Part shown: positions 1 to 28,363 of the stretch, in pieces
Numbering within the stretch: the stretch's first letter is position 1
Layout: each line of letters begins with the position of its first letter
Made by a program: the position numbers and the translations under genes
IMG/VR virus record: IMGVR_UViG_3300044617_000730
Coordinates: 1-28,363 of that record
Source: a virus
Reading direction: 5' to 3' (one strand)
DNA: 28,363 bases
The notes under the pieces: model-generated
The model's database searches: none
What the model saw: only the letters and a program-made list of their open reading frames with translations
Told to the model about the DNA's origin: nothing

Positions 1-563
1 TTGTTCATTTCGGCAGAATTTTTGAGAGTCTTCCATTCTGATTCAGTTATTTTACCAGGGCCACCATTCAAGCCTTGTGGGGCTTGTGCTGGGAACTTAG
101 TAACTTTTTGAACCATCTCCGGCCATTGCTTTTTAAGTGACTCAGCCACCCTAGCAACGGTCATCTTGTCGATCTCTCCAGTTTCTGGGTTGACTGCTAC
201 CTCATCGGTATCAATCAGTTTATACCATTTTTGGTCAACCTGGCCTCCCAGAGCTTCGAGCACCGAAGTCAACTTCATGCCACGGGTAATGCGCTCATCT
301 AACTCCTGTCTCTGAGCACGTTCCCTTGCAAGTTCCTCCTCACGAGCCTTAAGCAGAGCTTCATAGTCACCACGCTTCCGTGCGTCAGTTTCTTCCCGCT
401 CTTTTTCCTTGGCTAAAAAAGACTCAAGCTGTGCTTGCAGTTTCTTTTTTTCATCCAAAAGCTTTCGGTGTGTCTCGTAAGCGATTGTCGACTTAGCTTC
501 TTGATTCTCTGGTTGCGCCACAGGCTCCCCAGATTGCTCCACAGGAGCTTTCTGATCGGTCAT
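1..563 (-). CDS. Scaffold-like phage head protein (C-terminus off the window)
   Basis: The frame starts at ATG 563 after a GGAAGGTG ribosome-binding site and stays open to the left edge, so at least 187 residues are present and the C-terminus is missing. The N-terminus (about residues 1-25) is acidic and rich in P, Q and E. Residues about 30-100 are a strongly charged coiled coil rich in K, E, R and Q, and a more globular part follows. That pattern, together with its place directly after the portal and two head-tail-joining-type genes and before the expected capsid gene, is typical of phage scaffolding proteins, which guide procapsid assembly and are then lost. No catalytic motif is visible, and the function is inferred from composition and position. 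Confidence 0.7.
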   Translation of the reverse strand, partial: MTDQKAPVEQSGEPVAQPENQEAKSTIAYETHRKLLDEKKKLQAQLESFLAKEKEREETDARKRGDYEALLKAREEELARERAQRQELDERITRGMKLTSVLEALGGQVDQKWYKLIDTDEVAVNPETGEIDKMTVARVAESLKKQWPEMVQKVTKFPAQAPQGLNGGPGKITESEWKTLKNSAEMN

Positions 564-597
564 ACAGTTCACCTTCCATGGTTAAAACTTGTTAAAA

Positions 598-1101
598 TTA
601 TATCACTTTCTTCTTTCTTAGCAAATCCCCAAAGGTTTTTCTATAAAATCTCACAATCTGCTTAAATTCTAGTTGAGAAATTCTAAGAAAAATCCTTTTT
701 GGCCTATTGCGTCCACCCTCTTCAGCATAGCGAGCAATGTCAGCATTTGATTTGCCGTCATCACGTCTACCTGTGGGCTTTATAATTATAGTCCTGTCTT
801 TGGTTTCAGAGATAATACTATCAAGCATCTGACCTGTCAGAGTTAAGTTTGATCTGCTTGGGCTTGTATTTGATGATAAGCCAGCAAACATCTTGCGCTT
901 TTTGATATAATTTGGGCTTAACTTAGCTAACCTTGACTTGGCTTCAAAGTCTTTTTTAACACCGTAGCCAAGCCTTGTGCGCTTAACGATTAAGTTACGA
1001 GCAAAAACGCCAACCTCTTTTAAGGCAGCTTTGCTGATCGATTGCTCAACCGATTTCTCTAGCTTTTTTATAATGTTGGCAAATTGCCGCTGACTACTCA
1101 T
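598..1101 (-). CDS. HK97 gp10-like / virion morphogenesis family protein (copy 2)
   Basis: This is a 167-aa basic protein. Its start ATG overlaps the stop of the preceding gene by one base (TAATG), so translation is probably coupled. The N-terminal half is helical and charged. The middle carries the pattern LSPNYIKKRK followed about 20 residues later by LTLTGQMLDSI, and the end contains an aromatic and basic stretch. A 'Y..x..R … L.LTG.M..S' arrangement is familiar from HK97 gp10 / Mu gpG-type proteins, which act at the head-tail junction or in tail completion. The neighbouring gene 1101-1541 carries the same pattern, so the two look like tandem paralogues. The family placement rests on this motif and on position next to the portal. 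The exact role is inferred. Confidence 0.6.
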   Translation of the reverse strand: MSSQRQFANIIKKLEKSVEQSISKAALKEVGVFARNLIVKRTRLGYGVKKDFEAKSRLAKLSPNYIKKRKMFAGLSSNTSPSRSNLTLTGQMLDSIISETKDRTIIIKPTGRRDDGKSNADIARYAEEGGRNRPKRIFLRISQLEFKQIVRFYRKTFGDLLRKKKVI

Positions 1102-1541
1102 TACTGAGCCTTTACAAATTTAATTATCTTAGAAAGCTCCGTTTCAGTAATGCCGAGAAAATCTCTAGCTTTCTTTGGATCTGGCGTGGGCTTTCCATAT
1201 GTCCCCCGGATATTACCATCAGCTTTGGCGTTTTCCTCACTACCTGGCTCAAAGCCAATAGTGACACTGCGGCTTGTTTTATCCAAAACTTCTAGGGCTG
1301 CGAGCATATCGCCTGACAACTGCAGATCAACTGGCCTACCTTTTTTACCAGCCACTTTAAAATCAAGGCTCTCTTTGTATGACTTTGAGTAACCTGGGAA
1401 TTTTTCGCCGTCTTTATCTCTGCCTTTAGTTGTACGGTTTACAATTCTCTCAATGATAAGGTCGGCAACCTCATCCTTTTGGTCAGGGTTGAGTCCATAA
1501 CCTGATAAATCAATCTTGATCTTCTGCCATTTCGTCGCCAT
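1101..1541 (-). CDS. HK97 gp10-like / virion morphogenesis family protein (copy 1)
   Basis: This is a 146-aa protein that overlaps the end of the portal frame by 32 bases. Residues about 42-57 read as a basic loop with GEKFPGYSKSYKESL, then about 15 residues later LQLSGDMLAAL. The 'G..F..YS..Y … L.LSG.ML' spacing is characteristic of the phage virion morphogenesis / gp10 group of head-tail connector or tail-completion proteins. The C-terminal 30 residues include a short DPKKARDFLGIT element that is common at the end of such proteins. It shares the core motif with the gene at 598-1101, which suggests duplication or two sequential connector proteins. Calling it a morphogenesis protein is fairly safe; the precise position in the virion is not visible. 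Confidence 0.65.
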   Translation of the reverse strand: MATKWQKIKIDLSGYGLNPDQKDEVADLIIERIVNRTTKGRDKDGEKFPGYSKSYKESLDFKVAGKKGRPVDLQLSGDMLAALEVLDKTSRSVTIGFEPGSEENAKADGNIRGTYGKPTPDPKKARDFLGITETELSKIIKFVKAQ

Positions 1542-2934
1542 TGTCTTCCTCTTGAGTTTCTACAGGGCCAGTCTCACCTTCTCTAGCCTCAAGATTAATG
1601 CCACGTTCATCATCAATTTCACGCTCTAACTCTTCAATCTGGGCATAAGTCATCTGAGGATTGAGCATTTGAATAGCTCGGCTGCGAGTAGTAAAACCTG
1701 CAGCGTACTCATCACGGGCTTCTTGAATCAACTGCATACGCTGTGTTCCTACTGGGATAACGCTAAACCTTGCCACAACTTCTGCAGTGCTTGAGAAGAT
1801 TGTGCGATTTTCTACTAAGCCCTGACTTACCCAAATTGGATGCATCTTATGCAAAATCATGTCCCACATTTCATGCTCTGCTTTTGCGTAGGAAACTGTT
1901 TGAGCTTGGCGCACATCATAGGTATCAGCCTCATCAATGATCTTGGCAATACCGGATGCGGCTTGATCTGGCGCAAGCTGTCCTACTGATCCTGTCTTAA
2001 TTCCCTTAGATCCAAGCCACAAAGAAAGCTCTGACTGAATCAGGTTGAGCACTTCTTGGTAATCAACTTCTGGCTTGAGAGTTCCGATCTCAACATCCTT
2101 CTCAGGGTCATCAGACTTTAAAAACCAGAGAGCATTCGGCGCATAAGTTGGGTCTGCTACTTCGCCATTTTTGATGTAGGTGATTGAGAAGCTAGAGAAC
2201 AAAGCGGCCAGGTTCAAGTCAGTCAATGCTGCAGGTACGTATTCAGCTAGTCTAATTGAGTCCAAGTCAGGCACAGGGACTAGCTTTAGTGCGCTTTGAT
2301 TTACATAAACAAATGGCAACACACCGTATGGATTGACGCCATCAGCCAAGCCAAGCTCTTCCATTGCAGCATAATCAACTGTCTCATCACTCTTAACTAC
2401 TGCAAATTCTGTATTGGTATAAACCCAATAAATCTCACGTTTCTGAGCATCACGTCCAGCAAGCAAGATAACCATGGTTGGCTTGGTTGGATCGACTAGA
2501 TCGTCTGAGAAAATAGCAAAGCGGTCATTTGGTATTACTCTAATCTTTGGCCCATCTTCTGTGATGTAAGGATGAATTAATGCAGACCTACAGGCATTAT
2601 AGAGCCTGTTAGATTGGTGCATAATCATATTGGCATTGGTCTGTTTTTCGTACCAAGAAAGAAGCTCTGCATCTGCTTCATTGCCGTCCGATATTTCTCT
2701 GATAACTCCGGTCTGGTAAATGTTGGATAGCTTATCTACGTACCGTGGAATGATATTGATAGGCACAATGCGTTCCATGGCATAGCGCAGTACTCTTGGT
2801 GAAAGTAAACGCTCAAGATTTCTTACAATGTAAGGCTCAAGATTGCCCTCAAGAATGTCCAGCATTTTATAATTGACTTGCATGGTATCTGATTGTGCTT
2901 GTACTACTTTTTTGACTAGCTTCGGGTCAATCAT
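1510..2934 (-). CDS. Phage portal protein
   Basis: This 474-aa protein lies directly after the large terminase, with 9 bases between them, and before connector-type genes, which is the standard portal position. The portal forms the dodecameric ring at one capsid vertex through which DNA is packaged. The sequence has the expected mixed alpha/beta N-terminal wing, a central conserved-looking stretch (PYGVLPFVYVNQ around residue 200), a long helical stem region (about residues 285-370, including LIQSELSLWLGSKG and AKAEHEMWDMI), and an acidic low-complexity C-terminus after residue 430. Length fits the SPP1/HK97-type portals (about 400-500 aa). No protease or fused domain is seen. Assignment rests on architecture and synteny more than on a single diagnostic motif. 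Confidence 0.85.
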   Translation of the reverse strand: MIDPKLVKKVVQAQSDTMQVNYKMLDILEGNLEPYIVRNLERLLSPRVLRYAMERIVPINIIPRYVDKLSNIYQTGVIREISDGNEADAELLSWYEKQTNANMIMHQSNRLYNACRSALIHPYITEDGPKIRVIPNDRFAIFSDDLVDPTKPTMVILLAGRDAQKREIYWVYTNTEFAVVKSDETVDYAAMEELGLADGVNPYGVLPFVYVNQSALKLVPVPDLDSIRLAEYVPAALTDLNLAALFSSFSITYIKNGEVADPTYAPNALWFLKSDDPEKDVEIGTLKPEVDYQEVLNLIQSELSLWLGSKGIKTGSVGQLAPDQAASGIAKIIDEADTYDVRQAQTVSYAKAEHEMWDMILHKMHPIWVSQGLVENRTIFSSTAEVVARFSVIPVGTQRMQLIQEARDEYAAGFTTRSRAIQMLNPQMTYAQIEELEREIDDERGINLEAREGETGPVETQEEDNGDEMAEDQD

Positions 2935-2943
2935 CTTAGCTCC

Positions 2944-4299
2944 TTATAATACCGTGGACCTCATGCCGCCACGGGTCATGTCTGCAATTTTGCGTACCAT
3001 GCAATAGCCTAGTGCCGTTGTAACGTGCTGATATCTTTTTGAGTCATCTTCAATAAGATTAGCACCTTTTTTAAATGCCGTCAGCCTTAAGCCTTGATCT
3101 AATGTTGGGCAGTTATGAACGAATAGTCTAACCTCTCCACGCTCATTCTTGCAATATGCGTTGATAGTATTATGACGGGTTCTAATTGCTGGATTTGACA
3201 AAGGAACGCAGTATTTGTAACTGATGCCAGCCCGATCAAGTGATTCTTTGATTATTTCGTAGTCACTTCGCTTACTTGAGGTATGTCTAGCTTTGCCTGA
3301 TGCATCGCCATAAATCTCATACTGTTTACTTGGCACAATGATCCCACGGTCAAAAAACTCTTTCATAGCCTCATCAGTTCTCGCTCCGTCAATGATGACC
3401 TCATCAAACGCATTAAAGCAGCCATCTTCATAAGCCATGGCTAGTGCAGATAATGGTTTTCCCTCACCGATATTAAAGTCAAAGCTAATCAGAATGGGAG
3501 TTTCGGGCCGTGGTCGCCAGATGGCTTTATCAGCCTGAGATGCCGAGTCGTATTGGTAGTAGATGACTTCGTCTGCAATCTCAATCCATTCCCCGTAAAG
3601 CATCCTTCTGGCCCTTTTGGGGTCCAAGTCGGCTTTAAGTTGGTTGATGTATTGGGTTGGCAGAAATGGGTTATCTTCTGTGCGACTATAAAAGACATGG
3701 CGAGTAGGATGCTTTTCGCGATTAGAATTAGGTGCAATGAAATATCTATAAGCCCAATGACCAGGTGAATCAGGGTTAGTGGCAGCAATAATAAGAGGGC
3801 ACTTGATATGCGGTAAACGTCCCACACGCATTTTGATCTCATGATAAGCCTGTTCATCATCGCCATGATTTTCTGTTAACTCCTCAATCGCTGCGCCAGA
3901 CAATTCAAGAGATCGCAACTTGCTATATCTCTTATCAGCCCAAGATTTGCTTATAATCTCTGATCCATTTACAAACCAAATCTTGCCAGTATTATGCCAT
4001 ACTCTGTAATATCTTTGATCTATTCCTTCAAGATGCTCAAGTATTTTTAGGTAAAGAGTATCTTTGAGATCAGGCAACGCTCTACGGCCAATTAGAAACC
4101 TTGCACGATTGTTCTCTAAGCAATGCCTGATTATAATATGCGCCATGAGGATTGACTTAGCAGAGCCAACAGATCCAGACAAAAGCACTTCATGTGTGCC
4201 TTTGCTGTAGTCATAGCCAGCGATGTCATCAATCACTTGCTTTTGAAATGGTATGATTGTTGGGTTAAATTCTGTGAGTGTTGGGGTTGATCCAATCAC
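2944..4299 (-). CDS. terL: Terminase large subunit (ATPase-nuclease)
   Basis: This 451-aa protein is the DNA-packaging motor. It starts at GTG 4299, which overlaps the stop of the upstream gene in a GTGA junction. The ATPase domain shows a Walker A-type loop SGSVGSAKS (residues 41-49), a Walker B with catalytic acidic pair in GAAIEEL (about 135-141), and a coupling motif IAATNP (171-176). The nuclease domain follows with the acidic residues expected of an RNase H-like fold: D274 in SFDFN, the DE pair at 299-300, and D332 in YGDASG. Size and motif order fit the PBSX/terminase-3-like group. Together with the small subunit upstream it would recognise and cut concatemeric DNA. The packaging type (cos or pac) cannot be told from this. 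Confidence 0.95.
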   Translation of the reverse strand: MIGSTPTLTEFNPTIIPFQKQVIDDIAGYDYSKGTHEVLLSGSVGSAKSILMAHIIIRHCLENNRARFLIGRRALPDLKDTLYLKILEHLEGIDQRYYRVWHNTGKIWFVNGSEIISKSWADKRYSKLRSLELSGAAIEELTENHGDDEQAYHEIKMRVGRLPHIKCPLIIAATNPDSPGHWAYRYFIAPNSNREKHPTRHVFYSRTEDNPFLPTQYINQLKADLDPKRARRMLYGEWIEIADEVIYYQYDSASQADKAIWRPRPETPILISFDFNIGEGKPLSALAMAYEDGCFNAFDEVIIDGARTDEAMKEFFDRGIIVPSKQYEIYGDASGKARHTSSKRSDYEIIKESLDRAGISYKYCVPLSNPAIRTRHNTINAYCKNERGEVRLFVHNCPTLDQGLRLTAFKKGANLIEDDSKRYQHVTTALGYCMVRKIADMTRGGMRSTVL

Positions 4300-4526
4300 T
4301 GCAAAATCCTACCAACCATAAATCCGCAGATATAACTAACAAGCCAAAGAAGAAAGATTGCCCAGTTACCAATTAAGACAGCCGCCCCGATAGCTGGCAA
4401 TCCGCCGATGACAATGATTAGTGCTTTGCTCTCAACATTATCGCCGACAATGAAGCCGGAAAATCCTGCAAAGAAGGTGATGACTATAATCATCGTCACA
4501 ACTATCAGGGCCAAGCTTTCCATCAT
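4296..4526 (-). CDS. Small membrane protein between the terminase subunits
   Basis: This 76-aa protein is almost wholly hydrophobic, with three likely membrane segments (about residues 3-27, 33-50 and 53-72) separated by short loops such as GDNVESK. It overlaps the upstream small gene by 4 bases (ATGA) and the terminase large subunit by 4 bases (GTGA), so it is tightly built into the packaging operon. I do not recognise a family. Holin-like behaviour is possible from size and topology, but position between terminase genes does not support it strongly. A second in-frame ATG lies one codon downstream of the start. Confidence 0.65.
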   Translation of the reverse strand: MMESLALIVVTMIIVITFFAGFSGFIVGDNVESKALIIVIGGLPAIGAAVLIGNWAIFLLWLVSYICGFMVGRILQ

Positions 4527-4711
4527 TTTACTTTTTTAACCTTTACTTTTTTCTTTGTTTTAACCTGAACAGTTTTTACTGGTTCCATAAAGCAAATATC
4601 AAGAAAGGCAACCCATTTATCTGCACAGTAAAGCAGAGGATAAACAACTGAGCCGATGACCAAGACAAAAGGCATTGTTACAAGTTCAAATAAAAGTTTT
4701 AAATAAGTCAT
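4523..4711 (-). CDS. Small membrane-anchored protein with lysine-rich tail
   Basis: This 62-aa protein has one or two hydrophobic stretches (residues about 3-28, possibly re-entering near 32-42) and a very basic C-terminal tail of alternating K and V (from about residue 48). It overlaps both neighbours in ATGA junctions (4708-4711 and 4523-4526). The tail could contact DNA or acidic lipid headgroups, but that is inference. No family recognised. The tight coupling supports a real gene despite its length. Confidence 0.6.
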
Positions 4712-4857
4712 TTCTTAGCACCTTTCTTTTTTGGTTTAGACTTGCCAGCATAAGACAACGCAATAGCGACCGATTGCTCCTGGCTTTTGCCGGACTTCAT
4801 TTCTTTCTTAATGTTCTCACTGATCGTCTTCTGGCTCTTGCCCTTCTTTAGTGGCAT
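4708..4857 (-). CDS. 49-aa basic phage protein ([13 protein letters not shown] type)
   Basis: A short frame starts at ATG 4857 and ends in TGA at 4708, overlapping the next gene in an ATGA junction and lying inside the last 41 bases of the small terminase frame. The protein begins [19 protein letters not shown], continues with a short helical [10 protein letters not shown] segment and ends in a lysine-rich tail. I recognise this pattern (basic start, [13 protein letters not shown], then QxxAVAIALSxAGKS) as a recurrent small phage protein of unknown function, often near structural or packaging genes. It is probably a nucleic-acid-binding peptide given its charge, but nothing shows this directly. 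The clean start, overlapping stop and familiar pattern argue that it is translated. Confidence 0.7.
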
Positions 4858-5287
4858 GATGCATCCTTTCCTCTGCAGGAATATCTATGACCTGAGAATC
4901 ATTCTCTGGCGGCAATTCCTGATTAGTGGGTTTGTAAGCAAGCATAATGGGTGCAATATTATCGGGCAAGTTCCAATTTTCTTTCATGCCGAGATAATTC
5001 TTAGATAACCAAATCTGCATGGCGGGGTTGCCCTTCATCGCAGACTTAAACATCTGGCGTCTTAGGCTTGCTTTGCCTTGTGAACAATGGATTTTATAGA
5101 ATGTTGAAAAATCCATAGAATGGTCCCGCTGACAAGCGGCATCTAATGTTTGTACGTGAATCATTAAAATGTCGGCTATTTCCATCTGCGTACATTGAAT
5201 GTAGCAGAGTTTTTTTATCTGTTCCCAATCAAGTTGCTTGGTTGGGCGTCCAGCTTTACCTGGCTTCTCATCCTTGAGATTTTCCAC
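4817..5287 (-). CDS. terS: Terminase small subunit
   Basis: This 156-aa protein starts at GTG 5287, preceded by an AAGGG ribosome-binding site. The N-terminus has a basic GRPTK element (residues about 13-17) and a helix-turn-helix-like region (about 20-60, with [19 protein letters not shown]). The stretch [19 protein letters not shown] (about residues 85-103) is a pattern I associate with small terminase subunits, and the C-terminus is acidic. The protein would bind the packaging-start site and hand DNA to the large subunit, which lies three small genes downstream. The frame stays open about 19 codons upstream of the GTG but offers only a CTG codon, so the chosen start is the best available. 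Confidence 0.8.
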
Positions 5288-5340
5288 GTTTGTACCCTTT
5301 GGCCTCAGGCCATCCGAGTTGCCACCACAGGCAGCTTTTA
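5288..5340 (-). other. GC-rich leader of the small terminase gene with two hairpins
   Basis: On the minus strand this leader contains TGGCC-TGA-GGCCA (a perfect 5-bp stem with a three-base loop) and GCC..GGC pairing just upstream. It is clearly richer in G and C than the flanking AT-rich DNA and ends in the ribosome-binding site of the small terminase gene. It could be a regulatory leader or lie within a packaging site; the sequence does not decide which. Confidence 0.35.
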
Positions 5341-5541
5341 CCCTATTTTACCAATAAAAAGCCAATAGTTTCAATGCCATTCCATGCCTAATAAAATCAA
5401 TAAGTTACATAATGACATTAATTACCATAAAATAAGTCAATGTTTCTAATGATTTATAAAATAATCTCAGCAATTTTAAAAAAATTCCGATAACTAATAC
5501 GTAATTAGTGATCGGGTTTAAAACAAACAAGGGGGTATAAA
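5341..5541. promoter_or_regulatory. AT-rich divergent intergenic region with strong 29-nt dyad
   Basis: No gene is visible between the leftward terminase operon and the rightward early-type genes. The key element is a near-perfect inverted repeat at 5487-5515: CCGAT, one base, ACTAAT, a 5-nt centre (ACGTA), ATTAGT, one base, ATCGG. It pairs 11 of 12 positions. On the minus strand it is followed by a run of seven T, so it could end leftward transcripts. On the plus strand it lies about 25 bases before the first gene, where an operator would sit. The rest is A/T-rich and suits divergent promoters, but I cannot fix -35 and -10 boxes with confidence. Confidence 0.55.
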
Positions 5542-5742
5542 ATGATTACTTACTGCGGAAAAAAAACAACGGCCAAAAAACTAGCGCAACGATTACTAGC
5601 AAGCCAAGTGACTATTGTAGGTGAATTTTTTGACGAATTGGCTGGAGTTGATTACTCATCTTTGACCGAAAAAGAAAAACAAGAATGTGAAGAACAAATC
5701 GAAAAATTGGAAAAAAGAATTTTAAAACTTTTAAACGTATAA
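5542..5742 (+). CDS. Small early-type hypothetical protein (66 aa)
   Basis: This 66-aa protein starts at ATG 5542 after a GGGGG sequence. The N-terminus is basic (GKKTTAKKLAQRL), and the C-terminal half is a highly charged helix (about residues 41-64, EKEKQECEEQIEKLEKRILKL split over several heptads) that could form a coiled coil and dimerise. It is the first gene after the divergent control region, and the next gene follows 12 bases later with an AAAGGAG site, so the three small genes are probably one transcript. No family recognised. Confidence 0.55.
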   Translation: MITYCGKKTTAKKLAQRLLASQVTIVGEFFDELAGVDYSSLTEKEKQECEEQIEKLEKRILKLLNV

Positions 5743-5754
5743 AGGAGTATTCAC

Positions 5755-6039
5755 ATGAAAAAGACCACATCCAAGGACACCATCAAGATCATATCAAGGC
5801 TGGCCGATATCAGGTCAGCCAAGGCTGAAATGGCAAAAGAAGAGGAAACCATCAAAGACGCCATCCGCAACATTATGGGCGACGAAACGGCTTTACAGGC
5901 AGGTGATTTCATCGTATTGATCGCCGAGGTCATGCGCACCGACTTGGACAAGAAGGCTTTGGCTGCCGAGCTTGGGGAAAAGCTGAAGCAATTTGAGAAG
6001 CAATCAAGTCATGATCGCATAGAAATTAGGAGGGCTTAA
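5755..6039 (+). CDS. Small charged helical hypothetical protein (94 aa)
   Basis: This 94-aa protein has a good AAAGGAG site just upstream. It is predicted mostly helical: residues about 10-45 are a charged amphipathic stretch (KAEMAKEEETIKDAIRNIMG), followed by a short beta-like segment (DFIVLIAEVMRTDLD) and a second helix (KKALAAELGEKLKQF). The helix - strand - 'D..ALAAELG..L..F' arrangement recalls small phage proteins found near recombination genes, but I cannot name the family. It is the middle gene of the 5542-6241 group, one base before the next start. Confidence 0.6.
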   Translation: MKKTTSKDTIKIISRLADIRSAKAEMAKEEETIKDAIRNIMGDETALQAGDFIVLIAEVMRTDLDKKALAAELGEKLKQFEKQSSHDRIEIRRA

Positions 6040-6040
6040 T

Positions 6041-6241
6041 ATGAATCACCATATATTTATAATAAATAAAATAGATTTAATATCAGGTAAATTACTTGAA
6101 ACCTGTAGGTGGGATTTTAAGGAGGACGCATACAAAGATTTTGATGAAAAATCTGATTTAATGGAAATAGACACCATTATGGTTTTAATTAGGGATAACA
6201 GAAAATCTAAAAAAATAATTTCTCAAAGACAGCGCACTTAA
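6041..6241 (+). CDS. Small hypothetical protein (66 aa)
   Basis: This 66-aa protein starts at ATG 6041, one base after the previous stop, with an AGGAGG site inside the upstream gene's end. The sequence alternates short hydrophobic strands and charged loops (HHIFIINKIDLI, then DTIMVLIRDN near residue 45), suggesting a small alpha/beta fold. Its base composition is more AT-rich than the preceding gene. It is the last gene before a clear terminator. No family recognised. Confidence 0.5.
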   Translation: MNHHIFIINKIDLISGKLLETCRWDFKEDAYKDFDEKSDLMEIDTIMVLIRDNRKSKKIISQRQRT

Positions 6242-6250
6242 TTAGAAACA

Positions 6251-6276
6251 CCCCGCCCATTGGCGGGTTTCCTTTT
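6251..6276 (+). terminator. Rho-independent terminator after the small early-type genes
   Basis: A 6-bp GC stem CCCGCC / GGCGGG with a 4-nt loop (CATT) is followed by TTTCCTTTTT. It lies about 10 bases after the stop of the 6041-6241 gene and separates that group from the metallophosphoesterase. Confidence 0.85.
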
Positions 6277-6279
6277 TAT

Positions 6280-6325
6280 CCCCGATGTGTGTTAAACTTA
6301 TACAACGCACACATCCTTCGGGGGG
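6280..6325 (+). promoter_or_regulatory. Hairpin masking the ribosome-binding site of the metallophosphoesterase gene
   Basis: A perfect 8-bp inverted repeat GATGTGTG (6284-6291) / CACACATC (6308-6315) is flanked by CCCC (6280-6283) that can pair with GGGG in the G-run at 6320-6325. That G-run is the only ribosome-binding site in front of the TTG start at 6333, so folding would hide it. A CC-TTCG-GG tetraloop (6315-6322) is a competing local fold. Read as DNA, the same repeat would serve as an operator around an AT-rich centre. Confidence 0.5.
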
Positions 6326-6332
6326 CCTACTA

Positions 6333-7070
6333 TTGAAGACCTACCTAATTTTGAGTGACTTGCACGTCCCGTATCACTGCCCGAAGTATATAAAACTTGC
6401 CACAAAAATAATCAAAGAGATCAACGTAGATGGCCTAGTCCAGTTAGGTGATGCCATTGATGCCTTTCAAATAAGCACATATTCAAAAGACCCATCAAGG
6501 CGCAACTTACTAGCCGACGATATTGAAGACTACAAGCAAATGCTCAATGAATGGTCGAGGCACTTGAAATCGGGTGCCTCAATTCATTTACTAGAAGGAA
6601 ATCACGAGCATCGTCTTAGCCGCTACATTGCGGGCAATTGTAGGGATCTGCATGGCCTAGTCCCTGACTGGCCGAGCCTTCTCAATATTGAATTAAGAAA
6701 TAAAGCAAGCCGCCATAAATGGTATTGGCATCGATACACCAAATGGAACTCATGCCAGATCGGCGATACTACCTTGTTACATGGCTTTTATTTCAATCAG
6801 CACTGCGCAGCCACAAGCCTTGCTAAGTACCGTACCAATATCATTTTTGGACATACCCACCGCTTTCAATACATAATGGACGGTGAGCATTTTGCAATCA
6901 GTCTTGGGCATGGCAGCAATGAGAGCGAGACAGCACATCAACCAACCCCAACAGGTTGGGAGCAAGTTATGGCGTTACTCCACGTTGATAATCAAGGCAA
7001 GTCATCAGTAGATATCTTACGGGTCAAAAATGGGAGGACGGTAGTTTATGGCAAAGCCATCTCTGTTTAA
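6333..7070 (+). CDS. Calcineurin-like metallophosphoesterase
   Basis: From the TTG start at 6333 the protein is 245 aa. It has the metal-binding motifs of the metallophosphoesterase fold in order: DLH (D9, H11), GD (D40), GNHE (residues 89-92), a histidine in LLHG (H150) and GHTH (173-176). Such enzymes hydrolyse phosphomono- or diesters using two metal ions. Phage members have been linked to nucleotide or nucleic-acid metabolism, but the substrate cannot be read here. A frame upstream opens at ATG 6285, but those residues do not resemble the family's N-terminus and the codon lies inside the hairpin, while KTYLILSDLH is a typical family start and GGGGGG sits 7 bases before the TTG. It overlaps the next gene by 23 bases. 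Confidence 0.85.
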   Translation: MKTYLILSDLHVPYHCPKYIKLATKIIKEINVDGLVQLGDAIDAFQISTYSKDPSRRNLLADDIEDYKQMLNEWSRHLKSGASIHLLEGNHEHRLSRYIAGNCRDLHGLVPDWPSLLNIELRNKASRHKWYWHRYTKWNSCQIGDTTLLHGFYFNQHCAATSLAKYRTNIIFGHTHRFQYIMDGEHFAISLGHGSNESETAHQPTPTGWEQVMALLHVDNQGKSSVDILRVKNGRTVVYGKAISV

Positions 7071-7356
7071 GCGAAAAAGACCTCCCAGAGTTGTCATGAT
7101 CCTTGGCCACAAGGTTAAAGTCAGAATCATCCCTTACCTTGAAGACAATGGTGAGGAGCTTTACGGGGCTTGGAACTATGATGATAAGACTATCTACCTG
7201 CAAAAAGGCTGTGACTGGCGCAGCGTCTTACTCCATGAGATTTGCCACGCCATATTTAGCCTATCGGGCTGCGCTGAAGGTATTGCCATGGCTAAAGAAG
7301 AAAGCATTGTGGTGGCGTTAGAACACGCATTGCTGCCCATTATTCTGTCTGAATAG
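7048..7356 (+). CDS. Small HExxH zinc metallopeptidase-like protein
   Basis: This 102-aa protein carries the zincin motif LLHEICHAI (H63, E64, H67), with a further acidic ligand candidate in the following helix (KEES, residues 83-86). Before it is a short beta region with a YGAWNYDDKTIYL hairpin, similar in layout to IrrE/ImmA-like and SprT-like minimal metallopeptidases. The catalytic motif and strand-helix order support zinc binding. Proteins like this can cleave regulators, but the substrate is unknown. It overlaps the metallophosphoesterase by 23 bases at its start and the oppositely oriented zinc-ribbon gene by 17 bases at its end. Confidence 0.75.
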   Translation: MAKPSLFKRKRPPRVVMILGHKVKVRIIPYLEDNGEELYGAWNYDDKTIYLQKGCDWRSVLLHEICHAIFSLSGCAEGIAMAKEESIVVALEHALLPIILSE

Positions 7357-7645
7357 AAACTGCCTTTTTTCTACCACCCCGAGGCGGGCCTTTAAAATAT
7401 CCAAGCTCTTTAAGCTTCTCACGGGTGGCTTTGTTAATATTCCAACTTATTTCCATCCCAGGATAGTAGGCAGGGCAGTCCTGGCATCTTTCCACGTCAA
7501 TGTATGGCTTTGGTTTGCCGTATCTCTTACAACAATGAGGGCAGATAAATCCATAGGCAATGGGGTCATTTTCTCTGAAGACATAAAAAGGCTCTGCATA
7601 CCAGTCACGGTATAATCCGGCATCCTCTCCACGCTTGCCACCCAT
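7340..7645 (-). CDS. Zinc-ribbon protein (paralogue 2)
   Basis: This 101-aa protein has four cysteines placed as two pairs: CPHC (35-38) and CQDC (54-57), with KRYG and a short YI strand between them. This is a zinc ribbon, likely binding nucleic acid or a protein partner. The start ATG overlaps the upstream stop by one base (TAATG). The core matches the neighbouring 7645-7863 product almost position by position (YG.ICPHC.KRYG … YI … RC..CPA), so the two arose by tandem duplication. The C-terminal 35 residues are basic (PPRGGRKK). The role is unknown. Confidence 0.7.
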   Translation of the reverse strand: MGGKRGEDAGLYRDWYAEPFYVFRENDPIAYGFICPHCCKRYGKPKPYIDVERCQDCPAYYPGMEISWNINKATREKLKELGYFKGPPRGGRKKAVSIQTE

Positions 7646-7863
7646 TAAAATCCTTTAGCTCTTGACCTTCGCTTTTTATAACCATAATTAACAGGGTAGA
7701 TTGTCATAGAATCCTTAAAAGCAGGACAAGTATTGCATCGAACTATAGTAATATATTCCTGCCTATTTCCATAGCGTTTTTGGCAGTGAGGGCAAATGTG
7801 CCCGTACACTGGCGGGTCAATCCTTGAAGTAAATTGTGGCCTTCGATTTTCAGATCTGAACAT
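7645..7863 (-). CDS. Zinc-ribbon protein (paralogue 1)
   Basis: This 72-aa protein has CPHC (24-27) and CNTC (43-46), followed by a basic C-terminus (KKRRSRAKGF). A GGAG site lies about 8 bases before the ATG at 7863. It is the first gene of a two-gene leftward unit and diverges from the structured RNA region. The N-terminal 18 residues are arginine-rich. The fold is a simple zinc ribbon. A role in binding RNA or DNA is likely from charge, but nothing more specific can be read. Confidence 0.7.
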   Translation of the reverse strand: MFRSENRRPQFTSRIDPPVYGHICPHCQKRYGNRQEYITIVRCNTCPAFKDSMTIYPVNYGYKKRRSRAKGF

Positions 7864-7915
7864 TACTCACACTCCGGCTGATAAGTTTTTTTTCTTTTAC
7901 TAATCGCCTCAGAAT

Positions 7916-7942
7916 TTGTAAACTTAAAACAAGAATCAAAAT
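7916..7942 (+). promoter_or_regulatory. Candidate promoter for the structured RNA
   Basis: TTGTAA (7916-7921) and CAAAAT (7937-7942) are separated by 15 bases, followed directly by the first predicted paired base of the RNA. Both boxes are weak and the spacer is short, so this is only the best candidate in a gene-free stretch. Confidence 0.3.
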
Positions 7943-7943
7943 A

Positions 7944-8427
7944 GACGCTCTACCCACGGTCTGTAAACTGGGTACAAAGTAATGCGAATGGACTTGCATT
8001 AGCGAAAGCTGTCACTTGCGACGAGCAACACAGAAGCTCTAGGTAAAGAAACTGAGTAAATCATAACTGGAGAGTTATTTTTGAAGGGGATTTCTGTACC
8101 TGGAAAATGCTGAAAGATAAAATTCAGTGACTCAGTTATAAGCCTGCCAATGTTCAAGAGCAGGACCCATGATAGTAACTGCAGCAATGCAGCGAGTAGC
8201 ATGGTGGGAGCTTACACCGTACTAGCCCGAGAGGGTTGCCCCCCAAGTAAGTTCTAGGTGAAAGACTGAGAATGATCTAAGGGCTAATGTTTTATTCCTG
8301 CCGGTGGCCTAAGAATCCTGCGGAGCAATAATGCAAAAGTCTATGATCTGTTAACCTCCTAACACTATAGCACAGGGAAACCTGTACTAGCTACTCTGAT
8401 CGAGTAGTAGGGGGGTAAGCTCTTGTC
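7944..8427 (+). ncRNA. Large structured non-coding RNA candidate (about 480 nt)
   Basis: No convincing gene lies between 7864 and 8431, and the stretch is dense in paired helices on the plus strand. The ends pair: GCT-c-TACCC (7947-7955) with GGGTAAGC (8413-8420), extended by GAC / GTC (7944-7946 with 8425-8427). Inside are stems at 7980-7985/7996-8001, 8023-8026/8036-8039, 8050-8057/8130-8137 (perfect 8 bp), 8063-8068/8073-8078 (6 bp), 8110-8114/8123-8127, 8143-8147/8160-8164, 8167-8171/8200-8204, 8179-8183/8188-8192 (GCAA loop), 8208-8215/8247-8254, 8224-8228/8233-8237 (GAGA loop), 8372-8376/8381-8385 (GAAA loop) and 8391-8396/8402-8407. The GNRA loops occur only on this strand, which fixes orientation. 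Size and style recall the large phage RNAs GOLLD and ROOL, but I cannot assign either. No Rho-independent terminator follows. Confidence 0.7.
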
Positions 8428-8431
8428 ATGT

Positions 8432-8887
8432 CTAATGCAGACTAATGCCTCGGGCCTGTCTGATGAAACTTCTCTTGGCTATGAAACTTGGGAATACCTT
8501 GCTGCCAGCTTTGAGATTGCATGGTGGGCAAGCCAACACAAGATTGCCGATGTTATTTGTCCCGCCAAAGCTAAGAGGTATAACGTGATCTATATGGTAA
8601 TCTAAAAGGTTTTGGTCGCAATAAGCGCAGGTATTAGATTGTATTTCTCTGAGCGTTTGGATCTTCTTTTTTCCCAATCTTAGGAATTTTCTTTTTGTTC
8701 CTGTCAGGCATCTAAATTTTGATTTGCCGCCATCAAATTCAAAAAATGTGCCGCCGCTCATATGGCAGGTGTCGCACTTTAAATTGTTCCAATCATTAAG
8801 ATTATAAGATGAACAATAAAAACATTTAAATCTTATTAAAAAGACATCTCCAGCCTGTATTGTTTCTTCTACTTTTAATAGATCCAT
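8432..8887 (-). CDS. HNH endonuclease
   Basis: This 151-aa protein has a C-terminal HNH nuclease domain: CAYC (87-90), DH (100-101) in a DHVIPLSFGG context, the central asparagine (N115), and CPPCN..K (120-126). The second cysteine pair completes the structural zinc site. An extra N-terminal zinc ribbon with CFYC (22-25) and CDTC (38-41) probably helps bind DNA. Stand-alone HNH genes of this size in phages are often homing endonucleases, or nicking enzymes linked with packaging. Here it is far from the terminase and has its own promoter, and its 3' end meets the 3' end of the structured RNA on the opposite strand. A mobile, homing-type origin is therefore plausible but not shown. Confidence 0.85.
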   Translation of the reverse strand: MDLLKVEETIQAGDVFLIRFKCFYCSSYNLNDWNNLKCDTCHMSGGTFFEFDGGKSKFRCLTGTKRKFLRLGKKKIQTLREIQSNTCAYCDQNLLDYHIDHVIPLSFGGTNNIGNLVLACPPCNLKAGSKVFPSFIAKRSFIRQARGISLH

Positions 8888-8907
8888 AAAATACCACCTT
8901 GCGGCAG

Positions 8908-8936
8908 TATTTATTTATGTATGCCTATTTTGTCAA
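8908..8936 (-). promoter_or_regulatory. Promoter for the HNH endonuclease gene
   Basis: On the minus strand a consensus TTGACA (8936-8931) is followed after 17 bases by TAAATA (8913-8908), about 20 bases before the HNH start at 8887. The -35 is perfect and the -10 weak. It lies in the 52-base gap after the endolysin gene, which suggests that the HNH gene is transcribed on its own. Confidence 0.5.
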
Positions 8937-8939
8937 CAA

Positions 8940-9410
8940 TTAATTCCTAGGCCCAGTCCGATCAGACTCAATAATTGACCATAAAACCATGAGACCGTGA
9001 TCTTGGACGATCTTCTCGGCCTTACTGATGCTCATGCCTGCGGTGATTTGAATGTGGGCTTTCTCCCAGGAAAGCATTTCAAAACCGAAGTCATCCATGA
9101 TCTCATGTACCTTATCCCATGGGTCATTCTTAGACCATGCCCATTTGCCATCAATTTTAAAGCACAAATCAGCCGCCACCCCGTATTGATGCCAGCTTTG
9201 AAAGGCTCTGGCCTTAGTAATGATTTTGCCCTCTCGGGTGCGGCCTTGATCGAATAGATAATCTTGCCTATTTGGGCTTCTATAGCCTTCAAAAAAATCA
9301 ATAGCAAGGCCCTGGTCTTGTGCCTCTTGTATAGCCATTTGTAATCGTTGAGAAAAAAAGGGAGCAAGTGAAGCATAATCTCGGTTGATTTTTTTCGGAT
9401 CGTGTGACAT
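8940..9410 (-). CDS. Endolysin, M15 family L-alanyl-D-glutamate peptidase type
   Basis: This 156-aa protein shows the zinc site of M15/VanY-like peptidases: FEGYRSPNRQDYLFDQGRT (about 40-58), SWHQYGVAADL with H74 and D81 as ligands, and WEKAHIQ with E116 and H119. This order is typical of phage endolysins that cut the L-Ala-D-Glu link or a D-Ala bond in peptidoglycan. There is no signal peptide or cell-wall-binding domain, so it would need a holin to reach the wall, consistent with a Gram-negative host. A GGGGGG site precedes ATG 9410. It lies away from the late tail operon where the holin-like gene is, next to the HNH gene and the early genes. Confidence 0.9.
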   Translation of the reverse strand: MSHDPKKINRDYASLAPFFSQRLQMAIQEAQDQGLAIDFFEGYRSPNRQDYLFDQGRTREGKIITKARAFQSWHQYGVAADLCFKIDGKWAWSKNDPWDKVHEIMDDFGFEMLSWEKAHIQITAGMSISKAEKIVQDHGLMVLWSIIESDRTGPRN

Positions 9411-9449
9411 GACTACGCACCCCCCAGAATTGTCAAAGAAAGGAAACCA

Positions 9450-9608
9450 ATGACGCCGTTAACTGATTATAACCGCATCAACATCATCGTACCTAGAGAA
9501 GAGAAAAAAAAGATTGTTGCTTGGTGCCAAGAGCACAAGATGACTCTGACAAGCATCATGCGGATTGCTTTAAGGGATTTTTTTAGAAAGCAGGGGGTCA
9601 AATTATGA
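9450..9608 (+). CDS. Ribbon-helix-helix (Arc/CopG-like) DNA-binding protein
   Basis: A 52-aa frame runs from ATG 9450 to TGA 9608 after an AAAGGAAA site and overlaps the next start in an ATGA junction. The protein has a short N-terminal strand (NRINIIVP), a helix with charged residues (REEKKKIVAWCQEH), and a second helix (TLTSIMRIALRDFFRK). The strand-helix-helix order with a 'T.TS..R.AL..F' second helix is that of ribbon-helix-helix repressors, which bind operators as dimers through the strand. Being first in the recombination operon, it could control that operon, but its target is not visible. Confidence 0.75.
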   Translation: MTPLTDYNRINIIVPREEKKKIVAWCQEHKMTLTSIMRIALRDFFRKQGVKL

Positions 9609-10141
9609 CTGATTTGACCGATGGATTTTTAACAGACGGACTTTTAACAGATTTAGATTTGGAGGAATATTTTGATAGCAGTGAAAACCCTTGTAACAAG
9701 GCTGATATTCTTGTGGCTTGTATTGACCGCTGCAAGCTACTTGCTGCAAAGTATGAATCGAGAGCGCAAGAATATCGTCAAAATGCAGAGCTTTGGGAGC
9801 ACCGACTTCAGAAGCTACAGGGATTGGGGATACGGCTATTAAAAGGCCAGCCAATGCGTTCTATTGAGGCCACAAGCCACATCTTGGGCCTCGATCAGGA
9901 TATGCCTGAGATTAAGGCTGCAGTGTGCCGCCGCTATAATACCGAGTGGATGATACCCGATGAACTAAAGTTCAGCATCCCAGAGACCTACCGAGACCCA
10001 AAAATCATTTGGGAATTGCGGGTTGATGACGTAAAAAATGCGCTTTTGAGCGGAAAGAAATTGAACTTTGCTAGGCTAGTTGATAAGCATCGATTACGCA
10101 TTCTTAACAAGACGGAGGAACAATATGTTACAAATGAGTGA
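9605..10141 (+). CDS. Siphovirus Gp157-like protein
   Basis: This 178-aa protein overlaps the RHH gene by 4 bases and the ERF gene by 17. The N-terminus has an unusual LTDG-type repeat (residues about 3-17), matched in the DNA by two copies of GGA[T/C]TTTTAACAGA. A coiled-coil region (residues about 42-75) is followed by a short alpha/beta part. The C-terminal segment IPDEL … VDDVKNALLSGKKL..ARLVDKHRLRI resembles the end of the Gp157 family (IP..Y..…PDK.AIK.ALK.G..V.GA.L). Gp157 proteins are usually found beside single-strand annealing proteins and SSB, as here. Their molecular role is not settled; resistance or recombination roles have been suggested. Confidence 0.65.
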   Translation: MTDLTDGFLTDGLLTDLDLEEYFDSSENPCNKADILVACIDRCKLLAAKYESRAQEYRQNAELWEHRLQKLQGLGIRLLKGQPMRSIEATSHILGLDQDMPEIKAAVCRRYNTEWMIPDELKFSIPETYRDPKIIWELRVDDVKNALLSGKKLNFARLVDKHRLRILNKTEEQYVTNE

Positions 10142-10814
10142 CCAAATTGGAGATCTTGCAAAGGCTTTAAGTAAAGCCCAAGCCAAGATGCGCCACGCAA
10201 AAAAAGACAACATCAACCCACATTTCAAAAGCAAATACGCCGATCTTGCATCAGTAATTGATGAAATCAGAGAGCCGTTTGCAGAAAATGGGTTGAGCTT
10301 GGTACAAGTTCCAGGTAATGACGGGCCAATAATTAACTGCACTACCTTAATCATGCATGAGTCAGGTCAATGGATAAAAGGCTTGTTTGGCTTGACGCCA
10401 GTACAATCAACACCGCAAGCATCTGGGAGCTGTCTGACTTATGTTAAAAGGTATTCAATTCAATCAATGGCCGGATTAGGCTCTGGAGATGACGATGACG
10501 GAAATGCTGCGAGTGCGCCAAAATCTATGGGCTTTAGTTCTCACGCCAATACTAAAGATAACGTGGATAAAAGCCCTGTGGATACATCCAAAACTACGCC
10601 TCCACCCAACACTGCCGCTCCTGCTACGTTCGATAAGTCAAACAAAAACCATTTAAAATTCTTGCTTGCGTTCCTAGAGAAAAAGGGCAACCCAGGCATG
10701 ATGAATGAATTGGTAAAACGCATGGAAGGTAAGCCAGCATTGACCAAAGTGGTTGAGGCTGAATATGCCGTTATTAATCCAGATGCGCCTGACAAAGAGC
10801 CGGAGGAAAAATGA
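10125..10814 (+). CDS. ERF-family single-strand annealing recombinase
   Basis: From ATG 10125 (GGAGG site 7 bases upstream) the protein is 229 aa. The N-terminal domain holds the features of ERF proteins: an early helix (DLAKALSKAQAKM), FKSKYADLASVIDEIREPF..NGLSLVQ (about residues 34-62), a T..L.H.SG.W beta region and YVKRYSIQSMAGLGSGDDDDGN (about 111-132), where the Y..RY and acidic DDDDGN ends are typical. ERF proteins anneal complementary single strands in phage recombination and circularisation. A low-complexity P/T-rich linker (about 150-178) joins a C-terminal helical segment that may contact SSB. An earlier in-frame ATG at 10080 lies within the Gp157-like gene and adds residues unlike the family. 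Confidence 0.9.
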   Translation: MLQMSDQIGDLAKALSKAQAKMRHAKKDNINPHFKSKYADLASVIDEIREPFAENGLSLVQVPGNDGPIINCTTLIMHESGQWIKGLFGLTPVQSTPQASGSCLTYVKRYSIQSMAGLGSGDDDDGNAASAPKSMGFSSHANTKDNVDKSPVDTSKTTPPPNTAAPATFDKSNKNHLKFLLAFLEKKGNPGMMNELVKRMEGKPALTKVVEAEYAVINPDAPDKEPEEK

Positions 10815-10981
10815 GATTTGTGGAGCTTGAAAGTGTTGAGGGTCCAAAGGTTATCTTGAACGTTGACAAAATAATTGCGATTACTGAAAGCACAACTGGC
10901 GGGGCTTGCTTGATCCTGATTGATAACAAGCTGGACGTGATTGAATCGCCGCATGATATTGTTTTGAAAATTAGGGGATAA
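10811..10981 (+). CDS. Small beta-rich protein (56 aa), weakly FlbD-like
   Basis: A 56-aa frame starts at ATG 10811 in an ATGA overlap with the ERF stop. The sequence alternates short strands: FVELESVEG, KVILNVDKIIAITES, CLILIDNKLDVIES, then a helix HDIVLKI. This 'write-in-the-ligand' layout (…L..DKI..I……I.ID…….ES…IV..I) resembles small FlbD-like beta proteins seen in phages and flagellar operons. Function is unknown. Its place between ERF and SSB suggests the recombination operon. Confidence 0.6.
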   Translation: MRFVELESVEGPKVILNVDKIIAITESTTGGACLILIDNKLDVIESPHDIVLKIRG

Positions 10982-10982
10982 A

Positions 10983-11168
10983 ATGAATGGACGATCTAAA
11001 GGATACGATGGCAGAGTGGACCTTGGCATCAATAGCTTATGTGATAGCGATTTTACTGATGTTAGTGGTAGGCACAAAACAAATGCTTTCTTTGATTGCG
11101 CAATACTGGCGTTTGGATTAATTGTTTTGGGCTTAATGACAATATTCGACAAATTTGAGGAGAGATAA
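10983..11168 (+). CDS. Alternative overlapping frame (61 aa) with C-terminal membrane segment
   Basis: This frame starts at ATG 10983, four bases before the 44-aa frame, and ends just before SSB. Its first 35 residues are polar and not suggestive, but residues about 38-56 (CAILAFGLIVLGLMTIF) followed by DKFEER form a convincing membrane segment with a charged end. The segment lies just after the other frame's own membrane span, so a frameshift between the two would give a two-span hairpin protein. I list it as an alternative or partner, not a settled gene. Confidence 0.3.
   Translation: MNGRSKGYDGRVDLGINSLCDSDFTDVSGRHKTNAFFDCAILAFGLIVLGLMTIFDKFEER
10987..11121 (+). CDS. Small single-span membrane protein (44 aa)
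   Basis: A 44-aa frame from ATG 10987 to TAA 11121 has an acidic N-terminus (MDDLKDTMAEW), one clear transmembrane segment (residues about 12-30, TLASIAYVIAILLMLVVG) and a short tail. It begins 5 bases after the previous stop, with GGGG upstream. A different frame from ATG 10983 gives a 61-aa protein that also ends in a hydrophobic segment, so both cannot easily be dismissed. The 44-aa frame looks more protein-like at its start and is preferred. Confidence 0.45.
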   Translation: MDDLKDTMAEWTLASIAYVIAILLMLVVGTKQMLSLIAQYWRLD

Positions 11169-11170
11169 TT

Positions 11171-11590
11171 ATGCCGCATTTAAATCACTGTAGTTTCATT
11201 GGTCATGTTGGGATGCCAGCAAAAGCTAGGACATCAAAAGACGGGACAAAAACATGGTATGAGCTGAGCGTAGCTGTTAGCACTGGAACATATGACCAAC
11301 GAAAAACCATGTGGGTCAAATGCCTTGGCTTTGGTAAAGTTGGTGAGAAGATGGCTAAAAACTGCAACAAAGGTGACTCGGTACTTGTATCTGGTCGATT
11401 GGATGTGTCAGCCTATGAAAAAAAGCAAGATGGAAAGCCAGCCGCTAATGTCAGCCTCATGGCTAGTGAATTTGTCTGGTTATGTCATCCGACCAAATTA
11501 CAAAACCTCGAAATTCCAGAGTTTGACCTACCCTCAACAAACGCCGGCGTTTCAGTTGATGGCCTTACAGATGACAACGTACCATTTTAA
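11171..11590 (+). CDS. ssb: Single-stranded DNA-binding protein
   Basis: This 139-aa protein has the OB-fold pattern of bacterial and phage SSB: an N-terminal strand with NHCSFIGHVG, TWYELSVAVS, MWVKCLGFGKVGEKMAKNCNKGDSVLVSGRLDVSAYEKK split across consecutive strands, and an acidic C-terminal tip ending DDNVPF, equivalent to the DDDIPF-type tip that recruits partner proteins. It would protect single strands during replication and annealing by the ERF protein. A GAGGAGAG site precedes ATG 11171. Its stop overlaps the next start by one base (TAATG). Confidence 0.92.
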   Translation: MPHLNHCSFIGHVGMPAKARTSKDGTKTWYELSVAVSTGTYDQRKTMWVKCLGFGKVGEKMAKNCNKGDSVLVSGRLDVSAYEKKQDGKPAANVSLMASEFVWLCHPTKLQNLEIPEFDLPSTNAGVSVDGLTDDNVPF

Positions 11591-11754
11591 TGACCATGGA
11601 AAATAAAGAGACAAAGAAGAAAAACCCACCCGATCCTGGTAGATGCCCTGCGTGTGCTGGACTTTTGCTTGTATCGGGTCAAGGGCCAGGCTATTACTGC
11701 ACATCATGCGGCTATATGGGCTGGCTTACACATGACCAATATTTTGAGGATTAG
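11590..11754 (+). CDS. Zinc-ribbon protein (54 aa)
   Basis: A 54-aa frame starts at ATG 11590 inside the SSB stop (TAATG). The N-terminus is lysine-rich; then CPAC (19-22) and CTSC (37-40) form a zinc ribbon with a tight hairpin between them, followed by an aromatic GYMGWL segment. It is unrelated in detail to the two zinc ribbons at 7340-7863 but similar in kind. Translation is probably coupled to SSB. The function is unknown; binding single-stranded nucleic acid would fit its place. Confidence 0.6.
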   Translation: MTMENKETKKKNPPDPGRCPACAGLLLVSGQGPGYYCTSCGYMGWLTHDQYFED

Positions 11755-11763
11755 GAGCATCAA

Positions 11764-11946
11764 ATGAATAGTATGGAAGAATTAGCAAAGATTGCAAAGA
11801 ATTTGGTTTTATACAATGATCTGCACAAAGCAGCCCGAGAGTATTATACCTATTTTGAGAATCATCCGATGGCTGATGAGCTTCGAGGTGAATCAACTTA
11901 TTTCCCGCTTGGCCACATCTTGGATCAATTAGAATCTTTAAATTAA
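11764..11946 (+). CDS. Small hypothetical helical protein (60 aa)
   Basis: This 60-aa protein starts at ATG 11764 after a TTAGGAG site placed on the previous stop codon. Residues 4-30 form an amphipathic helix, and tyrosine and phenylalanine are common in the middle (REYYTYF). It ends in DQLESLN. No family recognised. The good ribosome-binding site and spacing support translation. Confidence 0.5.
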   Translation: MNSMEELAKIAKNLVLYNDLHKAAREYYTYFENHPMADELRGESTYFPLGHILDQLESLN

Positions 11947-11968
11947 TATTAATATTTTAATAGAGGCA

Positions 11969-11977
11969 TGATATTAT
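11969..11977 (+). promoter_or_regulatory. Candidate extended -10 promoter
   Basis: TGATATTAT (extended -10 type) lies between the 11764-11946 gene and the 12016 gene, downstream of a 12-bp perfect palindrome AATATTAATATT (11945-11956) that could be an operator. No good -35 is seen. Confidence 0.3.
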
Positions 11978-12015
11978 GGTTGATGTAATTGTCCTACCTA
12001 TAATCAGGAGGCCAA

Positions 12016-12219
12016 ATGATTATAAAGGAATTAAGTACCGAACACCCAAGAAGCACTTGGTACATTGAAAAACATTGGGCCGCAATCGTAGAAGTCTTAA
12101 AAGCCAGCAAGCAAGCCCTAGAGTCAGTGCCTACTGACAACACCTCTCTGCCTTTCCCATTTACTCAAGCACATCAAGAATTGAAACAAGCCATCACACG
12201 ATTGGAGGAGATCGGATGA
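12016..12219 (+). CDS. Small hypothetical protein (67 aa)
   Basis: This 67-aa protein has an AGGAGG site just before ATG 12016. It is mostly helical: residues about 10-38 carry W and K (RSTWYIEKHWAAIVEVLKAS), then a proline-rich turn, then a helix HQELKQAITRLEEIG. It overlaps the next gene by 4 bases (ATGA). I do not recognise a family. Confidence 0.55.
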   Translation: MIIKELSTEHPRSTWYIEKHWAAIVEVLKASKQALESVPTDNTSLPFPFTQAHQELKQAITRLEEIG

Positions 12220-12425
12220 GAGCATACTTACGTTTTGATTTACCCGATGACAATGAGGATTACAAAATGCATTGCCAGACATCAGAGCTTCACTGCGCTA
12301 TTTATGATTTTGATTTGTGGCTTCGGGAATACACAAAATTTGGAGATCCAAAACAAGTGGACGCCGATAGCTGCAGAGAAAAACTCTGGGAGCTTTTGCG
12401 TGAAAGAAATATTGAGCTGATCTAA
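12216..12425 (+). CDS. Conserved-type small phage protein (69 aa)
   Basis: This 69-aa protein starts with a short beta strand (RAYLRFDLPDD), then a helix running through CQTSELHCAIYDFDLWLRE, and ends in a second helix (SCREKLWELLRERNI). The pattern 'FDLP.D..….…..A..…D.WLR' is one I have seen often in phage genomes as a small uncharacterised protein. It is translationally coupled to the upstream gene. No function is known to me. Confidence 0.65.
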   Translation: MRAYLRFDLPDDNEDYKMHCQTSELHCAIYDFDLWLREYTKFGDPKQVDADSCREKLWELLRERNIELI

Positions 12426-12442
12426 CGTCTGCTTAATATTTA

Positions 12443-12451
12443 TGCTATAAT
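12443..12451 (+). promoter_or_regulatory. Extended -10 promoter
   Basis: TGCTATAAT is a perfect TATAAT with the TGn extension, just after the 12216-12425 gene and about 25 bases before the start at 12475. The -35 region is weak, which an extended -10 can tolerate. It probably drives the two membrane or exported genes that follow. Confidence 0.6.
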
Positions 12452-12474
12452 GGGTAAATAACACTGAGGTGTTT

Positions 12475-12678
12475 ATGCCCCCATGGCTTTTATATCTCCC
12501 CACAATAATCAATGCCCTAGTTCAGCTTGCCAAGCTTCTTATTGACCTTGCCAAAGACAAAGAATCAGACCAAATAAAATCATGTGCTGTTGCGATTGAA
12601 GATGCCAGGAAATCTGGAGACACTTCAAAACTCACTGAACTCATTGAAAAAATGAGGAAAGGTAAGCCATGCGATTAA
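12475..12678 (+). CDS. Small membrane-anchored protein (67 aa)
   Basis: From ATG 12475, with GAGGT just upstream, the protein has a hydrophobic N-terminus (residues about 2-25, PPWLLYLPTIINALVQLAKLL) that should anchor it in the membrane, then a charged helical tail (ESDQIKSCAVAIEDARKSGD … LIEKMRKGK). A GTG two codons upstream is an alternative start. It overlaps the exported protein by 10 bases. The layout is holin- or regulator-like, but no family is recognised. Confidence 0.55.
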   Translation: MPPWLLYLPTIINALVQLAKLLIDLAKDKESDQIKSCAVAIEDARKSGDTSKLTELIEKMRKGKPCD

Positions 12679-13454
12679 TATACTGGTTGATCCTGGGAGC
12701 AATTGCGTTTTGTATTTCCACGTCTTTGATGGCAGAAAATGAAGAGCCACGCAAAGAAGATTACAAGATAGCCCGCAGATATGGTTATTTAAAATCAGAT
12801 GTCTTTGAAGCCTACCGGCAAAAAAAATCAGAAGTAAATATTGATAAGCTCAATAAAGAAATAAAAAAGAAACTATCTGGCACTGACTTTGACAGGGCTA
12901 CATTGATAGAAGAAACGCTTGATAACCTCATTGGTAGGGCTGTCCTGGTTTTAAGTTATGAAGGTCACAATTCATTAGCCGATGATATTGGCTATGAATA
13001 CGAGCAATTTTACCGCTTCGCTTTGACAAAGCACCTGCTTGGCATCGATGAAATTGGAGACCACCCTCCAATGAACGAGTGGCTTGATAGTGTGCACAAA
13101 AGGATACACGATGCCATCGGCGATATGCTTTGCCAATATTTTAGATTTCACGATATCTACATTTTAAATCACGGCATCCCTGTTGTTTTTCGTCCTGGCC
13201 TCTATGATCTGAAAGATTACAAAGACCACTTTGCAGGCCATTTAATTTGGGGTTGGTGGTGGGAGCATCACGGAGTTGCTGGAGTTGTAGCCTTTTGGCT
13301 AGTTGACGGGGCTTGCATTGCTGGAAGTTACGGGCTAGGAGTCATAACTTTCGTTTGCACACCTATCGCCACGCTTGCTCAGAATGTAATGGACAAGCAC
13401 ATTGCGCCGCCACTCGCCGAAGCCATCTGGAAGAGAGCGCAAGAGGATAATTAA
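12669..13454 (+). CDS. Exported or membrane protein of unknown function (261 aa)
   Basis: The N-terminus is a signal peptide (residues 1-22, ending SLMA before ENEEP), so the protein leaves the cytoplasm through Sec. Residues about 25-100 are charged and helical, 110-190 are rich in aromatic residues and histidines, and a hydrophobic region near residues 205-240 (GVVAFWLVDGACIAG … GVITFVCTPIATLA) probably re-enters the membrane. No catalytic motif is recognised. In its position, at the end of an early-type transcript with its own promoter, a superinfection-exclusion or envelope role is possible but speculative. Its last 120 bases overlap the opposing LysR-like gene. Confidence 0.7.
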   Translation: MRLIYWLILGAIAFCISTSLMAENEEPRKEDYKIARRYGYLKSDVFEAYRQKKSEVNIDKLNKEIKKKLSGTDFDRATLIEETLDNLIGRAVLVLSYEGHNSLADDIGYEYEQFYRFALTKHLLGIDEIGDHPPMNEWLDSVHKRIHDAIGDMLCQYFRFHDIYILNHGIPVVFRPGLYDLKDYKDHFAGHLIWGWWWEHHGVAGVVAFWLVDGACIAGSYGLGVITFVCTPIATLAQNVMDKHIAPPLAEAIWKRAQEDN

Positions 13455-13682
13455 GGATTCCCTGGCCGCCATGGCAACTGGTAATCCATGGCTTGTAAGC
13501 CTAACGCCTCTGCCTATTCTGATAGTAATTGCAAAGCCTAAAAGCCTTCGCATCTTGCCAAGTCTTTGAGTTATGGCTGGCTGTGTTAGGTTTAATTTGT
13601 CACCAATTTCTGTGACAGAAATTTCATCTATCAACAAAGATAGAATCAACAAGTCATCAATATCTAGTCCTCGTAAAATCAT
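13335..13682 (-). CDS. LysR-type HTH-only DNA-binding protein (115 aa)
   Basis: Residues about 8-65 match the winged HTH of LysR regulators: a first helix (DDLLILSLLIDE), the HTH (VTEIGDKLNLTQPAITQRLGKMRRLLG, about 23-49, split helices) and the wing with RIGRGVRLTSHG. The usual 200-aa effector domain is absent, so this is either a minimal regulator or a truncated remnant. The C-terminal third lies antisense to the end of the exported protein gene over 120 bases, which makes that tail less certain. It could regulate the nearby promoters at 13691 and 13774, but no operator is identified. Confidence 0.65.
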   Translation of the reverse strand: MILRGLDIDDLLILSLLIDEISVTEIGDKLNLTQPAITQRLGKMRRLLGFAITIRIGRGVRLTSHGLPVAMAARESLIILLRSLPDGFGEWRRNVLVHYILSKRGDRCANESYDS

Positions 13683-13740
13683 AAATCACATGATATAATA
13701 ATTTGTTCATATTGAATACTCCGTTCATAGGTTTAACTGG

Positions 13741-13770
13741 AAGGCTTGGCATTTATGCTGGGCCTTTTGT
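13741..13770 (+). terminator. Rho-independent terminator-like hairpin 1
   Basis: AAGGC-TT-GGCA pairs with TGCT-GG-GCCTT (11 bp, three of them wobble pairs) around a TTTA loop, followed by TTGTTTG. It would end transcripts from the exported protein gene. Confidence 0.55.
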
Positions 13771-13773
13771 TTG

Positions 13774-13782
13774 TGATATAAT
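13774..13782 (+). promoter_or_regulatory. Extended -10 promoter before a short transcript
   Basis: TGATATAAT is a perfect extended -10 box. Its transcript would start near 13789 and meet a second terminator about 50 bases later, with no gene between. A similar TGATATAAT occurs at 13691-13699. Confidence 0.5.
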
Positions 13783-13802
13783 TAAAGTGCTGCGCTCCTC
13801 AT

Positions 13803-13842
13803 GGAAGGCTCACTTTAGTCTCTCGGTGGGCCTTTCATTTTT
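13803..13842 (+). terminator. Rho-independent terminator 2
   Basis: GGAAGGCTCAC (13803-13813) pairs with GTGGGCCTTTC (13826-13836) over 11 bp (two wobble pairs), followed by ATTTTTG. It overlaps the 3' end of the leftward nuclease gene. Its arms nearly repeat those of hairpin 1 (TGGAAGGCT and GGGCCTTT are shared). Confidence 0.75.
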
Positions 13843-14159
13843 GAGGCACTTGCAACAAATTCTCTGATTTCATCTTTAGACCTAAGCACTACGGCAATTG
13901 CGCCACTAAGATTTAGTTTAGCAATCCAGTCAACTTGCTCAGGTGATAACCTTCCCTTGTCAGTTTTTAACTCGATAGCAAAAAACTTGCCTGACGGTAA
14001 CACTCCGGCCAGGTCAGGAAAGCCTTTGATTGGGCTACATTTGCGGATCATTTTGCCGTTAATCGAATGCATCACTGGGCCATTTGGCACTCGCCAGTAA
14101 ACCAAACCAGACTGCTTTAAACAGGTGATAGCAAAGCTTAAAAGTTCAGCTTCTTTCAT
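13815..14159 (-). CDS. VRR-NUC domain nuclease
   Basis: From ATG 14159, with GAGG 8 bases before it, the protein is 114 aa. It carries the nuclease core of VRR-NUC proteins: a G.PD motif in GFPDLAG (D49), an E.K motif in AIELKTDKG (E63, K65), and a following helix with SPEQVDWI (Q75), then an ALVVL-like strand and an R.…EI. end. VRR-NUC enzymes are PD-(D/E)XK-type nucleases often acting on branched or unusual DNA, so it may serve recombination or packaging. A TTG five codons upstream is an alternative start. The gene stands alone after a strong terminator. Confidence 0.8.
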   Translation of the reverse strand: MKEAELLSFAITCLKQSGLVYWRVPNGPVMHSINGKMIRKCSPIKGFPDLAGVLPSGKFFAIELKTDKGRLSPEQVDWIAKLNLSGAIAVVLRSKDEIREFVASASKMKGPPRD

Positions 14160-14170
14160 TAATACCTCAA

Positions 14171-14201
14171 ACAAAAACGGGGGGCGGTTGTCGCTCCCCC
14201 G
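14171..14201 (-). terminator. Rho-independent terminator at the end of the late operon
   Basis: On the minus strand a GC-rich stem (CGGGGG-a-GCG pairing with CGCCCCCCG, 14201-14178) is followed by TTTTTGT. It lies about 20 bases after the last gene of the long leftward tail operon. Confidence 0.85.
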
Positions 14202-14220
14202 TACCTGGCGTCAGGACATT

Positions 14221-14547
14221 TTAAGCCCTAAGTTTTTGCGCCAGAGCGTATAACCTCAAGCAAAGATCAATGCCATCTTCAATGGCGTCTTCAATCTTAT
14301 CTTGGGGGATATCTAGCTCATCCTTAACCATTTGCGCCAATTCTGCAATGTCTTCTTGTGACAAATCAGAAACCTCTTCTGGGATCTCTCCAATGCCGTC
14401 AAGCGCAGATGGTACCTTGTAAAGAAGCGGCAACAATGCCAAGGCTTCTGACTTGCTAACTTTACCGTCTTCAGATACTTCGCCGATTGTGTTAGCTAAA
14501 GCACACACAAAAGATAAAACTTCTTTTAATTCCTTAGCCTCTGCCAT
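14221..14547 (-). CDS. Acidic helical phage protein (108 aa)
   Basis: This 108-aa protein is rich in E, D and L and is almost entirely helical. Residues about 22-36 (EVSEDGKVSKSEAL) look like a loop of EF-hand type but lack the full set of ligands. The last two thirds alternate acidic helices with short loops (QEDIAELAQMVKDEL, KIEDAIEDGIDLCLRL). It is the last gene of the late operon, next to the holin-like gene. I do not recognise a named family, though similar small acidic proteins are found at the ends of tail or lysis modules. Confidence 0.6.
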   Translation of the reverse strand: MAEAKELKEVLSFVCALANTIGEVSEDGKVSKSEALALLPLLYKVPSALDGIGEIPEEVSDLSQEDIAELAQMVKDELDIPQDKIEDAIEDGIDLCLRLYALAQKLRA

Positions 14548-14555
14548 GTCTCCCC

Positions 14556-14765
14556 CTATTTTTTCTTCTCTATGTCTCTAATTCTAAGTTCGTGATCTTT
14601 CATAACTTCATTAATCTGGCCTAACTTTGTACTTAATTCTTGGATAGTTCCGGCCATTGCTTGCAAGTTTTTGGACATATCACCTATGAATGATACACCA
14701 AGGCTAACTATGCCAATCACAAGCACGAGCATCAGATGATTTATATTTTCATGCAGTTGCTTCAT
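14556..14765 (-). CDS. Holin-like single-span protein with coiled-coil tail (69 aa)
   Basis: From ATG 14765 the protein is 69 aa: a short N-terminal helix, one transmembrane segment (residues about 11-28, LMLVLVIGIVSLGVSF) and a C-terminal coiled coil (about 33-69, with charged end RIRDIEKKK). The layout fits small holin or antiholin-type phage proteins, which form membrane lesions, or membrane-bound tail-end accessory proteins. An in-frame TTG at 14810 would add 15 residues but overlaps the lipoprotein gene. The endolysin is not adjacent, so the lysis role is an inference from topology and position. Confidence 0.5.
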   Translation of the reverse strand: MKQLHENINHLMLVLVIGIVSLGVSFIGDMSKNLQAMAGTIQELSTKLGQINEVMKDHELRIRDIEKKK

Positions 14766-14781
14766 GATTATAATTTTATCA

Positions 14782-15645
14782 CTAAATTTGACCAGCAACA
14801 AACGCCGCAAATAAAAAATCTACGCCATCATGTATCTTATTGGAATCACAAGGCTGCCAGTCTGAACCAGGATCACGCTGCCACAGGTACTCTTCGCATC
14901 GATCTTTTGTGGTAGGTAGCCTGTCAGACGGGAATAGTTTTTCATCTAGTAAAATGGCTATCGTTTCGTTCTGATTTCCATCTTTGTACTTGTGATACAA
15001 GGCTTTTATCAAAGCGTTATTAGGGCTTTCATTTTGATAAATTCTAAGCAGCTCATAATCAGCATCTGATATACCACCACGCATGATGCCACGGGTAAAA
15101 ATAGCAATGACATCCAAGTGCTTCTCAAAGCCAGCTTTTTTCTCTTGGCTTGGTACTGTTTCTGGCAGTACAGATAACCTTAAAATCATTTCCTGTAACA
15201 CCAAAACAAGGGGTGGAACTATATAAGTGCGTGACAGTGGGCCTCTTCCCATTACCCAGCCATTAGCTTGGCCATATTCCCAAATCCTGCGAAATGCTGG
15301 CTTGTCGCCTTTCTGATATAGGTAAGGCCAAAGCATGATAAACATATCTTTACTTATATCAGACTTTGATTGTCCAAGGTCATAGCACTGATGAGATTCA
15401 TTGCGATACCATCGACCAGGTTCACCCTCAGCTTTGTAGATATCAGCTTCAGAGCATCCGCCTGACATCTTGCAAAGAGATGTAAAGCCAAGCGAATCAC
15501 AGCCACCCTGATGCGCCCAGCCTGTATGCAGCTTCTTATATAATTCTGCCTTAGCCACAACAGCTTCATTTACTTGTTGCGGCTTTTTAGGCTCACGCTT
15601 TTGACATGAGCTGATGGCTAAAATTATAAAGATTAGTTTTAGCAT
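14782..15645 (-). CDS. Lipoprotein of unknown function (287 aa)
   Basis: The N-terminus MLKLIFIILAISSC is a short hydrophobic signal ending in a lipobox, with C14 as the lipidation site, so the protein is probably anchored to a Gram-negative membrane. Several further cysteines (near residues 49, 58, 64, 87, and two near the C-terminus) suggest disulphides after export. The first part holds a repeated G..C.S/SE pattern, and the middle is helical (residues about 140-230). The start overlaps the previous stop (TAATG). It sits between the receptor-binding genes and the holin-like gene. Possible roles are superinfection exclusion, shielding of the phage receptor or lysis; none is shown. Confidence 0.7.
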   Translation of the reverse strand: MLKLIFIILAISSCQKREPKKPQQVNEAVVAKAELYKKLHTGWAHQGGCDSLGFTSLCKMSGGCSEADIYKAEGEPGRWYRNESHQCYDLGQSKSDISKDMFIMLWPYLYQKGDKPAFRRIWEYGQANGWVMGRGPLSRTYIVPPLVLVLQEMILRLSVLPETVPSQEKKAGFEKHLDVIAIFTRGIMRGGISDADYELLRIYQNESPNNALIKALYHKYKDGNQNETIAILLDEKLFPSDRLPTTKDRCEEYLWQRDPGSDWQPCDSNKIHDGVDFLFAAFVAGQI

Positions 15646-16058
15646 TATGAAATTCTTATAGCCTGTATTCTTCCGCTCAAGTACATTGTTGTTCCAGAAT
15701 CAGGTGCCCGTGCTGTTAAATAAACATTTTGACCAGATGTTGAAATTACTCTAATCATCGACATTGAAAATGGCTGACTAATTGATGATACTGTGCCTAC
15801 TGTAGAAAAATCAGTATCTTCCGTTGCTGACGATGTTGATATTGTTAATGACACCCTGCTTCCAACTGTTGATCCTCCTCCTTGCCCGTTAAAAAATATC
15901 AACCAATTACCAGAAGTTAATAATAAAGTTGCAGCATTTACAGTTGATCCAGTTAAGTTTGTTACGTTTACAGTTGTTCTTGCTGTTAATTCCCCAACAT
16001 ATCCAGCCGGTATAGCACTCCCATCCCCCGCTGATTGTAATAATGCTTTCTGTGTCAT
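15645..16058 (-). CDS. Fibre tip / receptor-binding module protein (137 aa)
   Basis: This 137-aa protein is rich in T, S and G with regular beta strands and no cysteine. It starts with a short linker, then a GYVGELTARTT segment, a GNWLIFFNG strand, and ends TMYLSGRIQAIRIS. The same framework (G..GE … VNVT … G.W … FL … A.RI) is found in the last 130 residues of the preceding gene, which shows that this gene is a free copy of a fibre-tip module. Such domains form trimers at fibre tips and bind the host surface. A GGAGC site precedes ATG 16058. Confidence 0.7.
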   Translation of the reverse strand: MTQKALLQSAGDGSAIPAGYVGELTARTTVNVTNLTGSTVNAATLLLTSGNWLIFFNGQGGGSTVGSRVSLTISTSSATEDTDFSTVGTVSSISQPFSMSMIRVISTSGQNVYLTARAPDSGTTMYLSGRIQAIRIS

Positions 16059-16067
16059 GTTTGCTCC

Positions 16068-17441
16068 TTAGGCGATTCTTGTGGCAGACAAATGAAATCC
16101 TACTGTTGCCGTTACAGAATTAAGTCTGAAAAAATTAAGAAATATTGTTCTAGGTGAACTTGTGTAATATGCAAGCATTGGAGTAGATCCAACCTTGCCT
16201 GTTGTGCTTTGAGCAGCAAGACCAACATCATGTCCATTTGTAATTCCGGTCAATGTGTTACCGGTTCCACTTGCATCGCTTACAATCATAGACGTTATAG
16301 AATCGGCTCCAAGTGTTGACCCTATAAATCCCGACAAAATCCAAGTTCCTGCACCAATCTGTATGCTTGTGACATTTACTGTACCCGTAGATGCAGATAA
16401 TGATGTGCTGCCTTGTGATCTAACAACCTCCCCCAACATCCCAGTAACCGGAGCCACACCGTCTTTTGCACCTACGATATTCTTGGTTGAGATTGGGTAG
16501 CCTACTTGGGCACCGGAAGAGACTTTGCGGACACGCCATTTATAATTATCACTTCCTCCTAAAGTTGCCCAGCCACCTGCTGCAACTCCGGTAGACGCAC
16601 CAAATCCAGCAGAACCAAAAACAACATCACAAGAAGTAGAGGTTATATTGCTATCGTCTATAGCTATTCCAAGTGTTGTAGAATTTACTGGGCCAAGTCC
16701 TGTATTACCAATTGGCAACCATTGGCCACCCCATTTTATCTCTAATTGTAAAGAATCAGTTTCTAAAATTGGAGACTGAAACCAAACTCTTTTTATTTTA
16801 TTAGATGTGCTTACGTTTGGTATTCTTGCACCTGTTGGACCATAACCCTCATCTGTTGATTTGGTAGTAGAGTCAGCATTTGCTAAGTTGTTATTCCACC
16901 CATACTCCTCAACCGCTCTGTCTGCTAGAGTTGTGGTGCCGGAGGACCATTGCGAAATTGGTACGGTTATAGAAAGCGAAAAACTATCGTCAGCATTTGA
17001 TGGAACAACTGTATTGTCTAAATTTTGAGGGAGACCATTTCCAGTAACAATTGACCAGATTGCATTTTGTCCTTGATCGATTGATGGAACAGAGTTTACA
17101 AATTGATTTGCAGATCTATCATACCAAACAATAGAGCCAGGAGCTTGTCTTATCCCAGATCCAGCTGGTGGTATTTTTGATCCATCAACAGTATATCCTG
17201 TAGGCAATCCCCAATAAAAAACTCCAGATGATGTGCCTGTTGATCCCATTCTAGTTGATATAATTATTTGCATTGTATCGCCAACTCTGCGCCAAAAACC
17301 AGAGTTTGATGCATTAGTTCCAGATGAAGTAAAGTTTGTTAATATTGGCGTATAGCTTTGCCAAGCCGTAACAATAGGCACATCTACTGGAACCTCAGTA
17401 GTTACTTGCGTAGTTGTTGGTGTAAACGCTGACGATGACAT
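16068..17441 (-). CDS. Tail fibre / receptor-binding protein (457 aa)
   Basis: After a short N-terminal linker, residues about 27-90 show the tail-fibre pattern W.SYTP.….SGFWRRVGDTM..……W.LPTGYTVDGSKIP, common in phage fibres and adhesins. A beta-rich middle (about 150-325) follows, with WGGQWLPIG and KWRVRKVSSG segments. The C-terminal module (about 328-457) repeats as a separate gene at 15645-16058. The protein is likely trimeric and sits near the tail tip, where it recognises the host surface. GGAG precedes ATG 17441. It follows the S74 fibre by 1 base, so the two are translated together. Confidence 0.8.
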   Translation of the reverse strand: MSSSAFTPTTTQVTTEVPVDVPIVTAWQSYTPILTNFTSSGTNASNSGFWRRVGDTMQIIISTRMGSTGTSSGVFYWGLPTGYTVDGSKIPPAGSGIRQAPGSIVWYDRSANQFVNSVPSIDQGQNAIWSIVTGNGLPQNLDNTVVPSNADDSFSLSITVPISQWSSGTTTLADRAVEEYGWNNNLANADSTTKSTDEGYGPTGARIPNVSTSNKIKRVWFQSPILETDSLQLEIKWGGQWLPIGNTGLGPVNSTTLGIAIDDSNITSTSCDVVFGSAGFGASTGVAAGGWATLGGSDNYKWRVRKVSSGAQVGYPISTKNIVGAKDGVAPVTGMLGEVVRSQGSTSLSASTGTVNVTSIQIGAGTWILSGFIGSTLGADSITSMIVSDASGTGNTLTGITNGHDVGLAAQSTTGKVGSTPMLAYYTSSPRTIFLNFFRLNSVTATVGFHLSATRIA

Positions 17442-17442
17442 A

Positions 17443-20409
17443 TTAAACTCCTTTCAACGCAGCAATTTCTGCTTTTGCGGCGTCTAATTCTTCTTTTAAT
17501 TCTTGTATTGCCTTGACCATGACAGAACAAAGTGAGCCTAAATTCAAAGATTGAATTTGATCTGGGTCATCTTTTTGACCGATAACTGAGCTTGGTATAA
17601 TCTCTTGAAGCTCATGCGCTAAGAAACCTTCGTGGGTTTCTTCAGATGATTTAAACAATTCACCATAATCAGCCATTTTAAAAGTGACGGGTCTAAGTTG
17701 TGCAATTCTTTCTAGGGCTGGCTGTGACTGTGTTTCTACATCACGTTTAATTCTGTAATCAGATACATTTGCAAGAGTTACATCTACGCTATTGTCAATC
17801 CTTGCAATTACGTTTGGAGAAGTCCATTTAAAAGCAACAGCATTAGCTGATCCGGTTCCGCCAAGACCGATGTATGTTATTCCAGATACGTTTCTAAGCT
17901 CTATACCACCGGTGGTTATGCGCATTCGTTCGGATGGAGTTACTCCTGTTGTAAAAGTAATAGCATCTGATGAAGTCATATCAAGAAGGGCGGAGTTTGT
18001 TAGATTTTTTCTAATTTGTCCTGTTCCAGAAATAATATAACTTGTTGTTGATCTAATCTCCCCTTCAACAGTCAATGGTGCTGTTGGAGAACTTGTTCCA
18101 ATGCCAACACGTCCGGCGTCAGAAATAAACACGTTTGTTGCGCTATCAGCCGCATTTCTAACGCTTATTCCTGATGTTGTTTCTGGAACAACTTTATCAA
18201 ATTTTACATTGTTACTGCTAACAGTGAGGGGGAAACTTGCGCCAATAGCAGGAGCATTAAGAGCATAATTTATGACGCTTGTGCTACCTGATGATGCTGG
18301 CAATGTAACGCAAATCATGCCTGTGGTCGTGATATCGACTAAGAAACCAACGGGAGGTGTGTCACCTGTTGTCTGATAGCTTAGATTGTAATCACCTCCT
18401 GCGCCACTTAATGCAAACTTGGCAGATACATAAAATCTTCTAGCTGGAGATGAGCTAATAAATACCCAACCTGCAAGTTCTCCGGCTGTCATTCCAGCTA
18501 CGTTTTGAACGTTTGTAACTGCGCCTGAAGTTAAAGCTACTTCTGTCCTAGCGTTTACACCGCCAACAATAGACCCACGTTTAGGAGCTACATACAATGT
18601 TGTGGCACTAGAAGCCACGCCGACAGGAACAGAAACTTGTCCGATTACTGTTGGCTCTGTTGTAGTTAAAAGACCAGCAGTTGCGGCAGATAAGAAGTAA
18701 ACTTCTCCGGCAGTCAACCCTGTTAATCCTGTAACTTCTCCTGATAGCGTCAGCTCAAATGTATTTATATCTACAACTTTGCTCACAACACCTACAACTT
18801 CAGCCGCAGCCGCAGATGTGGCAATAGCTTTTGTATATGTAGAACCATTTAAATATAGAACATCTCCCTCATCAAAACCGTGGCCTGTTTGCGTTACTCT
18901 GTCGGTAGTGCCACCGCTTCCGATTTGACTTTCTAGTCCTGTGCTATCGATCGTATAAAGTTTGTTATCACTTTTAGCAAAAACTCTGATAGTTCCTGCA
19001 GATGCTTGGGCTGGAGTAGCTTCATGATTAAAAGCTTGAAAGTTATCAACTAAAGGCTCTACAAGTGTTTTGGCTGATAGGTTTTGCGTTGCTGTTGTTA
19101 AAACTACTTCGCCAGATGCGTTTGGCATTGTCGCCTGACGGTTGGCCGTCAAAGTTCCTGGCAATAGCTGCGTTTTAAATGTGTTTGTATCATTGTTTAA
19201 AGTTAGTCCTGATCCACCGTCTGATACAGGCTCCCTTTTGAACAAAATTTTTCCAGCGGCATCTGGCAAAATTAATAAATCTGGATTTGCCGCAGTTGTG
19301 CTAAGAGTGCTACCAGATAAGCTTGCGCTAATTGTTTTAAACTCTCCTGCATTTACAGTTGCGCTTGTTACTGAAACTAATGAATTTTTAAGCAGAGTTC
19401 CTGTTGTGTTGTTCCAAAGAGCAACGGCATCAACACTAGAGACCGCTGGGCCACCAACTCCTGAGCCTATAATTTGATCCGTAGTTGCTAGAGTTCCGCT
19501 AGTCGGCAATGTGACATTGGTTTCGCCTGTAGTTGTCAAAGTTACAGGATGATTGCCTACTCTGGTTATTGTGGCTGCGTCATTATTTGCAACGCCTGTT
19601 CCGCCTTTTGAAGGAGGCAATATGCCTGAAAGATTTGTAACAGATATATCATCAATAGCGGCTAAATTTTTCTCAGAGCCTAATGGGCCTGCGGCAAATT
19701 TGTTAGGGGCAGAATCTTTATAAATTAAAGAGCCATCAGTTCCATCTCTATAAACAGTAAAGCCAGCACCCTCGGAGCTAACATCTGAGCCGTCTTTATT
19801 GATGATTATATTTTTATCCTCAACCTCAAGGCTTTGGCTGTTTATGTATGTGGCAGTGCCTTCTACAAATAAACTACCAGGTATGGTTATAGCCGCTGAT
19901 GCGCCACCTAGCTGCAGTACATGAGGGCCAATATTTTCCGCAATTTTTAGTCCGCCAGCCGCCTCAACATCAAGTGCGCCATTGCGAATCTTTGTGCCAT
20001 CAAGAAAGCCATTTTTAATCGTCTTGTCTTGAAGCTCTTGAGCGCCTAGAGTTAGAACAATAGTGCCATTTGCATCAGGGAATGTATAGGTCCGGTCAGC
20101 GGTGCTGTTAAAATCAAGCAAGTTATCTGCGCCAGCGGAGCAACCAGTTAAATCAAAATTTACAGTTTTTGTATCATCAGTAGGATCTTGCTGCACAATT
20201 CCTGTGCGCCATGCGCCACCAACATACATTCTTGGGGCTTTTAGGGTAGTATTTAAGTAGATTGAGCCTTCGACAACATCATATAAAGCATCATAGGCAG
20301 CGTCATCGGCAAAGTATTCAAGCTGCTTTGTCTTCATTTCAAGGGATAAATCAACCGGCTCTGTTACTACTGTACCGTTTGCAAACCCTAGCTTTTTTAC
20401 TGTAGGCAT
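17443..20409 (-). CDS. Tail fibre with S74 self-cleaving intramolecular chaperone (988 aa)
   Basis: This is the largest structural protein in the window. The N-terminal part (about 1-130) should attach to the tail, with the repeating shaft made of T/S/G-rich beta segments and GTL..T turns (for example SKGGTGVANN near residue 270). At the C-terminus is a peptidase S74 intramolecular chaperone: SDYRIKRDV with the serine at about 883 and lysine at about 888, followed by ETHEGFLAHELQEIIP and a final coiled coil ending AALKGV. Known proteins of this family trimerise and then cut themselves at the serine, releasing the last part, here about 106 residues. The module order supports a tail spike or fibre. 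Confidence 0.9.
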   Translation of the reverse strand: MPTVKKLGFANGTVVTEPVDLSLEMKTKQLEYFADDAAYDALYDVVEGSIYLNTTLKAPRMYVGGAWRTGIVQQDPTDDTKTVNFDLTGCSAGADNLLDFNSTADRTYTFPDANGTIVLTLGAQELQDKTIKNGFLDGTKIRNGALDVEAAGGLKIAENIGPHVLQLGGASAAITIPGSLFVEGTATYINSQSLEVEDKNIIINKDGSDVSSEGAGFTVYRDGTDGSLIYKDSAPNKFAAGPLGSEKNLAAIDDISVTNLSGILPPSKGGTGVANNDAATITRVGNHPVTLTTTGETNVTLPTSGTLATTDQIIGSGVGGPAVSSVDAVALWNNTTGTLLKNSLVSVTSATVNAGEFKTISASLSGSTLSTTAANPDLLILPDAAGKILFKREPVSDGGSGLTLNNDTNTFKTQLLPGTLTANRQATMPNASGEVVLTTATQNLSAKTLVEPLVDNFQAFNHEATPAQASAGTIRVFAKSDNKLYTIDSTGLESQIGSGGTTDRVTQTGHGFDEGDVLYLNGSTYTKAIATSAAAAEVVGVVSKVVDINTFELTLSGEVTGLTGLTAGEVYFLSAATAGLLTTTEPTVIGQVSVPVGVASSATTLYVAPKRGSIVGGVNARTEVALTSGAVTNVQNVAGMTAGELAGWVFISSSPARRFYVSAKFALSGAGGDYNLSYQTTGDTPPVGFLVDITTTGMICVTLPASSGSTSVINYALNAPAIGASFPLTVSSNNVKFDKVVPETTSGISVRNAADSATNVFISDAGRVGIGTSSPTAPLTVEGEIRSTTSYIISGTGQIRKNLTNSALLDMTSSDAITFTTGVTPSERMRITTGGIELRNVSGITYIGLGGTGSANAVAFKWTSPNVIARIDNSVDVTLANVSDYRIKRDVETQSQPALERIAQLRPVTFKMADYGELFKSSEETHEGFLAHELQEIIPSSVIGQKDDPDQIQSLNLGSLCSVMVKAIQELKEELDAAKAEIAALKGV

Positions 20410-20410
20410 T

Positions 20411-22873
20411 TTAATCCACTCCCCTTATCTCATTTATTTTGACCTTGGTGGTCGAGCCAGCTTGATCTAAAGCAATAATTACGCCCTTAGTTGTCTGAGA
20501 TACTCCAGCCACGGCCCTATTGTTTATCTCGATTACATCCCCAATTGAGGACACCAAATCTACGCTTGCAGTTGCTAGGTTATATTCTACAGTCGGATTT
20601 GACAAATATCCAGCAATTGCATCCTTCCTATTTTGAATGCTTTCAAGTACATGATTGACTGTTTTTGACCTGTCAATTCTGTGCAATTGTTTGACTTTTT
20701 CAAAACTTACAACTGCATTTGGGCCAGTATTTGTTAATGATGACAGGTTTTTTAGTTGAGGATTTTGAAAAACAATCTCACTGCAAATATCTTGGTAATT
20801 TACAGACGTGTCTGTTTGGCCTTCAATCATATTAATGGCGTCCCTTGTGCCGTCAACTGTTAGTGATTCAGGGCTTTTTATTAATTCATATTCTATCTGC
20901 CGATCATTATTGACTCGCAGAATACCAAGTGTTGATGTTGTTATAGCTTGTGCAATCTCTAAATATGTAGGAAAATCACCGCCTTTCATTGGTAAGGTCA
21001 ATGACACATTTGCCGACAAATCAACATCTGCCTGGGCAAATGTCGCATCGTTGGTGGACATTCCAGCCGCCTTACAAACAAACTTTAAAGCCTCGCCATG
21101 ACTCATAGAATTGACTGGGCTAAATCTGCATTTTACTTTTGCCGTAGACAAATCTATCTTTGAATTTGGCGGCAATGTAAATATGATGTTGCAGATTTGC
21201 TTTCCAGCAATATCATAAATAATTGAGCTGCTTATGCTTGAATAAGGCAAATACCTTGTCGTGAAATTAAATCTGTCTTTTATATAACTAAGTGATGGCC
21301 CATCAACTATTTCATCAATCTCATAGGTTGCATTATCATCAGCCTCAACCCACACACTTAGGCTCGGAAATACATAATTATTTAAAACAATAGCCGGCTT
21401 TGTATCTATGTCTGGGATTGGAACAGATCTAACCCACTCAACGCCGGCTTGATAAAGTATGTTTATTGCTAAATTATAGTCCTCTCCAGGGAGCAAATTA
21501 TTCCCGTAGGCACAAATTACTCCGCCATATTCATTACCATCTAAACTTGTTAAGACTCCAGGCGGGATAATGTCGCCAATTTCACCGTTAAAATCATTAA
21601 TGTTTGAAAGTCTGACAAATGCAACTCTGTTTATAACTTGCTTTGTAACCGGCTCAGTTTTACCATCATTTGCAGACCCGTCATTGTATGTCCTCATACC
21701 AAAAGCATTTTTTTTAAAAGTATAAATTTTTGTATTACTGCCTGGATATATTGTCCCAAAATTAAGCAACTTAATCGGGCTGACTGATCTACCGGCAAGC
21801 CAATAAGTTGTGTCTTGTTGCGTTGCTTGTTTTAATAAAATGCAATCTTGGCCGGAGCTTAGGTGATATAAATTGCATGGCACGTCATCAAATGCATCAA
21901 CGTGTTTATAACCTATTGATACAGCATAAGGGCTTGATTTTCCCATTGTGATTGAAATGTTTTTATTTTCTGTGTCTGGATTTGGGCTTGCCGTGATGCC
22001 AAATATGTTGTTACCAGTATATACTTCAGATTGCCTTCGACTTCCAAATGATGCGGTATTTCCTAGCTTTTGAAATGTGTCTATAATTTGAAGGCTGACT
22101 ACTCCATACTTGTAACTAAAAGATACTATTTCACCGTCAAAGATTTTTCTATTATTTGATTCAGAATCAATACAAATCCAGACAGAAATTGGGCAGTTGC
22201 TCAGGCTTTCTTCTTGGCCTGCAAGTTGCTCTCTATCATCTACTCCGACAAGATACTGCGCCCACCTGTCAGTTGAAATTAATTCAATCTGAGAGTTGCT
22301 GAGTGTAAAAACACCGTCAACGATATTGCGCATAGACTGACTAAAACTAGGATAATTTAAGATTAATGGCTCCCAAAATGCGTCTGGAAGTCCAGCAATG
22401 CTTTTTGTCTCTCTTATTTTTGTGCCTGTGACGTAAATATCATGATCTAATGTTACGATATTTGCAGGACCATCAAATAAATCCAAAGAAAGATCTTGAT
22501 ATACTGTGCCAGTTCCTAAAGCTTCTTTTAAGCATTCAAAACTTTGTCCAACGTTATTTGTTGGAGATCCGTACAATGTAAAATTTGTAGTCCCAACTGA
22601 TTTAATAACGTACCACTCACCAACAACCATGCTTGGTGCTGTAATTGTTGGAGACTCTATGATTAAAGAATCTTCAGCATAAGAATAAGCTGACGGAGAC
22701 AATGACCTTCCATTTATTGATACTGTGTTAATGTTTAAATTTTCTGGTACATAAAAACCATAAGATTGTGGAGCTGAGAATTGTGCGGCCAATCTTAAAT
22801 ATCTTTTTGGTGTAAACTTAACCAAAAAGAAACGCTCTGATGCCGATTCTTGTGCTTTATCCTCAAAACTCAT
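20411..22873 (-). CDS. Large tail-tip / baseplate protein (820 aa)
   Basis: This 820-aa protein overlaps the upstream gene by 4 bases (ATGA). It is beta-rich and has a segment around residues 83-125 with the pattern WYVI.SVGTTNFTLYG … VGQSFEC … GTGTVY, a small module that I know as a mobile insertion in phage structural proteins (I.SVGTTDFT.IGA…VG..F.AT…GTGT). The part at about 230-275 (ISVWICIDSESNNRKIFDGEIV..…SLQIIDT) recalls baseplate or tail-tip hub proteins that wrap the tail end. The place between the tape-measure block and the fibres supports a tail-tip role. The exact family is uncertain. Confidence 0.65.
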   Translation of the reverse strand: MSFEDKAQESASERFFLVKFTPKRYLRLAAQFSAPQSYGFYVPENLNINTVSINGRSLSPSAYSYAEDSLIIESPTITAPSMVVGEWYVIKSVGTTNFTLYGSPTNNVGQSFECLKEALGTGTVYQDLSLDLFDGPANIVTLDHDIYVTGTKIRETKSIAGLPDAFWEPLILNYPSFSQSMRNIVDGVFTLSNSQIELISTDRWAQYLVGVDDREQLAGQEESLSNCPISVWICIDSESNNRKIFDGEIVSFSYKYGVVSLQIIDTFQKLGNTASFGSRRQSEVYTGNNIFGITASPNPDTENKNISITMGKSSPYAVSIGYKHVDAFDDVPCNLYHLSSGQDCILLKQATQQDTTYWLAGRSVSPIKLLNFGTIYPGSNTKIYTFKKNAFGMRTYNDGSANDGKTEPVTKQVINRVAFVRLSNINDFNGEIGDIIPPGVLTSLDGNEYGGVICAYGNNLLPGEDYNLAINILYQAGVEWVRSVPIPDIDTKPAIVLNNYVFPSLSVWVEADDNATYEIDEIVDGPSLSYIKDRFNFTTRYLPYSSISSSIIYDIAGKQICNIIFTLPPNSKIDLSTAKVKCRFSPVNSMSHGEALKFVCKAAGMSTNDATFAQADVDLSANVSLTLPMKGGDFPTYLEIAQAITTSTLGILRVNNDRQIEYELIKSPESLTVDGTRDAINMIEGQTDTSVNYQDICSEIVFQNPQLKNLSSLTNTGPNAVVSFEKVKQLHRIDRSKTVNHVLESIQNRKDAIAGYLSNPTVEYNLATASVDLVSSIGDVIEINNRAVAGVSQTTKGVIIALDQAGSTTKVKINEIRGVD

Positions 22874-23334
22874 CTACGCACCCCAAGAGCAATCCTGGCT
22901 CCGCCAGAATCATCAGCACCAACTGGAGCAATCCAAGATTTGCCAAATCCCCAATCAAGCCAAACGCTCAAATATCTTGAGTCACCACTACGAGAATAGT
23001 TTGTTAGTTCCAATTTAATTGTATAATCAATGCTTGGCCTAAGTTTATAGTTTGGAAATGTGAAAGTTAAATCACCAAGCCAATTAGCCGCATTTTGTCC
23101 TGTAGTTTCATTGCTAAAAGTTTCCCAATCGCTAACAACTACAGGCTCTTTATTTAATGCCTGACACACTAAAAGCCTAATTTCATAGTTAAACGGATCT
23201 GCATTTTTGTGATACACCCTAAGATGAGCAAGCTCCAAATCACAATCCTCAATAACCCGATAGCTTCCAAGCTCATTAATAGATGAGTTAGCAATGTTAA
23301 AATATGTAACACTTGGATAATTTAAAATGCTCAT
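22870..23334 (-). CDS. Tail-tip accessory protein (154 aa)
   Basis: This 154-aa protein is rich in beta strands and aromatic residues, such as RYLSVWLDWGFGKSWIAPVG near the C-terminus, where a jelly-roll or carbohydrate-binding-like surface would fit. It overlaps both neighbours in ATGA junctions, so it belongs to the tail-tip operon. I do not recognise a family. The strand pattern (DLELAHLRVYHKN, NYEIRLLVCQALN, DYTIKLELTNYS) suggests a beta-sandwich, possibly a tail or fibre connecting piece. Confidence 0.6.
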   Translation of the reverse strand: MSILNYPSVTYFNIANSSINELGSYRVIEDCDLELAHLRVYHKNADPFNYEIRLLVCQALNKEPVVVSDWETFSNETTGQNAANWLGDLTFTFPNYKLRPSIDYTIKLELTNYSRSGDSRYLSVWLDWGFGKSWIAPVGADDSGGARIALGVRR

Positions 23335-24404
23335 ATAACCTCCCTAAGCTCAATCGAGAGATTGTAATAATCACGCAGAACGTGCTGAAGTTGCAAAGGA
23401 TTTGTTGCTGATACATAGTGAGTCATCTGTGATAGCTTTGTGCTAACTTGCTTCTTGGGATCTATGCAGAGGAAAAATGGTTTTTCTATTCCAAGATCAT
23501 AAAAAAGCTGTTCCATTTCTAGCAACTCATCAGCCCTCAAAAGCTGCACAGATATTGAGCTAAGGCTTAACACCTTTGGCCTTCGGTCAATGTAGAATGT
23601 CCCATTTTCAGATACCAATTTTACGCTGGTATCTTCTCGGCTGCGAGTAAATCCTGTGGCCACGTTCGTATTAGTACAAATAACTGCAGATCCTATATAT
23701 GCCACAGCAATCTGCAAATCATCGTTTGTTTTATCTTCAATTAAAAGACGCCAAAATCTACATGGCTGCGTTACTTCTCCAGCAAAAAAAGCACCCTCAT
23801 CAGATACATCAAGCTCTAAATCTACAGGCAATGATTCATTCCACAGATCTAAGTTATTACCTTGTAACCTGATTGTTGCAGTATTCGATAAAAAGGCATC
23901 GCCAGATGTTGTAAGCAATGCCGCAAAGTCAACAAATTGAGGCAATCCAAGATCAATCTTCAGCCATGCTCCTGAGTTTGCTCTATATTCATCTGCAGCA
24001 ATAGCCAGGCCGGTTTTATCAGCCTGAGACAAAAACCCAAAAAGCTCCCAAGCCGCATTTGTTTGGTTGCTTAAATTGAGTGTTTTACTTGTGGCAAAGC
24101 TAATAGAAAAACCTGTGTCGCCTTGTGACAAGGTTGCGCCAATTCCAGAGATAGCATTAAAAGCAGTAATCAAGGCGGCTGAGCTATATGATCCTTGCGG
24201 TATCGTGTACTCCGTCCCATTAATATAAACCTTGCAGTTTTTTTCTTGAACCTCAAACAAGTTCTCCGGCTTCCACAGTTTACTTCGAATGCCTGAGAGT
24301 AAATTGGTGTTAGGGTATCCAGTCTTCGAAGCTGTCGTCTGGAACGTGGCCGCATCAATATAATTATTGTAGGCAAATCTCGCATTTATTTTGGATGTGC
24401 TCAT
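23331..24404 (-). CDS. Distal tail / tail-tip protein (357 aa)
   Basis: This 357-aa protein directly follows the tape measure gene (ATGA overlap), a place usually held by the distal tail protein. Residues about 100-210 include SGAWLKIDLGLPQFVDFAALL … ATIRLQGNN, a pattern recalling discoidin or carbohydrate-binding-like beta sandwiches. The C-terminal part has LSLSSISVQLLRADELLEMEQLFYDLG and LQHVLRDYYNLSIELREVI, helical and strand elements that could join the tail tube end. A tail-tip location is likely from order; the fold is an inference. Confidence 0.65.
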   Translation of the reverse strand: MSTSKINARFAYNNYIDAATFQTTASKTGYPNTNLLSGIRSKLWKPENLFEVQEKNCKVYINGTEYTIPQGSYSSAALITAFNAISGIGATLSQGDTGFSISFATSKTLNLSNQTNAAWELFGFLSQADKTGLAIAADEYRANSGAWLKIDLGLPQFVDFAALLTTSGDAFLSNTATIRLQGNNLDLWNESLPVDLELDVSDEGAFFAGEVTQPCRFWRLLIEDKTNDDLQIAVAYIGSAVICTNTNVATGFTRSREDTSVKLVSENGTFYIDRRPKVLSLSSISVQLLRADELLEMEQLFYDLGIEKPFFLCIDPKKQVSTKLSQMTHYVSATNPLQLQHVLRDYYNLSIELREVI

Positions 24405-26761
24405 GCTGAAAGTCTCGCATTTTGTCTGTTAAGCTGCAGTATTATATCAGCAAAAGCCTGTTGGTTCACTTTTGCCTCAGTCCTAACAACTATTGGTGAC
24501 TGTACTGTGGATAAAATAGAAGCAAGCATAGCCGAGTCACTTCCTGCAGTGCCAGAATTTTGACGCATTAAAAATGCTCCAAGCTCACCAACCATGTCAC
24601 GAGGCACAACTAGCTCACCTGGCGTAAGCATTGCTGGTACTGTATCTGTACCTCTTGGCTGGAAAAATCCGTTTTGAGCATAGACCATGCCGCCTTTGCT
24701 AAACCAACTTGTAGGATCTAGGCTTGCAAAAAAATCACCTGCCTGATCTCCAGAAAGAGCATCAATCAAATCAAAAAGAGGCTGATACAATTGTAGAACA
24801 GCATCACGAACAGTTACCAATGCATCAGTAAGTGGATCAAACAAGCCTTGAATTGGCTCAAAAATAGAATCAAGAGCATCCGAGAAGAATGTACCAATGG
24901 CATTACCAATTGCTCCAGCACCCTCTGTAATGGCATTAATTGTTGTCTCAGCCAAAGCCAAAGCCACCCGTGGGATTGCTCTAAGAAGTGCCCCAATAAT
25001 TTTCTCTAATCCGCCCTTAAATAGCAAAGCATCAATAAGAGCCTCAACTACAGCCGGTATTGCATCAGCTATAGCAACAATAAACTCAGGAACATATTTT
25101 ATAAATTCAGTTATTACTTCTTTAACTTTTTCTGGACCTTGTGCTAATAAATCAGTTATTTGTGTGACTACTCCGCCAATACCTGGCAAAAACACATCAG
25201 CCGTTGCGCCCACAAGCTGGCCAGCTAATTGTTTTGCACCTTCTTTGCCCATAGAGGCTTGCTTTAATGCTCCTTGAGCGGCTCCGGCCAAAGATGACAT
25301 TGAAGTTTCAGCATTTCCAAACAATCCAGACAATGCGCCTTGAACAGGATTGGCAAAGCTTTCATCAAAAGCCTTTTTTCTTTCGGCTAATGTTTTTTCC
25401 CAATCAGCCTTTGCTTGCTCTGCAGCTTTTTGCGCCTCTTCTCTTGATTTAGCGTTTGCTTCTTGTTCAAGCTTTATAAGCTGTTCATTTGTGCTCTTGC
25501 TAATTTCAACCTTTAATCTCTGAATCTCCGCAGCATTTTCTTTGCCAAGTTTTTTCTCAAATTCTGCAAGTTTTTTAAGATCTTCTGTGGCTTTTTGTAC
25601 TATTTTTTCTTGAGCTGTACCACGATCTTGGACAATAGAATTTTGGAAAGCGGCAAATGCTTTCGCAGTTTCTTCCGCTTTTTTCTTAGCATCCTCTAAA
25701 GCCTTGCCAGTTAGTCCAATAGCCTGTGGCGCAGGTGATTGCGGGATAGAATTTAGACGCTCAAGAAAGTTACCAGTAGCTTTAGTAGCTCCTTGGGCTT
25801 GCTCTACGATGCCAGCAAATCCATCGGCTATCTGCCTTGATTGATCCCCTATGTTTATCTCATTAAATAGCTGCGCTTCTTGTCTTAGAAATTTGGCGTT
25901 ATCTGCAGCCTGAGCATAAGCGGCACTTGCCCCAAGTATTCCGGCACCAACGCTCTGTGTCCCATCGCTCTCTTTATTAAAATCTGCTATAAATGTTGTA
26001 ATTGTTTTTATTGAAGTGGCTAGGCCGTTTATTGCTACTAATACAAAGTCACTTTCAGTTACAATTTTTCCAAGAGCTTTTAGTAAATCATTCCATGAAT
26101 TGGTGAGCTGACTTACTCCTCCTTGAAATGTGTCTAAGTCTTTAGCCGCTGTTCCACCAAATTTTTGATTTACTAAATCAATTGCATCGCCGGCCTGAAG
26201 TTGCTCTTTGGTTAAATTTCTAAATTCTTGGCCGTAGTTTGCAAGCTTTCCAACAGTGCCATCAAACGTACCACCCAAAAGCCTTACAGCACTTTCAACA
26301 TCGGTGCCAGTAGCTGCAGCCAAATCAATTGCGGCTGTAGTTAGCTCTTTGGCTTTATCTGTAGATATTCCAAAATTTTGAGCTGTAATAAATGTAGATT
26401 TAACAAGGTCATCAGATACGCCGGTTGCATCTTTTACAGCATCTGCAAAATCTAGTATCTCTTGAACAGTTCCAGAGCTTGCATCACCAACTGCTAAAAG
26501 GCTTGCCTCGATTTGACGTGTTAACTTTGCGTCTTCTACTGCCTCGTTTATGCCCTTACTAATTGCAGCAAATCCACCTGTTATGGCAATAAATGCTCCA
26601 GATAATTTTAAAGCTCCACCTTTAAAGGCATTAAAAAAGCTTTCAGATTGTTGCTCAGTATTTTTTAAGACCTTTGTGCTTTCACGGCCAAATAATTCAA
26701 TTGCAGCCTGGGCATCCTTGGCATCGAGATTAATTTGAATGGTTACATCATTTTCTGCCAT
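24401..26761 (-). CDS. Tape measure protein
   Basis: This 786-aa protein has the standard features: an alpha-helical N-terminus (residues about 1-240, with DLDTFQGGVSQLTNSWNDLLKALG near 205-230), a long charged coiled-coil middle (about 350-470), a hydrophobic region (about 500-650) that could insert in the host membrane, and a C-terminal GGMVYAQNGF … GTDTVPAMLTPGELVVPR motif that is a hallmark of many tape measure proteins. It sets tail length; with about 0.15 nm per residue a tail of roughly 120 nm is expected if the rule holds here. It overlaps the end of the frameshifted tail chaperone frame by 14 bases, as usual. Confidence 0.92.
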   Translation of the reverse strand: MAENDVTIQINLDAKDAQAAIELFGRESTKVLKNTEQQSESFFNAFKGGALKLSGAFIAITGGFAAISKGINEAVEDAKLTRQIEASLLAVGDASSGTVQEILDFADAVKDATGVSDDLVKSTFITAQNFGISTDKAKELTTAAIDLAAATGTDVESAVRLLGGTFDGTVGKLANYGQEFRNLTKEQLQAGDAIDLVNQKFGGTAAKDLDTFQGGVSQLTNSWNDLLKALGKIVTESDFVLVAINGLATSIKTITTFIADFNKESDGTQSVGAGILGASAAYAQAADNAKFLRQEAQLFNEINIGDQSRQIADGFAGIVEQAQGATKATGNFLERLNSIPQSPAPQAIGLTGKALEDAKKKAEETAKAFAAFQNSIVQDRGTAQEKIVQKATEDLKKLAEFEKKLGKENAAEIQRLKVEISKSTNEQLIKLEQEANAKSREEAQKAAEQAKADWEKTLAERKKAFDESFANPVQGALSGLFGNAETSMSSLAGAAQGALKQASMGKEGAKQLAGQLVGATADVFLPGIGGVVTQITDLLAQGPEKVKEVITEFIKYVPEFIVAIADAIPAVVEALIDALLFKGGLEKIIGALLRAIPRVALALAETTINAITEGAGAIGNAIGTFFSDALDSIFEPIQGLFDPLTDALVTVRDAVLQLYQPLFDLIDALSGDQAGDFFASLDPTSWFSKGGMVYAQNGFFQPRGTDTVPAMLTPGELVVPRDMVGELGAFLMRQNSGTAGSDSAMLASILSTVQSPIVVRTEAKVNQQAFADIILQLNRQNARLSA

Positions 26762-27331
26762 TTTTTAACCTCATCTCTTCAGCCTGGCACTTGTCCATTT
26801 CAACATCGATTATACCAAAAATTTCAGCTTTAAGCGCATCCATGTCAGAGATATTTGACGTGTAACCCAGCTTCGCCAATCTTTTTCTTTGCAGGTATTC
26901 AGCTACAAACGGGGCTGCTTCATTTGACAGGCTTGAGCCTTTAAAACAGGCCCTTGCTTGCATCCTAATGGCAGCCTTTAGCCGTTTCCCACCTTAAATC
27001 CATTCAGCAACATTCCAGCGATTTCAACCATTGCAGGATGCAACTCCTCAACGTATTGCATCTCGTCAAATGATTTAACCTCTTCACCGGTTTTTTTGCT
27101 TTTAAGACTTACCTCTTGGTAATGATCTTTGGAAATCTTTACCATTTCTCTAACAGATTTAAGCCTTTGAACTTGATTACCTTCCACAGTTCCGTCATCA
27201 CTGACAGTAACCTGGAGTCGCTCGATATAATCAAACTTTTCATCAAATGTAGGCAAGCGGAGAGTAACGCTCCCCTCCCAAGTTGCGTTATCTCCCTTGC
27301 ACACCGTTGGCACAATCTTAATTGTCTTCAT
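26748..27331 (-). CDS. Tail assembly chaperone, frameshifted long form (GT-like)
   Basis: A -1 frameshift at GGGAAAC (26990-26984) in the short-form gene moves the ribosome into the frame that ends at 26748. The product would be about 194 aa: the first 116 residues of the short form, then RLKAAIR and the 71 residues of the second frame. Its second part contains a helical FVAEYLQRKRLAKLG and an acidic DMDALKAEIFGII. The pattern equals the lambda G/GT arrangement, in which the long and short forms help the tail tube polymerise on the tape measure protein. The second frame has no good start of its own (its first ATG at 26963 lacks a clear ribosome site) and ends inside the tape measure start. 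Confidence 0.85.
26978..27331 (-). CDS. Tail assembly chaperone, short form (G-like)
   Basis: This 117-aa protein begins MKTIKIVPTVCKGDNATWEGSV and has a mixed strand and helix layout ending VEIAGMLLNGFKVGNG. It lies between the tail tube and the tape measure genes, the usual place of the tail assembly chaperone pair. The terminal codons GTG-GGA-AAC-GGC-TAA contain the slippery heptamer, so most ribosomes would stop here to give this short form and a minority would shift. Related G-type proteins bind the tape measure protein. Confidence 0.85.
   Translation of the reverse strand: MKTIKIVPTVCKGDNATWEGSVTLRLPTFDEKFDYIERLQVTVSDDGTVEGNQVQRLKSVREMVKISKDHYQEVSLKSKKTGEEVKSFDEMQYVEELHPAMVEIAGMLLNGFKVGNG
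26984..26990 (-). promoter_or_regulatory. Programmed -1 ribosomal frameshift site (GGGAAAC)
   Basis: In the zero frame the heptamer reads G-GGA-AAC, matching X-XXY-YYZ, three bases before GGC-TAA, the end of the short chaperone form. Slipping gives R-L-K-A-A-I-R before the second frame. A short GGC..GCC pairing just downstream is weak, so a strong stimulatory structure is not obvious. Confidence 0.8.
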
Positions 27332-27340
27332 TGTTACCTC

Positions 27341-28363
27341 TTAGACAAAGGCAACGTATACCTCGCCATCACCGTCTGAGTTTACAAATGCTTGCAACTC
27401 AAGATCTAGCTGAGCCAATCCATCGGCATCACTAACAGAGAAGGCTGATATTGTTGCGGTTGGTACATATAGACATCCTGCCTTACCAGGTGCCCAGTTT
27501 CCACCGCTTTTTTGTCCGAAGCTGTATTGAAATTTTACGTCAGTATTTTGACGGAAACGCTCAAACTGCTTTGCATCATATTTTTCAAGCAAGGCCGATA
27601 CAGAGATTGTAACAGTCCTAGCGTTGATAATAGAGCCTTGCACACCAGATGCAGCACATACCGAAGGAATATCAGCTTTTGGCGTGTCAATTGTCATGTT
27701 TACAGTAGATGCTTTGAAGCAAGCATACTCTGAACCTAGTCCAAGCATAACCTCGTTATCTTTGGCAGCTAGTGGGTCAGCATTGTCAAATGCAGGAGTT
27801 TGAGGAGAGCTAAAATCAACAGCCTCATCAGACTCATAGCTAAGTGCTCCTGTGTCATCAGCCGTAAAGCCCAAAGCTGCGCCAGCCGTATCAACTCCAG
27901 TAGCCCAGTCAATGTCTAAAGTACCAGCCGCTTTTGAAACTGTGAATTTGCCGTTAGCAGATGAATAGACGCAATCAATTGCAGTTCCAGCCGCAGCCGT
28001 CATAGCTTGTGCTACAGCTTCAGCAAGCTCTAGCGGTGTCTTATAAAGCTTTTGTTGTAATGTAGCTGTGACAGTGCCAGCACCAATATCAAAATCGATT
28101 TTATCTGCGCCAGCTTCGATTTCCATAGGATCGAAGTAATAACCAACACCTTCAAGGCTGTAGCTTGCATTGATAAGCTCACCTGCGGAGATATCAAAGC
28201 TTGCAGACGTTACTCGGCTGCCGGCCATGGCTTGCAATGCTCCGCCTTGGCCAAGGTAATGCCAAAGTGTCAGTGTTGGATGGCTATCATTTGCTGGCTT
28301 GTAAAGTACGCATTTGCCTAGATCTGTTCCGGCAGGAGTAGCCACAGGAGTGACAAAGCCCAT
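27341..28363 (-). CDS. Major tail tube protein (possibly truncated at the right edge)
   Basis: This 340-aa open frame ends at the right edge with an ATG at 28363-28361, but the true start may lie beyond the window. The C-terminal part (about residues 230-340, with VNMTIDTPKAD … TVTISVSALLEKYDAKQFERFR and TATISAFSVSDADGLAQLDLELQAFV) has the strand-helix-strand pattern of phage tail tube proteins, which stack in rings to form the tail lumen. The middle (about 85-165) contains an inserted A/G-rich beta domain. Position just upstream of the tail chaperones supports the call. The family assignment is from synteny and strand pattern. Confidence 0.75.
   Translation of the reverse strand: MGFVTPVATPAGTDLGKCVLYKPANDSHPTLTLWHYLGQGGALQAMAGSRVTSASFDISAGELINASYSLEGVGYYFDPMEIEAGADKIDFDIGAGTVTATLQQKLYKTPLELAEAVAQAMTAAAGTAIDCVYSSANGKFTVSKAAGTLDIDWATGVDTAGAALGFTADDTGALSYESDEAVDFSSPQTPAFDNADPLAAKDNEVMLGLGSEYACFKASTVNMTIDTPKADIPSVCAASGVQGSIINARTVTISVSALLEKYDAKQFERFRQNTDVKFQYSFGQKSGGNWAPGKAGCLYVPTATISAFSVSDADGLAQLDLELQAFVNSDGDGEVYVAFV

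Follow-up and report, generated by a model that had tools for sequence, protein, structure and literature searches.

Plasmid ColE1 has no initiator protein of its own, and a structured RNA of about 550 nt opens its origin and primes synthesis (PMC5043065). In SPP1, the direct repeats of oriL lie within gene 38, which encodes the origin-binding protein, and an AT-rich region forms part of the origin (PMC6316719). Phages also carry large, elaborate RNAs without a protein product, such as GOLLD and ROOL, the function of which is unknown; GOLLD rises during lysis (PMC12286853). The locus described here can be set beside each of these systems.

The stretch analysed (the window) is an IMG/VR virus record of 28,363 bases that carries phage genes, including terminases, a portal-size ORF, tail genes, Erf, SSB and an endolysin. 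It is a contig of a little-known bacterial virus group and covers 28.4 kb of a phage genome of about 36 kb. A structured non-coding RNA of about 500 nt occupies positions 7929–8427 of the plus strand, opposite in orientation to the genes on either side. To its left is a small zinc-ribbon-like ORF (7645–7863, minus strand; 98.6% identity in phage G002, 48% in phage G005), and to its right an endolysin gene (VanY/M15 peptidase, Pfam PF02557; 8940–9410, minus strand; 70–92% identity in the other three phages, G002, G003 and G005). An HNH endonuclease gene (151 aa, PF14279/PF01844; 8432–8887, minus strand) lies outside the RNA gene, 5 nt past its end. There are no tRNA or tmRNA genes in the window. 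A 261-aa protein encoded at 12,669–13,454 is kept in all four phages (74–96%) and has no match in Pfam, PHROG or NCBIfam.

The RNA block has a homologue in G005 (73% DNA identity, E 1.3e-69), found by way of a large-terminase profile. A third copy, L069, came from a later DNA-pattern scan; it is partial, being truncated where its contig stops, and matches G005 at 90% and the window at 78% identity. Relatives were sought through the HNH, terminase and endolysin proteins, of which only the terminase scan yielded G005. A further contig, G001, belongs to the window phage itself (100% over 9 kb) and was not counted as independent, so that the sample consists of three distinct sequences, one of them partial. 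The RNA is conserved at about the level of core genes, and in synteny, across phages that are 76% identical in the terminase region. In G005, whose contig is short of some end-proximal sequence, the RNA has the start codon of the zinc-ribbon ORF on one side and the stop codon of the endolysin gene on the other, with no further gene between. Because the RNA there directly adjoins both flanking genes, the HNH gene is a separate and probably later neighbour. It is confined to the window phage and G001, being absent from G005, G002 and G003, and is likely a recent free-standing homing-type gene; the N-terminal part of its protein is cysteine-rich.

Other copies were looked for widely. A blastn search of the block against phage and plasmid records gave no meaningful match, and when genomes of IMG/VR and GTDB were scanned with DNA patterns, just chance matches, mostly in coding sequence, came up beyond G001, G005 and L069. 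A covariance model (R1) run over the collected loci recovered the known copies only. The same model found no match in some 800 genomes drawn from two phyla, a negative of little weight, as the host may well belong elsewhere.

An earlier reading of the window by itself (the original prediction) had proposed that the block contains no gene and is a large structured RNA, possibly of a new class. On the first point, the sole ORF in the block (67 aa, 7999–8202, minus strand) has no Pfam match and is not a credible gene, and a coding reading is ruled out by indels of 5 and 8 nt and by the lack of any frame in common. On the second, compensatory changes in homologues from two other phage contigs establish a structured RNA, and an RNA of about 500 nt on the plus strand is almost certainly real. 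It had also been held that the density of stems goes beyond chance. This is not apparent from folding energy alone, the single-sequence z being −2.71 on the plus strand and −1.89 on the minus strand, with the block ranking 8th by folding among 120 windows of 480 nt taken from both strands of the contig; it becomes apparent from covariation with the homologues. Two mostly coding stretches of the window, 26,881–27,360 (minus strand) and 13,441–13,920 (plus strand), have stronger folding z values (−5.2 and −4.2, 25 shuffles) than the RNA. Single-sequence folding energy is suggestive only, and the structure is proved by the comparison of homologues.

A curated model of 21 helices, which bears out the many stems first described, was built on the alignment of the window, G005 and L069. 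Between the window and G005, its 110 pairs comprise 79 that are the same, 24 double changes (a figure that includes two hand-moved gaps, in H8 and H14), 5 one-sided changes and 2 broken pairs. RNAalifold, used without hand-picked helices, gave −125.3 kcal/mol and 30 double-change pairs on the plus strand, compared with −53 (sd 6) kcal/mol and 8.3 (sd 2.7, maximum 16) double-change pairs in 200 column shuffles that kept the conservation pattern. This comparison ran on the alignment with two gaps moved by hand; the energy for the unadjusted alignment is −118.75. In the core covered by all three sequences (8037–8205), counted on the unadjusted MAFFT alignment with neither gap move included, 99% of pair cells are paired and 14 pairs show double changes. 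None of 500 shuffles matched the observed pairing, and slid-partner controls were 31–45% paired.

The plus strand is favoured by its G-U pairs (10 G-U cells against 1 A-C cell) and by its GNRA loops. The three loops named in the original prediction are present (GCAA at 8184–8187, GAGA at 8229–8232 and GAAA at 8377–8380), and loops of GNRA type are found on this strand only. The minus-strand reading is disfavoured both by the G-U/A-C count and by RNAalifold, which gave −118.7 kcal/mol and 23 double-change pairs for it.

The predicted fold is a hub with about seven arms, in which a terminal helix joins the two ends of the RNA (all coordinates on the plus strand). An end-closing helix had been expected and is present, but it is formed by 7929–7934/8421–8426 (H1a) and 7947–7949/8418–8420 (H1b) rather than by 7944–7955/8413–8427; its 9 pairs are kept, with one C-G to U-G change. 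Next come two hairpins with double changes, H2 (7951–7955/7970–7974; U-A to C-G) and H3 (7980–7985/7996–8001; A-U to G-C), the latter with a conserved loop, GAAYGGACUU. The H4/H5 stem (8009–8012/8030–8033 and 8016–8019/8025–8028) is mostly invariant, and its single C-A in G005 is U-A in L069. The H6/H7/H8 stem (8038–8045/8097–8104, 8048–8051/8091–8094 and 8065–8068/8073–8076) has double changes in 8 of its 16 pairs and one unpaired cell in L069. Hairpin H9 (8109–8114/8123–8128) also shows double changes, one pair appearing as G-U, G-C and U-A.

A long-range helix, H10 (8131–8137/8264–8270), encloses H11 to H15. The original prediction had picked out a perfect 8-bp helix, 8050–8057/8130–8137, which exists in the window but is not conserved, its 5′ strand in G005 being an unpaired GAUUAAG; its 3′ strand (8131–8137) pairs instead with 8264–8270 in H10, where a G-C to A-U compensatory change is found. 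Within H10, hairpin H11 (8143–8147/8160–8164) is kept in all three copies, and its 12-nt loop, CAAUGUUCAAGA, is near-invariant, with one change, in L069. The H12/H13 stem (8167–8171/8200–8204 and 8179–8183/8188–8192) shows four double changes and a swap between two stable tetraloop types, GCAA and CUUG: the H13 hairpin reads CUGCA-GCAA-UGCAG in the window, CGGUA-CUUG-UACCG in G005 and CUGUA-GCAA-UACAG in L069. In helix H14 (8208–8215/8247–8254), five of eight pairs are double-changed and there is a further G-U to A-U change, but this helix depends on the adjusted alignment, since a single moved gap restored eight pairs that were out of register in the first alignment. Inside it is the GNRA hairpin H15, with the loop GAGA in the window and GAAA in G005. 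The remaining part consists of H16 (8274–8277/8345–8348; two of four pairs double-changed), which has a variable interior containing the short conserved hairpin H20 (8300–8308), and the 3′ domain H17/H18/H19 (8355–8414), where 15 of 18 pairs are unchanged, two are changed on one side and one is broken. The 3′ domain includes an invariant GAAA hairpin (8372–8385) and the helix 8391–8396/8402–8407.

For the segment 8208–8215 there are two possible partners, 8247–8254 and 8415–8422, which are nearly identical, and G005 retains both pairings, shifted by one base. Minimum-energy folding prefers 8415–8422, whereas the covarying helix is the local one (8247–8254). In the window their energies hardly differ (−153.2 and −152.0), while in G005 the local pairing wins by 5 kcal/mol. 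These alternative pairings are a possible conformational switch. There is also an internal repeat, AAGYTCTAGGTRAAR..ACTGAG, at 8034–8056 and 8249–8270; the best alignment between the two halves was reached by 1–3 of 500 shuffles, and the repeat is weaker in G005.

Just upstream of the closing helix is a promoter-like element, TTTACT-N17-TAAACT (7896–7924, plus strand), with 8 of 12 matches to the sigma-70 consensus. The hexamers do not vary among the three copies (window, G005 and L069), while in the spacer the window and G005 agree at 6 of 17 positions. An alternative reading of the hexamers is a short helix (H0), which shows no covariation; they are taken here as a putative promoter. The RNA would then be transcribed on the plus strand from its own promoter, starting at about 7930–7932, at the closing helix. 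One promoter-like site on the minus strand (7967–7938), of the kind that an antisense regulator comparable to ColE1 RNA I would need, is no better than chance. At the 3′ end, sequence conservation stops just past AAGCTCTTGT, at about 8427, and no intrinsic terminator was seen there. The end-to-end closing helix and the sharp 3′ limit of conservation suggest a discrete RNA. These features bear on whether the block is instead a long structured cis leader, acting by attenuation or antitermination, of the rightward early operon that begins at 9450 downstream of the RNA and on the same strand. About 1 kb containing the antisense HNH and endolysin genes lies between the RNA and that operon, and the leader reading is quite improbable.

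The RNA belongs to a class absent from Rfam. The window copy had no match at the gathering score, and for both it and the G005 copy, searches at E ≤ 10 gave unrelated chance matches only. The models for GOLLD, ROOL and OLE found nothing, so the suggestion that the block might be GOLLD, ROOL or a distant relative was not upheld. The checks proposed with the original prediction, for compensatory changes, a conserved coding frame and a match to a known element, have thus been run: the first were found and the other two were not. Group I and group II introns were rejected, with no Rfam model matching and with the zinc-ribbon and endolysin ORFs intact in both the window and G005. The HEARO/IscB omega RNA was rejected likewise: although an HNH gene adjoins the RNA, as in HEARO/IscB guide RNAs, no covariance model matched, the protein has an HNH domain only, and the gene is not beside the G005 copy. 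The guide-RNA reading falls together with these. A related idea, raised because the HNH gene is adjacent, is that the RNA is the relic of a self-splicing intron or of an RNA-guided nuclease element. The gene is 5 nt away and its HNH domain is weakly similar to IscB, but at 42 bits it is far below the cut-off of 175, no intron or HEARO model matched, the flanking genes are intact and G005 has the RNA without the HNH gene; we consider this origin very improbable.

The likeness to GOLLD and ROOL is one of kind, that of a large and ornately folded phage RNA. Islands of tRNA genes are often found close to GOLLD and ROOL, whereas the present RNA is smaller (about 500 nt), has no tRNA neighbours and occupies a locus that alternates with a helicase-loader gene. 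It might nevertheless be a trans-acting or scaffolding ornate RNA of that sort, perhaps multimeric and late or lysis-linked, with its position in the loader slot a coincidence of recombination. The size class is similar, GNRA-type loops are many and the multi-arm fold is closed; GOLLD and ROOL are phage RNAs, GOLLD rises in lysis (PMC12286853), and the locus adjoins an endolysin gene. Such a role is somewhat unlikely, given that no GOLLD, ROOL or OLE model matched, that no tRNA is nearby and that the loss of the loader and its repeats in the RNA-bearing phages, described below, would be left unexplained.

In G002 and G003 there is no RNA, and its place, flanked here too by the endolysin and zinc-ribbon genes, is taken by a DnaD-like helicase-loader gene. 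The G003 loader protein matches phrog_2514 (E 2.6e-25). The swap is seen in two pairs of phages, which is few: G005 and G003 share 90–99% residue identity in most virion proteins, and the window (G000) and G002 share 80–98% in most proteins, yet within each pair the slot holds RNA in one and the loader in the other. In both G003 and G002, the loader gene contains the strongest tandem array detected in its genome, a 12-mer repeated 5.2 times (score 103, L028:14578–14639) and an 11-mer repeated 5.3 times (score 88, L006:262–320), respectively. These iteron-like arrays differ in sequence, have an A-rich stretch next to them and are probable replication origins. The arrangement resembles SPP1 gene 38 in its DnaD-like protein, its in-gene direct repeats and the A-rich stretch alongside; the difference is that the RNA-bearing phages have neither the gene nor the repeats in the available sequence. 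Their best tandem scores there are 51, 44, 34 and 40, with no such array. Tblastn with the relatives' loader found no match in these incomplete genomes, and no initiator was found among their scanned ORFs, many small ones of which are unassigned; as the genomes are incomplete, a different loader could be hidden. The sizeable non-structural ORFs of the window have homologues in the loader-bearing relatives, except for the HNH gene and three small ORFs (5542–6241).

Two further genes and one contig may be described here. The metallophosphoesterase allele (6285–7070) tracks the content of the slot, with 75–80% identity among the window, G005 and L069 and 36–40% to G002 and G003. The adjoining peptidase gene (7048–7356) follows overall kinship. 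The G002 contig (L006/L007) has an 87-base repeat at both ends, and its map, of about 36.4 kb, is probably circular and complete.

Since its slot is that of the relatives' loader gene and repeat array, the RNA may do the job of a replication protein. We tentatively favour the view that the RNA locus serves as an alternative module for initiating replication, while holding it at rather less than even likelihood. Marginally more doubtful is the evolutionary counterpart, that a phage lineage exchanged its protein initiator or helicase loader and iteron origin for a replication-starting RNA of 500 nt, a replacement of protein by RNA between close relatives. Under this scheme, a stand-alone RNA gene of about 500 nt would give a transcript that folds and stays at, or returns to, its own locus. 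The RNA would open or prime the origin, and the host would load its helicase with neither an initiator nor a loader from the phage. The likeness to ColE1 RNA II is one of proposed mechanism and not of family: a structured RNA of about 500–550 nt, with a promoter (here putative) of its own, in a replicon that, in the phage case, may lack its own initiator protein. The present RNA differs in belonging to a phage.

The same swap can be read in other ways. The RNA and the loader could be two cargoes with no connection to each other at a hot spot of recombination, the slot being merely variable. The replication reading is itself weakened by the HNH gene of the window: lying 5 nt past the RNA end, it would come between the RNA and a start site at any fixed position downstream. 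The RNA may also be an accessory (moron-like) gene in a variable slot, serving for example in counter-defence or host take-over, as its own promoter-like element, its orientation opposite to its neighbours, the swap with an unrelated gene and the HNH gene inserted alongside would fit. However, it is conserved at close to core-gene level in synteny and a helicase loader is an unusual accessory cargo, and an accessory role is accordingly judged unlikely.

Large RNA classes that are new and show covariation are, to our knowledge, rare, and in this case the helicase loader and repeat array that occupy the same slot in its relatives give a direct hint of function. If the proposed role in replication fails, the RNA still stands as a new class with good support, for which ends and helices are defined and a seed for a covariance model exists. 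The question posed by the locus is whether a structured RNA can replace a replication protein in a phage. If the proposal is true, these viruses would offer an RNA origin in a phage and a natural case in which, among close relatives, an RNA has taken the place of a protein.
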